A stretch of 64,000 nt of DNA, taken from contig CALVAA010000001.1 of assembly GCA_944325315.1 (NCBI GenBank), forward strand, positions 62,001-126,000, written 5' to 3'. Both the position numbers and the translations under genes were made by a program. Each line of letters opens with the position of its first letter. Position 1 is the stretch's first letter. Below, piece after piece: positions 1-64,000 of this stretch. The notes beneath the pieces were generated by a model that was not told where the DNA came from, searched no databases, and worked only from the letters and a program-made list of their open reading frames with translations. The stretch comes from Candidatus Gastranaerophilales bacterium (lineage in GTDB: Bacteria; Cyanobacteriota; Vampirovibrionia; Gastranaerophilales; Gastranaerophilaceae).

Positions 1-1065
1 TTTAAATCTTTTGGGAATTTCAAGCCATAAATAAAATGTTGTTTTTGGTACATCAATTTTATATCCCAACGATTTTAAACCTGCGGTAAATTTTATTAGT
101 TTATTCTTAAACTTTTGATTCTGTTCATCAATATACTTTTGCCCTTCTTCGCTTGTTAATAAATCAGCTCCTGCATATTGAAGAACTTTGAAAATGCCTG
201 TATCAACGGTAGATTTTTGTCGAGACAACATTGTAATTGCAGTTGGATTGCCGACAGCGTAACCTAAACGCCAACCTGTCATGGCGTATGATTTTGAAAA
301 ACTGTACATTTCAATACAACAATCCATTGCACCTTTGCATTCAAGAGCTGAATGAGGTTTTGAATTTTCATCAAAATACATTTCAGAGTATGCATTGTCT
401 GAAATTAAAAGAATCCCAAATTTGTTACAAAAATCTACACAGTGTTGAAGATATTCAAATTTGCAAGTACAACCTAAAGGATTATTGGGGTAATTTATAA
501 TTAAAGCTTTGATTTTTTTGGGGTCATTGCCTTCTTTTATATATTTTTCCAAAACCTTGTTCATATCGGGTTGATAATCATCTTCTTTTTTTAATTCAAC
601 ACCGTACGATCTTGCGTTTGACGCTTTAATCATTTGACTGTATGAAGCATACCCCGGAGTCGGAATAAGTATAACATCTTGGTCTTTTTCATTTTCATTA
701 GGGTTAACAAGGGCTTTAATCATATTTGCAAGCCCTTCTTTTGAACCTATCAAAGAAAAGATTTCTGTTTTTGAATTAAGTTCAACATTGAATCTTCTTT
801 TCATTCTGTCTTTAACTGCTTCAAGGAATTTAGTCTCTCCTTTTGGGGTTGAGTAGGTATGGAGTGAATCTATGTTTAAATATTCAATGGTTTTTTTAAT
901 GACAAAATCAGGAACTTTTTCAACCGGAGCGCCCATTGAAAGCGCAATAGGCGCTCTATTTTTTGCTTTTAGCATTGGTGCAAGCTCGTTTTGTTTTGCT
1001 TTAATTTCAAACATGATATAGTTTTTCATGTTTTGAATTTTGTTGTTAAAAATATTTTTTTCCAT
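1..1065 (-). CDS. class I/II PLP aminotransferase, 3' end cut by the window edge
   Basis: The minus-strand frame is open from the ATG at 1065-1063 to base 1 (355 codons), so only the C-terminus is missing. A good ribosome site (AGAGGT) lies just upstream of the ATG. The protein has the fold-type I hallmarks: a YPNNPLG motif that binds the substrate carboxylate, a D-N-A-Y segment, and SFSKSYAMTGWRLG, whose Lys should hold pyridoxal phosphate. It resembles aspartate and LL-diaminopimelate aminotransferases; the exact amino donor cannot be decided from sequence alone. It is divergent from the hibernation factor gene, so the two probably have separate promoters in the 1066-1226 gap. Confidence 0.9.
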   Translation of the reverse strand, partial: MEKNIFNNKIQNMKNYIMFEIKAKQNELAPMLKAKNRAPIALSMGAPVEKVPDFVIKKTIEYLNIDSLHTYSTPKGETKFLEAVKDRMKRRFNVELNSKTEIFSLIGSKEGLANMIKALVNPNENEKDQDVILIPTPGYASYSQMIKASNARSYGVELKKEDDYQPDMNKVLEKYIKEGNDPKKIKALIINYPNNPLGCTCKFEYLQHCVDFCNKFGILLISDNAYSEMYFDENSKPHSALECKGAMDCCIEMYSFSKSYAMTGWRLGYAVGNPTAITMLSRQKSTVDTGIFKVLQYAGADLLTSEEGQKYIDEQNQKFKNKLIKFTAGLKSLGYKIDVPKTTFYLWLEIPKRFK

Positions 1066-1172
1066 ACTTACCTCTTTTTGTCTTAAGTATTATACTACAG
1101 AACCTTGAAAAAGTTAAAGTAAATTAATTTTACTTTTTACAAAAAAATCTTTAAAAAAACTTTTAAATAGGG

Positions 1173-1178
1173 TATAAT
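1173..1178 (+). promoter_or_regulatory. -10 box for the hibernation factor gene
   Basis: A perfect TATAAT at 1173-1178 lies about 50 nt before the ATG of the HPF gene. A weak TTTAAA at 1150-1155 sits 17 nt upstream as a possible -35. The gene also has a GGAGA ribosome site at 1216-1220, so this mRNA has a normal leader. Confidence 0.5.
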
Positions 1179-1226
1179 ATATAAATGCGAGATGGAGACT
1201 ATCTGCGCTAGAAACGGAGAAAAACT

Positions 1227-1580
1227 ATGCATATTCACGTTAACGGACGTAACATCGAAATTACGGATGCAATTAAGGCTTACGTCAAAGAAAAAGCAGG
1301 AAAAGTAGCTGCACACTACGAACAAATTGATTCAATCGATGCTATTTTAACTGTAATTAAAAATCCCTCCGTTAGTGAATCCCACATTGCAGAAATAAAC
1401 TGCAAAATAGGTGGTGAGACAATAAGAGTTGAAGAAAGTGCCCAGAGCATGTATGCTTCAATTGACCTTGTATGTGATAAACTTGAAAGGCAAGTTAGAA
1501 AATTCAAAGAAAAAGGGCTTGCAAAATCAAAAGGCGGTGTTGAATCAATTAGAACAACTCAAAGTGAAATTGAAGTATAA
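1227..1580 (+). CDS. hpf: ribosome hibernation promoting factor (HPF/RaiA family)
   Basis: A 117-residue protein with the whole S30AE/HPF beta-alpha-beta fold: an N-terminal 'INGRNIEIT'-type strand (here HVNGRNIEIT), a helix with AIKAYVKEKAGK, and a Y-A-SID-L-xDKLERQVRK helix near residues 75-90. Proteins of this family bind the 30S decoding region and silence ribosomes in stationary phase. It is the short form: the C-terminal dimerisation domain of long HPF is absent, and only a charged tail follows. GGAGA at 1216-1220 sets the start. It is a single-gene unit ending in a strong hairpin terminator. Confidence 0.93.
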   Translation: MHIHVNGRNIEITDAIKAYVKEKAGKVAAHYEQIDSIDAILTVIKNPSVSESHIAEINCKIGGETIRVEESAQSMYASIDLVCDKLERQVRKFKEKGLAKSKGGVESIRTTQSEIEV

Positions 1581-1599
1581 AATGAATAAAAATAAATTT

Positions 1600-1623
1600 A
1601 AACCCCGGGAATCCGGGGTTTTT
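1600..1623 (+). terminator. intrinsic terminator after hpf
   Basis: AAACCCCGG (1600-1608) pairs with CCGGGGTTT (1613-1621) around a GAAT loop, followed by T residues. It lies 20 nt after the hpf stop. Confidence 0.85.
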
Positions 1624-1652
1624 AAATTACAAAATATTATTAAGTGTAATTA

Positions 1653-1681
1653 TTGCTATTAATCTGATTTTGTTGTACTAT
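1653..1681 (+). promoter_or_regulatory. promoter giving a probable leaderless NrtR-like mRNA
   Basis: TTGCTA at 1653-1658, a 17-nt spacer and TACTAT at 1676-1681. The ATG at 1688 comes 6 nt after the -10 box, and there is no Shine-Dalgarno sequence, so transcription should begin at or next to the start codon. Confidence 0.6.
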
Positions 1682-1687
1682 AGCGAT

Positions 1688-2374
1688 ATGAGAACATTTG
1701 CGGAAACAAAAACACACGAAGTAACGGTCGATGTTGTAATTTTAACAATCCATGAAAACAAACTGAAAGTGTTGTTGGTAAAGCGTGTAAATGAACCATT
1801 CAGAGGTAAATGGTCAATACCCGGCGGATTTATAAGATTATCAGAAAATATAGATGATGCTGCTTTGCGTGTTTTAAAAGAAAAAACGACTGTTTCAAAC
1901 ATTTATCTTGAGCAATTGTATACATTCGGCGACCCGCTCAGATATCCTAATGCCCGTGTTATTACTTGTGCTTATTTTGCACTTTTAAGAGCGGAAGACA
2001 TTAAACTGGATGTCAAGGCAACCGAAGGCGTGGCAGATGTTCAATGGCATGAAGTAGATAAGCTGCCACCTTTGGCTTTTGACCACAAAGAAATTATTGA
2101 ATATTCGCTAAAAAGAACACGTGAACGTCTTGAATTATGTCCTATAGCTTTTCAGCTTTTGCCTAAAAAATTTACTTTGACAGAGCTTCAAAAATCTTAT
2201 GAATTAATTTTGAAAAAAAACTTAGACAAAAGAAATTTTAGAAAAAAAATGTTATCATCAAATATTCTTGTCGAAACAAATGAAACGACAAAATCTGTTT
2301 CAAAACGCCCTGCGGCGCTGTATTCTTTTGATAATATTACCCTAAATTCAAAACGGGGTCACTTTTTTTCATAA
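1688..2374 (+). CDS. NrtR-like Nudix-domain regulator (Nudix box degenerate)
   Basis: A 228-residue protein: Nudix domain at residues 10-140, then a winged-helix region (about 150-228, FTLTELQKSYELIL...KRNFRKKM) as in NrtR/YrfD-type regulators of NAD or sugar genes. The Nudix box G-x5-E-x7-REUxEExGU reads G47...E53...R61-V-L-K-E-K-T-T: the catalytic Glu at 62 and 66 are Val and Lys, and the Gly is Thr. It should therefore bind but not hydrolyse a nucleoside diphosphate ligand such as ADP-ribose (inference). An alternative upstream start at 1670 exists, but the promoter overlaps it, so the ATG at 1688 is preferred. No NAD or sugar gene is adjacent, so its regulon is unknown. Confidence 0.85.
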   Translation: MRTFAETKTHEVTVDVVILTIHENKLKVLLVKRVNEPFRGKWSIPGGFIRLSENIDDAALRVLKEKTTVSNIYLEQLYTFGDPLRYPNARVITCAYFALLRAEDIKLDVKATEGVADVQWHEVDKLPPLAFDHKEIIEYSLKRTRERLELCPIAFQLLPKKFTLTELQKSYELILKKNLDKRNFRKKMLSSNILVETNETTKSVSKRPAALYSFDNITLNSKRGHFFS

Positions 2375-2381
2375 AGAAAAC

Positions 2382-2403
2382 GCTCTGAAAAATTTTTCAG
2401 AGC
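2382..2403. terminator. bidirectional hairpin between convergent genes
   Basis: A perfect 11-bp inverted repeat (GCTCTGAAAAA, 2382-2392, with TTTTTCAGAGC, 2393-2403) lies just after the Nudix gene and before the end of the minus-strand 2442 gene. Confidence 0.6.
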
Positions 2404-2441
2404 TTTGATGTTATTGAAAGGAAAAGTATAGAAATAAAAGT

Positions 2442-2915
2442 CTATATTTCTTCTCTTGGTTCCTTAGAATTGCTTTCTTTAAACGGGTTAAATCCGTTTG
2501 AAGAATTAGCGTTTTTATCTTTTATATCAAATAGCTGAATTATGTTTTTATTGTCTTCAATTCTATTATCAAGTTCAACTTCGTTTGTAGCGGTTGATTG
2601 TGTCAATCCAACATTTTTTTGAACGGTTTTTGCGCTATACAAGCTTATTGCTGCAGCTGAATTTAATTGGGCAACATTTATTGATTGAACATACAAACCT
2701 GCTTGTGTTAAAGCTATTTGTTTTTGGAGCTTTGAATTAGTTCTTGATGAGTACAAATCAATTCCTAAAGTAGCTCTATTGAATTTTGAATAATCAATAG
2801 ACTGAACCGAAGGTTCTTTATTGGAAGCGGCATTTAAAATTTCGCCGGAAACTTTTTTAACGCTTGAATTGTCGATTCCAAATGCAGAATATAAAGCTGT
2901 GTTTAAGTTCAACAT
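2442..2915 (-). CDS. protein of unknown function, 157 residues
   Basis: Not recognised. It is Ser/Asn/Ala rich with no signal peptide or membrane segment. Two similar stretches (ATLGIDLYSSRT near residue 50 and AAAISLYSAKTVQKNVGL near 90) suggest an internal repeat of amphipathic helices, and the last 40 residues are charged and probably disordered. An AAGGG ribosome site lies close to the ATG. It is a lone gene between a terminator and the divergent pyr operon. The helical, low-complexity style resembles the small proteins at 32336 and 55570. Confidence 0.65.
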   Translation of the reverse strand: MLNLNTALYSAFGIDNSSVKKVSGEILNAASNKEPSVQSIDYSKFNRATLGIDLYSSRTNSKLQKQIALTQAGLYVQSINVAQLNSAAAISLYSAKTVQKNVGLTQSTATNEVELDNRIEDNKNIIQLFDIKDKNANSSNGFNPFKESNSKEPREEI

Positions 2916-3065
2916 TTCCCTTATTGCTCCACTTTATTGTCTGGTTGTTCTTCCTTATGTTTTTTACATTCGGCATTTTTAAGCTATTCTTTAGTTTTTA
3001 TTATATTTTTGTAACATATATTTACAAATTATAAAAAGTCTATTTATTAAAAATTTTTCTTAGTT

Positions 3066-3071
3066 TATAAT
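3066..3071 (+). promoter_or_regulatory. likely -10 box of the pyr operon
   Basis: TATAAT at 3066-3071 with a weak TTTATT about 17 nt upstream (3043-3048). It would give a leader of about 100 nt before pyrK containing the hairpin at 3133-3162. Confidence 0.4.
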
Positions 3072-3093
3072 TTAAAAAAAAGCTGGTTAATAA

Positions 3094-3126
3094 ATGAATA
3101 AAAAAATATTAAAATTTAATAAATGA
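3094..3126 (+). CDS. possible 10-residue leader peptide of the pyr operon
   Basis: An ATG at 3094 opens a 10-codon frame (MNKKILKFNK) ending with TGA at 3124-3126, only 6 nt before the terminator-like hairpin of the pyr leader. No good ribosome site precedes it. It is listed because its position matches leader peptides of attenuated operons; translation is unproven. Confidence 0.25.
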   Translation: MNKKILKFNK

Positions 3127-3132
3127 AGTATG

Positions 3133-3162
3133 AAAAGAAGGTGTTTTTGCCTTCTTTTTTTT
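3133..3162 (+). promoter_or_regulatory. terminator-like hairpin (candidate attenuator) in the pyr leader
   Basis: AAAAGAAGG (3133-3141) pairs with CCTTCTTTT (3150-3158) around an 8-nt loop, followed by further T residues to 3162. It sits between the putative promoter and the pyrK ribosome site at 3171-3175. A second ATG at 3130, in frame with pyrK, would carry ribosomes through the hairpin and open it. This is the geometry of pyrBI-type attenuation, in which slow polymerase at low UTP lets a ribosome disrupt the terminator. Confidence 0.5.
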
Positions 3163-3180
3163 AATAAAAAAAGGAAAATA

Positions 3181-3918
3181 ATGACACTTGAAAGCACTAA
3201 AAATATTCATAAAGGAATAATAAAAAATGTTGAAAAAATAGCATTTAATACTTATGCTATCGAATTTTTTTCAAATCTTAACCGTGTTTTTCCGGGACAG
3301 TTTATATCAATTTATTGTCCAAATACTGTTTTAAGACGCCCTTTCAGTGTAATGGATTTTGACGAAAATAAAAATACGCTTAAAATAATTTTTAAATTAA
3401 AAGGGGAAGGTACGGACTATTTAAGAAACTTAAAAGAAGGTAACAATATAGATTTTCTTGCCCCTTTAGGAAACGGATTTAATATAAAAAAACAAAAAGC
3501 TCTTTTGGTGGGTGCAGGAGTTGGTATTGCTCCAATTTTGTTTTTGAGAAAAGTGCTTAATGAAAGAAATATAGAAAATTATTTTATTTCCGGCTTTAAA
3601 ACCGAACAGGAAGTAATAAAAGGCGCTGATAAAACTTTTGTAGGCGGAAGCGTTTTGGATGAGATTGAAAATATTATTAAAGAAAATAATATTGAAATAA
3701 TCTATTCCTGCGCTCCTATGATTGTTTTAAGGAAGCTTTCCGAAATTGCAAACAGATTGTCAATTCCTGTACAAATTGCACTTGAAAAAGTAATGGCTTG
3801 TTCTATCGGAGTATGCAGGGGATGCATTATAAAAATTTCAAAAGATAATGACATTGTAAATGCTTCCGTGTGTAAAGATGGCCCTGTATTTTTAGGGAGC
3901 GAAGTTGTATGGGATTAG
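3181..3918 (+). CDS. pyrK: dihydroorotate dehydrogenase B, electron transfer subunit
   Basis: A 245-residue flavoprotein that passes electrons from PyrD to NAD+. FAD-binding RRPFS is at residues 52-56, the NAD-binding GAGVGIAP at 111-118, and four Cys (207, 212, 215, 231) in C-x4-C-x2-C-x15-C ligate the [2Fe-2S] cluster. The ATG at 3181, with AAGGA a few bases before it, is chosen over the in-frame ATG at 3130, whose extra 17 residues would be encoded by the leader hairpin. First gene of the UMP operon; it overlaps pyrD by 10 nt, fitting a 1:1 PyrK-PyrD complex. Confidence 0.95.
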   Translation: MTLESTKNIHKGIIKNVEKIAFNTYAIEFFSNLNRVFPGQFISIYCPNTVLRRPFSVMDFDENKNTLKIIFKLKGEGTDYLRNLKEGNNIDFLAPLGNGFNIKKQKALLVGAGVGIAPILFLRKVLNERNIENYFISGFKTEQEVIKGADKTFVGGSVLDEIENIIKENNIEIIYSCAPMIVLRKLSEIANRLSIPVQIALEKVMACSIGVCRGCIIKISKDNDIVNASVCKDGPVFLGSEVVWD

Positions 3919-4847
3919 AAAAGTTAAAAACAGTTTTAAAGAATGAAAAAACGGGACACACCCTTGAGCTGAAAACGCCAATAATAGGTGCAAGCGGTAC
4001 ATACGGCTATAATAGTGAATTTGAAGATTTTATAGATTTAAATTGCCTTGGCGCAATATCAACCAAAGGTATTACTCTTGAAAAAAGACCGGGAAATTCC
4101 GGCGAAAGGCTTTTTGAAGTCAAAGGCGGTTTAATTAACAGAATCGGGCTTGAAAATGTCGGAATAGATGCTTTTATAGAAGAAAAGCTTCCTGTTTTAA
4201 CGGAAAAAAAGATAGATTTTTTATTGAACATTGCAGGTAGCACCATTGAAGATTATGAAAAATTAGCGCAAATTGCAAATGAAAATAATATTAAAGCTAT
4301 TGAAGTAAATGTTTCTTGCCCCAATGTTAAACAGGGCTGTTTAGAGTTTGGCTTAAATCCAAATGCTTTATTTGAACTGACAAGAAAAATCAGAATGAAT
4401 TACGACGGTTTTTTGGTTGTAAAATTATCTCCCAACACGCAAGATATAAGAGCACTTGCAACTGCCGCAGAACAAGGTGGTGCAGACTGTATCAGTGCAA
4501 TTAATACACTTAGAGGTCTTGGGGTAAAAGTGGATTTTGTCGGCGATAAGTTTATTAAAAAAACGGTACAAGGCGGACTTTCGGGCTCTTGCATTAAGCC
4601 TGTTGCGCTTTATATGGTTAATCAAATAAAACAGTCGGTAAAAATTCCGGTTATTGCTATGGGCGGAATAGCTTCATTAAATGATTTATTTGAATTTATG
4701 GCAGTCGGAGCGGATGCTTTTCAAATTGGAACATCAAACTTTATAGACCCAAAGATTTGTTTTAATTTAGCCGTAAAATTAAAAGATTTTATGGACAAAA
4801 ACAATTTTAAAGATTTCAATGAATTAAAAGGAGCAATTTTTGAATGA
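3909..4847 (+). CDS. pyrD: dihydroorotate dehydrogenase B, catalytic subunit
   Basis: A 312-residue FMN TIM barrel that oxidises dihydroorotate to orotate. The class 1 active-site segment VNVSCPNVKQG contains the Cys (137) used as catalytic base in class 1 enzymes; class 2 enzymes use Ser. Phosphate-binding Gly motifs IAMGGI and GADAFQIGT lie near the C-terminus. Class 1B is inferred from the adjoining pyrK and means that NAD+, not quinone, is the electron acceptor, which suits an anaerobe. The gene overlaps pyrK upstream and pyrE downstream (ATGA). Confidence 0.96.
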   Translation: MGLEKLKTVLKNEKTGHTLELKTPIIGASGTYGYNSEFEDFIDLNCLGAISTKGITLEKRPGNSGERLFEVKGGLINRIGLENVGIDAFIEEKLPVLTEKKIDFLLNIAGSTIEDYEKLAQIANENNIKAIEVNVSCPNVKQGCLEFGLNPNALFELTRKIRMNYDGFLVVKLSPNTQDIRALATAAEQGGADCISAINTLRGLGVKVDFVGDKFIKKTVQGGLSGSCIKPVALYMVNQIKQSVKIPVIAMGGIASLNDLFEFMAVGADAFQIGTSNFIDPKICFNLAVKLKDFMDKNNFKDFNELKGAIFE

Positions 4848-5416
4848 CAAATGATGTAAAGGAACTGTTAAAAGAAGCCGGCGGGCTTTTAAGCGGACAT
4901 TTTTGTCTTACGTCCGGGCTTCATTCGGATACTTATTTTCAATGCGCAAAATTATATCAATTTCCAAACATTGTTGAAAAATTGGCAAAAGAATTGGCTA
5001 AAAAACTTGAAAATATTGAATTTGATACAATTATATCTCCTGCAATCGGAGCTGTAATATTTGGATATGAAACAGCAAGACAGGCAAAAAAAAGAAATCT
5101 TTTTGTCGAAAGAAAAGATGGGATAATGCAATTAAGAAGGGGATATACAATAGATAAAAATGAACGTGTTATAATAGTTGAAGATGTTATAACAACCGCA
5201 AGGACAATTTTTGAAACAAAAGAAGCAATTCAAAAGTTTAATCCGGAAATTGTAGGAGTTGCCTGTATTGTGGATAGAACGAACGACAAATTTAAAAACG
5301 ATTTTGAGATATATTCTTTATTAAAGCAATCCCCGAAAACATATGAACCCAAAGATTGCCCTTTATGTAAAGAAGGTATAGAACTTGTAAAACCGGGAAG
5401 CAGGACAGGAAAGTAA
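4844..5416 (+). CDS. pyrE: orotate phosphoribosyltransferase
   Basis: A 190-residue type I phosphoribosyltransferase making OMP from orotate and PRPP. The PRPP loop VEDVITTART is at residues 112-121, and the orotate-side LTSGLHSDTYF is near 22-32. A short C-terminal tail carries a C-x2-C pair (DCPLCKEG), seen in the longer members of the family. The start codon overlaps the pyrD stop as ATGA, and the stop overlaps the pyrB start as TAATG, so the genes are probably translationally coupled. Confidence 0.95.
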   Translation: MTNDVKELLKEAGGLLSGHFCLTSGLHSDTYFQCAKLYQFPNIVEKLAKELAKKLENIEFDTIISPAIGAVIFGYETARQAKKRNLFVERKDGIMQLRRGYTIDKNERVIIVEDVITTARTIFETKEAIQKFNPEIVGVACIVDRTNDKFKNDFEIYSLLKQSPKTYEPKDCPLCKEGIELVKPGSRTGK

Positions 5417-6306
5417 TGAAAAATTTAATAGATATAGAATCTTTAAGTGTTGATGAAATTAACCAAATAATTATGCGTGCAAGTGAGTTTGAAAAAGGTA
5501 TAAGGAAATCAAACCATTCAAATGCGCATTGCATAAATATGTTTTTTGAAAATTCCACACGGACAAAACTATCTTTTGAAATGGCGCAAAACAAAATTCA
5601 TTGCAATAAGTACGATTTTTGCGCACAAACTTCTTCTATTAATAAAGGAGAAGATTTATTTGATACAATAAATAACCTGTCTGCTATAGGAATGAATGTT
5701 GTTGTATTGAGACACAACAGCGACAGTCTTGTTAAAGAATTATCGCAAAAAACATACTTTAGCGAAATTTCTTTTGTAAATGCGGGAAGCGGAATGAGTG
5801 CACACCCTACTCAAGCATTATTGGATTTTTATACAATGAAAAAACACTTCTTGGATTTAAATAAAAAAACAATCACAATAGTAGGAGATATCGCCCATTC
5901 AAGAGTTGCAAAATCAAACATAGCTTTACTTAAAAAGTATGGGGCAAAAATAAGGTGTCTTGCGCCTGAGAATTTAATCGGAGAAAAAATTGAAGGAATA
6001 GAATACCATTCTTCTTTAAAAGAAGCCTTCGAAGAAACTGACATAGTGATGGTTTTAAGAATTCAATCAGAGAGAATAAAAGAAAAAATTGATATAGAAA
6101 AATATATTGAAAATTATCAAATTACAAAAGAAAACCTTCCTTATGCAGCTTTTTTGATGCATCCGGGCCCTATTAATCGGGATATTGAAATAAAATCAGA
6201 TGTTTTGGAGCTTCAAAACGCAAGAACAATTCTAAATCAGGCAAAAAACGGTGTCTATATCAGAATGGCAGTATTGGATTTATTGTTTGCGCATCAGGGA
6301 GTATAG
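5416..6306 (+). CDS. pyrB: aspartate carbamoyltransferase catalytic subunit
   Basis: A 296-residue enzyme condensing carbamoyl phosphate and aspartate. The carbamoyl-phosphate motif STRTK is at residues 47-51 (FENSTRTKLSFE), HPTQ at 130-133, and the HPGPINR aspartate-side loop lies near 250. No regulatory subunit gene (pyrI) follows, so it is probably the unregulated trimer form. Internal member of the pyr operon, coupled to pyrE by TAATG; 5 nt separate it from pyrC. Confidence 0.95.
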   Translation: MKNLIDIESLSVDEINQIIMRASEFEKGIRKSNHSNAHCINMFFENSTRTKLSFEMAQNKIHCNKYDFCAQTSSINKGEDLFDTINNLSAIGMNVVVLRHNSDSLVKELSQKTYFSEISFVNAGSGMSAHPTQALLDFYTMKKHFLDLNKKTITIVGDIAHSRVAKSNIALLKKYGAKIRCLAPENLIGEKIEGIEYHSSLKEAFEETDIVMVLRIQSERIKEKIDIEKYIENYQITKENLPYAAFLMHPGPINRDIEIKSDVLELQNARTILNQAKNGVYIRMAVLDLLFAHQGV

Positions 6307-6311
6307 AAAAA

Positions 6312-7307
6312 ATGGCCAATAAAAAAAGATATGATATAACAAAAATACCTTCTTTTATTGACATGCACTCACATTTTAGAGAGCCGGGTTTTACATATAA
6401 AGAAACAATTGAAACAGGAATAAAGGCAGCCAGAGCCGGCGGATTTTCAGGTGTATGCACAATGCCCAACACCAACCCTGTTTGTGATAATCCAAAAGTT
6501 ATCAGAGAAATTTTATTAAAAGCAAAAAAATATAATTTTGAAATCTATCCTGTTGCAGCAATAACTAAAAATCTTGATTCTCTTGAGCTTGTAGATTTTA
6601 AAGAATTAAAAAAGGCGGGCGCAATTGCTTTTTCAAATGACGGCTTGCCTTTATTGGATAAAGACGTTTTTTTAAAAGCCTTAAAAACAGAAGAGTTAAT
6701 TTTATCTCACTGTGAAAGTGAAGCCGAAGAAGTTGAATGGCAAATCGAGCTTTTTAAAAAAGCAGTTGATGAAGGATATTCTCCAAGGCTTCATTTTTGC
6801 CACATTTCAAAAAAAGAAAGTATTGATTTAATAAGAAAGGCGAAAGCAAAAGGATTAAAGCTTACGGCTGAAACTGCTCCTCATTATTTTACTTTTACAA
6901 AAGATGACATAGATAAAACAGGAAGATTTAAAATGAATCCTCCGTTGGGCTATGAATCTGACAGAAAAGCCGTAATGGATGCTCTTATAGATAATACAAT
7001 AGACGTTATTGCAACGGACCATGCTCCTCATAGTAACGAAGAGAAGCTTTTGCCATACTCCGATGCTCCAAACGGTATAACAGGACTTGAAACAGCGTTT
7101 TCTCTTGCTTTTGAACTTTTGGGGTTAGAAAAAACTTTAGAGAAAATGGCTTACAACCCAAGAAGAATTTTAGGCATAAATAATAAGAAAATGATAAAAG
7201 CAGCATTGGATGAAGAGTGGATTGTAGTACCCTCACAATTCAAGACAAAGTGTAAAATATCTCCATATAGAGGAATGAAGTTAAAAGGAATAATTATAAA
7301 TGAATAA
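6312..7307 (+). CDS. pyrC: dihydroorotase, short form lacking the N-terminal beta domain
   Basis: A 331-residue amidohydrolase that closes carbamoyl-aspartate to dihydroorotate. Metal ligands of the TIM barrel are visible: H19 and H21 in DMHSHFREPG, H133, H161/H164, and D236 in ATDHAPH. Type I dihydroorotases are usually about 420-430 residues with a split beta-sandwich around the barrel; here the barrel begins at residue 16 and little follows it, so most of the sandwich is missing. All active-site residues remain and the operon is intact, so it should be functional. GGGAG at 6298-6302 supports the start. Confidence 0.93.
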   Translation: MANKKRYDITKIPSFIDMHSHFREPGFTYKETIETGIKAARAGGFSGVCTMPNTNPVCDNPKVIREILLKAKKYNFEIYPVAAITKNLDSLELVDFKELKKAGAIAFSNDGLPLLDKDVFLKALKTEELILSHCESEAEEVEWQIELFKKAVDEGYSPRLHFCHISKKESIDLIRKAKAKGLKLTAETAPHYFTFTKDDIDKTGRFKMNPPLGYESDRKAVMDALIDNTIDVIATDHAPHSNEEKLLPYSDAPNGITGLETAFSLAFELLGLEKTLEKMAYNPRRILGINNKKMIKAALDEEWIVVPSQFKTKCKISPYRGMKLKGIIINE

Positions 7308-8031
7308 AGAAGAAATTAAAAAGAAACTGGTTTTGGCTCTTGATGTTGAAGATATTAATGAAGCAAAAAATTTGGTTGATATAATGAGCCCGTATATTGG
7401 AACTTTCAAGGTAGGACTACAGCTTTTTTGCGGTTATGGGCTTGAAATTATAAATTATATAAAAGAAAAAAATTCCAACTTCTTTTTAGATGTAAAATTA
7501 CACGACATTCCAAATACGGTACAAAAAGCAGCTTTTAATGTTGTAAAAAATGGTGCTGTTTTTTTTAACGTTCACTCTACAGGCTCAATTGAAATGATGA
7601 GAGCAGCTAAAAAGGGGGCATTGGAAGCAAGCGAAAAGTACAATTTGAAAAAACCTTTAATATTAGCAGTAACTATTTTGACAAGTATATCCGAAGAAGT
7701 ATTAAATAATGAACTGGAAAATAAACTAAAACTTAAAGATTTTGTTATAAAACTTGCAAAAAACGCAAAACTAGCAGGATTAGACGGTGTTGTTGCATCG
7801 GGGAAGGAAATCAGAGTCATAAAAGAAGCTTGCGGAGAAGAATTTATAGTTTTAGCTCCCGGTATAAGGCCAAAATGGTCGGTTAAGGACGATCAAAAAA
7901 GAATAGTAACCCCATATGAAGCCATAAAAGACGGGGCTGATTTTATTGTTCTCGGAAGGGCAATAACAAAGGCAGAAGACAAAATTGATGCGATAGAAAA
8001 GATATACAAAGAAATTCAAGGGGAAATATAA
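7300..8031 (+). CDS. pyrF: orotidine 5'-phosphate decarboxylase
   Basis: A 243-residue TIM-barrel enzyme that makes UMP. The catalytic DVKLHDIPNT segment (D64, K66, D69) is intact, as is the C-terminal phosphate loop around ADFIVLGRAI. It follows the longer group-2-like layout with an inserted helix after the TILTSI strand. It overlaps pyrC by 8 nt and couples to carA through TAATG. Confidence 0.95.
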   Translation: MNKEEIKKKLVLALDVEDINEAKNLVDIMSPYIGTFKVGLQLFCGYGLEIINYIKEKNSNFFLDVKLHDIPNTVQKAAFNVVKNGAVFFNVHSTGSIEMMRAAKKGALEASEKYNLKKPLILAVTILTSISEEVLNNELENKLKLKDFVIKLAKNAKLAGLDGVVASGKEIRVIKEACGEEFIVLAPGIRPKWSVKDDQKRIVTPYEAIKDGADFIVLGRAITKAEDKIDAIEKIYKEIQGEI

Positions 8032-9137
8032 TGGGAACATTGATACTGCAAGACAGCACAGTGCTTAAAGGTAGTTCCTTCGGGGCAATAGGCGGGTTTG
8101 AAGGCGAGATTGTTTTTAATACTTCAATGACCGGTTATCAGGAAATTTTAACCGATCCAAGTTATGCAAAGCAAATTGTTGTTATGACATATCCTGAAAT
8201 TGGCAATTACGGTATAAACGATTTTGATTTTGAATCGGATGATCCTTCTTTGGTGGGTTTTGTTGTAAAGAACGCCTGCAAAACATACAGCCATTATAAA
8301 GCAAGAGAATCTTTGGGAGATTATTTGAAATCAAAAAACATAATAGCTCTAGAAGGGGTAGACACACGAAGTCTGGTTAAAAAAATCAGGGAATTTGGTA
8401 CAATGTCTGCTTTTATTACTTCAAATGATGTTGATAATGAATTTATAAAAAATAAAATTGAAGAATTGCAAACTTTTAAAATTAAATCGGATATTGTTTT
8501 GGATGTTAGTCCAAAAAGCAGATATATTTTTAATCCACAAGGACAAATTAATCTTGCCTTTATTGACTATGGAGCAAAAAGAGGAATTTTACAGTCTTTA
8601 GCAAAAAGAGACTGCAGAATAACGGTTTATCCGGCTACGGTTGAAGCTAAAGAAATTTTAGAAAACGACTATGATGCACTCTTTTTGTCTAATGGGCCGG
8701 GAGATCCCGCTGATTGTACTTTTCAGATAATGCAAATTAAACAGATGATGGGAAAAATTCCTATATTTGGAATTTGTCTCGGGTATCAATTGCTTGCTTT
8801 AGCATCAGGCGCAACGACTTACAAGCTAAAATACGGCCATAGGGGTGCTAACCATCCTGTTATTAATCTTGAAAATAATAAAGTAATGATGACAAGCCAA
8901 AACCACGGATATGCGGTAGATGTAAATAATATAACAAAATTTATGCGTCCTACATATAAAAATTTAAATGATGATACGCTTGAAGGTTTTGAAATATCTT
9001 CTTTAGGTGTTTATGCGGTTCAATTTCACCCCGAAGCAAACCCCGGGCCTGAAGATGCTTCTATTATTTTTGATGAATGGGTAAATATTGCAAAAAAAGA
9101 TATTGATAGAATTAACGAGGTAAAAAATGAAAGATAA
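8031..9137 (+). CDS. carA: carbamoyl phosphate synthase, glutaminase subunit
   Basis: A 368-residue class I glutamine amidotransferase. The N-terminal CPSase small-subunit domain (MTGYQEILTDPSY near 33-45) precedes the glutaminase with nucleophile C249 in GICLGYQ and the His-Glu pair H333/E335 in QFHPEA. It supplies ammonia to CarB. It overlaps carB by 11 nt. In this operon it serves pyrimidine synthesis; arginine genes are not in view. Confidence 0.96.
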   Translation: MGTLILQDSTVLKGSSFGAIGGFEGEIVFNTSMTGYQEILTDPSYAKQIVVMTYPEIGNYGINDFDFESDDPSLVGFVVKNACKTYSHYKARESLGDYLKSKNIIALEGVDTRSLVKKIREFGTMSAFITSNDVDNEFIKNKIEELQTFKIKSDIVLDVSPKSRYIFNPQGQINLAFIDYGAKRGILQSLAKRDCRITVYPATVEAKEILENDYDALFLSNGPGDPADCTFQIMQIKQMMGKIPIFGICLGYQLLALASGATTYKLKYGHRGANHPVINLENNKVMMTSQNHGYAVDVNNITKFMRPTYKNLNDDTLEGFEISSLGVYAVQFHPEANPGPEDASIIFDEWVNIAKKDIDRINEVKNER

Positions 9138-12100
9138 AACGCTTAAAAAAGTTCTTGTTATAGGCTCAGGTCCTATTGTAATAGGGCAGGCTGCGGAATT
9201 CGACTATGCCGGGGTTCAAGCTTGCAGAGCGCTAAAAGAAGAGCGTATTGAAATTGTCCTTGTTAATTCTAACCCTGCAACAATAATGACAGATGAAGAA
9301 ATTGCAAACAAAGTTTATATTGAACCCTTAACAATAGAGAGTCTTACAAAAATAATTAAAAAAGAACGCCCCCAAGGCTTAATTGCAACTTTGGGCGGTC
9401 AAACGGCGCTTAATTTGGCATGTGAGCTATATGACAGCGGCGTTTTAGAAGAGTATAACGTAAGAGTTTTGGGAACAGATATCGCTTCAATTAAAAAGGC
9501 GGAAGACAGAGAACTGTTTAAAAATTTAATGGAAGAAATAAATGAACCTATTCCGCAAAGCGAAATTGTTTCAAATTGGAATGATGCCTATGCTTTTAGC
9601 CAAAAAATCGGCTTCCCCATTATTATAAGGCCGGCGTTCACTCTTGGAGGCTCGGGAGGCGGAATTGCCCGCAATGAAAGAGAGTATGAAGAAATTGTTC
9701 ATTCGGGGCTTAGCCAGTCTCCGATTAATCAGGTTTTAGTTGAAAAGTCAATTGCGGGATATAAAGAAATTGAATACGAAGTAATCAGAGATGCTAATGA
9801 TACTTGCATAATCATTTGTAATATGGAAAATATTGATCCTATAGGAATTCATACAGGCGACAGCTTTGTTGTTGCCCCGAGTCAAACTTTGACAAATAAT
9901 GAATTCCAAATGCTAAGAACCAGTGCAATTAAAATTGTAAGAGCTCTAAAAATTGAAGGCGGATGCAATGTTCAATTTGCACTTGATACAATGTCAAATA
10001 AATATTATGTAATTGAAGTTAACCCGAGAGTTTCCCGCTCATCTGCTTTGGCTTCCAAGGCAAGCGGTTATCCGATTGCAAAAATAGCAACAAAAATTGC
10101 AGTCGGATATAAACTCCATGAAATTAAAAATTCAATTACCCAAAAAACAACAGCTGCGTTTGAACCGGCTTTGGATTATGTTGTTGTGAAAATTCCAAAA
10201 TGGCCCTTTGATAAGTTTTCAACAGGTGATAGAATTTTGGGAACTAAAATGAAAGCAACGGGAGAAATTATGGCCATTGGAAGAGAATTCAATTCTGCTT
10301 TTAAAAAAGCCGTAACTTCTCTTGAGGAAAGATACACAGGGCTTTTAAGAAGGGGGTTTGAAGAGCTTTCAAATGATGCATTGTTAAGTGAGCTGTATAT
10401 ACAAGATGACAGAAGAATTTTCAGACTTGCACAGGCAATATACAATAACAATGATATAAATAAACTATGCGCAATAACAAAAATAGACAAATGGTTTATA
10501 TCAAAAATTAAAGAAATTGTTGATTTAGAGCACGAGCTTACAAAAAGCAAGTTGAGTAAGGAACTTTATCTGAAAGCAAAAAAATGCGCTTTTTTGGATG
10601 AAGAAATTGCTCAGTTAACTCAAAGTACAATTGACTCTATTAAAAAGTTCAATATTAATGCTGCTTTTAGAATAGTTGACACCTGTGCCAGTGAGTTTGA
10701 GGCAGCAACGCCATATTTTTATTCAACATACGGTGAAGAATGCGAAGTTGAAGAATTTAAAGAAAAATATTCAAAAGACTACAAAAAACCAAAAGAAAAT
10801 ATTCTGGTTTTAGGTTCAGGTCCGATAAGAATAGGCCAAGGTATAGAATTTGACTATTGTTCAGTCCATGCTTCGCTTGAACTTATTAAAAACGGGTATG
10901 AATCAATTATGGTAAATTCAAACCCGGAAACTCTTTCTACAGATTTTGATATAGCAACAAGATTATACTTTGAACCTATGAATGCTGAATATATTATGAA
11001 CATTATAAAAAAAGAAAATCCCAAAGGTGTTCTGGTTCAATTTGGAGGACAAACCGCTATAAATTTGGCTGAAAAGTTAAGCCAAGAAGGCGTTAAAATA
11101 CTCGGGACAAGTTTGGAGAGTATTAATGCGGTTGAAGACAGAAAAGTTTTTGAAAGACTTTTAAAAGAATTAAATATCCCCCAGCCTAAAGGCTGTGCTG
11201 TTACTTCAACAACGCAAGCCTTAAATGCGGTAAAAGAGCTCAATTATCCTGTTCTTGTCCGTCCGAGTTATGTTATAGGCGGAAGAGGAATGCAGGTTGT
11301 TTATAATGATGATGAGTTATTAACATATATTTCAGAAGCATTTAAGTTTTCAAACGAACACCCTGTTTTAATTGATCAATATTTGGAAGGTCAAGAAGTT
11401 GAACTTGATGCTATTTCAGACGGCAGAGACATATTAATTCCAGGAATTTGCGAGCACATCGAAAGAGCCGGTGTGCATTCCGGAGATTCAATGAGTATTT
11501 ATCCGAGTCAAAATATTTCAAGAAAAAATGAAAAAATTCTTGTTCAATATGCAACAAAAATTGCACGAAAATTAAATATTAAAGGGTTAATGAATATTCA
11601 ATTTATTATTAAAGACGATAAAGTTTATGTAATTGAAGTTAATCCGAGAGCCTCAAGAACAGTACCTATCATGAGCAAGGTTACCGGAGTTCCTATGGTT
11701 AATATTGCGCTAAGTGCAATACTTGGAAAATCTATAAGAAGAGCAGGTTATGGCGTGGGATTGTATAAAAAATCAAATCTTGTTTCGGTTAAAATGCCTG
11801 TTTTTTCTTGGCAAAAACTAAACAGAATAGATCCCGCACTTGCCCCTGAAATGAAGTCTACAGGAGAAGTTTTAGGAGTTGATACAACGTATAAGAAGGC
11901 TTTGTATAAAGCATTTCTTGCAGGCGGATATAAGTTTTCAAAATCTAAACAAAGGGTTTTGGTTTCTCTTAATGACCACTGTAAAAAGCCGGCATTGCCG
12001 ATTATTAAAAAACTTTTTAAACAAGGCTTTTTCATAATGGCAACCTGGGGAACGCATAAGTTTCTTGAAAAAAACGGTATTCCGTCTAAAATGATAGAAA

Positions 12101-12366
12101 AATTTATGATTGATAAGCTTCAAAAGCGTATGAAAAACGGGCGTTTGAGCTTCATTATCAATACACCAACTACAGGTAAAAATTCTCAAAATTCAGGTTT
12201 TCAAATCAGGACAATAGCTCAAATGTACAATATTCCAAGCTTTACTTCAATAGATACCGCCAATGCATTTTTAACCGCATATAAGGTTTTTGACAGAAGC
12301 ACGGTTTTGGATTATGACACAATTAATAACTACCGGAAGAAAAAATTTCTTGATATATTTAAATAA
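9127..12366 (+). CDS. carB: carbamoyl phosphate synthase, large subunit
   Basis: A 1079-residue protein with two homologous ATP-grasp halves: carboxyphosphate synthesis (about 1-400) and carbamate phosphorylation (about 555-930), joined by the oligomerisation domain. Paired motifs such as GSGPIVIGQAAEFDYAG and GSGPIRIGQGIEFDYCS mark each half, and IEVNPR.SR occurs in both. The last 140 residues form the MGS-like allosteric domain (VLVSLNDHCK...MATWGTHKFLE), where UMP inhibition is expected from the family. Last gene of the biosynthetic block. Confidence 0.97.
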   Translation: MKDKTLKKVLVIGSGPIVIGQAAEFDYAGVQACRALKEERIEIVLVNSNPATIMTDEEIANKVYIEPLTIESLTKIIKKERPQGLIATLGGQTALNLACELYDSGVLEEYNVRVLGTDIASIKKAEDRELFKNLMEEINEPIPQSEIVSNWNDAYAFSQKIGFPIIIRPAFTLGGSGGGIARNEREYEEIVHSGLSQSPINQVLVEKSIAGYKEIEYEVIRDANDTCIIICNMENIDPIGIHTGDSFVVAPSQTLTNNEFQMLRTSAIKIVRALKIEGGCNVQFALDTMSNKYYVIEVNPRVSRSSALASKASGYPIAKIATKIAVGYKLHEIKNSITQKTTAAFEPALDYVVVKIPKWPFDKFSTGDRILGTKMKATGEIMAIGREFNSAFKKAVTSLEERYTGLLRRGFEELSNDALLSELYIQDDRRIFRLAQAIYNNNDINKLCAITKIDKWFISKIKEIVDLEHELTKSKLSKELYLKAKKCAFLDEEIAQLTQSTIDSIKKFNINAAFRIVDTCASEFEAATPYFYSTYGEECEVEEFKEKYSKDYKKPKENILVLGSGPIRIGQGIEFDYCSVHASLELIKNGYESIMVNSNPETLSTDFDIATRLYFEPMNAEYIMNIIKKENPKGVLVQFGGQTAINLAEKLSQEGVKILGTSLESINAVEDRKVFERLLKELNIPQPKGCAVTSTTQALNAVKELNYPVLVRPSYVIGGRGMQVVYNDDELLTYISEAFKFSNEHPVLIDQYLEGQEVELDAISDGRDILIPGICEHIERAGVHSGDSMSIYPSQNISRKNEKILVQYATKIARKLNIKGLMNIQFIIKDDKVYVIEVNPRASRTVPIMSKVTGVPMVNIALSAILGKSIRRAGYGVGLYKKSNLVSVKMPVFSWQKLNRIDPALAPEMKSTGEVLGVDTTYKKALYKAFLAGGYKFSKSKQRVLVSLNDHCKKPALPIIKKLFKQGFFIMATWGTHKFLEKNGIPSKMIEKFMIDKLQKRMKNGRLSFIINTPTTGKNSQNSGFQIRTIAQMYNIPSFTSIDTANAFLTAYKVFDRSTVLDYDTINNYRKKKFLDIFK

Positions 12367-12380
12367 AATAGAATTTGGGA

Positions 12381-12386
12381 TATAGT
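12381..12386 (+). promoter_or_regulatory. -10-like box directly before the Clp-N repeat gene
   Basis: TATAGT at 12381-12386 ends exactly 6 nt before the ATG at 12393, with a weak TTTAAA 17 nt upstream (12358-12363). It may give a leaderless transcript in addition to read-through from carB. Confidence 0.35.
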
Positions 12387-12392
12387 AAAAAT

Positions 12393-13754
12393 ATGTTTGA
12401 AAAATTTACACAAAAAGCAATAGATGTAGTACAATCTGCGCAGAATTTTGCACAGGAATTTTCCCACAATAAAGTTTTATCGGATCATCTTTTTTTGGGG
12501 CTTGTATTCCAGTGCAAAGGAGTACAAGCTAAAATTTTAAATTTTGACAAAATTGATTTTGGAAAACTTTCAACTGAAGTAAGCTATACTTTGGACAACA
12601 ATAAAAATTCAAACAACAACAGAATAATTTTTTCTCTTGAAGCAAGGGAAATTTTAAAAAAAGCAGTAGAGCTTTCAGTTGAATTGAATTCAAAATTTGT
12701 AATGCCGCAACATATTGCCCTTGCAATATTTCAAAACAAAGACTGCGGTGCTTATAAAATTATAAAAAAATTTGGTTTAGATGAAGAAAAAATTATTGTA
12801 AATTTAAAAAGAATTTTAGACAAAAGCTCCGATATTAAAACAATTCATCCCGAAATTGAAATTGAAAACACCCAACTGTTGAATATTAATGATTTTTTCA
12901 GAGAAAAAATAATATCCGATATTTTATCAAATGCGCAATCAAAACTATCGGCAAAAGGCTATGAGATTTTAGGGAGTGAACAATTGCTTCAGTCTGTTTT
13001 GGATAACAACGGGTATGAAATTGTAAAAATATTAGAAAAATATTCAATAAATTCCGAAGTTTTTACGAATGAGCTTTCAAAGTTTCACACCAGAAAAGAC
13101 GAATTTGAAAATTCCGAAAAACAGATAATATTTACCCCAAACGCTTTCAAGGCGCTTTTGTTAGCGCTTGATTATGCCAAAGAATCCGGAAGTGCAGGAA
13201 TACAGCCTGAGCATGTTGTTTTAGGGATATTGAAATCCAAAAGCGGAATTGCATATAAAATTCTTTCGAAATATATTCCAAATACGGTTGATTTTGAAGA
13301 TATTGTTATGAAAAAAATGAATGACAAAATACCTGAAACCCTTGCGATATTAAGGCTTGCCAGAATTGAAGCGTTGAATATGGAATCTTCTGCAATTGGA
13401 ACGGAAATGATTCTTTTAGGCATTCTTTCTTATGGAATAGGAATTGCATCCGATGTTTTAAGGAGACTTGGCATTAATTTGAAAGATGCAAGATGCGAAG
13501 TTGAAAAACTTATAAAACCCCAAAAAGATATTAAAAATTTGTCATATAGCCCAAGAGCAAAAAAAATGCTGGAAGTGGCTTATGAAACCGCAAAAGAACA
13601 TAAAAGAGCAAAAATAAAATCAGAAAATTTGCTCTATGGAATAACAAAAATGCCAAATTGTCTTGCGATGAAAGTTTTGGTTAATTTAGGAACAGATGTC
13701 TTAGAGCTTCAACAAGGAATAAAGCAAGAGCTTTTAGGCGGAATGGACTTATAA
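12393..13754 (+). CDS. protein built only of Clp N-terminal repeats
   Basis: A 453-residue protein starting like ClpC (MFEKFTQKAIDVVQSAQNFA), with six Clp-repeat-like units in three pairs (about 1-60, 78-145, 168-230, 245-310, 313-375, 383-450). Clear copies include HLFLGLVF, PQHIALAIF, PEHVVLGIL, TEMILLGIL and SENLLYGI. There is no Walker A, AAA+ domain or M domain. Clp N-domains dock substrates and adaptors on the unfoldase, so this could be a free adaptor, decoy or arginine-phosphate-type reader; that role is inference. ATG 12393 is preferred to the TTG at 12375 because family members begin MFExFT. It lies 26 nt after carB. Confidence 0.85.
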   Translation: MFEKFTQKAIDVVQSAQNFAQEFSHNKVLSDHLFLGLVFQCKGVQAKILNFDKIDFGKLSTEVSYTLDNNKNSNNNRIIFSLEAREILKKAVELSVELNSKFVMPQHIALAIFQNKDCGAYKIIKKFGLDEEKIIVNLKRILDKSSDIKTIHPEIEIENTQLLNINDFFREKIISDILSNAQSKLSAKGYEILGSEQLLQSVLDNNGYEIVKILEKYSINSEVFTNELSKFHTRKDEFENSEKQIIFTPNAFKALLLALDYAKESGSAGIQPEHVVLGILKSKSGIAYKILSKYIPNTVDFEDIVMKKMNDKIPETLAILRLARIEALNMESSAIGTEMILLGILSYGIGIASDVLRRLGINLKDARCEVEKLIKPQKDIKNLSYSPRAKKMLEVAYETAKEHKRAKIKSENLLYGITKMPNCLAMKVLVNLGTDVLELQQGIKQELLGGMDL

Positions 13755-13807
13755 TAAAATTTTATTAAAATCAATCTTGCTCAATTATAACTAGTATAAG
13801 CGGATGA

Positions 13808-13835
13808 TTGAAAAAAGAAAATATAATTATATAAT
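13808..13835 (+). promoter_or_regulatory. promoter before the 38-residue small membrane protein
   Basis: TTGAAA at 13808-13813, a 16-nt spacer and TATAAT at 13830-13835. The next ATG (13842) is 6 nt downstream, so the expected transcription start falls on it. Confidence 0.6.
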
Positions 13836-13841
13836 CAATCT

Positions 13842-13958
13842 ATGCTTAAAACAATGATTAGTGAGATTTGGAATAACCTGCATCCTATGATGCATTTTTG
13901 GATTGTTATCAGCTCTGTCGGAGTTCTGACTCTTTACGGTTTGATGTGCGGCATGTAG
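13842..13958 (+). CDS. small single-span membrane protein, 38 residues
   Basis: ATG at 13842, TAG at 13956-13958. The N-terminal half holds an amphipathic stretch with Trp, His and Met (EIWNNLHPMM); residues 19-36 are a hydrophobic span (FWIVISSVGVLTLYGLM), followed by CGM. No ribosome site is present, but a well-formed promoter ends 6 nt before the ATG, so a leaderless mRNA is likely. The Phe content (one residue) argues against a Phe-sensing leader peptide for pheT. Function unknown. Confidence 0.5.
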   Translation: MLKTMISEIWNNLHPMMHFWIVISSVGVLTLYGLMCGM

Positions 13959-14130
13959 CTTTTAAATGACACTATAAGGGCAAGTGCGGAAAATTTCGTT
14001 TTTGTTTTTTCTGGTGATTTTTCGCTAAACCGGTAAAGCCGGCTACTTTAAAAAGCGTGAAGCGGAATATTTAAATCTTAAAATCAGCCGGACTCAGGAA
14101 TATATCTGTGAGTGTTTGCACTCTTTTTTT
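13959..14130 (+). ncRNA. candidate structured RNA or leader with terminator, upstream of pheT
   Basis: About 170 nt without an open frame, ending in a GAGTG (14110-14114)/CACTC (14119-14123) hairpin and seven T. CCGGCT (14039-14044) can pair with AGCCGG (14086-14091), while CCGG at 14030-14033 could instead pair with CCGG at 14039-14042, so two alternative folds are possible. CACT (13970-13973) can pair with AGTG (13983-13986). No known riboswitch consensus, T-box or SRP motif was recognised. It could be the 3' part of the small-protein mRNA, a separate small RNA, or a pheT attenuator. Confidence 0.35.
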
Positions 14131-14144
14131 CTTGAGAATATAAT
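14115..14144 (+). promoter_or_regulatory. possible promoter for pheT-galE
   Basis: TTTGCA at 14115-14120, an 18-nt spacer and TATAAT at 14139-14144. It overlaps the terminator hairpin, so pheT could be started anew after upstream transcription stops. Confidence 0.4.
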
Positions 14145-14177
14145 AATATAGAAAGCTAGTAAAAAGGAATTAATAAA

Positions 14178-16643
14178 ATGCAGGTTTCACACGAATGGTT
14201 AAATGAATTTGTTGATTTAGAAGGCATAAGCCCTGAAGAAATTTCATACAAACTTACAATGTCAGGACTCGAAGTTGAAGAAATTGAATACAAAAAACCT
14301 GCTTTTTCAAATATCAGAACAGCAAAAATAATAAAAATTGAAAATCATCCAAATGCCGATAAGCTTCACCTTGTAACTGTAGATTTAGGCGGAGTTGAAA
14401 AACGGGTTGTATGCGGAGCACAAAATATTGAAGCCGGTCAAATTGTTCCTTATGCAACAGTGGGTTCTAAAGTTTTAGACAGAAAAACAGGCGAAAGTTT
14501 TGAACTGACTCCCATAGCAATCAGGGGCGTCGAATCTCAAGGGATGCTATGTTCACAAGATGAACTTGGTTTAGCTGATTTACAAGAGGAAGACGGTATT
14601 TTAATTTTGAATAGAATTTATGACAATGTTGAACTTAATATTCCTCTTGAAAAATTAATGAATTTGGAAGATGAAATAATTTATCATACAGCACCGACAG
14701 CAAATCGTGGAGACGAAGCAAGCGTAATTGGAATAGCAAGAGAATTGTCTGCATTATTTAATCGAAAGTTGAAATTTGAAAAACCGCAATTAAAAAATGA
14801 AGGCAGTACGGATTTTCAAGTTGAAATTAAAGACTATGAAATTTGCAAGTATTACAGTATCGCTGTTTTAAAAAATTTAAAAATAAAGCCTTCTCCCGAG
14901 TTTATCCAAAGAAGAATCACAGCTGCCGGCATGCGACCGATTAATAATATTGTAGATATTACAAACTATGTTATGCTTGAATTGGGAACACCGCAGCATG
15001 CTTTTGATTTGGATAAATTAAATAATTATCTTTGTGTAAGATATGCCTTTGAAAACGAGACTTTGACTACAATTGATGAAGTCGAAAGAAAATTAATTCC
15101 AAACCAAACGGTAGTAATTGCTACGAAAGAAAATCCGGTTTGTCTTGGCGGTGTTTTTGGAGGATTTAACTCTGAAATTGATTCAAATACCAAAAATATA
15201 GCGCTGGAAGCAGCATATTTTACTCCTCATACAAACAGAAAATCCGCTCGTAGTGTCGGATACCGCTCAGATGCATCAAGCAGGTATGAAAGAGGAGTAG
15301 ATATTGAAATGATTGCTTCTGCTATGTATCGCTCTGTTGAATTGTTGAAAAAATATGCCGACGCTGAATTTATAGGTATTTCTAAAACAGGATGCGATAA
15401 ACCAGACGATATCACTATAACTTTAAGAAATTCGGAAATTAAGAGAATTTTGGGAATTGATATACCGCAAGAAACTCAAATCGAAATACTTCAAAATCTT
15501 GGCTTTGAACTTTTAGGAAAAAATGAAATTGCAGCAAAATATAAAACTCCAAGCTACAGGTGTAATGATGTCACAAGAGAAATTGATTTAATTGAAGAGG
15601 TATCAAGAATAGAAGGTTTTGATAAAATTACCCCCGAACTTCCGAATATTTCCGAAGGTGCTTATATTAACAATGATTCTAAAATTATCAAGACTATAAA
15701 CAACACAATGCTTGCTTATGGGTTTGATGAAATAATAACAAGCTCTCTTGTGGGAAGAAATCTTTGCAATATGTATTTAAATCCTCTCGATGAAGAAGTA
15801 AAAATTGAAGTTTTAAATCCACACAGTGAAGACTATGCAATTTTAAGGCAAAGCCTTAGCCCAAGTCTTCTTGAAGTTGTGAAAAACAATTTTGACAACG
15901 GTCAGAAGAATTTCAGAATGTATGAAGTCGGAAAAACATACATTCAAAAAAATACACCCAACGAAAATGAATCCGGTGCAATTGAAATAAGAAAACTTTC
16001 AGGATGCATTTTCGGCAGTACCAGAAATGACTTATACAATAAAAAACAAGATGATTTCTTTACATTAAAAGGCGCTTTAGAAGGTCTGTTTGAAAAATTA
16101 GGACTTCTAAAAAGGATTGTTTTTGCTCCATTTGAACAAAATGACAGACAAAACTATGAATTTATTCATCCGGCGCAAGGTGCAACTGTTTCAATTTTGG
16201 GTAAAAACAAAGAGCCAGTTGGTTTTATAGGTAAATTGCATCCGGTTTTAGCAGATAAATTAAAATTTAATCAGCCTTTATATCTTTTTGAAATCAATTT
16301 AGAAGATATAATTTCGTCTGTTGTATTAAGTGATACAAAGTATAAAAAAATATCTGTTTTTGGATCTGTCCAAAGAGATATTGCATTTGTTGCGCCAAAG
16401 GATATAACAATTGAGGAATTGAATAAAGCTATTAAAAAATCGGCCGATAAAAATATATTTAAATCTTCAAAAATATTTGACATTTATTCAGGTGCCGGTA
16501 TTGAAGAAGGTAAAAAATCTTTTGCTTTCAGAATCACTTTACAAGATGAAAACAAGACTTTGACAGATGAAATCATTCAAAATGAAATAAATAAAATCAA
16601 ATCAGGGCTTGAAAAGCAAATTATAGGACTGGTTTTAAGATGA
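14178..16643 (+). CDS. pheT: phenylalanyl-tRNA synthetase beta subunit
   Basis: An 821-residue protein of full family length. In order: EMAP-type tRNA-binding domain (about 40-150, ending ...GIRGVESQGMLCS), B3/B4 editing domain (about 205-370), B5 domain (about 400-470), the inactive synthetase-like core (to about 690) and a C-terminal ferredoxin-like anticodon domain (about 725-820, FGSVQRDIAFV). The partner pheS is not adjacent. AAGGAA at 14163-14168 sets the start. The stop overlaps the galE start. Confidence 0.96.
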   Translation: MQVSHEWLNEFVDLEGISPEEISYKLTMSGLEVEEIEYKKPAFSNIRTAKIIKIENHPNADKLHLVTVDLGGVEKRVVCGAQNIEAGQIVPYATVGSKVLDRKTGESFELTPIAIRGVESQGMLCSQDELGLADLQEEDGILILNRIYDNVELNIPLEKLMNLEDEIIYHTAPTANRGDEASVIGIARELSALFNRKLKFEKPQLKNEGSTDFQVEIKDYEICKYYSIAVLKNLKIKPSPEFIQRRITAAGMRPINNIVDITNYVMLELGTPQHAFDLDKLNNYLCVRYAFENETLTTIDEVERKLIPNQTVVIATKENPVCLGGVFGGFNSEIDSNTKNIALEAAYFTPHTNRKSARSVGYRSDASSRYERGVDIEMIASAMYRSVELLKKYADAEFIGISKTGCDKPDDITITLRNSEIKRILGIDIPQETQIEILQNLGFELLGKNEIAAKYKTPSYRCNDVTREIDLIEEVSRIEGFDKITPELPNISEGAYINNDSKIIKTINNTMLAYGFDEIITSSLVGRNLCNMYLNPLDEEVKIEVLNPHSEDYAILRQSLSPSLLEVVKNNFDNGQKNFRMYEVGKTYIQKNTPNENESGAIEIRKLSGCIFGSTRNDLYNKKQDDFFTLKGALEGLFEKLGLLKRIVFAPFEQNDRQNYEFIHPAQGATVSILGKNKEPVGFIGKLHPVLADKLKFNQPLYLFEINLEDIISSVVLSDTKYKKISVFGSVQRDIAFVAPKDITIEELNKAIKKSADKNIFKSSKIFDIYSGAGIEEGKKSFAFRITLQDENKTLTDEIIQNEINKIKSGLEKQIIGLVLR

Positions 16644-17629
16644 TACTTATAACCGGTGGCGCAGGATATATCGGCAGTCATTGTGCTGTTAATTTTATTG
16701 AAAATGCTGTTGATGATATTTTAATTTTTGACAATCTTTCAACAGGACATATTGAAACAATAGAAAAGCTCCGGGAAATTGATAGAAATGTCAAATTTAT
16801 AAAAGGTGATCTTAAAAATAAAGATGATATTGATTCAGTTTTTAAAAACTACAAAATAGATTGCGTTATACACTTTGCGGCATTTTCTATTGTATCTGAA
16901 AGCATGACAAATCCTTCAATTTATTATAAAAACAATGTTTTGGGAACTTTAAATCTTTTGGATTCGATGGTTGAAAATAAAGTCTTAAAAATTGTATTTT
17001 CATCAACCGCTGCAGTATATGGAGAGCCAGATTATACCCCAATTGATGAAGACCATTCCAAGAGTCCGGAAAATACTTACGGAAAAACAAAACTTATAAT
17101 AGAAAATATTATGGATGACTACGACAGAGCTTATAATCTGAAATCTATAAAGCTAAGATACTTTAACGCCTTTGGGGCTGACAAAGAAGCCAGATTTGGT
17201 GAATGGCATAAGGTTGAAACGCATCTTTGTCCAAATATTATAAAAGCAGGAATTAAAGGTGAAACTTTTAAAATTTTTGGAGATGATTATAATACAAAAG
17301 ATAAAACCGCAATAAGAGACTATGTTGATGTTGAATCTTTGGCCGAAGCGCATAGGCTTGCTTATTTATATTTAAAAGAAAAAAATACTTCAAATGTCTT
17401 TAACCTGGGTTCTCAAAAAGGTTTTAGCATATATGAAATTTTAAAAGCAGTAAATAAAGTTTTAGCCAAAGAAGTTAAATATGAAGTTTATCCCAAAAGA
17501 CAAGGTGATCCTGAGGTTTTGATTGCTGATATTAAAAAAGCAAACGAAATATTGCATTGGAAAAATGAATTTTCAGTTGAAGATTCAATCCGAAAAGCCT
17601 TCAATTGGCACAAAAAACAAAAGTTATAA
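16640..17629 (+). CDS. galE: UDP-glucose 4-epimerase
   Basis: A 329-residue extended short-chain dehydrogenase. The NAD-binding GGAGYIGS is at residues 5-12, the strand-5 SSTAAVYG is near 120, and YGKTK supplies the catalytic Tyr-x3-Lys. It interconverts UDP-glucose and UDP-galactose for envelope glycans. It overlaps pheT by 4 nt and its 3' end overlaps the convergent gene at 17624 by 6 nt. Confidence 0.93.
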   Translation: MILITGGAGYIGSHCAVNFIENAVDDILIFDNLSTGHIETIEKLREIDRNVKFIKGDLKNKDDIDSVFKNYKIDCVIHFAAFSIVSESMTNPSIYYKNNVLGTLNLLDSMVENKVLKIVFSSTAAVYGEPDYTPIDEDHSKSPENTYGKTKLIIENIMDDYDRAYNLKSIKLRYFNAFGADKEARFGEWHKVETHLCPNIIKAGIKGETFKIFGDDYNTKDKTAIRDYVDVESLAEAHRLAYLYLKEKNTSNVFNLGSQKGFSIYEILKAVNKVLAKEVKYEVYPKRQGDPEVLIADIKKANEILHWKNEFSVEDSIRKAFNWHKKQKL

Positions 17630-17989
17630 ATTTTTTTTATGGTTTTGAGCCAATCTTTGTATTGTTTCGTTTAGTTCTTTTTGCATTTCAAGCTGGCGCT
17701 TGCGAATTTTGTCTATACCGTCAGATAAAGGCTTCATCGGGTCTTCTCCGGCTTTGGGGTTAATATTTGTTCCTATAAGACTGTCTTTAATTTGTTGAAT
17801 ATCATTTTCCGCACTTTCAATTACGGATAAAACCGTTTCAATTTCATCATCACTGAAACCTTGCTGATACAATTTTACTGCAAGATTTAACTTGATATTG
17901 TCTCTTTTTTCCATTATTTGTTCGGTTTTAGACTTTTCTTCTTCTTTAATTAAACCGAATTTTTTACCGATTTCGTTAAATAAATCCAT
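17624..17989 (-). CDS. small helical protein of unknown function, 121 residues
   Basis: Charged and largely helical, with coiled-coil potential at both ends (KEEEKSKTEQIMEKRDNIK and KIRKRQLEMQKELNETIQRLAQNHKK). The middle contains AVKLYQQGFSDDEIETVLS, which resembles a short helix-turn-helix-like segment. AAGGAT precedes the ATG. It lies 13 nt downstream of the radical SAM gene on the same strand, so it is probably co-transcribed. Family not recognised. Confidence 0.75.
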   Translation of the reverse strand: MDLFNEIGKKFGLIKEEEKSKTEQIMEKRDNIKLNLAVKLYQQGFSDDEIETVLSVIESAENDIQQIKDSLIGTNINPKAGEDPMKPLSDGIDKIRKRQLEMQKELNETIQRLAQNHKKNL

Positions 17990-18002
17990 TTTTAAATCCT
18001 TT

Positions 18003-19817
18003 TTATAATTTAACTTTATAATTAGATACCCAATTTAGCCCGTGTTTATCAATATATAAAAATAGCCATTCACGATACCTTAAATACATCCACAAGGGGT
18101 TTTCATAATACTTAAAACATTTTACTTTGCATTCTTCTATAATTTCGCTAACTTCTTTTTTATTCATTCCGACACAATCAAATTCAATACTTGGAGAAAA
18201 CTCGTCTTGGGCCTCATACATTTTTGTAATGCCGAATTTTTCCGGTTCAGATGCAATTTTAGCATGTTTTCCCATCGTAAAAACGCTTCTCCCGTATGAG
18301 TTGATAAATTCATGGTTATTACAAAGCATATCTATTGTTTTTCTTGCGTCTTCTTTTGTTTCAAGAGGATAACCGAAAAATATAAAAGCAAAGTTCCAAA
18401 TTCCATACCTGTTTGCCGTTTTTAAAATATCAAATCTTCTGTTAAGGTCTATTCCTTTGTTTATGGATTCCATTATCCTGTCGCTGCCTGATTCTAAGCC
18501 CCACATAACCATCTTTAAGCCGGCTTTGGAAGCTGTTTCAAGTGTTTTATCATCGAATGCCGTTTCTAATCTTGCATCACAAAAGAATTTAACATCCAAA
18601 TCGGTTTTTAATAATTCATTTGAAAAGTCATACAAATACGTGGGAGACACGGACTCATCTATGAATTCATAATGGGTTATATTGTATTTTTCTTTTAATT
18701 CCCTCATTTCTGATATAACTTTTTTAATATCTTTAACATTAAATTCTTGTCCGAAATCCTGATCGCAAAAAGTGCACTTACCCCAATAGCATCCTCTTGA
18801 AGTTTGATACGGCATAGTTATTATCGGAGTAAAATAGTCTTTTAAATTGTAACAGTCAAGATTTAAGTTTTCCATATTGTTTAATCTGACAGGGCACATT
18901 TTTTGTGTTTCAAAAACTTTGGAGGATTTAAAATAAAGCAAATTTGGAACTTTTTCAATAGGTATTTCATTGTTTATAAATTTTGCCATTTCAACAATAG
19001 GGCCTTCGCCTTCTTCTATTGAAATTGAATCGCAAAAGATATTAAAATCAGGGTGTTTTTTGATTTCGTCTTTTATTCTTCCAAAAAAATTGCCGCCAAT
19101 ATTTATATGGGCATCTGTATATTTTTTAAGCAAATACGAAAGTGTCAACCCTGCAACAAGCTGACTTGAAGAATTAAGAGAAATTGCTATAAAATCGTTA
19201 TTTTGTTTTTTAATTTCTTCAATTTTTTCTTTGAAAAAATTCCAAAAAAGATTACTTTTTTTATCAAATACAAAATGTTTTATGTGTTTAAAATCAAGCT
19301 TCATGAAAGAATTATAAAAAGCATCAAATTCGATATTTGTTGGACAATAAGCTAAAGATATGAGAGAAAGCGCTGAATCTATCATGCTCAATGCCCTTAT
19401 AAGGTATTCCGGAGTAAAAAATTTGCTTTCATCTTTTAACACTCCCTTAGCAAGCTCAATCAAATCCGGAAGCATGGGGGTTAATTTATCTTCTTTTGAG
19501 AGAAATTTTTTAATTTTTCCAAATTTATAAATATCGCACTTTTCATCCAGAGAATACTGTGATTCTTTTTTCCCTTTTGTGTATATTTTTCTGATGCTTG
19601 TAAAAAGACTTACATAGTCTTTTTTAATTTTCTCAATTACATTTGTTAAGTATTCTTTAGTTAAAATTTTATTGTAGAATTCAATATTTAAATCAAGACA
19701 ATTTGCACTGTAACCTTTATTTTTTAATTGTCCAACCAAAGATGCAATTGCAAAGTGCGGACCGATAGGTGTCCACTGTGGCGGAAATATAAGCAACATT
19801 TTTTTGTCTTTTTTCAT
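18003..19817 (-). CDS. B12-binding-domain radical SAM protein
   Basis: A 604-residue protein. The N-terminus (LLIFPPQWTPIGPHFAIASLVGQL) and the following 270 residues match the cobalamin-binding Rossmann layout of class B radical SAM enzymes, although a clear DxHxxG motif is not seen. The radical SAM core starts near residue 345 with CYWGKCTFC (C-x3-C-x2-C), which binds the 4Fe-4S cluster. Later segments (FIDESVSPTYL, MVMWGLESGSDRIMESINKG, FIFFGYPLET) are typical of the family. The substrate is not predictable. The promoter probably lies in the 19818-19945 gap. Confidence 0.88.
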   Translation of the reverse strand: MKKDKKMLLIFPPQWTPIGPHFAIASLVGQLKNKGYSANCLDLNIEFYNKILTKEYLTNVIEKIKKDYVSLFTSIRKIYTKGKKESQYSLDEKCDIYKFGKIKKFLSKEDKLTPMLPDLIELAKGVLKDESKFFTPEYLIRALSMIDSALSLISLAYCPTNIEFDAFYNSFMKLDFKHIKHFVFDKKSNLFWNFFKEKIEEIKKQNNDFIAISLNSSSQLVAGLTLSYLLKKYTDAHINIGGNFFGRIKDEIKKHPDFNIFCDSISIEEGEGPIVEMAKFINNEIPIEKVPNLLYFKSSKVFETQKMCPVRLNNMENLNLDCYNLKDYFTPIITMPYQTSRGCYWGKCTFCDQDFGQEFNVKDIKKVISEMRELKEKYNITHYEFIDESVSPTYLYDFSNELLKTDLDVKFFCDARLETAFDDKTLETASKAGLKMVMWGLESGSDRIMESINKGIDLNRRFDILKTANRYGIWNFAFIFFGYPLETKEDARKTIDMLCNNHEFINSYGRSVFTMGKHAKIASEPEKFGITKMYEAQDEFSPSIEFDCVGMNKKEVSEIIEECKVKCFKYYENPLWMYLRYREWLFLYIDKHGLNWVSNYKVKL

Positions 19818-19960
19818 AAAACAACTCTATAACATCTATTCTATATTAAAAGTATACATCAAAAAAAATTGTAAATTTTTGTAACATACAGGCAATTTTT
19901 TAATGGATATATACTTATTATATATAACGAGAATAAAATATATTAATGAGGTATATTAAG

Positions 19961-21118
19961 ATGAGTGCAAATCTACAAGAAATCTTCAACAAATTCCAAC
20001 AAGTAGCCCAACAAGCAGCTCCTGTTGTGCAACAAGCAGTTACTACACAGGTTCAAAATGTTGCTCAAAATGTTGTAAATCAAAATATGACAACAACGGA
20101 AACTTTATCTCAAACAACCGACACATCTATTTTTGACACATCGGAAGAAAAAGAAGACAAAAAAACAGGAAAAACTTCTGATAAAGCCGGTTATGATGAA
20201 CAAATTGCACAGTTGAATGCAAAAGGAATTAAAACAACATCTTTAGGAAACGGCGAAGCAGATTTTTCACAATATGGTGCAGCTTTATCTGATGAATTAA
20301 AAGAAGCCGTTAAAATCGAAACAGAAGATGAACTTAAAATTCAGGAAGAACTTGCAGGATTATTCCAAGGAAAAAATGTTTATCAAACAAATGATTTTAT
20401 AGCAGAAGCCCAAGCTTTGGGTTACGAAGTATCTTCTGACTGGACACAAACAACATACATTCCTGATAATAAAGCAGACGGACACTACGATACAGATGTA
20501 ACCAACGGCGCTGTTAATGTATTGACAATTAAAGACCCGCAAACAGGGGCTGAAATAAAAATTGTAGATGCAAACGGAAACGGTGCAATTGAATCAGAAG
20601 AATTATTCATGAACCAAATACTGGAAGAAGTAAGTATTAACCTTGATCCTTCTAACTTTGGACAGGCAAGTGGCGTATCCGCTTCAGGTTCTTCGGGAAG
20701 TACAGATACTTCTATTATGATGACAAGCGAAGCAATAGATAATACTGCAAAAGAAATTGATAAATTGGAATCAGAAACAATAAAAGAAGAAACTAAATCC
20801 AAAGAAACAAGTAAATCAGAAGAAACTAATGAAACTAAAAAGGCAAAAAAAGCAAGAAAACAAGAAGTAGAAGATAAAAAAGAAGAATTGGAAGCAAAAG
20901 AAGAAGAGCTCAAAAGCCAAAAAGAAGAAAAACTTGAAGAAAAAGAATTAAAAGAACAGGAAGAAATGACTGAAGATTATAATAATTATTTGATGGACAA
21001 ATATTCATCATTACTTGATGAAATGAGCACTTCTGAATTAAATAAAGCTAAAGAAGCAATAGAAAAAGCAGCTGAATTATACACTGAACAAAACTATAAA
21101 TCTGAATTTGCAGCATAG
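19961..21118 (+). CDS. acidic protein with an EF-hand loop and a coiled coil
   Basis: A 385-residue protein with no signal peptide. The Gln/Val-rich N-terminal helix (residues 4-45, repeated QQA/VQ) is followed by a Thr/Ser linker and a central domain of about 75-235 containing a perfect calcium-binding EF-hand/dockerin-type loop, D203-x-N205-x-N207-G-x-I210-x3-E214. Residues 260-340 are a Lys/Glu coiled coil. GAGG at 19948-19951 fits the ATG at 19961 better than the one at 19946. It has its own hairpin terminator. Family not recognised; it could be a cytoplasmic or non-classically exported structural protein. Confidence 0.8.
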   Translation: MSANLQEIFNKFQQVAQQAAPVVQQAVTTQVQNVAQNVVNQNMTTTETLSQTTDTSIFDTSEEKEDKKTGKTSDKAGYDEQIAQLNAKGIKTTSLGNGEADFSQYGAALSDELKEAVKIETEDELKIQEELAGLFQGKNVYQTNDFIAEAQALGYEVSSDWTQTTYIPDNKADGHYDTDVTNGAVNVLTIKDPQTGAEIKIVDANGNGAIESEELFMNQILEEVSINLDPSNFGQASGVSASGSSGSTDTSIMMTSEAIDNTAKEIDKLESETIKEETKSKETSKSEETNETKKAKKARKQEVEDKKEELEAKEEELKSQKEEKLEEKELKEQEEMTEDYNNYLMDKYSSLLDEMSTSELNKAKEAIEKAAELYTEQNYKSEFAA

Positions 21119-21138
21119 AAAATAAGCAAATATACTCA

Positions 21139-21170
21139 TAAAATCCGCAAAAACTTTTGCGGATTTTATT
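21139..21170 (+). terminator. terminator after the EF-hand-loop protein
   Basis: TAAAATCCGCAAAA (21139-21152) pairs with TTTTGCGGATTTTA (21155-21168), a long perfect stem. Confidence 0.8.
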
Positions 21171-21189
21171 TACCAAAAAAATAAAGGGA

Positions 21190-21230
21190 ATACTAAGAAG
21201 AGCTAAATTAAATTTAGCTCTTCTTAGTAT
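21190..21230 (-). terminator. long 20-bp hairpin terminator after the 21234 gene
   Basis: 20-base arms at 21190-21209 and 21211-21230 pair perfectly around one central base. Read on the minus strand, a T-rich run follows, so it best serves the minus-strand gene ending at 21234. Together with the hairpin at 21139 it insulates two convergent units. Confidence 0.8.
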
Positions 21231-21233
21231 AAA

Positions 21234-21500
21234 TTAATTTTGAATTCTGTCTTGGTAAAAATTTGTTTTTGGTTTAGGCTCTTCTAAAGTCTTTAGCGCC
21301 TGTTCATAATCAAGTCTTGCAGCGGCAGCAGCCTGCAATTTTCTTTGTTGTTCTAATTTTTGTTCTCTGGCTCTTTTTTGTCCTCTTATTGTGCCGTCAT
21401 AGATAATTTTTCTTCCTGTTGAATCGTAAACAGTTCGGGCTTGAGCATAAGTACAAAAAGCAAACATCATCATTAATGATATAGCAAAAACTTTTTTCAT
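21234..21500 (-). CDS. small secreted protein, 88 residues
   Basis: A clear signal peptide (MKKVFAISLMMMFAFCTYAQA, cleavage expected after AQA) is followed by a short charged domain: TVYDSTGRKIIYDG, an Arg/Lys/Gln-rich helix, and a Pro-Lys tail. GGAGG precedes the ATG. The YDSTGRKIIYDG segment resembles short beta-hairpin repeats in exported proteins, but no family is recognised. Single-gene unit. Confidence 0.78.
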   Translation of the reverse strand: MKKVFAISLMMMFAFCTYAQARTVYDSTGRKIIYDGTIRGQKRAREQKLEQQRKLQAAAAARLDYEQALKTLEEPKPKTNFYQDRIQN

Positions 21501-21593
21501 ATTCCCTCCAATTTAAAGACTATTATATATATTAAAACAAATTTTTTTAAAAAATGTTCATTTTTAAAATAAAATGTAAAGTTTTGTAATATA

Positions 21594-22016
21594 CTATGCT
21601 TTTATGGAACTTTTTTGTTCAAGTTCGGCCAGTTTTTTATCCAGAATTGAAGATGCATCATAAACCATATTTATACAATGATTTTTTCTTTCTTTTGAAT
21701 GAAAATCTTTGAAATCTTTAGTCAAAACTTTGCAACAGGTAACTTTGTGAATTTTTATAAATTCTTCATAGAATTCTTTTGCAAGCTGTCTTGCGCTATT
21801 ATCTTTGTATTTTCCGTGCAATAATCCTAAAACCATTTGTGATGCTGCAACCGCTCCGCAAAGACACCTTGAAGACATGCCGCCTGAAAAGCTTGTTGCT
21901 ATTGAAACAAAATCTTCATTTGCAAGCCCTAAATCAACTGCGGCACGTGCAACGGATTCGGAACAAGAAAATCCGTTTTTAAAGTTTTCAACCGCCAATT
22001 CTTTAAAATTTGCCAT
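21594..22016 (-). CDS. C_GCAxxG_C_C family redox protein
   Basis: A 140-residue protein with the family pattern: an early Cys in FKNGFSCSES, then SGGMSSRCLCGAVAASQMVLGLLHG, then a CC pair (HKVTCCKVL) and a last Cys (KNHCINMV). Members are putative redox or metal-binding proteins, often in anaerobes. The ATG at 22016 has GAAGGG upstream; the longer frame from 22061 would run into the dgkA coding region and is not preferred. It lies 10 nt after dgkA and may share its transcript. Confidence 0.85.
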   Translation of the reverse strand: MANFKELAVENFKNGFSCSESVARAAVDLGLANEDFVSIATSFSGGMSSRCLCGAVAASQMVLGLLHGKYKDNSARQLAKEFYEEFIKIHKVTCCKVLTKDFKDFHSKERKNHCINMVYDASSILDKKLAELEQKSSIKA

Positions 22017-22026
22017 ATTTTTCCCT

Positions 22027-22407
22027 TCATAAGTAATACAGTTCATATATTTTACCAGCATATATCAAAAGTGAAATAATAGCACTTATTATAGCTGACA
22101 ATAAAACAGCTCCTGCTGCAATATCTTTTGATAATTTTGCTAATTTTGCCCATTTATTTTTATAATAAGCATCAATCACAAATTCTATAACGGAATTTAT
22201 CATCTCAACAACAAGAACAAGAGTGTTTGCAAATATGATAATACAAAATTCAACTAAACTAACCCTTAAAAAGAAAGCAATACTTAATGTAAGAAAAGCA
22301 ATAAAAAGATGTTTTCTGAAGTTTCTCTGTGACCTGAATGCAAGCCTTAAACCGTTCAGGGCATACATTAAACTTCTTTGAAAATTTCTTGATTGAAACT
22401 TATTCAT
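22027..22407 (-). CDS. dgkA: diacylglycerol/undecaprenol kinase (DgkA family)
   Basis: A 126-residue integral membrane kinase with three hydrophobic spans. The conserved E-xN-S-x-IE-x-V-D segment (VEMINSVIEFVID) and KLSKDIAAGAVLL hold the catalytic and Mg-ATP residues. In Gram-positive relatives the substrate is undecaprenol, in E. coli diacylglycerol; here it is open. The start overlaps the ybeY stop, part of the pgpH-ybeY-dgkA block conserved in many bacteria. Confidence 0.92.
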   Translation of the reverse strand: MNKFQSRNFQRSLMYALNGLRLAFRSQRNFRKHLFIAFLTLSIAFFLRVSLVEFCIIIFANTLVLVVEMINSVIEFVIDAYYKNKWAKLAKLSKDIAAGAVLLSAIISAIISLLIYAGKIYELYYL

Positions 22408-22877
22408 AATTCCTCTAAGACAATATTTTGAATCCCCACAACAAAATCGTAATCTTTTTTTGTTAAATGGTCAAATCCAAATAAATGCAAAATTCCGTGG
22501 CAGATAAGCGTTAAAATTTCTTTTTCTAAAGTATCTTTTTTTTGTCTTTGGGCAGTTTCAACAGAAACTATAATTTGTCCTAAATCTGCTGTTTTTCTGT
22601 AAATTTGTGCATTTAAATCATCGATAAACAATGAAAAAGTTATAACGTCTGTTGGCTTGTCTTTTTTTCTATAGTCTTTGTTGATTTTTTGTATTGTGTT
22701 GTCATTGCAAAACGAAATATCGAACCGAATTTTAGAAATGTCTTTTTGAAAAACTTCACTTGTTTTTAGTTGGTCTAACTCCAGCATAACATTAATCATT
22801 TTTTTGATTTTTGTTCTATAGTTTTTAAGAGTAATATTTACATTATCTATTTTTTCAAGAGTAAAACTAGCCTTCAT
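22404..22877 (-). CDS. ybeY: endoribonuclease YbeY (rRNA maturation)
   Basis: About 157 residues. The zinc site H-x3-H-x5-H is intact in HGILHLFGFDH, and the upstream DVITFS segment is typical. YbeY acts in 16S rRNA 3'-end processing and ribosome quality control. The ATG at 22877 has AAGGA at proper distance; two in-frame ATGs at 22883 and 22892 give only a few more residues. The 5' end overlaps the 3' end of the 7TM-HD gene and the 3' end overlaps dgkA. Confidence 0.93.
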   Translation of the reverse strand: MKASFTLEKIDNVNITLKNYRTKIKKMINVMLELDQLKTSEVFQKDISKIRFDISFCNDNTIQKINKDYRKKDKPTDVITFSLFIDDLNAQIYRKTADLGQIIVSVETAQRQKKDTLEKEILTLICHGILHLFGFDHLTKKDYDFVVGIQNIVLEEL

Positions 22878-25077
22878 TTTCATCCTTTTCATTCGCTTTT
22901 TTTTGAAGCTCTCTCAATTTTTTTTCAAATTCTTCATCTGTTGTATTTTGTATTGTTATTTTTGTTTTATCTTTTAGTTCGTTCATTACTCTTTCTTGAT
23001 ATTTTATTCTTTCATGTTGCATTCCTCTTAAAATTTTATTAAAAGTCATTGCTATAATCTTAATGTCTTTTAAAGTAAGCGGGCTGTCGGATAATTGTCC
23101 GTCGTTTAATCTTTCTGTAAAAATTTTATTCACAATTGCTTCTATTTGCTCTTGTGTGGGATTTTTAAGAGAACGAACGGCACTTTCAAGAGCATCAGCC
23201 AGCATTAATATTGCCGTTTCTTTGGTTTTTGGTTTAGGGCCGGGGTATCTGAATTGGTTTTCTGATACATTTTCAGCACCTTCTTCTTCTACTGCTTTAT
23301 TGTAAAAGTATCCTGCAAGACTTTCTCCGTGGTGTTGCTGGATAAAATCAATAACAACCTGCGGAAGTCCGTATTTTTTTGCTATATCTACACCGTCTTT
23401 AGTGTGTAAAGTAATAACCATTTTGCTTTGGCGTGGGGTTAGTGTTGTATGCGGATTTTCAACTCCAAAATAAGACTGATTTTCAATAAAGAATAAAGGA
23501 CGCTGGAGTTTGCCTATATCATGGTAAAATGCTCCTACACGAGCCAGAATTGAATCTGCCCCAATAGCGCTTGCTGCCGCTTCGCACAAATTTGCAACCA
23601 TAAGAGAGTGATGAAAAGTTCCGGGAGCTGCACTTCGCATTCTGGATAATAATTCCTGGTTTTGGTCTGCAAGTTCAATTAGGGCATATGGAGATACGAT
23701 TTTACAAACTTTTTCTATAATAGGAATAAAAAACATTGCTATCATCGCTGAAATTAACCCATTCATAAGACCTAAAAAAGGGTTTTGCACATTCGCCTGA
23801 AAAAGTCTTGCAAATGCAGAAGTTTGAAGCTCAAAAAATGATGCAAAAAACATCGCAAGAAACATTACAAAACCTACTCTTGCCCCGCACCATATAATAT
23901 CAAATCTTTTCGAATAAGACATTTTTGAAACCAGATAACTCGATGATAATATTGCACACACAAAAACATAAATCAACTGTGAGTCAAAAAACAACGTCAA
24001 AGACAAAATCGCAAGCATTAAAATTGAAACCAAAAAAGAAAGAATCGGGTTTGTAAAAATTGAAAGTATCATAGTAAAAGCCACAAACGGCATAAGATAG
24101 TTAGAAATATGTGATGAATTTGATATAACTATACAAATATAAGTCAGAATTATGGAAGAAAGTGAAATATAGAGCATGTAGCGGGGAGTATAGAATTTTT
24201 TTTCATATTTTTTTATGTATAGAATTAAGCTGTACATAGTAAGACAAACAAGAGCAAATATTCCGAATACTCCTGTTTGATTCAATTCAAAAGCATTGTA
24301 GCCTGACAATTTAAGAGCGTCTTTTTTTAATTGGGTAACTTTTTCCCCCATCTGGAGAATAGTATCTCCTTTTTTAAAGGTTACAACATACGGCTTAACT
24401 GCATTTTTTGCGTTTTTTCTTGCAATATCCGTTGCATACTCATCTATTATTAAATTAGGGATGACGCTATGTTCGATAAGCCCTATTATAAGAGGATACT
24501 GACTCTTTTTGACGTGAGAACCCACAGCTTTATCTATCATGCTTGTTGTAACAAAATTGTTAACTTCAGTATCAAACACGCCTACTGTTAAAAGTTCGTT
24601 AAGTAAATATTTTGTATTTGTAAATGCCGTAGTTAAATTTGCTTCACTTGTGGATAGTATGTAGCTTATTGCATTGTTTTTTCTTGTTGTGTCGTTTATT
24701 TCAAGAAGGTCAAAAAGTTCTTTTTGTTTTGTTTGATAAGGTTTCTTTTCTTTTTTTATTTTTTCAATACTGTCAATAGCGCTTTGAAGATCAACTTTAA
24801 TATAGTCTCCTTCAACGGGAGCTACAACAGGTCTGATTTTATTTGCAACTTCTCTTTTTATAAGTTCTGTTCTTTGTTTATCTATAACTTCAAAACTATT
24901 TTTGGCGTGAATTGTTTTTTGAGCAATGCCGTTTACAATGATATTTTGAAATAAATAATATCTTACTGAAAGCAAAGCCGTGATTATAAGTGCGACAAGT
25001 ATAAAAGCACTTAATGCGGCAGGCTTTGATGATTGAAAAACATCTTCATTTTTAAATATACTTAAAAATTTTTTCAT
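22867..25077 (-). CDS. pgpH: 7TM-HD domain protein, probable c-di-AMP phosphodiesterase (PgpH/YqfF)
   Basis: A 736-residue protein: one N-terminal transmembrane helix, an extracellular 7TMR-HD domain (about 45-265), seven membrane spans (about 270-470), and a cytoplasmic HD phosphohydrolase (about 490-640) with HHSLMVANL, FYHDIGK and HHGES metal-binding motifs. PgpH of Listeria hydrolyses c-di-AMP; activity here is inferred by family. The charged C-terminus overlaps ybeY. AGGT lies before the ATG. Confidence 0.92.
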   Translation of the reverse strand: MKKFLSIFKNEDVFQSSKPAALSAFILVALIITALLSVRYYLFQNIIVNGIAQKTIHAKNSFEVIDKQRTELIKREVANKIRPVVAPVEGDYIKVDLQSAIDSIEKIKKEKKPYQTKQKELFDLLEINDTTRKNNAISYILSTSEANLTTAFTNTKYLLNELLTVGVFDTEVNNFVTTSMIDKAVGSHVKKSQYPLIIGLIEHSVIPNLIIDEYATDIARKNAKNAVKPYVVTFKKGDTILQMGEKVTQLKKDALKLSGYNAFELNQTGVFGIFALVCLTMYSLILYIKKYEKKFYTPRYMLYISLSSIILTYICIVISNSSHISNYLMPFVAFTMILSIFTNPILSFLVSILMLAILSLTLFFDSQLIYVFVCAILSSSYLVSKMSYSKRFDIIWCGARVGFVMFLAMFFASFFELQTSAFARLFQANVQNPFLGLMNGLISAMIAMFFIPIIEKVCKIVSPYALIELADQNQELLSRMRSAAPGTFHHSLMVANLCEAAASAIGADSILARVGAFYHDIGKLQRPLFFIENQSYFGVENPHTTLTPRQSKMVITLHTKDGVDIAKKYGLPQVVIDFIQQHHGESLAGYFYNKAVEEEGAENVSENQFRYPGPKPKTKETAILMLADALESAVRSLKNPTQEQIEAIVNKIFTERLNDGQLSDSPLTLKDIKIIAMTFNKILRGMQHERIKYQERVMNELKDKTKITIQNTTDEEFEKKLRELQKKANEKDENEG

Positions 25078-25153
25078 ATATAAAACCTAAAAATCACTCG
25101 ATAATACCAATATATTATACAATAAATTTATTTTTCTTATATACTTTTATATT

Positions 25154-26689
25154 ATGAGAAGAGTTGTATTTTTAACGGGATTATTATTGCTTTTAAGTAC
25201 TAATTATTTATCTGCAAGAGAAGATATAGTCGAGGTATTTAAAAATAATTCGGCAATTATATACACTATAAATATAAGAAATTTTGGTGCATTTGATAAA
25301 GACAACGACGGCATTATTGATGAAAGCAAAGGCGATATCAAAGGAACTTTTTTAAACGCAAAGGATAAGCTTAAAGCTTTGAAAGAAGATGGCATAAATA
25401 CGATTTATATTCTTCCGATTACGCCTGTAGGCAGATTAAAAGCACTGGGTACATCGGGTTCTTTATATGCAATGGATGCTTTTGATAAAATTAACCCTGA
25501 ACTGGACGATACTACAAATGATATAACCGTTTATGAAGAAGCAAAAGAATTTGTACAAGAAGCGCACAAGTTGGACTTAAACGTGATAATAGATTTGCCT
25601 TCGTGCGGTTCTTATGATTTGAGTTTAAGAAAACCGGATTGGTTTATTCTTGACAAAAACAATGATTCCGTTATTCCTGCTGATTGGTCGGATGTCAGAC
25701 TTTTTAGGATTTACGACAAAGATAAAAATTTAAATAAGCTCAATCTTGATAATTTCAAAAGTTTTGTTGATATGGCTAAAGATATCGGTTTTGACGGAAT
25801 AAGGGCAGATGTTGCAGCAATAAAACCTCCTGAATTTTGGGCTAAAGTTATAAACTATGCAAGAAAAGACAATAAAAAATTTCTCTTTTTGGCTGAAGCA
25901 AATCCGGAATGGACAAATCCCGCTCCTGTCGGAGTTAAGTGCTACAGCTCAATAGAAGAACTTTTATCGAGCGGCTTTGACAGTTACTATGGCTCTTGGA
26001 GTGATTTTAAAAATGTAAAAACAAAAAAAGAATTTGATAAGAAAATAGATAAAAATTTAAAAATTTTAAAAAAATATAAAGATAAATCAATGATAGCGGC
26101 TATTGCAACCCATGACCAGCAAGCCCCGGTTTTAAGAGCTGAAAACTATTGGAGAACGGTTTTATGGTTGAATGCAACCCTCCCTTTAAATAGCTATTTT
26201 TTGGACGGCTTTAGTTATGGCGATAATTTTATATATCCTTATGAAAATAAAAAAGCTGATAAAAGTTCAACAGATGACGAATATTATTTTGTTCACACCG
26301 GCATGTTTGATATATTTAACCCGACAGCGCAAACAAAAAAACTATACCCAAAGTTAAAAGAAGAGTATTTAAAGGCAATTGATTTTAAAATAAGAAATCA
26401 AGACCTTATAACAAACGGTAAATACAAAGCGCTTGAAACAAACAATTCTAAAGTTTTTGCCTATTCTATTGTAAGTTTCGACAGAGAGCTTATTGTTATA
26501 GGCTCTTTGGATGAAGACAGTATACAAAAAGCAAGCGTAAAATCTAAATATCTTAAAAAAGATTATCTTTTCAGGAAAGTTAATTCCAAAAATAATCCGA
26601 CAATCAGAAAAAATATTATTAATGTGACGCTTGAGCCTTTAGAGATACAGGTTTATTTAATTAGTCTAGCAAAGTTTCGAGCAATGTAG
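25154..26689 (+). CDS. secreted GH13 alpha-amylase-like protein
   Basis: A 511-residue protein with signal peptide (residues 1-21, ...LSA). GH13 regions II-IV are present: R217-D219 (GIRADV, nucleophile Asp), E248 (FLAEAN, acid/base) and H320-D321 (ATHDQ). Region I is altered: after D147 (VIIDLPSCG) the usual Asn-His is missing. A calcium-type loop D48-x-D50-x-D52-G lies in the first beta-alpha segment. The catalytic triad suggests a glycosidase or transglycosidase on alpha-glucans, but specificity is open. No ribosome site; a TATACT lies 8 nt before the ATG. The 3' end overlaps a convergent gene. Confidence 0.85.
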   Translation: MRRVVFLTGLLLLLSTNYLSAREDIVEVFKNNSAIIYTINIRNFGAFDKDNDGIIDESKGDIKGTFLNAKDKLKALKEDGINTIYILPITPVGRLKALGTSGSLYAMDAFDKINPELDDTTNDITVYEEAKEFVQEAHKLDLNVIIDLPSCGSYDLSLRKPDWFILDKNNDSVIPADWSDVRLFRIYDKDKNLNKLNLDNFKSFVDMAKDIGFDGIRADVAAIKPPEFWAKVINYARKDNKKFLFLAEANPEWTNPAPVGVKCYSSIEELLSSGFDSYYGSWSDFKNVKTKKEFDKKIDKNLKILKKYKDKSMIAAIATHDQQAPVLRAENYWRTVLWLNATLPLNSYFLDGFSYGDNFIYPYENKKADKSSTDDEYYFVHTGMFDIFNPTAQTKKLYPKLKEEYLKAIDFKIRNQDLITNGKYKALETNNSKVFAYSIVSFDRELIVIGSLDEDSIQKASVKSKYLKKDYLFRKVNSKNNPTIRKNIINVTLEPLEIQVYLISLAKFRAM

Positions 26690-26849
26690 CGTTTTTTTGA
26701 GCTTTTTTTAAAGAAGCAGAATTTGCTCTTTTGACATAACTGCGCAGAGCTTCTCTAACAAGCTCAGAACGGCTTCTTTGTTCACGTTCAGCCATTTCAT
26801 CTATTGTTTTTAAAAAGGTGTCTTTCATTGAGATTAAAATGCGTGCCAT
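26661..26849 (-). CDS. ribbon-helix-helix (CopG/MetJ/Arc) DNA-binding protein
   Basis: A 62-residue protein with the ribbon ARILISMKDTFLKTIDEMAE and helices SRSELVREALRSYVKR typical of antitoxin-type RHH dimers. AGGAG precedes the ATG. No toxin gene is adjacent: the next genes on both sides are a glycosidase on the opposite strand and the desulfoferrodoxin gene. It may be a solitary transcription factor. It overlaps the 3' end of the GH13 gene by 29 bp. Confidence 0.85.
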   Translation of the reverse strand: MARILISMKDTFLKTIDEMAEREQRSRSELVREALRSYVKRANSASLKKAQKNATLLETLLD

Positions 26850-26983
26850 ATAAATCTCCTTTTTTTAATATTATAACACATTAGTCAATACTGTAATTTT
26901 GCCACAGGGTGCTTAGGTCTTGGGGCTAATTTTTTTTATTTTTCAGCTATGTAAAAATCAAAAAAGTTAAGAAAGGATATAAG

Positions 26984-27367
26984 ATGACAAAAAGAAATGA
27001 AACTTACAAATGCAATGTTTGTAAAAATGTTGTTGAAATGACAAGTGAAGGATATGGGGAACTTGTATGCTGCGGTGAAAAAATGGAGCTTTTAAAAGAA
27101 AATATCCCTGATATTCAAAATGCTCACTTTGCTTTTGTTGAAAATGTTGACGATATTGAAAAAAAAGTTGTCATAAAGCATGTGATGACACCGGAGCACC
27201 ATATTGAATACATTGAAGCAATTTCAAACGATGAAATTTTTCTAAAAAGAAAATATTTAAAAGTTAATGAACCCTGCCAAATGAATTTTAAATGTGAATG
27301 CAAAGACGGGTTTTACATAAGACTTTATTGCAATTTAGACGGTCTTTGGACGACAAAACAGTTTTAG
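26984..27367 (+). CDS. desulfoferrodoxin-like protein with altered superoxide reductase site
   Basis: 127 residues. Domain I has the rubredoxin-like Fe site C10-x2-C13...C29-C30. Domain II is a superoxide reductase fold: H48, H66, H72 and C116 line up with four ligands of the [Fe(His)4Cys] centre, but the final C-x2-H is C116-N-L-D119 (CNLDGLW), so the fourth His is Asp. The catalytic Glu-Lys before the first His is also gone (NAH for EKH). Reduction of superoxide may be impaired or the site may hold another metal. AAAGGAT precedes the ATG. It is 9 nt upstream of the ferritin, clearly an operon. Confidence 0.88.
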   Translation: MTKRNETYKCNVCKNVVEMTSEGYGELVCCGEKMELLKENIPDIQNAHFAFVENVDDIEKKVVIKHVMTPEHHIEYIEAISNDEIFLKRKYLKVNEPCQMNFKCECKDGFYIRLYCNLDGLWTTKQF

Positions 27368-27376
27368 GAGAAATTA

Positions 27377-27874
27377 ATGGAAACACAGCTTATTCAAACT
27401 TTTAACAAACAAATAAACCATCAGTTCTATAGTGCTTATCTGTACTTTGCAATGTCTACATACTTTGACGAGATTGCAATGCGCGGTTTTTCAAATTTTA
27501 TGAAGCATAAAGCAAGCCAGAAGCTTAATTGCGCTCAAAAAATTTATGATTATATAATTTTAAGAGACGAAAAGCTTACTTTTTCAAAAATTGAAGAACC
27601 GGGTGTTGATTGGATTAATGTGTCAGATATTTTCACTGCGGCTCTTGCCCATGAGGAATTTATGTATATCCAAATACAAGAGCTTTACAAAACAGCAAGG
27701 CAAGTTGATGATATAGCAGCAATTGAATTTATTTCAGGACTTATCACGGAACAAATAGAGACAATTGCACTATTTAAAAAGCTTGTTTTTAGAATAAAAA
27801 ATTCAAACATTATTCCTGTAAATATTGAATTTCTTGATGAGATTATAAACAAAGATGTAAGTGCTATCGGTTAA
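27377..27874 (+). CDS. ferritin-like protein with dismantled ferroxidase centre
   Basis: A 165-residue four-helix ferritin. Aligned with E. coli FtnA, the diiron ligands E17, E50, H53 and E130 become Q16, K49, C52 and T129; only E93 (HEE) and the EQ pair at 125-126 remain. The fold pattern (NHQFYSAYLY, ALAHEEF, TEQIETI) is otherwise clear. It probably cannot oxidise iron like a normal ferritin and may be a partner subunit, a haem or thiol binder, or a DNA-protection shell (inference). It shares an operon with the desulfoferrodoxin. The 3' end overlaps nth by 11 nt. Confidence 0.87.
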   Translation: METQLIQTFNKQINHQFYSAYLYFAMSTYFDEIAMRGFSNFMKHKASQKLNCAQKIYDYIILRDEKLTFSKIEEPGVDWINVSDIFTAALAHEEFMYIQIQELYKTARQVDDIAAIEFISGLITEQIETIALFKKLVFRIKNSNIIPVNIEFLDEIINKDVSAIG

Positions 27875-28502
27875 ATTTGCAATATTTTTTAACAGAACAA
27901 ATATCGCATTTGGGTTTTATCGGTTTGCAGATATTTTGCCCGTGGGTTACTAAAAGAGTGTTGAAATCAATCCAATATTCTTTTGGCAAAATTTTTCTTA
28001 AAACTTGTTCTGTTTCATCGGGAGTTTTCGTATTTACATAACCCAAACGGTTTGTAATTCTGTGGACATGGACATCAACACAAATTGCGGGAATATTAAA
28101 ACCTTTTGCTAAAACAAGATTGGCGGTTTTTCTTCCAACACCTTTGAATTTTACTAACTCTTCTATTGAAGAAGGAACTTTTCCTTCGTATTTTTCTACA
28201 ATTTGTTTTGACAATTCTATAATTTGAGCTGCTTTGTTTTGGTAAAACCCAACGGGATATATTGCTCTTGCCAGGGTTTCAATGTTAACTCCCATCATTT
28301 TATACGGGTCATCTGCAAGTTCCAGCATTCTTTTAGCCGCTTTAATCGTAATTTTATCATTTGTTCTTAAAGATAAAATGCAGCAAACTAAAACAATAAA
28401 AGGGTTTTTGATATTTTCCATAAAATCTACAAACTCGCTATGAAAAACTTTTTTTTCAATATAATCATTTTTTAAATTTGAAATAATATTTCTAATAACC
28501 AT
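27864..28502 (-). CDS. nth: endonuclease III
   Basis: A 212-residue DNA glycosylase/AP lyase for oxidised pyrimidines. The helix-hairpin-helix with catalytic Lys is FKGVGRKTANLVLA, the catalytic Asp is in VDVHVHRI, and the 4Fe-4S cluster ligands are C-x6-C-x2-C-x5-C at the C-terminus (CKPIKPKCDICSVKKYC). All key residues are present. Divergent from thioredoxin. Confidence 0.95.
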   Translation of the reverse strand: MVIRNIISNLKNDYIEKKVFHSEFVDFMENIKNPFIVLVCCILSLRTNDKITIKAAKRMLELADDPYKMMGVNIETLARAIYPVGFYQNKAAQIIELSKQIVEKYEGKVPSSIEELVKFKGVGRKTANLVLAKGFNIPAICVDVHVHRITNRLGYVNTKTPDETEQVLRKILPKEYWIDFNTLLVTHGQNICKPIKPKCDICSVKKYCKFNR

Positions 28503-28533
28503 GATAAAATAATAATAAGGAGAAAAATAAAAT

Positions 28534-28863
28534 ATGGCAAATATAGAAGAAATTAATGACAGTAGTTTTCAAAGAGCGGTAATCGACTCAAACATTCCGG
28601 TTGTAGTGGATTTTTGGGCACAATGGTGCGGCCCTTGCAGGAAACTTACTCCTGTTTTGGAGCAAATTCAAAATGAGTTTAAAGATTCGATTAAAATTGT
28701 TAAAATCGAAGCGGATAAAAATACTGCTTCAGCAAAAGAATACGGAATTTCTTCGCTTCCAAGCGTGCTATTGTTCAAAAATGGCGAAGTAAAAGAGGTT
28801 ATGGTGGGTTTGATGCCAAAAAGCACAATTGTGTCTAACATAAAGAAACTTTTAGACTTGTAA
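28534..28863 (+). CDS. trxA: thioredoxin
   Basis: A 109-residue canonical thioredoxin with the WCGPC redox motif (FWAQWCGPCRK) and the cis-Pro segment SSLPSVLLF. It reduces protein disulfides in the cytoplasm. AAGGAG precedes the ATG. It faces a convergent glutaredoxin gene 2 nt away. Confidence 0.95.
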   Translation: MANIEEINDSSFQRAVIDSNIPVVVDFWAQWCGPCRKLTPVLEQIQNEFKDSIKIVKIEADKNTASAKEYGISSLPSVLLFKNGEVKEVMVGLMPKSTIVSNIKKLLDL

Positions 28864-28865
28864 GA

Positions 28866-29123
28866 TTAAACAAGCGAAATCTCACCTGAATTATACTTTT
28901 CAATCAAATCTGTGTACCCGCCTATATTTACACCGTCTATTACGATTTGGGGAAATGTTGCAAGAGATTTCAAATTAAATTTTTCGGTTAATATTTTTCT
29001 CATCTCGTCTTCGTTGTCTTCGCAAGGTATTTCTTCGTATTTTACTTTTTTATCATCTAGAAAGAATTTTGCTTTTTGGCAAAAAGGGCAGTAGTCAAGA
29101 GTGTAAATTTCTATTTTTTTCAT
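28866..29123 (-). CDS. glutaredoxin
   Basis: 85 residues with CPFC (YCPFCQKAKFFL), the TFPQIVIDG cis-Pro strand and the GGYTDL glutathione-binding segment. Small dithiol glutaredoxin, class like GrxC. It overlaps the upstream TPR gene stop, so both are probably on one transcript. Confidence 0.93.
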   Translation of the reverse strand: MKKIEIYTLDYCPFCQKAKFFLDDKKVKYEEIPCEDNEDEMRKILTEKFNLKSLATFPQIVIDGVNIGGYTDLIEKYNSGEISLV

Positions 29124-29599
29124 TGTTTTATCCTGTTTAATACTTTTTGAACCTGCTCTTTTTCGATATCTGCTATATCTAATTTCAAATAGTCTTCAAA
29201 GTATTCAATAGATGAAATCTTATCTCCTCTTCCTAAAAAAAGCATGCCTAGTTTTTTATAAGGGAGGGCAAATTTTTCATTCAACATTATAGATTTTAAA
29301 TAAGCTCCGATTGCTTTATCTATCTGGTCATCTGCCTGATAGGCTTCAGCAAGCATAAAGTATAGCAAATGGTTTCTTGTTTTTTCAACTACTAATTCTA
29401 AATTAGAAATTGCGCTTTGATAATTACCCATCTCCATAAAAATTCGGGCTAATTCATAGTTATACTCAGTATTATCCGGTTCTTCCTCTGAGGCGGTTTG
29501 GGCTAATTCCATTGCATCATCATATCTGCAATCATTGATGAGTTCTCTTATATACTCAAGTCTTGAAAGTGTTTGGTTATTGTCTTCATAATTTTCCAT
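29120..29599 (-). CDS. tetratricopeptide repeat protein
   Basis: 159 residues with about four TPR units, for example DDAMELAQTASEEEPDNTEYNYELARIFMEMGNYQSAISNLE and AIGAYLKSIMLNEKFALPYKKLGMLFLGRGDKISSIEYFEDYLKL (both quoted only as landmarks for the repeat register). No signal peptide or membrane span, so a cytoplasmic scaffold. No ribosome site; GATAAT lies 6 nt before the ATG. Partner unknown; co-oriented with the glutaredoxin and DUF4127 genes. Confidence 0.85.
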   Translation of the reverse strand: MENYEDNNQTLSRLEYIRELINDCRYDDAMELAQTASEEEPDNTEYNYELARIFMEMGNYQSAISNLELVVEKTRNHLLYFMLAEAYQADDQIDKAIGAYLKSIMLNEKFALPYKKLGMLFLGRGDKISSIEYFEDYLKLDIADIEKEQVQKVLNRIKQ

Positions 29600-29606
29600 A
29601 AATTTA

Positions 29607-31010
29607 TTATCTCACAACTATTCTAATTTCAAAAGAACGATTCCAAGGCAAGCTATAAGTTATTTTTTCTGGTGTATAGTTTAAAAACGATGAAATTTTT
29701 AAAGAGTTTTTATCTAATTCTTCTTTTTTGTCTTCAAGCGCTTTTTTGTAATTATGATTTGAATTTTGAACAAATTTTCTGCTTATTGCCTGGTATGCCC
29801 AGTCATCAAGAAACCTTATGAATTGATTTTTTTTAAAAGCACTGTCATTATAAGAGTTGTTTTTTAGTGCGATGAATTTTACAATTGCGCAAAAAATAGC
29901 GCAGCCTATTGTATTTGCACTTGTGTTGTAGCCGCAGTATCCAAAAAAGTTTTTTGTGTTCTGTTTAAATATCTTTTCCACAAAACAATTGTCTGCTCCG
30001 TTTGCATTATTAACATCTGCTATAAAATAAGGTGTTTTGGGAAAATCAACTTTGTTTTCATTACTGTTTATAATATCTCCTAAAACTAAATCACCTTGTT
30101 CGTTTGAAAAATTATTTATAATTAAAATTAAATCTTGATTTTCTTCAACAGCTTTTAAATTAGCAAGTTCAATTTGTGCTTTGGCGCAATCTTCGATTGA
30201 AATATCTTCATACTTTGAAATAAGGTTTTTTGCATCTTCTTTTAAAAAAACAGGTTTAATTTTAATTTTATTGTTTTTGCTAAGCACTCTTGTAATTAAA
30301 GAAAGAGGAATTTCGTCAGCACCGGTTTTAATTTTTACATTTTTAATATTTTCTTCTTTGGCTATTTTTTCTAACTCCATTGCCTCTTTAACATTTAGAC
30401 CAAAAGGCGCACAGTCGTCTTTTGAAAAAATTAAAGTATCAAAAAAGCCTTCTTTTGCTAAAGACAGATATAGTTTATTTATTTCAAAGTTTCTTTTTCT
30501 GCCTTCAAGATAATCATCAAGAATGTCGTTTGGTATAATATTGTGTACACAATTGAAAGTCTTTTCGACTTCGCTTTTGTGGAGATAATATGACCAGTCA
30601 AAAATTCTTTTTCCCCATTGAGCCCAGTATTCTTTTTCTTCTTCATTTATATTATTGTTTGAAATCCGCATTATTGAAGAAAAAGCGAGAATTTTTGCTT
30701 TTCTTTTTTTTATCTCGTTTTTAAATTTTTGAATTCTTTGCTCAATAACCTCTTTTTTATCCGAACACCTTCTGGAAGATATCAATCCGCCATAAGCAAT
30801 AGTATCTAATGCTACAATAAAATAATCAATTTCGGGAAGATTTTTTATGAAATCAAAAATTTTATCTATATTTGCTTGTTTTTCAAGTGATCCAAGATAT
30901 GAAATATCAGGCATATAAAGTTTGATATTTTTGTCGATTGACAAAACATCTTTAATTAAATCATAACAAATAGGTCTGTTATCAATTCCAATAAGAGCAA
31001 TTTTTAACAT
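29607..31010 (-). CDS. DUF4127 family protein
   Basis: A 467-residue protein beginning IALIGIDNRPICYD and with IVALDTIAYGGLISSR near residues 65-80, both hallmarks of DUF4127; YLEGRKRNFEINKLYLSLA and DDCAPFG further on also fit. No signal peptide, so it is likely cytoplasmic here. The family has no established function; conserved Asp/Arg and Gly-Gly positions suggest an enzyme acting on a carbohydrate or polar metabolite (inference). It lies 7 nt upstream of the TPR gene. Confidence 0.85.
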   Translation of the reverse strand: MLKIALIGIDNRPICYDLIKDVLSIDKNIKLYMPDISYLGSLEKQANIDKIFDFIKNLPEIDYFIVALDTIAYGGLISSRRCSDKKEVIEQRIQKFKNEIKKRKAKILAFSSIMRISNNNINEEEKEYWAQWGKRIFDWSYYLHKSEVEKTFNCVHNIIPNDILDDYLEGRKRNFEINKLYLSLAKEGFFDTLIFSKDDCAPFGLNVKEAMELEKIAKEENIKNVKIKTGADEIPLSLITRVLSKNNKIKIKPVFLKEDAKNLISKYEDISIEDCAKAQIELANLKAVEENQDLILIINNFSNEQGDLVLGDIINSNENKVDFPKTPYFIADVNNANGADNCFVEKIFKQNTKNFFGYCGYNTSANTIGCAIFCAIVKFIALKNNSYNDSAFKKNQFIRFLDDWAYQAISRKFVQNSNHNYKKALEDKKEELDKNSLKISSFLNYTPEKITYSLPWNRSFEIRIVVR

Positions 31011-31023
31011 AATTTTCTAAATA

Positions 31024-31045
31024 AGGGCAGGATATTTCCCGCCCT
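31024..31045 (-). terminator. hairpin between the alcohol dehydrogenase and DUF4127 genes
   Basis: AGGGC (31024-31028) pairs with GCCCT (31041-31045), with an inner GG/CC pair. On the minus strand the downstream sequence is not strongly T-rich, so it may stabilise an mRNA end or work as a partial terminator. Confidence 0.4.
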
Positions 31046-31052
31046 GAATTTA

Positions 31053-32249
31053 CTATAAAGACTTTGAATAGATTTTTTTAACAACTTCTCTGTTGCCTTC
31101 AACAGGAGCAATATCCAAAAGGCCGGCTAAAGAAGGAGTTGTAAAAGCCAGGTTGCAAAGCTTGTCAATATCGTTTTCGCTAAAACCTTCATCTTTTAAC
31201 CGGTTTGGAACTCCAACAGATTTTAGCCATTCGTATACAAGTTCTCCTGCCTCTTTTGCTGTTGTTGAAGTTGAGATTTCAGGAGCAATGGGTTTTAAAA
31301 TATAAGAAAGCGTATCCTTTTTAGCTTCCCAAATGGCTTCAATTACACTCGGAAGTAAAACAGCAAGACCTAAGCCGTGTGATAGTTCGTGTTTAACGGC
31401 GGACAATGGGTGTTCCAGGGCATGGGTAAAATGCAAAAGTCCGTTATCAAAGCAAACTCCTCCCATCATGGCAGCATAGGCAAGATAGTATCTTGCTTTT
31501 AAATCATTTGGATCTTTTATTGCTTCCGGAAGATATTTTGCAACTGTTGAAATAACTTCTTTTGCAAGACAAATCGTATACGGCGAAGCTACTTTTGATG
31601 TTGCAGCCTCAACGACGTGGTTTATAGCGTCAATTGAAACATATTTTGTTTGCTTATCGCTTAATTTTGTCATTAATTTAGGATCATCAATCGCATACTT
31701 TGGATATATGCAATCATAAGCTATAGCTGGTTTGTAGTCTTTTTCAACGATTGTTGCAACGGCAAATCTGTTTGTTTCGCTTCCTGTTCCGTGAGTTAAG
31801 TTGATTGCTATAATCGGAGCTGCTTTAGACGGAGCGAATTTAAATTCATAAATATCATTTGCACATTTATCGGGGTATTCTAATAAAATTGCAACTGATT
31901 TGCCGGCATCCAGGGGTGAGCCGCCACCTATTGCGATAACTGCTTGTGCACCAAAATTATGTGCTATTTTTGCCGCTTCATCTATTGCTTCATTTGTTGG
32001 GTTGGGAGTAACTTTACTGTAGTTTATGTATTCTATTGAATGTTTTTTTAATGCTGCTTCAACATAGTCCCAAGCTCCTGTTGCTTTATACGCATTAGCT
32101 CCGGACATTACAATCAGCTTATTAATTCCTTCTTTTTTTAATTCTAAAGAAATATCATCAATTTTTTCAATAGCACCAACACCAAAATACACAAGTGTTC
32201 TTGTTCTGATTTCCTTTATCTCCTTGATGTCAACATCGTTTTCCCACAT
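31053..32249 (-). CDS. iron-containing alcohol dehydrogenase
   Basis: A 398-residue group III alcohol dehydrogenase. NAD(P)-binding GGGSPLDAGK (near residue 105-115), NLTHGTGSETNRFA, and the iron-binding His segment HALEHPLSAVKHELSHGLGLAVLLP are all present. It would reduce acetaldehyde or similar aldehydes with NADH. With the keto-acid decarboxylase at 43594 it could complete an ethanol pathway. AAGGAG sets the start. Confidence 0.93.
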   Translation of the reverse strand: MWENDVDIKEIKEIRTRTLVYFGVGAIEKIDDISLELKKEGINKLIVMSGANAYKATGAWDYVEAALKKHSIEYINYSKVTPNPTNEAIDEAAKIAHNFGAQAVIAIGGGSPLDAGKSVAILLEYPDKCANDIYEFKFAPSKAAPIIAINLTHGTGSETNRFAVATIVEKDYKPAIAYDCIYPKYAIDDPKLMTKLSDKQTKYVSIDAINHVVEAATSKVASPYTICLAKEVISTVAKYLPEAIKDPNDLKARYYLAYAAMMGGVCFDNGLLHFTHALEHPLSAVKHELSHGLGLAVLLPSVIEAIWEAKKDTLSYILKPIAPEISTSTTAKEAGELVYEWLKSVGVPNRLKDEGFSENDIDKLCNLAFTTPSLAGLLDIAPVEGNREVVKKIYSKSL

Positions 32250-32311
32250 AATAAACTCCTTTTTATGCTATAGACATAATCATTGTAGCATATTTTATGG
32301 TTAAAAATAAA

Positions 32312-32337
32312 AAAATGCTCTTTTAAAAGAGCATTTT
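32312..32337 (-). terminator. terminator after the 32336 gene
   Basis: A perfect 13-bp palindromic hairpin (AAAATGCTCTTTT with AAAAGAGCATTTT) touches the stop codon of the minus-strand gene and is followed on that strand by a T run. Confidence 0.8.
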
Positions 32338-32608
32338 ATATATTTATATCAAAATTTCTTCTGGTATTATCCGCTGCTTTGAGGTTCATTCCCACTATCA
32401 TTGCTTGTCTTGAATACATCCCTATTTGTCTTTCTACTTCGCCTGAGAATACATTATCGTATTTGGAAATGTTACTTTCAAAGGAGTCAAATAATGCATT
32501 AGCTTTATCGGTGAGACTAATCTTGTTTATTTCGTTTTGATTAGATTTTGTACCTTGTTTTGTAACATTTAGACCAAATTTTGAATTTAAGCTGTAATTT
32601 TCAGCCAT
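32336..32608 (-). CDS. small protein of unknown function, 90 residues
   Basis: Ser/Asn-rich N-terminus (about 1-35) followed by a helical part (DKANALFDSFESNISKYDNV... and VERQIGMYSRQAMIVGMNLKAADNTRRNF). No signal peptide. AAGGAA lies 7 nt before the ATG at 32608, which is preferred to the TTG two codons upstream. Single-gene unit with its own terminator. The Met/Ala-rich 'RQAMIVGMNLKAAD' tail resembles type III/flagellar rod-like helices in style only; family not recognised. Confidence 0.7.
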   Translation of the reverse strand: MAENYSLNSKFGLNVTKQGTKSNQNEINKISLTDKANALFDSFESNISKYDNVFSGEVERQIGMYSRQAMIVGMNLKAADNTRRNFDINI

Positions 32609-32717
32609 AGCCAATTCCTTTATTGTTCAACCTTATGGTATTTAAATCGGCTTGATTATACTTTTTCTTTAATGTTTTTTGTAACAAAATAAAATATATT
32701 TACATAATTTAACAAAA

Positions 32718-32880
32718 CAAAAAGCCTCTAAATTAGAGGCCTGAAAATCTTTTTGCTTGATTCTCGTGTAATGGTTAGTGTGTTGTTAGTAGTGTGTTTT
32801 GTGTGTGAATTTTCTTAAACTTCACTTAGTAGGGGGGAGGAGGTTATTTATGTCTTACATATATATAAAGTATATCTAAA
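32718..32880 (-). ncRNA. candidate CU-rich small RNA with terminator
   Basis: The 481-bp gap 32609-33089 has no long gene. On the minus strand it carries CCTCCTCCCCCC (complement of 32832-32843), which matches the ribosome's anti-Shine-Dalgarno, then about 60 nt of unstructured CA-rich sequence, then GCCTCTAA/TTAGAGGC (32724-32740) followed by a T-rich run: the layout of a small regulatory RNA ending in an intrinsic terminator. No clear -35/-10 pair was found in the AT-rich region upstream, so the 5' end is uncertain. Confidence 0.4.
32850..32879 (+). CDS. possible 9-residue ORF behind a very strong ribosome site
   Basis: On the plus strand AGGAGG (32838-32843) sits 6 nt before an ATG that opens a 9-codon frame (MSYIYIKYI). 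It may be a leader peptide of gcvPB or simply the reverse of the CU-rich small RNA candidate. Included because the ribosome site is the strongest in the window; translation is unproven. Confidence 0.2.
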   Translation: MSYIYIKYI

Positions 32881-33002
32881 ATATAAAATTGCTATATAGT
32901 TTTATTTTGTTACAAAACTTAATATAAGTTTAATCCAAGCTTTATACTCTTGCTTTGAGCTTGTTTTGGGGTATTAGCAAACAGAGGATTATAAAATTTT
33001 GA

Positions 33003-33040
33003 TTTTAGATTTTTTGATGCTTTAAAGGTGTAATCTAAAA
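33003..33040 (+). promoter_or_regulatory. inverted repeat just upstream of the gcvPB promoter
   Basis: TTTTAGATT (33003-33011) and AATCTAAAA (33032-33040) form perfect 9-base arms 20 nt apart, right before the -35 region. It could be an operator or an RNA hairpin. Confidence 0.3.
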
Positions 33041-33060
33041 AAGACTTTTTGTTTTTGCTG

Positions 33061-33066
33061 TATAAT
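33061..33066 (+). promoter_or_regulatory. -10 box of gcvPB-queA
   Basis: TATAAT at 33061-33066, 24 nt before the gcvPB ATG, with an AGGA ribosome site at 33076-33079. No convincing -35. Confidence 0.45.
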
Positions 33067-33089
33067 AAAGAAAAAAGGAAGTTTCGGGA

Positions 33090-34427
33090 ATGAAAAGAAG
33101 AACAAGCGAAATTAAACTTGAAGATAAAAGTGAATTGGAATTAATGCGCCATTATAAAAAACTTTCAGATGAAAATTTTTGCATTGAAAAAGGTTTTTAC
33201 CCACTTGGTTCGTGTACAATGAAGTATAACCCGAGAATTAATGAATGGGCGAGTAAACTGGAAGGTTTTAGTGAGCTTCACCCCAATCAGGATGATGATG
33301 ATTGTCAAGGTGCGCTAAAATTAATGTTTGAACTTCAAAGTTTTTTAAAAATTATAACCGGGATGGATGAAATATGTTTACAGCCCTGTGCAGGAGCACA
33401 CGGCGAATTCAGCGGTATGATGGTCATTAAAAAATATTTTGAAGACAAAAAGGATTTTAGAAAAAAAGTTATTATTCCGGATAATGCCCATGGTACAAAT
33501 CCTGCAAGCGCTGCTATGTGTGGCTTTGAAGTTTTGGAAGTAAAGTCTAATCAAAGAGGGCTTGTTGATATTGAAGAATTAAAAAAGATTGTTAATGAAC
33601 ATAATAAAAGTATTGCGGCAATAATGATGACAAACCCTAACACATTAGGCTTGTTTGATAATAATATAGTTGAAATATCAAAAATAATGCATAATAACGG
33701 TTCTCTTTTGTATTACGACGGTGCAAACTATAACGCAATAATGGGCTATACGAATCCAAAACTGATGGGATTTGATGTAGTGCATTTAAATTTACATAAA
33801 ACTTTTTCGACTCCCCATGCAGGAGGCGGTCCCGGGGCAGGGCCAATCGGTGTTGTTGAAGACTTAAGAGAGTATTTGCCTGTACCAAGGATTGAATTTG
33901 ACGGTAAGAAATATATAAGAAATTATAATTATGAAAAATCTATAGGCAAAGTTTCAACATTTTTTGGGAATTTTAATGTTTTGATAAAAGCTTATACGTA
34001 CATCCTTATGCTTCAAAAAGACTTGAAAAAAGTATCACAGGATGCAGTATTATCTGCTAATTACCTAAAGTCTAAATTAAAAGATTATTATAAAATTGCC
34101 TACGATAGCCACTGCGCCCATGAGTTTGTAATAGATAATTCGGACAAAAAAGAAAAAGGCTTTTCAACTCTCAATATAGCTAAAAGACTTATGGATGAAA
34201 ATATACATCCTGCAACAATATATTTTCCTTTAATTATCCATGAAGCCTTTATGGTTGAGCCTACGGAATCTGAAACAAAAAAAGTTTTAGACAATTTTAT
34301 TGATGTAATGATTAAAATTGCAAAAGAAATAGAAAATTTTGAAAATTTTGATGCTTATCCCAAAACCACACCCGTCCAAAGGGTAGACGAGGTGTATGCC
34401 GCACGTCATTTGGATTTAAAAGAGTAA
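33090..34427 (+). CDS. gcvPB: glycine dehydrogenase (decarboxylating), subunit 2
   Basis: 445 residues, the PLP-binding subunit of the split P-protein of the glycine cleavage system. YPLGSCTMKYNPR near the N-terminus, the PDNAHGTNPASA segment and LHKTFSTPHAGGGPGAG, whose Lys binds PLP, are diagnostic. It is slightly short at the N-terminus relative to many homologues. gcvPA, gcvT and gcvH are not in the window, so the system must be encoded in several places. It couples to queA by TAATG. Confidence 0.93.
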   Translation: MKRRTSEIKLEDKSELELMRHYKKLSDENFCIEKGFYPLGSCTMKYNPRINEWASKLEGFSELHPNQDDDDCQGALKLMFELQSFLKIITGMDEICLQPCAGAHGEFSGMMVIKKYFEDKKDFRKKVIIPDNAHGTNPASAAMCGFEVLEVKSNQRGLVDIEELKKIVNEHNKSIAAIMMTNPNTLGLFDNNIVEISKIMHNNGSLLYYDGANYNAIMGYTNPKLMGFDVVHLNLHKTFSTPHAGGGPGAGPIGVVEDLREYLPVPRIEFDGKKYIRNYNYEKSIGKVSTFFGNFNVLIKAYTYILMLQKDLKKVSQDAVLSANYLKSKLKDYYKIAYDSHCAHEFVIDNSDKKEKGFSTLNIAKRLMDENIHPATIYFPLIIHEAFMVEPTESETKKVLDNFIDVMIKIAKEIENFENFDAYPKTTPVQRVDEVYAARHLDLKE

Positions 34428-35473
34428 TGCTTAAAACATCGGATTTTGACTACAATCTTCCAAGAGAACTCATTGCTCAAAGTCCTCTCGAAAAAAGAGA
34501 GAACTGTAAAATGATGCATTTAAATAGAAGCAAACAAAGCATTCAAAGCGAATATTTTTTTGATATTATTAATTATTTAAATAAAGACGATATTCTTGTT
34601 TTAAACGATACAAAAGTTTATCCTGCAAGAATTATTTCAAAAAGAAAAACCGGTGCAAAGGTAGAAATTTTCTTGCTTAATCAAACAGAAAACAAAAATT
34701 GCTTTGAAGCTTTATTAAAGAATGCAAAAAGGGTTAAAATTGACGAAATTATTGATGTTAAAGATGATTTTAAAATTAAAATAAAGGAAAAATTAAAAGC
34801 AAATCATGAAAATGAAATTCCAAAGTATATTGTAGAGTTAATTTTTCAGGGAAATAATGTTTATGATATTTTGGAAAAATATGCTCTTACACCTCTTCCG
34901 CCTTATATTTCAAGGCAGGCGGACGAGTCTGATAAATTGAATTATCAAACGGTTTTTGCAAAAAATATAGGTTCGGTTGCATGTCCTACGGCAGGGCTTC
35001 ACTTTTCAAAAGAGCTTTTAGATAAAATTCAAAAAAAGGGTGTAAAAATTGCCTATATTACATTAAATGTCGGACTGGGCACTTTTATGCCCGTAAAAAC
35101 AGACAATATTGAAAACCACACAATGCATTGGGAGAGTTTTTCAATACCGAAAGAAACCGAAGAAATTTTTCAAAACAAAAAAGGTTCGATAATTGCTGTT
35201 GGGACGACGGTTTTAAGGTGTCTTGAGGCTGTTTTTGAAAAACACGGAAAAATTATTGCAACTAAAGATGCTACAAATATTTTTATCTATCCTCCGTATA
35301 AAATAAAATCCATAGATAAATTAATAACGAATTTTCATCTTCCAAAATCAACACTTATTATGCTGGTAAGCGCTTTTGCCGGAAAAGACTTTGTTTTTAG
35401 AGCATACAAAAAAGCAATAGATGAAAAATATCGTTTTTTTAGCTACGGAGATTGTATGTTTATTGACTGCTAA
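34427..35473 (+). CDS. queA: tRNA preQ1(34) S-adenosylmethionine ribosyltransferase-isomerase
   Basis: 348 residues, full length. It adds epoxycyclopentanediol from SAM to preQ1 in the wobble position. Typical segments: FDYNLPRELIAQSPLEKRENCKMM at the start, LNDTKVYPARI, APTAGLHF-type loop (ACPTAGLHFS), LNVGLGTFMPV, and the C-terminal FHLPKSTLIMLVSAFAG. The start overlaps the gcvPB stop; the pairing with gcvPB has no obvious functional link. Confidence 0.96.
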   Translation: MLKTSDFDYNLPRELIAQSPLEKRENCKMMHLNRSKQSIQSEYFFDIINYLNKDDILVLNDTKVYPARIISKRKTGAKVEIFLLNQTENKNCFEALLKNAKRVKIDEIIDVKDDFKIKIKEKLKANHENEIPKYIVELIFQGNNVYDILEKYALTPLPPYISRQADESDKLNYQTVFAKNIGSVACPTAGLHFSKELLDKIQKKGVKIAYITLNVGLGTFMPVKTDNIENHTMHWESFSIPKETEEIFQNKKGSIIAVGTTVLRCLEAVFEKHGKIIATKDATNIFIYPPYKIKSIDKLITNFHLPKSTLIMLVSAFAGKDFVFRAYKKAIDEKYRFFSYGDCMFIDC

Positions 35474-35477
35474 TTTG

Positions 35478-35486
35478 TGCTATAAT
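35478..35486 (+). promoter_or_regulatory. extended -10 promoter of the SIMPL gene
   Basis: TGCTATAAT (TG 35478-35479, TATAAT 35481-35486) directly after queA, followed by an AGGAGG ribosome site before the ATG at 35515. Confidence 0.5.
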
Positions 35487-35514
35487 GAAATAATATTATT
35501 TAGGAGGATTTACA

Positions 35515-36243
35515 ATGGAAAAAATTGAACGATTTCAGGTGATATTATCCTGTATTATTATTACTGCAGGAATTCTTGTTGCTTCAATGATTTTTGCTTC
35601 AAAAATGCCAATAAGCGAAAACATAACAGTAACAGGTTCGGCATCAAAAATCGTTAAATCGGATAGTGCAAGTCTTGAGTTTTCAATTAATTCAAGAGGA
35701 AAGAGTCAAAAAGAGGCGTTTAATGTTATAAAAGCTCAAAATCCTCAAATAATTCAGTACTTATCTTCAAGGGGAATTGAAAGTAAGAATATTGAAATTA
35801 AACCAATGAGCGGATATTGTATCTATAAAAGAAATGAAAAAGGGTATGATGATACTAACCAAGTTACAGGATTCCGTGCAAATCAAAACATAAAGATTAG
35901 TTCAAACGATGTTGAAAAGATTAAGGCAATTTCAACAGATATTCAAGACCTTGTTGATAAGGGGATAAACATCGATGTTTATCCGCCGCAATATTTTTAT
36001 TCGGACTTGGCTTCAATTAAAATTGATCTTTTGAAAGAAGCCACACTTGATGCTAAGCAAAGGGCGCAATCGATGTTAAAAGCTACAGGAGCTAATGTCG
36101 GTAAAGTTAAGTCAATGAGAATGGGAGTTTTCCAAATTACTCCTCCGGATTCAACAATGGTTTCCGATATGGGGGTAAATGATACAACAACTATAGACAA
36201 AAAGGTTACAGCGGTTGCAAATGTTGTATTCAAGGTAAAATAG
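35515..36243 (+). CDS. SIMPL (DUF541) domain protein, membrane anchored
   Basis: 242 residues. One N-terminal hydrophobic span (about 9-30, VILSCIIITAGILVASMIFA) is followed by a SIMPL domain with ENITVTGSASKIVKSDSASLEFSINSRG at its start, VTGFRANQNIKIS in the middle, and KKVTAVANVVFKV at its end. Such proteins are exported or surface-anchored and have been linked to stress and envelope functions; no enzyme activity is known. AGGAGG sets the start. Confidence 0.88.
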   Translation: MEKIERFQVILSCIIITAGILVASMIFASKMPISENITVTGSASKIVKSDSASLEFSINSRGKSQKEAFNVIKAQNPQIIQYLSSRGIESKNIEIKPMSGYCIYKRNEKGYDDTNQVTGFRANQNIKISSNDVEKIKAISTDIQDLVDKGINIDVYPPQYFYSDLASIKIDLLKEATLDAKQRAQSMLKATGANVGKVKSMRMGVFQITPPDSTMVSDMGVNDTTTIDKKVTAVANVVFKVK

Positions 36244-36323
36244 TTAAAATTATACTTTAGTGTATTAATTTTTAATTTAAAAAAATTCATAATAAAAACG
36301 TTACCTAAAAAGGAGTTTTTATT

Positions 36324-36545
36324 ATGAATTTTTTATGTATTTCAAAATGGCTCACATACTGTGTTGTTTTAATCGGTGCATTGAACTGGGGTCTTGTTGG
36401 TGCGTTTGATTTCAATCTTGTGAGTTTTTTATTTGGACAAACTGTTTTTTCAAGAATTATTTATTTGATTGTAGGCCTTTGTGCTATAGGTTATTTAATC
36501 CTTTCAATAAAAGACAGGCTCGATTGTTCGCATTATGAATGCTAG
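36324..36545 (+). CDS. DUF378 (YuzA-like) small membrane protein
   Basis: 73 residues with two membrane spans; the family signature IGALNWGLVGAFDFNLV and SRIIYLIVGLCAIGYL are both present. The Cys-rich tail (DRLDCSHYEC) is unusual. Function unknown. AAGGAG precedes the ATG and a strong terminator follows. Confidence 0.9.
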   Translation: MNFLCISKWLTYCVVLIGALNWGLVGAFDFNLVSFLFGQTVFSRIIYLIVGLCAIGYLILSIKDRLDCSHYEC

Positions 36546-36551
36546 AATTTT

Positions 36552-36579
36552 TCGCCGAATGTAAATTCGGCGATTTTTT
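36552..36579 (+). terminator. terminator after the DUF378 gene
   Basis: TCGCCGAAT (36552-36560), GTAA loop, ATTCGGCGA (36565-36573), then six T. Confidence 0.9.
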
Positions 36580-36582
36580 CAA

Positions 36583-36588
36583 TATAAT
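36583..36588 (+). promoter_or_regulatory. -10 box 6 nt before a start codon
   Basis: TATAAT at 36583-36588, right after the terminator and 6 nt before the ATG at 36595. No ribosome site is present. Confidence 0.5.
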
Positions 36589-36594
36589 AATTTT

Positions 36595-37380
36595 ATGGAA
36601 AATTATTTAAGTGAAATTGTATCGGAATTTAAAGTTATTTCTTCGGTTGAATCAATTGCAATCGGCGGCTCAAGCGCCTATATGGCATCTGACAACAGAT
36701 CTGATATAGATGTTTATATTTTTGTTAACGAAAATATCCCGGTGTCTAAAAGAGAAGAAATAATAAAGAAGCATTCTTCTTTATATGAAATTGGATGTGA
36801 ATACTTTGGAAGCGGGGATGAATTTTTGTTTGACAAAGCTCATGTACAGCTGGATGTTATGTATTTTAATATTTATGACTTTGAATCCATGATAAAAAAT
36901 GTTTGGTGTAATTACGGAGCTTCAAACGGATATAGCACTTGTTTTTTGTATACTCTGAGTGTTTTAAATATTTTGTTTGACAAAAACAGCAAAATAAAAA
37001 ATCTAAAAGAAATACTAAAAAATGACTATCCGACACAACTGCAAGAAAATATTATAAAAAGAAATATGTTTTTAATGAAGAAAAAACCGTTTGCATCTTA
37101 TTTTGAACAAATCGAAAAAGCTATTGCAAGGAATGATAAAAATAGTATAAATCACAGAATAAGCGCTTTTCTTGCAAGCTATTTCGATGTTATTTTTGCA
37201 GTAAATAAAATGCTTCATCCGGGTGAAAAAAGACTTGTAGAATATGCAAAAAATAATTGTAAAATTTTGCCTTTGGACTTTGAAAAAAATATAAACAGTT
37301 TATTAATCCAACCTAACTGTAATACCTTAAAAATATTAGATGATATGTTTAACAATTTAAATCAAATAGTAAACATATAG
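36595..37380 (+). CDS. nucleotidyltransferase-fold protein with DUF4037-like C-terminus
   Basis: 261 residues. The Pol-beta-type nucleotidyltransferase signature is AIGGSSAYMASDNRSDIDVYIF near residues 20-42: G-G-S, then D-x-D; a third acidic residue is in HVQLDVMYF. The C-terminal half is helical, like DUF4037 and aminoglycoside adenylyltransferase relatives. The acceptor is unknown. It appears to be a leaderless mRNA. The gene ends 4 nt before a convergent gene. Confidence 0.82.
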   Translation: MENYLSEIVSEFKVISSVESIAIGGSSAYMASDNRSDIDVYIFVNENIPVSKREEIIKKHSSLYEIGCEYFGSGDEFLFDKAHVQLDVMYFNIYDFESMIKNVWCNYGASNGYSTCFLYTLSVLNILFDKNSKIKNLKEILKNDYPTQLQENIIKRNMFLMKKKPFASYFEQIEKAIARNDKNSINHRISAFLASYFDVIFAVNKMLHPGEKRLVEYAKNNCKILPLDFEKNINSLLIQPNCNTLKILDDMFNNLNQIVNI

Positions 37381-37384
37381 TCTG

Positions 37385-37771
37385 CTATTTGGTGCTAAGA
37401 GTATCAAGCCAGTTTGAAACAATTGCTTTAATTTCTTTTTTATCTTTGGTGTTAATTTCAAGATAATCTTCTTCTAAACCTCCCAAAGGAGCATAGGCAA
37501 GGTATGGGTTTTGGTTCAAAAAGTCGGAAATTTCTGTATTTTTTTCTGTTAATGAGTAGAAATTAACCGCATCTTTTTTTGGTAATTGCGCAATCTTTTT
37601 TTGGATAGTTTTTGAATTCAAACATTCAAAAGTATTTTTTGCAATTGCTTTTTTGCTTTCCAGAGTATTTATTTGTTTGTCATAAGATTTTTCAATTCCT
37701 TTGGTGTTTTGTTTTCCAATGTTGTTAAAAGAAGCTTTAAAGCTAAAGTTTGAAATTTTTGAAATATTCAT
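37385..37771 (-). CDS. small protein with N-terminal FSFKAS motif, 128 residues
   Basis: Not a known family. The N-terminus MNISKISNFSFKASF contains an S-F-K-A-S motif at 10-14 that recurs in related form in the proteins at 46652 (VSFGAN) and 55570 (HFTGSN). The rest is charged and helical with a C-terminal YLEINTKDKKEIKAIVSNWLDTL segment. AAAGGGG before ATG 37771 sets the start rather than the ATG at 37792. It sits between a convergent nucleotidyltransferase gene and tuf. Confidence 0.72.
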   Translation of the reverse strand: MNISKISNFSFKASFNNIGKQNTKGIEKSYDKQINTLESKKAIAKNTFECLNSKTIQKKIAQLPKKDAVNFYSLTEKNTEISDFLNQNPYLAYAPLGGLEEDYLEINTKDKKEIKAIVSNWLDTLSTK

Positions 37772-37860
37772 TTTTCCCCTTTCAATAAACATATTGTGCA
37801 GTTATAAAAAACATATAAAAAGATTTTTTTGATAGTATTCACAGGCAAATGTTTGCATAA

Positions 37861-37887
37861 AAAAACCCTCTTTTAAAGAGGGTTTTT
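37861..37887 (-). terminator. terminator after tuf
   Basis: AAAAACCCTCTTT (37861-37873) pairs with AAAGAGGGTTTTT (37875-37887); it lies 17 nt beyond the tuf stop, with T-rich sequence on the minus strand. Confidence 0.88.
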
Positions 37888-37904
37888 AGTTTAAAATTAT
37901 TTTT

Positions 37905-39113
37905 TTATTCAATAATTTTATCTACAACGCCAGCGCCAACAGTTCTTCCGCCTTCACGGATAGCGAATCTCATACCTTGTTCAATAGCAACAGGGTTAAT
38001 TAATTCAACTTCCATTACAACGTTATCGCCGGGCATTACCATTTCGCCGTCGAATTTGATTGAGCCGGTAACATCAGTTGTTCTGATGTAGAATTGTGGT
38101 CTGTATCCCGGGAAGAAAGGAGTGTGACGTCCGCCTTCTTCTTTTTTCAATACGTAAACGTTAGCTGTGAATTTTTTGTGAGGTGTGATTGAACCCGGTT
38201 TAGCCAAAACTTGACCACGTTGAATATCGGTTTTATCAATACCACGTAATAATGCACCGATATTGTCACCTGCTTGACCTTGATCAAGAGATTTTCTGAA
38301 CATTTCAACGCCTGTAACAGTTGTCTTTTTGGTTTCACCAAGACCAACTAATTCAACTTCGTCGCCAACTTTAACAATACCACGTTCAACTCTGCCTGTA
38401 GCAACAGTACCACGACCTGTGATAGAGAATACATCTTCAACAGGCATTAAGAATGGTTTGTCTAAATCACGAACCGGTTCAGGGAAGTATGAATCGATTG
38501 CATCCATTAATTCCCAAATTTTATCAACCCATTGATCTTCACCACGTTTAACGGATGGGTTAGCTTGAACAGCTTCCAAAGCTTTAAGGGCAGAGCCTTT
38601 AACGAAAGGAATATTATCTCCGTCAAATTCATAAGAAGATAAAAGTTCTCTAACTTCCATTTCAACAAGGTCTAATAATTCAGGGTCGTCAACCATGTCG
38701 CATTTGTTCAAGAATACAACTAAGTTTGGAACACCAACTTGACGAGCAAGCAAAATGTGTTCACGAGTTTGAGGCATTGCACCATCTGTAGCAGCAACTA
38801 CAAGAATAGCACCGTCCATTTGAGCAGCACCTGTAATCATGTTTTTAACATAGTCTGCGTGTCCCGGGCAGTCAACGTGTGCATAGTGACGTGTAGCTGT
38901 TTCGTATTCAACGTGTGCAGTTGAAATGGTGATACCACGTGCTTTTTCTTCAGGAGCAGCATCGATTTCATCGAATTTTTTTGCTTCTGCTTGACCAGCT
39001 GCAGCCATACAACCTGTAATAGCAGCTGTTAAAGTTGTTTTACCATGGTCAACGTGTCCAATAGTACCAACGTTAACGTGCGGCTTGGTTCTTTCGTATT
39101 TTTCTCTAGCCAT
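37905..39113 (-). CDS. tuf: elongation factor Tu
   Basis: A 402-residue translation GTPase. [10 protein letters not shown] (G1), the [12 protein letters not shown] (G3) and NKCDMVDD (G4) motifs, and the C-terminal domains 2 and 3 are complete. Codon choice is visibly more restricted than in neighbours, as expected for a very highly expressed gene. AAGGAG precedes the ATG. tRNA genes for Tyr and Thr lie directly upstream on the same strand, as in E. coli tufB. Confidence 0.98.
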
Positions 39114-39202
39114 AAGATAAGTTCTCCTTCTTTCTTATTTTTTATTTTTAATAATTTTCTTAGCTTATTTTCTTTTATCAAATTATTTTAGTGATAAAAG
39201 TT

Positions 39203-39285
39203 TGGGCAGGGGTGGATTCGAACCACCGTAGTCGTTTGACGGCAGATTTACAGTCTGCTCCCTTTAGCCACTCGGGCACCTACCC
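39203..39285 (-). tRNA. tRNA-Tyr (GTA)
   Basis: On the minus strand GGGTAGG...CCTGCCC gives a 7-bp acceptor (one T-G pair). The anticodon loop CTGTAAA contains GTA. The long variable arm (GCCGTCAAACGACTACGGTGG region) and GGTTCGAATCC T-arm fit tyrosine tRNA. Confidence 0.95.
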
Positions 39286-39330
39286 GCATCTATATTGTTT
39301 TGTTATTAAGTTGTCAATCTACAAATTAAT

Positions 39331-39404
39331 TTGCCCTTGATGAGATTTGAACTCACGGCCTCTCCCTTACCAAGGGAGTGCGCTACCCCTGCGCCACAAG
39401 GGCA
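39331..39404 (-). tRNA. tRNA-Thr (GGT)
   Basis: Acceptor TGCCCTT/AAGGGCA, D-arm with GGCGCAGGGGTAGCGC, anticodon loop TTGGTAA with anticodon GGT, and T-loop GTTCAAATC. Complete 74-nt gene between tRNA-Thr(TGT) and tRNA-Tyr. Confidence 0.95.
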
Positions 39405-39519
39405 TGCTATTTAATTTTCAATGACCGCGCCCTCGGGAGTGCTTCCCTCTCGAAAAAAGATAATCAATCTTTTTTCTCGGCAGAGTCCCTGCGCCACAAG
39501 GGCATGCTATTTAATTTTC
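39387..39519. repeat. 33-bp direct repeat covering the 5' end of tRNA-Thr(GGT)
   Basis: Copies at 39387-39419 and 39487-39519 are identical and exactly 100 bp apart. Each contains the acceptor and start of the D-arm of tRNA-Thr plus its 15-nt upstream flank, so the upstream copy is the head of a duplicated, broken tRNA gene. Confidence 0.85.
39421..39504 (-). pseudogene. broken tRNA-Thr copy with a hairpin inserted in the D-loop
   Basis: On the minus strand the copy starts TGCCCTTGTGGCGCAGGG like the intact gene, then leaves it for about 40 nt containing a perfect 10-bp hairpin (39452-39461 with 39467-39476, AATCA loop), then returns to AGCACTCCC, close to the intact AGCGCACTCCC. The anticodon arm, T-arm and 3' acceptor are not recognisable, so it should not make a functional tRNA. 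Confidence 0.55.
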
Positions 39520-39606
39520 CGAAGTGTTTTTGCGCACCTTTACCTTCACTTTGCTTATTGTAAGATGACTCTTAACAAATCGCATTGTTCGGGTTTTATT
39601 AAAAAA

Positions 39607-39678
39607 AGCCGATGATGGGACTCGAACCCGCAACCTACGGTTTACAAAACCGTTGCTCTACCATTGAGCTACATCGGC
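39607..39678 (-). tRNA. tRNA-Thr (TGT)
   Basis: Acceptor GCCGATG/CATCGGC, D-arm TAGCTCAATGGTAGAGC, anticodon stem ACGGT/ACCGT with loop TTTGTAA, anticodon TGT, and T-arm GCGGGTTCGAGTCCC. First gene of the tRNA-tuf unit. Confidence 0.95.
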
Positions 39679-39693
39679 AGTTTTATATGTATT

Positions 39694-39722
39694 ATATTAT
39701 TGTGGACATAGCTAACTGTCAA
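39694..39722 (-). promoter_or_regulatory. promoter of the tRNA-tuf operon
   Basis: On the minus strand a perfect TTGACA (39722-39717), a 17-nt spacer and TAATAT (39699-39694), with TATAAT three bases further on. It is the best -35 box in the window and lies 16 nt upstream of the tRNA-Thr(TGT) gene. Confidence 0.75.
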
Positions 39723-39850
39723 GCATTATTTTTTGGCGGTAGAAGTAAATTTAAAGTTCAAAAATCAGGTCAAAATTAAAAAATTATATAAATTGCAAAA
39801 AATAGATTTTTTGTTGTAATATAAAAATACTACAAATAAGAATTTACGTG

Positions 39851-39879
39851 TTGGATTATGAATATTTTATTGGTATAAT
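39851..39879 (+). promoter_or_regulatory. promoter of the 833-residue protein and flhB
   Basis: TTGGAT (39851-39856), 17-nt spacer, TATAAT (39874-39879). The ATG at 39908 follows with a GGAAAG ribosome site. Confidence 0.6.
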
Positions 39880-39907
39880 TAACTAAGACTAAACGGAAAG
39901 TATAGTA

Positions 39908-42409
39908 ATGCAAGTAGCTAATGCACTAAATAATAATATAAGAATACTGTTTAACCCCAGAGTTGAAGCATTTAAATTGTTTGATTTTTTGATGGTAAAA
40001 TCAGACCAAGACAGATACCTGGCACAAATTATTGAAATTTACGACGATAAATTTGATGCTTCCCAAAACGTTGCTAAACTAAAATTGTTTTATAAAATTA
40101 CCCAAAATAACGAAGTTATGCCCTATGACAATTTTACTCCGAATAAAGAATGTGAAATTGTTAAAATAAAACAAGATGAGATTGAAAATTTTGTAAATCA
40201 AGATAAAGAAACTTTTATTTTTGCAACAAATGTTAAAAATTCGTCGGCTTTAAATGTTCAATATGACTTTTTTAATAATGCGGTTGTGCTTGCAGACAAA
40301 ATTGAAAATGTTAATTCGATTTCACTCAACCTTGCTAAAAATTTATCAAACAAAAGAAATGTCGTTCTGATTGATTCAACAGGAATTGTTGAGTTTGAAG
40401 GAGCTAAAAAGATAAAAGCTTCCAAAAATTTTAAAATGCCTCTCAGTTATTCGACTATAGATTTTGTATTCGATGAATGTCTTAAAGATGCAAGTCTAGA
40501 GTTTCAAGCTATAGGCGGCGAGATAATAAATGAAATCAAAAAATTTGCACGCAGCCAACAAGGAAACTTTATTCCTTTTAATGCCTTTACCAGGGTTTTA
40601 TTGGAGCAATACAAAGCAACGCCTTACACTGAACTCAAGCTTTTACTTGTAAGACTTAAAAAGCTTCAGATGGATGAAATTTTTGCAAGAACAAAAAAAG
40701 ATAAAGAAACTTTATTTAAAACAATAGAAAAAAATCCAATAACAATTTTAGATTTATCAAGCATTGATATATATTGGCAAAAAGCTTACCTTGAGTATCT
40801 TGTAAGTGAAATTGAACAAGATATATATCTGTTTGTAAGAGTTAATGATGAAAATTTTGATGTTGATTTAATAAATAAAATATATTGCGAAAAGAAAAAT
40901 ATAAAATTTATTCCAAATGTCTCTTATAATTATAAAAAATTACCTTCCATAATGCAGTATTGTAAAAATTATATCCTAATGCCGAGTTTATATCAAAGAA
41001 GCGACTTTTTAGATGCAAACTTTGCACTTGGCAATTTAATAATGGAAGGATGTATTTTATTTGGACAAAATACGGATAATTTTCTTTATCTTGCAAAGGA
41101 TTACGAGCTTGAAATGCAAGAAAAGAGAAAAAACTATAGAAAAATCGCATTGAGTCTTTTAAAACAAGATGAAAACAGTGAAGTTGAACAAACGGTTCAA
41201 AAAGAAGAAAATAAACAACAAGATAATCAAAAACAAATAACAACCCCGGATTCTCAAAGGCTTCTTGAGGAACTCGGCAATTTTGAAGAGCAACAGAAAA
41301 TAAGGCAACAAGCAAATGAAAACTTTGAAAATATAATCGAAGAAGATGTTGATTATTTTGATAATAATCAAGAAAAAGAAGTTTTCGAAGAAATTGAAAA
41401 TCCTGCACTTCCCGAAAAATCTTCGGATGATTTTACAACATTTGAAGATACAAAAGTTGATGAGGATAAAAATGCGCAACAAGAAGATGTTGAAGTTAAA
41501 AAAGATTCGAATGATGATTTTCAAGAGCTAAACGACAGCGATAAAGAACCAAAAGAAGAAACCCAAGAAGAAAAAGAGTTTGATGAACTTTTAAAGCAAG
41601 ATTTAGAAGACGATGAAACAATAGAAGAAGAATCTTTACAGAATAAAACAGTTGATTTAAAAGCTGATGATGAACTATTGCTTGACGAAGAAACTTCTGA
41701 ACCTGATGACAAAGACGATAAACCCTCGAACACGGAAGAAAGGCAGGAAGATTCTTTAAAAATTGATGTATTAAACGCAGATTTAATAGATCTAAGTGAT
41801 CAAAATGATGCATCTGATACAGTTGTTGAATCAAATGATAATAATGACACTTTTAAATTTATTGAAGATGATAAAAAAGAATCTGAAACGGAAAACAAAG
41901 GTGAAATTAACGATGAAACCAATCTTTCGCAAGATGAAAGTGTTGGTTTTTCTGATGACGAGTTGGATTTTTTCCAAATAGCCGAAGAAAGCAGTGCAAA
42001 TTATGAAAGCGAAAAATCTCGGGAGGAAAATCCGCCTGTAGACGATAGCGATCTTGATTTGAATGAAATTGCAAACAATTCAATTGACACAAGCTTTGAA
42101 CAAATTATTGAAACTTCAAAACAGCCTAAGAAAGAAACTTTTAATATAGATAGTGAAAATAAAATCGATGCAGATATTTTAAAAACAAAAGAACAAAAAG
42201 AAAGTCTTCCCATATTTAAAGAAGAGGTTTCCCAAAAAGAAAACCCAAATTATCAAATCGGAAGCGTAATATACCATAAGAAATACGGCAGAGGAACAAT
42301 CACAAAAACAATTAAATACGAACAAAGACAACTTTTACAAATTGAATTTGAAGAATCGGGAAAAAAACTACTAGACCCCACAGTAGCTGATATTAGACCG
42401 GAACAGTAG
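39908..42409 (+). CDS. large acidic protein: barrel/ATPase-like N-terminus, disordered linker, Tudor-like tail
   Basis: 833 residues, no family recognised with certainty. Residues 1-120 look like a HAS-type beta barrel (FLMVKSDQDRYLAQIIEIYDD), and 120-400 show alternating strands and helices of an ATPase-like fold (NVVLIDSTGIVEFEG, NPITILDLSSIDIYW) reminiscent of HerA/VirB4 proteins, but no Walker A is present. Residues about 400-775 are an extremely Asp/Glu-rich disordered linker. The last 50 residues (QIGSVIYHKKYGRGTI...LQIEFEESGKKLL) match the Tudor-like C-terminal domain of UvrD/PcrA that binds RNA polymerase. flhB follows 6 nt later. Confidence 0.8.
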   Translation: MQVANALNNNIRILFNPRVEAFKLFDFLMVKSDQDRYLAQIIEIYDDKFDASQNVAKLKLFYKITQNNEVMPYDNFTPNKECEIVKIKQDEIENFVNQDKETFIFATNVKNSSALNVQYDFFNNAVVLADKIENVNSISLNLAKNLSNKRNVVLIDSTGIVEFEGAKKIKASKNFKMPLSYSTIDFVFDECLKDASLEFQAIGGEIINEIKKFARSQQGNFIPFNAFTRVLLEQYKATPYTELKLLLVRLKKLQMDEIFARTKKDKETLFKTIEKNPITILDLSSIDIYWQKAYLEYLVSEIEQDIYLFVRVNDENFDVDLINKIYCEKKNIKFIPNVSYNYKKLPSIMQYCKNYILMPSLYQRSDFLDANFALGNLIMEGCILFGQNTDNFLYLAKDYELEMQEKRKNYRKIALSLLKQDENSEVEQTVQKEENKQQDNQKQITTPDSQRLLEELGNFEEQQKIRQQANENFENIIEEDVDYFDNNQEKEVFEEIENPALPEKSSDDFTTFEDTKVDEDKNAQQEDVEVKKDSNDDFQELNDSDKEPKEETQEEKEFDELLKQDLEDDETIEEESLQNKTVDLKADDELLLDEETSEPDDKDDKPSNTEERQEDSLKIDVLNADLIDLSDQNDASDTVVESNDNNDTFKFIEDDKKESETENKGEINDETNLSQDESVGFSDDELDFFQIAEESSANYESEKSREENPPVDDSDLDLNEIANNSIDTSFEQIIETSKQPKKETFNIDSENKIDADILKTKEQKESLPIFKEEVSQKENPNYQIGSVIYHKKYGRGTITKTIKYEQRQLLQIEFEESGKKLLDPTVADIRPEQ

Positions 42410-42415
42410 AAGTAA

Positions 42416-43597
42416 ATGGGCGACGAGAATAAACAATTTGAAGCAAGCCAACAAAAATTAAGAAAAGCAAGAGAGCAAGGACAAGTTGTTAAATCGAAAG
42501 ATTTGTCAGTTGCTATTGCGATAATTGTAATGTTTAGTGCAATTTATTACCTTGGACCTTTTATATGGGAGCAGTTGAGTGCGCTTTTTGGTATTATATA
42601 TGAACAGATACCAAACAAACATCTTGATGAAATTGGATATGCTTATATATTTACCAGAACCGTTGTTCCTACGGCCCTTATTCTGCTGCCGATTCTTGTT
42701 TTGGCTTCTTTTGTGGGTATATTGGGAGACTTAATTCAAATAGGACCGTTGTTTACTACAAAACCTATGGAATTTAATGCAGAAAAATTTAACCCGACAA
42801 AATATTTTAAAAATTTAGTCAGTCCAAAAACACTGTTTGACCTTTTTAAAAATATCGCAAAGGTAATTATACTTGGAATTATTGGTTATGTTGTATATAA
42901 AGCACACTTTGAAGAAATCCTTATGCTTGCTGCCATAGATAACCACTTTGCAATATTAGTACAATTCGGTTCATTGGTTTTAGACTTCGTAATAAAAGCA
43001 GGAATTGCTTTTTTGATTATTGCTGCAGCTGATTACGGGGTTACAAAGTGGAAATTTTTACAAGATCAAAAAATGTCTTTTAAAGAAGTAAAAGATGAAT
43101 ACAAAAACTCGGAAGGCGATCCGAATGTCAAAGCTGCACTTCGTCAGCGACGTCAACAACTTTTGCAACAAAAAATGATGGATGCCGTTACAACGGCCGA
43201 TTTTGTTGTAACAAACCCAACGCATATAGCATGTGCTATAAAATACGATGCTGAAAAAATGGAATCTCCTATGCTTGTTGCGAAAGGGACGGAGTTATTT
43301 GCACACAAAATTAAAGAAATTGCCCGCAACCATAACATTCCGGTAATTGAGAACCCTCCTGTTGCAAGGGCTTTATTCAGGTTTGTTGAAATAAACAGGC
43401 AAATTCCTCCTGATTTATATAAGGCAATAGCCGAAATTTTAATTTTTGTATACAAACTCAAAAAAACAACAGCAAAAGAACAGGAAAAAATTCAAAAAAC
43501 CGCATTCGAAAAAGGCGATATTCAGGCGCAAAGAGAGATACAAAAGAAAAAAGAAAAATCGCTTGAAAAATTTAAAAATCTTGAAGATAAAGATTAA
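42416..43597 (+). CDS. flhB: FlhB/SctU family type III export switch protein
   Basis: 393 residues. Four membrane spans (about 30-50, 85-108, 145-165, 185-208) are followed by the cytoplasmic domain with the self-cleavage site NPTH at 267-270 and the ADFVVTNPTHIACAIKY signature. The N-terminal amphipathic DENKQFEASQQKLRKAREQGQVVKS (landmark only) is typical. It controls substrate switching in flagellar or injectisome export. No other export gene is nearby, so flagellar versus injectisome use cannot be decided. Co-transcribed with the acidic protein. Confidence 0.92.
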   Translation: MGDENKQFEASQQKLRKAREQGQVVKSKDLSVAIAIIVMFSAIYYLGPFIWEQLSALFGIIYEQIPNKHLDEIGYAYIFTRTVVPTALILLPILVLASFVGILGDLIQIGPLFTTKPMEFNAEKFNPTKYFKNLVSPKTLFDLFKNIAKVIILGIIGYVVYKAHFEEILMLAAIDNHFAILVQFGSLVLDFVIKAGIAFLIIAAADYGVTKWKFLQDQKMSFKEVKDEYKNSEGDPNVKAALRQRRQQLLQQKMMDAVTTADFVVTNPTHIACAIKYDAEKMESPMLVAKGTELFAHKIKEIARNHNIPVIENPPVARALFRFVEINRQIPPDLYKAIAEILIFVYKLKKTTAKEQEKIQKTAFEKGDIQAQREIQKKKEKSLEKFKNLEDKD

Positions 43598-45258
43598 TTT
43601 CTGTTTTCTTTTAATTCTTTTATTTTATTTGGGTTTTTTGCTATTGAAAATGCCAAATCCGGCATATCCAAATAATCTGTAATTAGCTCAATATAACACA
43701 TTTTTTCTTTTTGTATTTTTTGAATTTCTTCTAATACTTCATCAAATTCTTTATTGGTTTTTACTTGTCTGCTGAAACACTCTCCTTCAAAAACTTTTGG
43801 AAGCATTGAATAGTTCCAGTTAGCAATATCATTGTACTTGTAGTTTGGATCATCACAAAGAATCCTTTCGACCGTATAACCTGAGTTATTAATTACAAAA
43901 ATAACAGGCTTAACTTTGTAGCGCATCATAGCTGAAATTTCTTGTGCCGTAAGTTGGTGTGAACCATCTCCTGTTATGAGAATTGTCCTTCTGTTTTTTG
44001 CCGCAAGACAAGTTCCAAAAGCACAGGGAGTTGCCCATCCGATTGAGCCCCAAACCATCTGATTTAAAATTGAAATATTTTTCTTGAACTTCATGGGTGC
44101 TGCGCCAAAAGACACAAGTCCCACCTCGCAAATTAAAATATCATCTTCTTTTATAAAATTTTCAAGTCTCGGATATATATATTTGGAAGTTAATTTGCCT
44201 GTTGGTTTTTCGAGAGAATTTTTATAGAAAAATTCTCTTTGAATTTTTTCATTTGAGATATAATCAATATTTTCATTTATTTCTTTAATAATGTCTTTCA
44301 TTAAAACATTCTCATATCTTTTCCCTTTTACTTCAGTATAATAAGGCTGAATGTTTATATGGTTTTTTAAATTAAAACTAAAATCAAAATTATAAGTATT
44401 AAGATCGGACAACACAGTTCCGACAGCAATAATACAGTCTGATGAGTTAAGATATTCAAAGCAAATTTTATTATCAAGATGTCCGACATAAACTCCAAAA
44501 TAATTTTCCGTATCGTTATCAATTATATCTATGCCCCTTATAAAAGAGCAGCTTGGAATTTTTGTCTTTTTTAAAAAATTGTTTAATTCTTTTTTAGAAT
44601 TAAATCTTGAAGCTAAAACATCAGCTAAAACTATTGGTTTTTTTGATGTTCTGATGATTTTTATAATTTCACTTGACGCTTTTTTTAAATTTTCAGAATT
44701 TGAAACGGGATAATCAGTTTTATAGTCATCTTCAACTTTGCAATCACAGACATCAATCGGAAGTTTAAGATAGACAGGTTTTTTGGTTTTTATCATTGTG
44801 TTTATAAGTTTATCTATTTCTGTTTTTGCGTTTTTAGAATCTATACAAGAAGTCATTTCAACAACATTTGAATATGCTTTTTCAAACGCATTGTAATCTA
44901 CATTATCTAAATTGTGATGGAGAAAGGTTTTGTTATTTATATCTTTAAGACAAGGAACTCCGACTATCATCATAACAGGTACATTTTCTGCCATAGAACC
45001 TGCTATAGCATTTATGGCTGAAAGCTCTCCTACTCCAAAGGTTGTTACAATTGCACCGTATCCTTTAATTCTGGAATAACCGTCAGCGCAATATCCTGCA
45101 TTTAATTCGTTGGTTGAACCAATCCATTTTACGTTTTTATTTTTTTCTATTGCTTCAACAATTTTAAAGTTGTAGTCGCCCGGCAAGCCAAAAATTTCTT
45201 CTATACCAAGTGAATTTAATCTTTTAATTAAATAATCCGCAATTGTTATTTTAGCCAT
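43594..45258 (-). CDS. pyruvate/indolepyruvate decarboxylase-type TPP enzyme
   Basis: A 554-residue alpha-keto-acid decarboxylase. Catalytic residues of pyruvate decarboxylase occur at matching positions: D28 (GLPGDYN), E51 (TNELNAGY), H114-H115 (FLHHNL); the TPP-Mg motif is GDGSHQLTAQE...VINNSGYTVE. It would make acetaldehyde from pyruvate or an aldehyde from a larger keto acid. AGGA lies before the ATG at 45258; the longer frame from 45300 is not preferred. The gene is monocistronic and convergent with flhB (4-bp overlap). Confidence 0.88.
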   Translation of the reverse strand: MAKITIADYLIKRLNSLGIEEIFGLPGDYNFKIVEAIEKNKNVKWIGSTNELNAGYCADGYSRIKGYGAIVTTFGVGELSAINAIAGSMAENVPVMMIVGVPCLKDINNKTFLHHNLDNVDYNAFEKAYSNVVEMTSCIDSKNAKTEIDKLINTMIKTKKPVYLKLPIDVCDCKVEDDYKTDYPVSNSENLKKASSEIIKIIRTSKKPIVLADVLASRFNSKKELNNFLKKTKIPSCSFIRGIDIIDNDTENYFGVYVGHLDNKICFEYLNSSDCIIAVGTVLSDLNTYNFDFSFNLKNHINIQPYYTEVKGKRYENVLMKDIIKEINENIDYISNEKIQREFFYKNSLEKPTGKLTSKYIYPRLENFIKEDDILICEVGLVSFGAAPMKFKKNISILNQMVWGSIGWATPCAFGTCLAAKNRRTILITGDGSHQLTAQEISAMMRYKVKPVIFVINNSGYTVERILCDDPNYKYNDIANWNYSMLPKVFEGECFSRQVKTNKEFDEVLEEIQKIQKEKMCYIELITDYLDMPDLAFSIAKNPNKIKELKENRN

Positions 45259-45312
45259 GGCAAAAGTCCTCATTAATTTTTTATAAATATTATTATACAA
45301 AACTTGAAAAAG

Positions 45313-45337
45313 CGGGGTAAGCTTTTTGCTTACCCCG
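45313..45337 (-). terminator. terminator after the 45351 pgi-like gene
   Basis: CGGGGTAAGC (45313-45322), TTTTT loop, GCTTACCCCG (45328-45337). On the minus strand it is followed by T residues. Confidence 0.85.
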
Positions 45338-45350
45338 TCTAATTAATAAT

Positions 45351-46574
45351 TTATTTACTTAATGCTTTTTTAACTTCTTTTTTATATTTTTCAACATTTG
45401 GCTGCAAAACTTCATCAAGTGCAGTGGATTTATCTGTAAACTCACCTTTTTGAGCTCTTAAAATCCAGCCTGTGTATAAAGTTTCAAAATGTTTTAGTTC
45501 GATAAATCTTGCAATAGATTCCATTGTTAAATCATCTAAGACAATTTTTGAAACGGGATGTTGGTTGCTGTATGCACTAATTACCCCTTCCATTACCGCA
45601 TTCATTATTTTATCTTCTGTTTTTACATATACAAAAGTGAAAAATGAGTCAGTGTTATTAATGTCTAAGTCGGCTTCTGCGTTGTAGTGTAAATATCCCG
45701 GACCTACATTTGTATCGGTTGAAATTCTTGCTTTCAATGACTCATTTTTTAACTGTTTTTCCCATAAAGTTGTTCCAAAAAATTCGTCTCCAAAGTATTC
45801 AACAAAGTGTTTATTTTTTCCGGAATTTTTTGCTTTTATATTAAATTTTGCTAACTGAAGCGCTTCGTTTACTTCAATATCAGGATTTAGAAATTCTTCC
45901 TGAGCCTTTAAGGATGCTTGAAGCAAAGCTTTAACATCTTCTTTTGATACTCCCAAAAAGAAAAGAGTAAATATTGTTGCATCATCAAATATTGAAAATC
46001 TTCCGCCGACATCATCGTGAACATATCCTGACAGTTTAATTTCGCCGGAATCCACAATTCTTCTTAATGCAGATTTTTCAGGATTTTTGTCAGTCATTGC
46101 AACAAATTGATTTGATGTGTCATTTGAATTGGTATGTTTTTCTAAAACTTTTTTAACATTATTGTATCCTACCGTTGTTTCAAGAGTTCCTCCTGATTTT
46201 GAAACAACAAGAAAAAGAGTTCTATCAAGGTTTATTCCCGAAATCCATCTTTCAAAACTAATAGGCTCAACCGATGAAAAGAAGTGTACATTTTTTTCTA
46301 TTCCCAATAATTTTGTGATATTTTCGGTTGTGTGACGAGAACCGCCGATACCCAAAACGGCAATGTCTGTATATTTATCGCCTTTTGCTTTTTTTGCAAG
46401 TTCATATAGTGAATCGAGATTTTCTAATTGATTTTTAGGTAAAACTTCAATCCAATTTAAGAATTGGCCTTGTCTACCTTTTCTGGATTTAATATCTTCA
46501 ATCGCATCAAGTGCCAGTTGTCTGAATTGTCCGCAACAACATTTTTTTACAACTTCAACCGTGGAATTTGCCAT
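45351..46574 (-). CDS. atypical glucose-6-phosphate isomerase paralog
   Basis: A 407-residue SIS-domain protein. AVLGIGGSRHTTEN, VVSKSGGTLETT (sugar-phosphate loop) and VGGRFSIFDDATIF are clear isomerase signatures, and the C-terminus ends with QPNVEKYKKEVKK like Pgi. The usual ATDQHSQIQLY catalytic segment, present in the second pgi at 56021, is here NVGPGYLHYNAEADL, with the Gln-His-Ser pattern lost but one His kept. It may act on another sugar phosphate or have weak isomerase activity. GGAG precedes the ATG. Confidence 0.85.
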   Translation of the reverse strand: MANSTVEVVKKCCCGQFRQLALDAIEDIKSRKGRQGQFLNWIEVLPKNQLENLDSLYELAKKAKGDKYTDIAVLGIGGSRHTTENITKLLGIEKNVHFFSSVEPISFERWISGINLDRTLFLVVSKSGGTLETTVGYNNVKKVLEKHTNSNDTSNQFVAMTDKNPEKSALRRIVDSGEIKLSGYVHDDVGGRFSIFDDATIFTLFFLGVSKEDVKALLQASLKAQEEFLNPDIEVNEALQLAKFNIKAKNSGKNKHFVEYFGDEFFGTTLWEKQLKNESLKARISTDTNVGPGYLHYNAEADLDINNTDSFFTFVYVKTEDKIMNAVMEGVISAYSNQHPVSKIVLDDLTMESIARFIELKHFETLYTGWILRAQKGEFTDKSTALDEVLQPNVEKYKKEVKKALSK

Positions 46575-46651
46575 AATTATTCTCCAAAAAATTCTATTGT
46601 CTTATCTATCATGCCTGAAAAATGACAAAAATACAATACAGATGAAAAATT

Positions 46652-47863
46652 TTAATTTTTGCTCTCGACAGTTGCATCATACAAAAAGTCACATAATCGT
46701 TTAATTTCTGCCAGTTTGTTAAAGTCCAATTCTTTCGGAAGTTTTCCTTCCAAATTACATTGAGCGATTGTTGGCAGTGTATTATATTTTTTTGGAGATT
46801 TTTTATTTAAGTTTACGGGTTCTTTATTTCTTTGTAGGGCATAAGCTCTTTTTGTATACTCAACAAAAAGATCGTTGGTTTGTGGGGTTTGATTTATATA
46901 TTTTTCAAAGTGGTCGCAAAAAGTGCTGTATGCAACATTTCCGCCTTTAATGTCTTTGCCTGTGCTTCTTTTATAGCAAAGATCTTCCACTTCTTTTAAT
47001 TTTTCCACGTCTCTGCCTAAAATTTGGATTTCGCCTTTATATCTGTTGTTTTTAAATGCCCATTCCGGATTGGCAAGATTAACATCTAAATGAAGTGCAA
47101 CATATCCTGTGGTTTTTTTGGTATTAATAACGGATAAAGGCTCGAGTTCCGGGTTTCTTACGGAGTTGACTTCTTTGCAGAGTCTTTCAAGATCGTTTTG
47201 ATTAAAGTACGGTTTGTTTGAAGCTAAATCATCCGAAAGATAGTTTTCAATTCTGGTGATTTCCAATTGTTCATCCCTTACTGCTTTTATAAGGGCATTA
47301 ACAATCTCTGTTGTTTGTTTTGGAATAGACCTTGCCAAAACAATTCTTGCTCCTATAATGTCACCTAAAACTTTTTTGATGTCCTCGCTGTCATAAGGCT
47401 GGAAGTTTTTTCTTCCTTTTAAAATTACGCTTGCAAGGGCATCCATTGTTTTTTCTTTAATACTGTCGGGGGTTTTTACTCTGGTTGTAATTCTTTCAAT
47501 TGAACCTTTGGGGTTTGAGGTGTTATTATAAACATACGGTCTAAGATTTGTTCTTAAAACGCTTAAAAGATATCTTTCCGCCACTTTGGCGTTTTCATAC
47601 ACATATTCACACTGTTCCTGGTTCAAAATCAATGGCCTTAATGCCCTGGCAAGATTTGTCACATCTTTTTGGGTGATTTCTCTTTTGCCTTGCTTTTTGT
47701 CCGATGATTCCGTTTTTATGATGTTTGCACCGAAACTAACGGTATCTTTAGCAAGCGGAGCAAGATTAGGATACTTTATAAATGGGTTAAGCGTATTTGC
47801 ACAGGGCTTTATCGTATTTGTAGCTTGGGTATAATAATTTTTAAAGTTGTTTAAAATTTGCAT
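46652..47863 (-). CDS. RelA/SpoT-domain protein with N-terminal VSFGAN motif
   Basis: A 403-residue protein. The alarmone-synthetase pattern is visible: RVKTPDSIKEK near 128-138, KVLGDIIGARIVLA near 165-178, GYVALHLDVNL near 260, and KGEIQILGRDVEKLKEVEDLCYK near 282-304. The hydrolase domain, TGS and ACT of long RSH proteins are absent, so it is a small alarmone synthetase-like protein, longer than typical ones. The first 60 residues are polar and carry VSFGAN at 42-47. Whether it makes (p)ppGpp or a related nucleotide is unknown. AGGT sets the start. Confidence 0.83.
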   Translation of the reverse strand: MQILNNFKNYYTQATNTIKPCANTLNPFIKYPNLAPLAKDTVSFGANIIKTESSDKKQGKREITQKDVTNLARALRPLILNQEQCEYVYENAKVAERYLLSVLRTNLRPYVYNNTSNPKGSIERITTRVKTPDSIKEKTMDALASVILKGRKNFQPYDSEDIKKVLGDIIGARIVLARSIPKQTTEIVNALIKAVRDEQLEITRIENYLSDDLASNKPYFNQNDLERLCKEVNSVRNPELEPLSVINTKKTTGYVALHLDVNLANPEWAFKNNRYKGEIQILGRDVEKLKEVEDLCYKRSTGKDIKGGNVAYSTFCDHFEKYINQTPQTNDLFVEYTKRAYALQRNKEPVNLNKKSPKKYNTLPTIAQCNLEGKLPKELDFNKLAEIKRLCDFLYDATVESKN

Positions 47864-47980
47864 AATTCACCTAAACGTACAAAACTTATGAATAAAAATT
47901 TTTGTCAAGCATTTAAAATAAAATTTACATTATGACACAACTTATTTACAACTTTTTAAAAATATTGCACAATAAAAGTT

Positions 47981-48211
47981 ATGGGAAAATGCAAAAGAAG
48001 AACTCTCTATAAGTCAAATACATCATACTTTATGACAAGAGAAACGGCTGTTAACAACATATTTAAAATGTTTAGCGAAAAATCAAGAAAAAAAACAAAT
48101 TTTAAAAGCGCACTCGATACAATAAGTTTATTTGGAATATCTGCTGAAGAACTTACCGAAGCCGGGCTTCCTTATGAAAATATTAAAGCTCTTGAGCCTT
48201 TAATTAATTGA
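47981..48211 (+). CDS. small protein of unknown function, 76 residues
   Basis: Basic N-terminus (KCKRRTLYKS) followed by helices TRETAVNNIFKMF and FKSALDTISLFGISAEELTEAGLPYENIKALEPL, the latter resembling a small helix-turn-helix or HhH-like unit. No ribosome site, but TTTACA (47945-47950), a 17-nt spacer and CACAAT (47968-47973) lie just upstream, so leaderless expression is possible. The stop abuts the convergent gene at 48212. Confidence 0.5.
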   Translation: MGKCKRRTLYKSNTSYFMTRETAVNNIFKMFSEKSRKKTNFKSALDTISLFGISAEELTEAGLPYENIKALEPLIN

Positions 48212-49426
48212 CTACATTATTCTGTCAAGTTTTCTTTGAAGCTTTCGTTCTTTTTCACGCTCAATTTGAGCTACTGCTTTTAGTGCTTCTTGTTTTTGCT
48301 GTTCTTTTAAAAATATATCTTCACTGTTTATGTCAGCTTCCTGCAAAACAGCCGCATTATCTTCGGCCGCAACAGTGTTGCTTATCGGAATATTTTGATT
48401 TTGGACGGAATTTTTTTCAAAATTTGCTGTTTCATTTGTCTTGTTTTCATTTTTATCCAAAGCATTATTTACCGCATTTGTAACTTTGTTTCCGACAAAC
48501 ATTGAGCATACCATATCTCCAACCATAGCGCCTATTTGTGCGCCTTTTCCCGCTCCAAGTCCGCCTGTAAATATTCCGCCTATAACACCACCTGCGGTTG
48601 CACCGAGCATTCTGCCTAAAACACTGCCGGCTGCGTATGATACAAAATTAGTTCCTACTTTTACAAGGGATTTGCCTGTTTGTTTAATACCTGCAATAAA
48701 ACCTTCGTTTTTAAAAGCGGGTATAATTTCTTTCATTTGACTGAAACCTTCAAGAATGGTAAAAGCAACGGGCAATAAGCCAACTTCGCTTTTCATCAGC
48801 CTTTTTGCCGTATTTTTTGTAGAATTTGGAATATGTTTTGTTGCTTTGTTCAGTGTTTTTGAAAGAAAAGTTGAGCCGGTTTTTTTTGCGGCAGCTTCTG
48901 CTGTATTGGAAGCCGTATTTTTAATTATTTCTTTTCCTGAATTAAGAGCATTTTTAGCCCTTTGAAGTTTTTCCTGTGCTTCAAATGCCTTTTTTTGTAC
49001 ACTTTCTGTGGTAGTTAATTCAGTGTTAAATTTCTTTTTTATAAAATTAAACACCTTGTTATCGCCGTTGTTTATTGTTGATTTTATATTGTTTTTAAAA
49101 CCGGCAAACGGAGAAACTTTGCCTTTTTTTAATACTTTTTTTGCTTTTTTTGAAGTTTTATATGCCTGTTTTGATAATTTTTTATACTCATCATAATTTT
49201 CGCTCAATGCAATGCTTCTTGAGAAAATATCCGTATCAGCCTGTTTTTTTAATGCTGCGTTGAGCTTGTCAAAACCTTCAGCATTACAAGACTTTACCGC
49301 TTTGGTAAGGGATTTGTTTCTTTTTATTGAACCAATAGCATTAGAACTCAGAATTGCCCCCGGAAAAAGCAGATATGACCCTGCGCTTGCAGCTGTATTT
49401 TGCTGATTTGTATTTTCTACAGACAT
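48212..49426 (-). CDS. glycine-zipper protein of unknown function, 404 residues
   Basis: No family recognised. The N-terminal half is basic and Lys/Ala/Ser rich with a possible short hydrophobic element (SYLLFPGAILSSNAIG). Residues about 265-310 form a glycine zipper (GRMLGATAGGVIGGIFTGGL... then AQIGAMVGDMVCSMFVG) of the kind that inserts into or packs in membranes. The C-terminus is a charged coil (KEQQKQEALKAVAQIEREKERKLQRK). AAGGAG precedes the ATG. Effector-like or colicin-like pore architecture is conceivable but not shown. Confidence 0.72.
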   Translation of the reverse strand: MSVENTNQQNTAASAGSYLLFPGAILSSNAIGSIKRNKSLTKAVKSCNAEGFDKLNAALKKQADTDIFSRSIALSENYDEYKKLSKQAYKTSKKAKKVLKKGKVSPFAGFKNNIKSTINNGDNKVFNFIKKKFNTELTTTESVQKKAFEAQEKLQRAKNALNSGKEIIKNTASNTAEAAAKKTGSTFLSKTLNKATKHIPNSTKNTAKRLMKSEVGLLPVAFTILEGFSQMKEIIPAFKNEGFIAGIKQTGKSLVKVGTNFVSYAAGSVLGRMLGATAGGVIGGIFTGGLGAGKGAQIGAMVGDMVCSMFVGNKVTNAVNNALDKNENKTNETANFEKNSVQNQNIPISNTVAAEDNAAVLQEADINSEDIFLKEQQKQEALKAVAQIEREKERKLQRKLDRIM

Positions 49427-49468
49427 ATAATACTCCTTAATTTAATAAAGTATTTTTGTACAAAAAAA

Positions 49469-49496
49469 TTGCTAATGCTGAATTTTTTGCTATTAT
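49469..49496 (+). promoter_or_regulatory. promoter giving a probable leaderless Mini-III mRNA
   Basis: TTGCTA (49469-49474), 16-nt spacer, TATTAT (49491-49496), then 6 nt to the ATG at 49503; no ribosome site. Confidence 0.6.
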
Positions 49497-49502
49497 TTAG
49501 CT

Positions 49503-49868
49503 ATGAGCTTTACTTTAAAACACTATGCATATATTGGTGATTGTGTTTGGGAGTTGTTTATTCGCAATTTGGTAATCAAAAAAACACAAAAACAGCAGAC
49601 AATGCATAAATTGACAACAAAATATGTATGTGCGGATTTTCAAGCGGGTGTTGTTAATTTATTATTTCAATATCTGAATGATGAAGAAATTGAACTTCAA
49701 AAAAGAGGCAGAAATTTAAAAATTTCAATAAATAAAAAAAGCAACCCCAAAGTTCATTCGCTTGCAACTTCTTTTGAAGTTCTTATAGGATATTGGCATT
49801 TGAACAATACAAAAAGACTGGATGAAATTTTTAATATTATTTTGCCAAACCTTGTAGAATTAAAATAA
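49503..49868 (+). CDS. mrnC: Mini-ribonuclease III
   Basis: A 121-residue RNase III catalytic domain without a dsRNA-binding domain. YIGDCVWELFIRNLV carries the conserved Asp, the RGRNLK segment is typical of Mini-III, and ATSFEVLIGYWHL carries the catalytic Glu. In Bacillus the enzyme matures 23S rRNA. It is followed closely by a histidine kinase with its own promoter. Confidence 0.9.
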   Translation: MSFTLKHYAYIGDCVWELFIRNLVIKKTQKQQTMHKLTTKYVCADFQAGVVNLLFQYLNDEEIELQKRGRNLKISINKKSNPKVHSLATSFEVLIGYWHLNNTKRLDEIFNIILPNLVELK

Positions 49869-49880
49869 AAAAAATATAAT
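49852..49880 (+). promoter_or_regulatory. promoter giving a probable leaderless histidine kinase mRNA
   Basis: TTGTAG (49852-49857) inside the end of mrnC, a 17-nt spacer and TATAAT (49875-49880), then 6 nt to the ATG at 49887; no ribosome site. Confidence 0.6.
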
Positions 49881-49886
49881 AAAAAC

Positions 49887-50609
49887 ATGGAAAAAAATAT
49901 AAAAGAAGAATTTGTTTCAACTTTATCCCATGAAATCAGGACTCCCCTGACAAGCATAAAAGGCTTTTGTCAGACTATGCTTAACTCTTGGGATAAGCTT
50001 GATGACAACAAAAAAAGAGAATTTTTAAATATAATATTAAATCAATCGCAAAGATTAATTAATCTTACTGAAAATGTTTTAAATGTTGCAAAGATTGATT
50101 CTGATAATGAAAGATTGATTTTAACAAAAGTAGAAATCAATTCAATAGTAAAAAATTCAATAAGTATAATTCAAGCTAACTATAAAGATTTTGAATTTTG
50201 TTTAAAAGAGCCGAAAACAACTCTTTTTTCGCTTTGCGATTTTGATAAAACGCAGCAAATTCTGCTAAATATTTTAGATAACAGTGCAAAATATTCTTGT
50301 GAATCTAAAAAGATAGATGTTCAAATTAAAAATCAAAACGATTTTAATATTATTTCGATTAAAAACTACGGAAGCTATATTGAAGAAAAGTATTTGGACA
50401 AAATTTTTGATAAGTTCTACAGGATATCGTCCTATAAAAATTCACCAACACAAGGAAGCGGCTTAGGGCTTTATATTGCATCAAATCTTGTCAAAAAAAT
50501 GCAAGGCAGAATTGAGGTTTTGTCATCAAAGGAAAAAAAAGAAACCGAATTTTTAATCTATTTTCCGGTTTATGAGGTTGAAAAACTAACGAAAAAAATA
50601 GGAGTGTAG
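49887..50609 (+). CDS. small cytoplasmic histidine kinase lacking a sensor domain
   Basis: 240 residues: HisKA with phospho-acceptor H15 in LSHEIRTPLTSIKGF, then HATPase_c with the N-box ILLNILDNSAKYS and the G2 box GSGLGLYIASNLV. The G1 box is altered: where DxGxG is expected the protein has IKNYGSYI, so the adenine-contacting Asp is Asn and the second Gly is lost. There is no membrane segment or input domain before H15. It may be a low-activity kinase or phosphatase that works with the receiver protein encoded 2 nt downstream. Confidence 0.88.
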   Translation: MEKNIKEEFVSTLSHEIRTPLTSIKGFCQTMLNSWDKLDDNKKREFLNIILNQSQRLINLTENVLNVAKIDSDNERLILTKVEINSIVKNSISIIQANYKDFEFCLKEPKTTLFSLCDFDKTQQILLNILDNSAKYSCESKKIDVQIKNQNDFNIISIKNYGSYIEEKYLDKIFDKFYRISSYKNSPTQGSGLGLYIASNLVKKMQGRIEVLSSKEKKETEFLIYFPVYEVEKLTKKIGV

Positions 50610-50611
50610 TT

Positions 50612-51889
50612 TTGTATAAAACAAGAGTTTTAATAATTAGCTCAAGAAAAGAACTTTCAATTAAATATAAAAAGTTAATAGAAGCACTTGGCCAGACGGT
50701 GATTATTGCAAGCAACCTTTCAGATGCGCTTGATATAATTCAAAAACAAGAAATAGAATTTATAATAATTTCAGATACAATTAAAGAGAAGCTTTCCGGG
50801 TTTATTCAAAAAATCAGAGTTTTAACTTATAATTTTCGTCCGGTAATTATTGCCGTATCTAAATCCGGAGATGTCAAAGATCGCCTGGAAGCTCTTGACA
50901 GTGGCGCTGATGATTTTTTGGGAGAAGAAATTTCAAAACAGGAATTCCAGACCCGTTTTAGAGCGCATTTGAGAAGATATTTAGAAAATTCAATAAATCA
51001 AACAACAAAATTTTTGGAAAGAAGCATAACCAAAAAAGCTGTTAGCAGAACTCTTTTTGAAAACTGTAATCTGTCTTATCTGTTGATAAAAATTAAAAAT
51101 ATAGAACTGTATCAGAAAACACACGGCGAGATTGCAACGGAAAAGGTATTGCAGACGCTTAGCGCCATAGTTAACTCCGTGCTTTCCCAAAACGATTTTA
51201 TAGGGCATCTTTCAGATAGAGAATTTATTCTTATAACATCAAATGATGCAAGCGAAAAAATAGCTTCTTTTTTAGCTTTTGCCTTCGATAATATTTTAAA
51301 TAAGTTTTATTCAAATGATGAATACGAAAACAACTTCACAATTCAATCAAGCGACAGAATTGAAGAAAGTAAAACAGGGCTAATGAGGTTGAATATTGCT
51401 TCGATTGAAAAAAATGAAAACAGTAAAAGTTATACGGATGTTATTCAAAATTTAAGAGATTTGATTGTGCTATGTAAAGATGAAAATTCATCAAGCTATA
51501 TTATAGACAGAATAAAGTTAAAAGGCGAAGTCACAAAAAAAGTGAGCAACAAAGTTTTAATACTTGAACCTGATTGTGCTTTATCTTATCTTTTAAAAAA
51601 CGTTTGCGAGCTAAACAATATTGAAGTAAAGGCCATAAATCGCTATAGCGAATTTAAAAAAGTATATAAAGATTTTAAACCAAATGTTGTTGTTTTGGAT
51701 TGGGGCTTTGAAAATGTTAAAACCAGTTTAAATATTGCATATAATATATCAAAGGATAATGTTAAGTTGATTTTTTCTTCTTCTTGTTTGAACAAAGAAG
51801 AAATTTTAAAGGCAGGAGCGGATTTATATATTCCAAAACCTTATGAAATTGATGATATAGTATATTGGATTAAAAAATTTTTAAATTAA
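50612..51889 (+). CDS. REC - degenerate GGDEF - REC protein
   Basis: 425 residues starting at TTG 50612, supported by an AGGAG 7 nt upstream. An N-terminal receiver (1-125, IISDT in place of the phospho-Asp loop, FRPVIIAVSKSG, GADDFLG) leads to a GGDEF-like domain (about 135-290) whose signature reads HLSDREF instead of RxGGDEF, so diguanylate cyclase activity is unlikely. A second receiver (about 305-425) keeps VVVLDWG, KLIFSSS and KP (IPKPYEI). It is probably the partner of the histidine kinase just upstream. Confidence 0.85.
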   Translation: MYKTRVLIISSRKELSIKYKKLIEALGQTVIIASNLSDALDIIQKQEIEFIIISDTIKEKLSGFIQKIRVLTYNFRPVIIAVSKSGDVKDRLEALDSGADDFLGEEISKQEFQTRFRAHLRRYLENSINQTTKFLERSITKKAVSRTLFENCNLSYLLIKIKNIELYQKTHGEIATEKVLQTLSAIVNSVLSQNDFIGHLSDREFILITSNDASEKIASFLAFAFDNILNKFYSNDEYENNFTIQSSDRIEESKTGLMRLNIASIEKNENSKSYTDVIQNLRDLIVLCKDENSSSYIIDRIKLKGEVTKKVSNKVLILEPDCALSYLLKNVCELNNIEVKAINRYSEFKKVYKDFKPNVVVLDWGFENVKTSLNIAYNISKDNVKLIFSSSCLNKEEILKAGADLYIPKPYEIDDIVYWIKKFLN

Positions 51890-51890
51890 A

Positions 51891-51916
51891 AAAAGCTCTA
51901 AAATTAGAGCTTTTTT
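51891..51916 (+). terminator. terminator after the kinase/receiver unit
   Basis: AAAAGCTCTAA (51891-51901) pairs with TTAGAGCTTTT (51904-51914) and is followed by T. It can also serve the convergent gene ending at 51936. Confidence 0.85.
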
Positions 51917-51935
51917 ATCGGTTGTTTTTGTTTGA

Positions 51936-52457
51936 TTAATCTTCATCAATAAGTTCAAGAACTTTTTTAACTAAAACTTCTTTTGAATCATCATTAAAGA
52001 ACGTGTTGTTATCAAGATGTGTTCTTTTATTATTTTCATCAACCACAAAAACAGTAGGGAATGCGTTTACCGAATATTCCTGCATGTGTTTTTGATTTTC
52101 TTGTTTTTCACAGTTTACATAAGCTATTGCAAAGTTTTTCTTAACCTTTGAATCTTTTGTAACTTCATCGAAAACAGGTGCGAATCTTTGGCAATAACCG
52201 CACCAGTCGGTGTAGAAGAATACTATCATGGGTTTTTTTGTTTTAACAGCTTTTTCAAGACTTCTTCCTTTATCGTATTGTTTTGAAATAACAACCTGAC
52301 CGCCGTTATCTGCTGCTTGCTGCCTGCCGGGATGAGCGGTAAAATTTAAAACAGATAATACCAAAGAAGCTAAAGACATTATAAATGCAATTGTAACAAG
52401 CACAATTAAGCATTTACAAGGCTTATTTTGATTTTGTGGTGTTTGTTCTTCTGACAT
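51936..52457 (-). CDS. membrane-anchored thioredoxin-like protein
   Basis: 173 residues. A single N-terminal membrane span (about 17-40, LIVLVTIAFIMSLASLVLSVL) exposes a thioredoxin fold outside the cytoplasm with the redox motif WCGYC (YTDWCGYCQRFAP) and NAFPTVFVV cis-Pro strand. Sequence style is like DsbD gamma/thioredoxin_7 proteins. It could reduce or form disulfides at the envelope. AAGGAG precedes the ATG. Confidence 0.88.
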   Translation of the reverse strand: MSEEQTPQNQNKPCKCLIVLVTIAFIMSLASLVLSVLNFTAHPGRQQAADNGGQVVISKQYDKGRSLEKAVKTKKPMIVFFYTDWCGYCQRFAPVFDEVTKDSKVKKNFAIAYVNCEKQENQKHMQEYSVNAFPTVFVVDENNKRTHLDNNTFFNDDSKEVLVKKVLELIDED

Positions 52458-52501
52458 TTTAAACTCCTTATTTTTTTATAACATTTTTATAGCACAAATT
52501 T

Positions 52502-53761
52502 TTAATTTTTGCCACAGCATTTTTTATACTTTAACCCTGACCCGCAAGGACAAAGTTCGTTTCTTGAAGGAAGCTTTTGTTCTTTATTTTTTTCATTTTC
52601 ATCTTTTAGCCCCAAAAGCGAAGAAAATAATTCCGAATTAAATAATACAGTGACCGGAGAAAAAACGCCGGAGTCGATGTATGCAGTTTTTGTGTTAAAT
52701 AAAATTTCTTCAAGATTATTAAATTTTACATTTAAGGCTTTGTTTACAACTTCAAAAAAGTTTTCATTGTTACAAGCGGCATACTTAATAACACTTGGAG
52801 GAATTTTATCGCTTGTTAAAAATTCTTTTATACATTCATTTTTGTTTTCTACTTCTTTACTAAAACAGGCAAAAAAGGTATCAAGAAAAGGAATAATATA
52901 AAGCCCTCTTTTTTTATCCATCCATAAAGCAACATCATAAATTTCTTTATGGGAAGCAAATCCTCCTATGGCGTTTTGCATAAATGTATTGTCGTCGCAG
53001 TTAAATTCGTCGATTTTTAAAAATCTGTGCTGTTCTGTTTTTTCAATCAGCGGGCTGTAGTCGCCTTCTTGTCCGGTTATTCTGTAGTTGTTGAAGTATT
53101 CAATTAAGCTGTCCGCCTTTTTGTTGGTTGTGACGACAAAAGGTGCTTTAAAACATTCCGTAAATTTTTCATTAAAATCTTCAATACTTTTTATTAATTC
53201 TTCTCTTTTTTTATCATTTTTATAATAAGCGCTCTTTGGACTTTGCAGCATATATTTTATTGCCGTTTGAGCTGCTTTAAAATAATCAAATTCGGATATT
53301 ATGTCATAAATTTCTAAAATATATTTAACGTTTGATAATTCAAGGATTCTTGCCTGGATGTAATCGTATCTTCCGATTTGTTTCAGATGGTTCATTTTTA
53401 CCATTGGAATGATTTCAAAGTTTACATTTGAGGTTAAACAATTAACTTCAAAAGCGTTTGATAAAATTTTTTCAACCCTGAATACTCCGCAAAAAGAATT
53501 TAAAAGCGCATCTATAATTTCATCATAAGTTTTGTTGTTTCTTCTGTAGTACTCTAAAACTCTTAATCCGTTTTGCATTTTCATATCAAGCATATATTGG
53601 ATTATTATGTTGTTAAAATCTTTTTCGGATTCAATTTCGATATTATTTATCTCGAGATATTGGCTGAAATCTTTTGATAATTCTTCGTCATTTGCAATAA
53701 AATCCAAAATATTATCTATTGTTTTACTTATTAAATTTAAACTTTCAACTACACTTGGCAT
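52502..53761 (-). CDS. SEC-C motif protein of unknown function
   Basis: 419 residues. Only the last 20 are recognisable: a zinc-binding SEC-C motif (C-x-C-x8-C-C in LCPCGSGLKYKKCCG), as in SecA and many accessory proteins. The large N-terminal part is helical and acidic with no known domain. The ATG at 53761 has GAGG five bases upstream; the GTG at 53767 is less likely. It overlaps tlyA, so it is translated from the same mRNA. Confidence 0.8.
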   Translation of the reverse strand: MPSVVESLNLISKTIDNILDFIANDEELSKDFSQYLEINNIEIESEKDFNNIIIQYMLDMKMQNGLRVLEYYRRNNKTYDEIIDALLNSFCGVFRVEKILSNAFEVNCLTSNVNFEIIPMVKMNHLKQIGRYDYIQARILELSNVKYILEIYDIISEFDYFKAAQTAIKYMLQSPKSAYYKNDKKREELIKSIEDFNEKFTECFKAPFVVTTNKKADSLIEYFNNYRITGQEGDYSPLIEKTEQHRFLKIDEFNCDDNTFMQNAIGGFASHKEIYDVALWMDKKRGLYIIPFLDTFFACFSKEVENKNECIKEFLTSDKIPPSVIKYAACNNENFFEVVNKALNVKFNNLEEILFNTKTAYIDSGVFSPVTVLFNSELFSSLLGLKDENEKNKEQKLPSRNELCPCGSGLKYKKCCGKN

Positions 53762-54542
53762 CTTCACCTCTTTTTAAATATATCAGATATTCAATATTTT
53801 TACTTTTTGCTCCCTGAATCGGGCTTTCAATGATTCCTTGTGTTTTAAAACCCACACCTTCGCAAAAAGCTTTAATATCGTTAATGATTTCTTGTCTTGT
53901 TTTTTCATCTTTCACTACACCGCCTTTTTGAATGGAATTTCTGTCTGCTTCAAACTGCGGTTTGATTAACAAGACAGCTGAAGCATCTTTGCTGATAAAA
54001 TTTTTACAGTTTTCAAGAACTTTTTTGATTGAAATGAAAGACAAATCCATGCTCATAAAAGAAGGAAGCATATCATCGGGTAGATTGTCGGTTTTGAATA
54101 CATCAAAAAATGAACAGTTTTTTACATTAATTTTTTCAATTGACTTAATTCTTTTATCTTCTTTTAATTTCCAGGCAAGCTGATTATATCCGCAGTCAAG
54201 CGCATATACTAATTTCGCCCCTTCCTGAAGCATACAATCGCTGAATCCGCCTGTGCTTGCTCCTATATCTATACAAATTCTGTTTTTTAAATCAATATTA
54301 AAGTTATCGATTGCACCTTTAAGTTTTAGTCCTCCCCTCGAGACATAGGGCATGGAATTTATTTCAATTTTTGCAGGTTTTTTTTCGTCAAATAAAATAT
54401 TTTCATCAAACATTTGCCCTGCTTTTGATACTACAACATCGTTAATTTTAACGTTGTGCGCAAGAATATTTGCAGCGGCAGCATTTTTTGTATTAAAAAA
54501 ACCATGCTCGAAAAGTATTAAATCAAGCCTTTTTTTGCTCAT
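53745..54542 (-). CDS. tlyA: TlyA family rRNA 2'-O-methyltransferase
   Basis: 265 residues: an N-terminal S4 RNA-binding domain (KRLDLILFEHGFFNTKNAAAANI) and an FtsJ/RrmJ methyltransferase with SAM motif CIDIGASTGGFSDCMLQEGA and the KPQFE segment. TlyA methylates cytidines in 16S and 23S rRNA. It has no strong ribosome site and follows the 84-residue gene by 13 nt, so it belongs to the tatD cluster transcript. Confidence 0.92.
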   Translation of the reverse strand: MSKKRLDLILFEHGFFNTKNAAAANILAHNVKINDVVVSKAGQMFDENILFDEKKPAKIEINSMPYVSRGGLKLKGAIDNFNIDLKNRICIDIGASTGGFSDCMLQEGAKLVYALDCGYNQLAWKLKEDKRIKSIEKINVKNCSFFDVFKTDNLPDDMLPSFMSMDLSFISIKKVLENCKNFISKDASAVLLIKPQFEADRNSIQKGGVVKDEKTRQEIINDIKAFCEGVGFKTQGIIESPIQGAKSKNIEYLIYLKRGEDAKCS

Positions 54543-54555
54543 TTTTATACCAAAA

Positions 54556-54810
54556 TTACTCAGCTAAATATCTTTCATCCTGAAGCGCCACGCCTACAAT
54601 TCTGTCCGATAAAATTGAAGCCTTTTTAATAGGGCCTAAAGGCTCAAATTCAACCATTTTTACTTCCGTTGAATTAATTAAAGCTTTAAGGTCATCATAA
54701 ACTTTTTGCGCATTATCAAAATACAAAACCATTGGACTTGCCATATCTTTGCAAAACACCAAAAGTGCCGTTCTTACTTTTATTGTTCCTTGAATTTGTT
54801 GTTGTGACAT
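54556..54810 (-). CDS. small protein of unknown function, 84 residues
   Basis: A compact alpha/beta protein (TIKVRTALLVFCKDM, PMVLYFDNAQKVYDDLKALI, VKMVEFEPLGPIKKASILSDRIVGVALQDE) with no cysteine motif or signal. AGAGGGG precedes the ATG. It lies 4 nt after tatD and before tlyA, in a tight minus-strand cluster. It may be an accessory beta-sandwich or FtsK-gamma-like module; family not recognised. Confidence 0.75.
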   Translation of the reverse strand: MSQQQIQGTIKVRTALLVFCKDMASPMVLYFDNAQKVYDDLKALINSTEVKMVEFEPLGPIKKASILSDRIVGVALQDERYLAE

Positions 54811-54814
54811 ATAT

Positions 54815-55570
54815 TTACCCCTCTAGTCTAAAAAATTTTTTTGCATTTTCAGAAGTTTTTAAAACAATACTATCATAAGGCATGTTCTTTAATTTGGCAA
54901 TTTCTTTTGCAATAAAAGGAATATATTTTGGAGAATTCTCCAGGCCTCGAAAGGGGTGTGGTGTTAAAAAAGGGCAATCCGTTTCAAGCATCAGGTGTGT
55001 GATGTCTATTTCTTTTGCTACTTCTTTAGGTTCTTTTGCATTTTTAAAAGTTACAACACCTCCAAGAGCAATGTTATAGCCTTCAGCCAGGCATTGGTTC
55101 ATAAATTCAACGCTTCCTGAAAAACAATGCAAGAGAACATTTTTTACTTTTTGTTCTTTTAAAATATCAAAAACATCTTTATGTGCTTCTCTGTCGTGAA
55201 TCACAACAGGTAAGTCCAGCATTTTTGCTATTTCAAGTTGTGTTATAAAGCAGCGTTTTTGAATTTCTTTATTTTCTTTTGTATAGTGGTAGTCAAGCCC
55301 AATTTCACCAATCCCTTTGACTTTTGGGTCTTTTGACAATTCGATAATTTTTTTTGCCGTGTTATCGTTGAATTTTTCACAGTCTTCCGGATGTATACCC
55401 AAAAGAGCATATACATTTTCGAATTTGCGGCATAAATTTAAAATCCGTTCAAAGTCATCTTCGCTTGCAGACGGAATAATAATTTCATTAATTCCTGCTT
55501 TCCTTGCTTCAATAATCCCTAACTCGGGATTTTCAAGCATATTTATATGTGCATGTGTGTCAATTAGCAT
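54815..55570 (-). CDS. tatD: TatD family deoxyribonuclease
   Basis: 251 residues. DTHAHINM gives the first two metal His, and GEIGLDYH, HDREAH, HCFSGS and ETDCPFLTP follow in family order. TatD is a metal-dependent 3'-5' exonuclease/amidohydrolase-fold DNase. Its start overlaps the 55570 gene stop by one base (TAATG). Confidence 0.94.
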   Translation of the reverse strand: MLIDTHAHINMLENPELGIIEARKAGINEIIIPSASEDDFERILNLCRKFENVYALLGIHPEDCEKFNDNTAKKIIELSKDPKVKGIGEIGLDYHYTKENKEIQKRCFITQLEIAKMLDLPVVIHDREAHKDVFDILKEQKVKNVLLHCFSGSVEFMNQCLAEGYNIALGGVVTFKNAKEPKEVAKEIDITHLMLETDCPFLTPHPFRGLENSPKYIPFIAKEIAKLKNMPYDSIVLKTSENAKKFFRLEG

Positions 55571-55827
55571 TATGCGAAATAGTTTAGTCTGGAACTGTTT
55601 AGCGCCTGAAGCTCGGCATTAATTGCCATAAGCTGACTTTCGTTTGAAATATTTTCTAAAGCAAGCGAAGTTTCGAAATTGTTAACAGTTTCTAAGTTGC
55701 TGCCTGTGAAATGGGGCGCATAATTTAAAGAATTTCTTAATGCCGACTGATTTTTTAGCATTTGAAATTGTAAATTATTTTTTTGAGCTATTAAACTTTG
55801 TTTTGCAAGCAATGAAACTATTGACAT
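55570..55827 (-). CDS. small protein with HFTGSN motif, 85 residues
   Basis: Helical, Gln/Ser/Leu-rich protein without membrane or signal sequence. The central PHFTGSN (38-44) resembles SFKAS in the 37385 protein and SFGAN in the RelA-like protein. The rest looks like a short amphipathic helix hairpin (MSIVSLLAKQSLIAQKNN and AINAELQALNSSRLN). AAAGG precedes the ATG. Family not recognised. Confidence 0.7.
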   Translation of the reverse strand: MSIVSLLAKQSLIAQKNNLQFQMLKNQSALRNSLNYAPHFTGSNLETVNNFETSLALENISNESQLMAINAELQALNSSRLNYFA

Positions 55828-56020
55828 AACTAACCTTTCTTGGAATAAATTTTATCATAAAAAAGCTTATTTTGCAAGATTAGTTATTACAAAATTTAAC
55901 AAAACATACTCTAAAAGCCGTTTAAGGCTTAATTGTAAAGTTAGCTTAATCGGGTCTTTACGCAAAATTATCAGCAAGTACAATAAATATTAGGTCGGAG
56001 TTATTTAAGGTATTTTTTTG

Positions 56021-57424
56021 ATGATTAAATTGGATTTTGCTAATACAACACAAGAAATAATTCAAGAAGAAGGACTTGATTTAAGGAAAAGTTTTAGTGA
56101 TTATGCGCCAAAAATCAGAGAGATAATTACCAATTTAAATATGAATAAAGATAAACCCGGCTCTTGGTTGCAATGGATGAATCTCGGATACAGTGAAGAA
56201 ACCGTTTGGTATGTCAAAGAATTCGCCGCTATGGTTGAAGGGCGTTTTGATAATATTCTCGTATTGGGAATAGGAGGCTCTGCCCTTGGGGCAATGGCTC
56301 TTTGTGAAGCTTTGTTAAAACCGTACTGGAATTTACTGGATAAGGAAAAAAGAGAAAATTTACCAAGAATTTTCTTTTTGGATAATATTGATCCTGATCA
56401 GATAAATGCACTTTTAGATATTCTTGATTTAAGAAAAACACTTGTTAATGTAATTACAAAATCAGGCTCGACTGCAGAAACAATGAGTCAGTTTATGATT
56501 ATAAAAGACAGACTCTATGAGCTTTTGGGCGATGACTACAGAAAAAACGTTGTTGCGACAACAGATAAACAAACGGGAATTTTAAGGCAGCTTGCAAATG
56601 AAGAAGGTTATAAAACCTTTGTTGTTCCTGATGATGTCGGAGGAAGATTTAGCGTGTTTTCCGCCGTTGGGCTTGTTCCTTTGGCACTTGTCGGAATAGA
56701 CATCGATGAAATTACAAGAGGGATAAAAATTATGGATTTAGCCCTCAAAAATACTGATATACACAACAATATTGCAGCTCAAAGCGCTTTAATTCATTAT
56801 TTAATGGACAAAGAAAAAGGCAAATACATATCTGTTATGATGCCTTATTCGTCACGCTTAAAATATGTTTCCGATTGGTATGTTCAACTTTGGGCCGAGT
56901 CTTTAGCTAAAGAATACGACAGAAGCGGTAACAGAATTAATAATGGCCCAACACCAATAAAAGCGCTTGGCGCAACTGACCAGCACAGCCAAATTCAACT
57001 GTATAATGAGGGTAAAAATGATAAAGTGATTACTTTCATAAGGGTTGATGAGTTTGACTGCGAATTAAATATTCCTAATATTTTCGAATACACAGGCGTT
57101 AATTATCTTGGCGGGAAAAGCATAAACAAACTGTTAAATGCCGAAGCAGATGCAACTGCTGCCGCTTTATGCGATTATAGACGCCCGAATTTGACAATAC
57201 ATCTTCCAAAAATTAATGAATACTATCTTGCACAGTTGTTTTATATGTTTGAAATGCAAACTGCAATAATTGGCGAATTATATAATATTAATGCTTTCAA
57301 CCAGCCGGGAGTAGAGCAGGCAAAAAACTATGCTTATGCGCTTATGGGAAGGTTAGGATATGAAGAATCTGCGCAAGAATTAAGAGAAAAAATAGACAGA
57401 AGCAGAAAGATAATGGAACAATAA
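56021..57424 (+). CDS. pgi: glucose-6-phosphate isomerase
   Basis: 467 residues, canonical. VLGIGGSALGAMA, ITKSGSTAET, VGGRFSVFSAVGLVP and the catalytic ATDQHSQIQLYNEG segment are all present. It links glucose-6-phosphate and fructose-6-phosphate. The ATG at 56021 has AAGG upstream; the TTG at 56018 would add one residue only. It overlaps the agmatinase gene by one base and differs strongly from the paralog at 45351. Confidence 0.95.
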   Translation: MIKLDFANTTQEIIQEEGLDLRKSFSDYAPKIREIITNLNMNKDKPGSWLQWMNLGYSEETVWYVKEFAAMVEGRFDNILVLGIGGSALGAMALCEALLKPYWNLLDKEKRENLPRIFFLDNIDPDQINALLDILDLRKTLVNVITKSGSTAETMSQFMIIKDRLYELLGDDYRKNVVATTDKQTGILRQLANEEGYKTFVVPDDVGGRFSVFSAVGLVPLALVGIDIDEITRGIKIMDLALKNTDIHNNIAAQSALIHYLMDKEKGKYISVMMPYSSRLKYVSDWYVQLWAESLAKEYDRSGNRINNGPTPIKALGATDQHSQIQLYNEGKNDKVITFIRVDEFDCELNIPNIFEYTGVNYLGGKSINKLLNAEADATAAALCDYRRPNLTIHLPKINEYYLAQLFYMFEMQTAIIGELYNINAFNQPGVEQAKNYAYALMGRLGYEESAQELREKIDRSRKIMEQ

Positions 57425-58266
57425 TGCTGAAAGGTCCCTTTTTATCAAAAGATTTTATCGGGGCAAGCCCTGATTATGAAAATTCAAAAGTTGTTTTGTT
57501 GGGCATGCCCTATGATTGCACTTGCTCAAACAGAGCAGGGACTCGCTTTGCGCCGCAGGCGGCGAGGCTTGAAAGTATAGGGATTGAAACATACTCCTTT
57601 TATTTTGATAAAACAATGGAAGAAACTTTGTTTTATGATGCGGGCGATTTAGAATTCCCTTTTGGAAATGCACAAAAAGTATTAAAAATTACGGAAGAAA
57701 ATGTCGATTGCATATACAATGATAATAAAAAACTTCTCGGAATAGGCGGTGAACATCTTTTAACTCTTGCAAGCGTTAAATCAGTATTAAAAAAATTTGA
57801 TAATATTGCGGTTGTTCAATTTGATGCCCACACTGATTTAAGAAAACAATATTTGGGAGAAAATCTTACGCATAGCGGCGTTATGTATAGAATTGCCGAG
57901 TTAATCGGGTATGAAAACATAGCTCAAGTCGGTCTTAGAAGCGGTGAAAAAGAAGAATTTGATATTGTAAAAAAATATTCGACTTTAAAAACAAAAAAAG
58001 AACAACTGGATTCTTTTAAAGGAAAAAATATTTTTCTGACGATTGATTTGGACGTTCTTGACCCTTCTTTAATGAGTGGGGTGGGAACGCCTGAAGCCGG
58101 AGGATTCAGCTATTTAGAGCTTATGGATTGGCTTTTTTATTTAAAGGATTTTAATATAATAGGGGCGGATATAATGGAACTTGCTCCGGATATCGATATA
58201 ACAAAAACATCAACTGCTACTGCCTGCAAATTAATAAGAGAAGTGCTGATGCTTTTGGATAATTAA
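57424..58266 (+). CDS. speB: agmatinase/ureohydrolase family protein
   Basis: 280 residues. The dinuclear Mn site is complete: H111 (GGEH), D134, H136 and D138 (DAHTD), D208 and D210 (IDLDVLDPS). SGVGTPEAGGFSY is typical of agmatinases. It would release urea from agmatine, giving putrescine. Translational coupling to pgi (TAATG) is notable because the pathways are unrelated. Confidence 0.9.
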   Translation: MLKGPFLSKDFIGASPDYENSKVVLLGMPYDCTCSNRAGTRFAPQAARLESIGIETYSFYFDKTMEETLFYDAGDLEFPFGNAQKVLKITEENVDCIYNDNKKLLGIGGEHLLTLASVKSVLKKFDNIAVVQFDAHTDLRKQYLGENLTHSGVMYRIAELIGYENIAQVGLRSGEKEEFDIVKKYSTLKTKKEQLDSFKGKNIFLTIDLDVLDPSLMSGVGTPEAGGFSYLELMDWLFYLKDFNIIGADIMELAPDIDITKTSTATACKLIREVLMLLDN

Positions 58267-58479
58267 TTATAGCAAAAATAGATTGCAATTTAAGAATATA
58301 AAGGAAATTATTAAATCTTAAAGCTAATAAGATTTTAAAGAAAGCAGCCCGGAATAATAAATAAATTTTGTTTAATAATTCATAGCTTTTTTAAAATAAA
58401 TTCAGGACGTTAAAATAGTGAATTAGTATGCAAAAATCTTATACTATAAATTTATACGAGTTTATGATATTTTGAATTT

Positions 58480-59100
58480 ATGTTCACAGGACTGATTGAA
58501 AAAACAATTGAAATAGAAAATTTTTCTGTTGATTCACGTGGCGCAAAATTAAGTTATGAAGCCTGTTTCGATGATGTTAAAATCGGAGATTCAATTGCGG
58601 TTAACGGAGCTTGCCTTACTGTTTGCGATATAAAAAATTCTTTAATATATTCTGATGTAATGCCTGAAACGCTTGAGATATCAAATCTTAAAAATCTTAA
58701 AAAGGGAGATTTGGTTAATCTTGAGCGTGCAATGAGCATAAAAGATCGTTTAGAAGGACATATTGTTTCAGGGCACATAGATTGTTGCGCAAAAGTAAAT
58801 TCGGTTAAAAAAGATGGATTTTCAAAAAGGGTTGAATTTTTGTGTGATTCGAGTTTAATTATACTTAAAGGTTCTATTGCAATCAACGGGGTGAGCCTTA
58901 CGGTGAGTAAAGTATTTGAATATGGCTTTGAAGTTTCTTTAATACCCTCGACTATAGAAAACACAAACTTAAAAAATTTAAAAATTGGTGATATAGTAAA
59001 TATAGAATATGATATTTTAGGAAAATATATAAAAAAATTTTTGAAAGACAATGAAAAGCCTAAATTAACGCTCGAATTTTTAAGAGAAAACGGCTTTTAA
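58480..59100 (+). CDS. ribE: riboflavin synthase alpha chain
   Basis: 206 residues with two homologous beta-barrel halves, each starting with the MFTGLIE-type or VSGHIDC lumazine-binding motif. IAVNGACLTV and IAINGVSLTV mark the repeats. It dismutates lumazine to riboflavin. No Shine-Dalgarno is apparent before the ATG. Together with ribBA 12 nt downstream it forms a riboflavin operon; ribD and ribH are not here. Confidence 0.94.
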   Translation: MFTGLIEKTIEIENFSVDSRGAKLSYEACFDDVKIGDSIAVNGACLTVCDIKNSLIYSDVMPETLEISNLKNLKKGDLVNLERAMSIKDRLEGHIVSGHIDCCAKVNSVKKDGFSKRVEFLCDSSLIILKGSIAINGVSLTVSKVFEYGFEVSLIPSTIENTNLKNLKIGDIVNIEYDILGKYIKKFLKDNEKPKLTLEFLRENGF

Positions 59101-59112
59101 TAAGGTGAAAAT

Positions 59113-60309
59113 ATGTTTAGTTCAATTGAAGATGCTCTTATAGATTATTCAAAAGGTAAAATTATCATTGTAGTTGACGATGAGAACAGAGAAAACGAAG
59201 GTGATATGATTTGCAATGCAAAGTTTACAAGCCCTAATATAATTAATTATATGGCTCAAAATGCAAGAGGTCTTATTTGTGTTGCAATTGATAAAGAAAT
59301 CGCAAAAACTATGCAGCTAAATCAAATGGTAGAACAAAACACTGAATCCATGAAAACCGCATTTACAATTTCAATTGATGCTGATGAAAAATTTGGAGTA
59401 ACAACGGGAATTTCCGCATTCGACAGAGCAAAAACAATTGAAGTATTAATCAATTCAAAAAAACCAAGTGATTTAAGACGCCCAGGACATCTTTTTCCTT
59501 GTGTTGCAAGAGAAGGCGGGGTTTTAGAAAGAATCGGACACACCGAGGCGGTTGTAGATTTTGCAAAGCTTACAAATTTACCTCTTGCAGGTGCAATGTG
59601 TGAAATAATGACACCGGACGGACATATGGCAAGAAGGGACTATATACTTGAATTTGCGAAAAAAAATGATATTAAAGTTATAACGGTTGCGGATTTGGTT
59701 AAGTACAGAATCAAACAAGAAACAATTGTAAAAAAAGAAGCACGAGCAATACTTCCTACTGAATTTGGCGAATTTACAATATTCGGATACAGAAATATAC
59801 TAAATAATGCGGAATATGTAGCACTTGTTAAAGATGACAATTCAAATAAAATTCCGATGGTGAGAGTACATTCGGAATGTCTTACGGGAGATGTTTTCCA
59901 CAGTCTGAGGTGTGATTGTAATTATCAACTCCACAGCGCTCTTAAAATGATAAATGAATACGGGAAGGGTGCTCTCGTTTATATGAGAGGTCATGAAGGC
60001 CGAGGAATCGGTTTAATTAATAAAATTAAAGCTTACAGTCTTCAAGATAAAGGACAAGATACCGTACAGGCCAATGTTTCTCTTGGCTTTGCTCCTGATT
60101 TAAGAGACTATGGAATAGGGGCGCAAATACTTAGAGATTTAGGGTATAGCAAATTTAATCTTTTGACAAATAATCCTAAAAAAATTATAGGGCTTGAAGG
60201 ATATGGGCTTGAAATTAATAAAAGAGTTCCGATTGTGCCTTTAATAAATAAGTACAATGAAAAATATATTAAAACAAAAATTGAAAAGATGCACCATTTG
60301 ATAAAATAA
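59113..60309 (+). CDS. ribBA: bifunctional DHBP synthase/GTP cyclohydrolase II
   Basis: 398 residues. The N-terminal DHBP synthase (1-200) has [10 protein letters not shown] and [24 protein letters not shown]; the C-terminal GTP cyclohydrolase II (205-398) has the zinc Cys in [15 protein letters not shown] and the EGRGIGL loop. Both riboflavin entry reactions are covered. It is followed by a membrane transferase with 8 nt spacing. Confidence 0.96.
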
Positions 60310-60317
60310 AAGGCAAA

Positions 60318-62294
60318 ATGAGTGAAAAAATAAAAAACATTTCTTTTTATATTGTTTTATTGCTGTTTTTGCTATGTTTTTGTTCAAGCATCTTTAAAAG
60401 CGATTATAACAGGGTTTTAAATATTATATTTGAAGCAAAAAATGTCAATCAAGGTGATATTTTATTAAAAATTGATAATTCTTATTATTCTGTTTTTAAG
60501 TTTAAAAATATTTTTAATCAAACAATTAATAAAAGCATTAAAAATATTGATGTTTTAATAAACAAAAAAATTGAAAAGAATATTGAAAATATTCTTGTTT
60601 TTAAAGATGTTTCATTGATATATATTGATAATTTGAAAAAAAATCAAAAACAAGACATAAAAATATGCAAAAAAGAATGTACAGACTACAGTGTTTACAA
60701 TATCAATAACTATATAAACAAAAACCAAAAAATAAAATATTTAAATTCTTTTTCGATGTTTGAAACTTTATCAAGAAGCTTTAGGCTGTTTTTTAGTGTA
60801 AACAATGAATTTTTTAGCTGCTACATTTTATTATTTGCGGCAGCCGTGCTTTTAATAAAGTATAAAAACGAAATAAAATTTAAAATTCCAAGTGTAATTT
60901 TAACATTATTTATAATATTTTTACTTTTTTTAATGAGAATAGAAGATTTGTCATTGCAAAAACCCTGGGGTGATGAATGGTATTCGATTTATGCGGCAAA
61001 TCCAAATTTAAGCGTTAAAAATCTTTTATCTGACCCCGGAAATCCGCCTTTTTATTACTTTGTTCTTCGGATGTTTATTATTTTGTTCAGGCCGGACATT
61101 TTTTCAATGAGATTTTTGTCCGTTGTTTTTTCTGTTCTTTCGGGATTTATTATTTGGCTTTTTTTGAAAAAAATTTTAAATATAAAGCTGGCTAATCTCG
61201 GACTTTTTTTATACGGCATAAACCTTATTTTAATTTACTATTCAAAAGAAATAAGATGCTATTCTCTTTGTGTTTTGCTTGTTTGTGCTTGTGTATTTTT
61301 TCTTTTTAAAATTTTTAAATATAAAACAACCGGGTACTCTTTTTGTTATTTTATCTGTGCATGTCTTCTTGTAAATTCGCATTATTACGGAATATTTTTT
61401 GTTTTTGGAAATTTAGTTTTTGCCGCTCTATTTTTTTTAATAAGAAGAAGAAAAAAAGATTTATTCAGTTTTTTATTTTTGAATCTTTTGGTTTTAGCTT
61501 CCTTCTTGCCTTATTTTTTTTATACGGGATACAGGGAAGCTTTATTGAACACAAACTTTAATTCACATTTTGAACCTTTATCTTTTTCGTTGTTTAAAAA
61601 TAGTGCTTACTATATTTTTGGAGGCGCTTTTTCTTTGTTGTTGAGTTTTTGTATTTTTATAAAAGCAATTTTTGAAAAAAAAGTAAACCTAAAAATAAAA
61701 ATACTTTTAAGCTATTGTTTTTTTAATATTTGGTTTGTATTATTATGCGCTTTTGCCGCATCTTACTTAATAAGACCGCTTATTGTATACAGGTATTTTA
61801 TTGTTGTAGTTCCTCTTTTTATAATTTTTTTATCTTTAAGCGTGTTTTGCGTTTTGAAATATTACAATAAGTATTTGATTTTGGTTTTTATTTTGCAAAT
61901 ATTTTTTATTCAAAATTACACCAAAAATAACCTTGTTGATGTAAGAAAAAGATGCACAACGAGTTTTAATACATTTGAATTATCGGGAAATCTTATAAAA
62001 AATCAAAAACAAGAAAATATATACTATATTCTAAGACCTTCAGATTATTTTTATAAGGGAAATTACAATGGCAAGTATTTAAAAAATGCTAATTATATTT
62101 ACATAAAAGAATTGAAAAACAATTTTGATACGGATGAAATTGTCAAAAATAAAATTAAAGAAATTAAAAAAGAAAATAAAAATGCAATAATTTTTACTCC
62201 GCTTTTAAAATCAACACCCAAAAATGCTCAAAACGATAATTACACTTGTTATTTTAATAGTTTAGCCGATGTTTGCATATGGAAAATTGAATAA
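60318..62294 (+). CDS. GT39/ArnT-like membrane glycosyltransferase
   Basis: 658 residues with an N-terminal span, a soluble stretch of about 130 residues with no recognisable domain, then about nine membrane spans. The catalytic acidic residues lie in KPWGDEWYSIYAA, and PGNPPFYYFVLR (residues near 240) is a typical PMT_2 segment. Such enzymes transfer a sugar from a polyprenyl phosphate to a protein or lipid outside the cell. The link to the rib genes is probably only positional. Confidence 0.85.
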   Translation: MSEKIKNISFYIVLLLFLLCFCSSIFKSDYNRVLNIIFEAKNVNQGDILLKIDNSYYSVFKFKNIFNQTINKSIKNIDVLINKKIEKNIENILVFKDVSLIYIDNLKKNQKQDIKICKKECTDYSVYNINNYINKNQKIKYLNSFSMFETLSRSFRLFFSVNNEFFSCYILLFAAAVLLIKYKNEIKFKIPSVILTLFIIFLLFLMRIEDLSLQKPWGDEWYSIYAANPNLSVKNLLSDPGNPPFYYFVLRMFIILFRPDIFSMRFLSVVFSVLSGFIIWLFLKKILNIKLANLGLFLYGINLILIYYSKEIRCYSLCVLLVCACVFFLFKIFKYKTTGYSFCYFICACLLVNSHYYGIFFVFGNLVFAALFFLIRRRKKDLFSFLFLNLLVLASFLPYFFYTGYREALLNTNFNSHFEPLSFSLFKNSAYYIFGGAFSLLLSFCIFIKAIFEKKVNLKIKILLSYCFFNIWFVLLCAFAASYLIRPLIVYRYFIVVVPLFIIFLSLSVFCVLKYYNKYLILVFILQIFFIQNYTKNNLVDVRKRCTTSFNTFELSGNLIKNQKQENIYYILRPSDYFYKGNYNGKYLKNANYIYIKELKNNFDTDEIVKNKIKEIKKENKNAIIFTPLLKSTPKNAQNDNYTCYFNSLADVCIWKIE

Positions 62295-62323
62295 ATAAAA
62301 CTATACACAACTTTACATAAAAT

Positions 62324-62353
62324 TTGAAATTTTTAAATAATCCATGGTACAAT
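62324..62353 (+). promoter_or_regulatory. promoter of the GNAT-serA unit
   Basis: TTGAAA (62324-62329), 18-nt spacer, TACAAT (62348-62353), 28 nt upstream of the ATG at 62382. Confidence 0.5.
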
Positions 62354-62381
62354 TTACAAAAATCTAGAAAGTATTGCTTTT

Positions 62382-63356
62382 ATGTATGAGACCACAGTAT
62401 TAGAAGAAAAATATTTTAGGGTATTCCAGGGCGCATATAACGATTTTCGCCTAAAAGCCAGAACTGATTATAAATTTGAAATTGATCCTTTAACATATGA
62501 TGATTTTATAGATTCTTTTAAAAAAGGGTTGATAAACTGTATTCTTCTTCTTGAAGACTCAATTCCTACGGGCTTTTTGGCTTACACTTCAGTTCCGCAT
62601 GATGTTATTGAGCTTTTTGTGATTCATTGTCTCGGAAATGAAGATATAAACGAAAAGCGACTTAAACTTTTTGACAAATTTATGGATATAACGAAAAATC
62701 AAAGAAAACATGCTCTTGTAAGTTATGCCATGCTTGGAGTACAGGAAACATTTAAAAAAGAAGTCGCAGAATACAACTTTAACTTTATAGACACTGGTGT
62801 TGTTGTTTTTGATATAAAAAATAAACAACTTATAAAAGAACTTTCACAGTTTAATTTTTTGGAGCTTCCAATCGGGTATAAATTGACTCCATACAGAGAT
62901 ATATATTTTGAAGAATTGGCTGAAGCTATATATAATGCCTTTAAAGACTCATCCGATGCAAACTTTGATATCCGTTTTGCCTCAATTGAAGGTTGCAGAG
63001 ACATAACTCATAAAATTACCACCTCCATTTACGGCAGATTTTTGCCTCAAGCAAGCAAGATTTTATTGTATGAAAATAAACTTGCAGGTTTTTGTCTTGC
63101 AAATGTTACGGGAGACGGAATCGGCAATTTGCCTTTAATCGGAATATTGCCTGAGCATAGAGGACAAAAACTTTCAAAGCCTTTAATCAAAGCTTCGATA
63201 TTAGATATTGTAAAACTTCATCAAGGGGGTATAATTGAGTTAAACGAACTCAATGCAAGTTTGGATTTAAACTTAACGAGTGCGCTTAAAATGTATGAAT
63301 CGGCAGGATTTGTACAATCATACAGATATTCACAGGCATACCTTCCGAGAGGATAG
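62382..63356 (+). CDS. tandem GNAT-fold acetyltransferase
   Basis: 324 residues with two GNAT-like halves. The C-terminal one is well formed: GNLPLIGILPEHRGQKLSKPLI for acetyl-CoA binding and NLTSALKMYESAGF as the beta6-beta7 part. The N-terminal half is degenerate. The substrate is unknown. It is 16 nt upstream of serA. Confidence 0.87.
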   Translation: MYETTVLEEKYFRVFQGAYNDFRLKARTDYKFEIDPLTYDDFIDSFKKGLINCILLLEDSIPTGFLAYTSVPHDVIELFVIHCLGNEDINEKRLKLFDKFMDITKNQRKHALVSYAMLGVQETFKKEVAEYNFNFIDTGVVVFDIKNKQLIKELSQFNFLELPIGYKLTPYRDIYFEELAEAIYNAFKDSSDANFDIRFASIEGCRDITHKITTSIYGRFLPQASKILLYENKLAGFCLANVTGDGIGNLPLIGILPEHRGQKLSKPLIKASILDIVKLHQGGIIELNELNASLDLNLTSALKMYESAGFVQSYRYSQAYLPRG

Positions 63357-63372
63357 TTAAAAAGGAGTAAAA

Positions 63373-64000
63373 ATGGCAAAAGTTTTAATAACGGATAAGA
63401 TTAACGATTTAGCCGTAAAAATTGTTCAGCGCATTGCAGATGTTGACAATCTTCCTACAATGGATGAAGATAAATTATGCGAAATTATAGACCAATATGA
63501 TGCCATTTTAGTTCGCTCCCAAACAAAAGTAACTGCTAAAGTAATTGAAGCGGCAAAAAATTTGAAAATTATCGCAAGGGCGGGTGTCGGGGTAGATAAT
63601 ATTGATGTAAATAGCGCAACCCAAAAGGGAATAATTGTTGTAAATTCTCCGGATGGCAATACCCATGCGGCAGCGGAACATACAATAGCTATGATGATGG
63701 CAATGTCGAGAAATATTCCCGAAGCCAATGCTTCGGTTAAAAAAGGTCTTTGGGAAAGGTCAAAATACACCGGGGTTGAGGTGTATAATAAAGTTCTCGG
63801 CATTATAGGGCTTGGAAAAATCGGTGCTCATGTTGCAAATGTTGCTTTAGCTCTGGGTATGAAAGTTGTAGTGTATGACCCTTATGCAAACAAAGAAATT
63901 GTTGAAAAAATTGGCGCAAAATATATTGAGCATTTGGATGATTTTTGGGGGTTGTGTGACTATATTACAATTCATACTCCAAAAACAAAAGAGACAACAG
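63373..64000 (+). CDS. serA: D-3-phosphoglycerate dehydrogenase, 3' end cut by the window edge
   Basis: The first 209 codons are visible, starting at the ATG after AAGGAG (63362-63367). VRSQTKV, GVGVDNIDV, the Rossmann glycine motif GLGKIGAHVA and VVYDPYA identify a D-isomer 2-hydroxyacid dehydrogenase of the SerA type. Regulatory ACT domains, if present, are beyond the edge. It begins serine synthesis from 3-phosphoglycerate. Confidence 0.9.
   Translation, partial: MAKVLITDKINDLAVKIVQRIADVDNLPTMDEDKLCEIIDQYDAILVRSQTKVTAKVIEAAKNLKIIARAGVGVDNIDVNSATQKGIIVVNSPDGNTHAAAEHTIAMMMAMSRNIPEANASVKKGLWERSKYTGVEVYNKVLGIIGLGKIGAHVANVALALGMKVVVYDPYANKEIVEKIGAKYIEHLDDFWGLCDYITIHTPKTKETT

Follow-up and report, generated by a model that had tools for sequence, protein, structure and literature searches.

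A desulfoferrodoxin-linked ferritin of one Gastranaerophilales genus, probably a ferroxidase-silent subunit of the L-chain kind

Ferritin subunits with a missing or broken ferroxidase site have been described in animals and in bacteria. In human L ferritin, the place of the iron site is taken by a Lys62-Glu107 salt bridge (PMC11396501). Enterobacteria have FtnB (E. coli b1902), a non-haem ferritin whose ferroxidase site is broken, beside the canonical FtnA. In Magnetospirillum the ferroxidase-less subunit Bfr2 is paired with an active subunit, and Bfr1/Bfr2 and the Pseudomonas pair FtnA/BfrB are bacterial examples of mixed cages (PMC8945002). A 2020 review holds that every prokaryotic ferritin subunit has a catalytic centre (PMC7762939). 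FtnB and Bfr2 already qualify this rule, and the genus described here qualifies it with wide conservation: a whole bacterial genus has a conserved, selected Ftn that lacks ferroxidase ligands and has convergently come to share the residue pattern of the animal L chain. No paper on the ferritins of Gastranaerophilales turned up in the literature search.

The gene lies in a 64,000-nucleotide stretch of a Candidatus Gastranaerophilales genome (the window). The genome comprises 1.81 Mb in 34 contigs, is 96.9% complete, and also encodes rubrerythrins. The reading frame is on the forward strand at 27377..27874, from an ATG at 27377 to a stop codon ending at 27874. It encodes 165 amino acids and is the second gene of an operon that begins with a desulfoferrodoxin. 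It is a true full-length member of the ferritin family, with a PF00210 match of 99 bits in the Pfam profile search (cut-off 24.5), and its closest PDB relatives by sequence match are the Pyrococcus and Thermotoga ferritins. The AlphaFold2 single-chain model has a pLDDT of 90.8 and contains helices A-E, and Foldseek aligns it to PfFtn 2X17 with an rmsd of 1.0 A over 159 columns. Both the modelled fold and the length fit a ferritin cage subunit.

The ferroxidase site is altered. Positions are counted here in Pyrococcus (Pf) numbering, and the window residue is the Pf number minus 1. The catalytic H-type/FtnA ligands are E17, E50, H53, E94, Q127, and E130, while the window protein has Q17, K50, C53, E94, Q127, and T130. 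An earlier note on this DNA had proposed that four of the six ligands are replaced, and the alignment agrees. The replacements are Q16 (Pf E17Q, codon 27422..27424), K49 (Pf E50K, 27521..27523), C52 (Pf H53C, 27530..27532), and T129 (Pf E130T, 27761..27763), all on the forward strand. E93 (Pf E94, 27653..27655, also forward) and Q126 (Pf Q127) are kept, and the site-C position Pf E49 is likewise a glutamine.

The loss of the site is shared by the genus. An orthologue of the operon ferritin is present in 26 of 28 genus genomes, the window protein included, with 53-78% identity to it among the genus members. The two genomes without a match are 77% and 82% complete. Most of these genomes are Candidatus Gastranaerophilales MAGs, and several come from gut samples. 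Position 50 is cationic in all 26 orthologues (K in 24, R in two), H53 is found in none of them (C12, N7, S2, R2, T, L, V), and E94 and Y24 are found in all. Because the cation at 50, the loss of H53, and the retention of E94 recur in 26/26, the ligand loss is not a sequencing accident. Other positions are less uniform. E17 is kept in 24/26, with Q only in the window protein and G019; E130 is lost in 24 and present in two; and Q127 is found in 17. The earlier note had called for a check of whether these substitutions are conserved across relatives. K/R50 and the losses of H53 and E130 recur, Q17 occurs in two orthologues, and C53 occurs in 12. C52 and Q16 of the window protein are local details.

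The operon ferritins retrieved from sister genera and other families are canonical, including those of the two nearest sister groups (38-50% identity). A search across 286 genomes of the order set the silent clade apart, with E values below 1e-82 within the genus and about 1e-55 for the next matches; the ten loci that follow the silent clade were inspected and all are canonical. A 95-row ferritin tree places the silent ferritins in a single clade (100/100), nested among the intact operon ferritins (98/87) and carried on a stem branch of 1.19 changes per site. The ferroxidase site was lost once, in the common ancestor of a single Gastranaerophilales genus.

After that stem the protein has been under strong purifying selection, with dN/dS between close pairs of about 0.04-0.1. 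Changes within the clade are unevenly spread. Position 50 has changed twice, only between K and R, position 17 twice, and positions 94 and 24 not at all, against a median of 3. Position 53 has changed nine times, 126 ten, 129 twelve, 130 thirteen, and 122 fifteen times, and position 49 also falls in this 9-to-15-change group. The codons at position 50 are AAA, AAG, and AGA, showing that the codon does mutate but stays within one residue class. Among the 29 positions that are near-invariant in intact ferritins, the losses are almost all in the catalytic parts of helices B (46-53) and D (119-131), and they are enriched at site residues in a small test (Fisher p 0.03). The clade has also gained invariant residues of its own, chiefly in the BC loop (RDEKL...K..EP..DWIN), where 12/19 positions are invariant compared with 3/19 in the canonical paralogue. 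If the gene were decaying towards loss because a second ferritin suffices, residues that are otherwise invariant would disappear, as they have in helices B and D. Such decay is extremely improbable, since the frame is open in 26/26 genomes, dN/dS is low, and new positions have become invariant. The site loss together with the new invariants indicates a protein that was altered and then conserved. A pseudogene or relaxed selection is ruled out by the dN/dS values and the new invariants.

The pattern of constraint suggests a ferroxidase-silent subunit of the L-chain kind, its site probably plugged by a K/R50-E94 ion pair, a reading to which we give a probability of about 0.6. The four-helix bundle is retained in the fold model, and the sequence shows that the diiron site is gone. 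By homology with human L ferritin, the space would be filled by the buried K/R50-E94 pair, perhaps together with E17. A constant cation at the position of the bridging ligand faces a constant E94, from which we infer a K49-E93 ion pair in the window protein. No Fe(II) oxidation would be expected at such a site, and a structural or storage subunit is the most likely role.

The likeness to the animal L chain is specific: a Lys stands at the E62 position (here K49), Glu is kept at the E107 position (here E93), and a gene for a canonical subunit is present alongside. The cation at 50 with Glu at 94 is found in 26/26 orthologues at the sequence level. An acidic nucleation cluster on helix B is typical of the L chain. 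Unlike the L chain, the silent ferritin has no such cluster. Positions 44-55 are mostly basic or neutral, and helix B of the clade carries K44, H45, S48, Q/E49, and N52. The silent ferritin further differs in having arisen independently in bacteria, in mostly keeping E17, and in being linked to a desulfoferrodoxin, and mixed cages are speculative here.

The retained residues could be read in another way. With E94 and Y24 in 26/26 orthologues, E17 in 24/26, and Q127 in 17/26, a slow or altered metal site made from E17, E94, and Q127 might leave the protein a weak ferroxidase. We regard this as quite improbable, since the bridging ligand E50 is always replaced by a cation, which should repel iron, and the positions of H53, E129, and E130 are unconstrained.

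The earlier note had suggested a thiol/haem site or a DNA-protecting shell. C52 in the window protein and the roughly two Cys that members of the clade have per subunit speak for the former, and a net charge less negative than in relatives speaks for the latter. However, Cys53 occurs in only 12/26 orthologues, the number of Cys per subunit ranges from 1 to 4, and the charge is still acidic at about -6 per subunit. Position 50 changes only between K and R, whereas 53, 129, and 130 are free to vary, a pattern that matches the human L chain and not a new thiol or haem site. A thiol site at C52 is rejected on the free variation of its position, and a DNA shell on the charge. As a whole, the thiol/haem or DNA-shell proposal is very improbable.

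A canonical ferritin is encoded elsewhere in the genome. The earlier note had called for a genome search for a second, normal ferritin, and one is present in the source genome at G000:C3:58249-58653 with every ligand intact. The canonical paralogue keeps all ligands in 28/28 genus genomes and is only about 35% identical to the silent ferritin. Two canonical ferritins, L085 (G008) and L092 (G026), cluster with sister-genus sequences instead of those of their own genus; this placement suggests gene transfer or an old duplicate. For the silent subunit, one option is a mixed cage in which the canonical ferritin would supply ferroxidase activity; another is a cage of its own, filled slowly or by another oxidant. 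Mixed cages of silent and canonical ferritin, comparable to those of animal H/L ferritin, are speculative, and they fit the constant presence of the paralogue. Mirror-tree rate covariation between the two ferritins gave a partial r of 0.37 (p 0.004), but it falls to r -0.02 once one subclade plus G008 is dropped, and an unrelated gene pair gives similar values. The covariation signal was set aside because it depends on a subclade and is matched by the unrelated pair. The genus offers a direct way to test whether bacteria form mixed non-haem ferritins of the H/L type.

The bacterial counterparts differ from the silent ferritin in several respects. E. coli FtnB has S49, N50, Q53, and Y94 in the alignment, without the Lys-Glu pair, and is a very divergent branch outside any desulfoferrodoxin operon. 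An assignment of the window protein as FtnB was ruled out by its score of 40.5 bits against the FtnB family model NF011597 (cut-off 154) and by the ferritin tree, in which FtnB clusters with FtnA, away from the silent clade. Magnetospirillum Bfr1/Bfr2 is a haem bacterioferritin with both genes in one operon and the haem Met ligand kept.

The operon partner has been remodelled in the same lineage, but to a lesser degree. The desulfoferrodoxin (2Fe superoxide reductase family) is encoded on the forward strand at 26984..27367 and has 127 amino acids. It exceeds the cut-offs of PF06397 and PF01880 in the profile search; its TIGR00320 match of 89.5 bits is under the cut-off of 146.9. The Cys ligands of centre I (CX2C...CC; C10, C13, C29, and C30) are present in 26/26 genus members, and H49, H69, H75, and C116 of centre II are invariant in 34 aligned sequences. 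The centre II signature of superoxide reductases (SOR) is HX5H-CX2H (PMC3116461); the desulfoferrodoxin of the window has HX5H, CX2D in place of CX2H, and NA in place of EK. The codons N46-A47 (27119..27124, forward) stand where the canonical catalytic E47-K48 pair would be, and D119 (27338..27340, forward) replaces the iron ligand H119. In SOR, E47 and K48 reportedly have a role in catalysis, a point associated with Lombard et al. in 2001. E47-K48 is lost in 26/26 genus members, and position 119 is D in 21/26 and H in 5/26. In sister genera the pair is kept, save for Tyr at K48 in one genome, and H119 is retained in all intact relatives. Compared with the Desulfoarculus baarsii superoxide reductase (2JI1), the desulfoferrodoxin of the window has the same fold and most of the iron ligands in common, while the genus lacks E47-K48 and mostly has Asp for H119. 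The earlier note had both proteins losing their sites. This is right for the diiron centre of the ferritin, but the desulfoferrodoxin keeps its four Cys and H49/H69/H75/C116 and is altered rather than dismantled.

In the desulfoferrodoxin tree the five members that keep H119 diverge near the base of the clade, at moderate support, which suggests that E47-K48 was lost before H119. The dN/dS of desulfoferrodoxin between close pairs is somewhat higher than that of the ferritin and reaches about 0.17. In every genus genome with an SOR, this protein is the only one found, and a search for Fe/Mn-SOD found none in 35 genomes of the family. How such gut anaerobes handle superoxide therefore becomes a question: either the altered desulfoferrodoxin can still reduce it, if perhaps slowly, or the genus is without this defence.

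The joint change of the two proteins invites the view that they form a dedicated pair. The altered desulfoferrodoxin would dock on the silent cage, with the conserved BC loop as docking face; electrons from the Fe(Cys)4 centre I would release iron, or the desulfoferrodoxin would be metallated there. Bfd passes electrons into bacterioferritin for iron release, and in ferritins the BC loop lies at the outer face of the dimer. The gap between the two genes is 9 nt in the window and the order is tight (-1 to 32 nt) in 24/26 genomes. Both proteins were remodelled in one lineage, the Cys of centre I are invariant, and the BC loop is invariant and clade-specific. However, rates of the silent ferritin and desulfoferrodoxin do not covary (partial r -0.16). 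The other Gastranaerophilales operons, including those of sister genera, are orthologous with the same gene order and have canonical residues in both proteins, so that the linkage is older than the change. On the sampled trees each protein was remodelled once; the two events coincide on one branch only, which does not prove that the proteins function together. A dedicated pair is rather unlikely, and docking of the desulfoferrodoxin on the silent cage is speculative.

In the ancestor of the genus, the operon seemingly gave up an oxygen-reactive role for one that does not react with oxygen. A broader proposal is that the SOR-ferritin operon as a whole became an oxygen-independent pair for iron handling, in which a redox protein loads or unloads a silent cage. 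We consider this unlikely; if true, the converted operon would be a bacterial iron-handling system distinct from Bfr-Bfd.

Some features of the surrounding DNA were also observed. In G027 (L014) and G011 (L017), the two genes are separated by about 320 and 420 nt of additional DNA, and the stretch in L014 resembles a tandem repeat. An imperfect palindrome, TTAGCC-N5-GGCTAA, lies at 26913-26929 of the window, about 55-70 nt before the desulfoferrodoxin start. Most genus members have it in recognisable form 5' of their operon, in many cases followed by a conserved TGTGCAAAAATTT. The palindrome is a possible operator or promoter element. No regulon was found for it, as its other matches in the genome (7, against 9 for the control) do not lie at related genes, and an Rfam search returned no element. 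On the other side, an endonuclease III gene (27864-28502) is convergent to the ferritin and directly adjoins it. This adjacency holds in each of the 26 genus genomes in which both genes occur, a sign of a stable locus.
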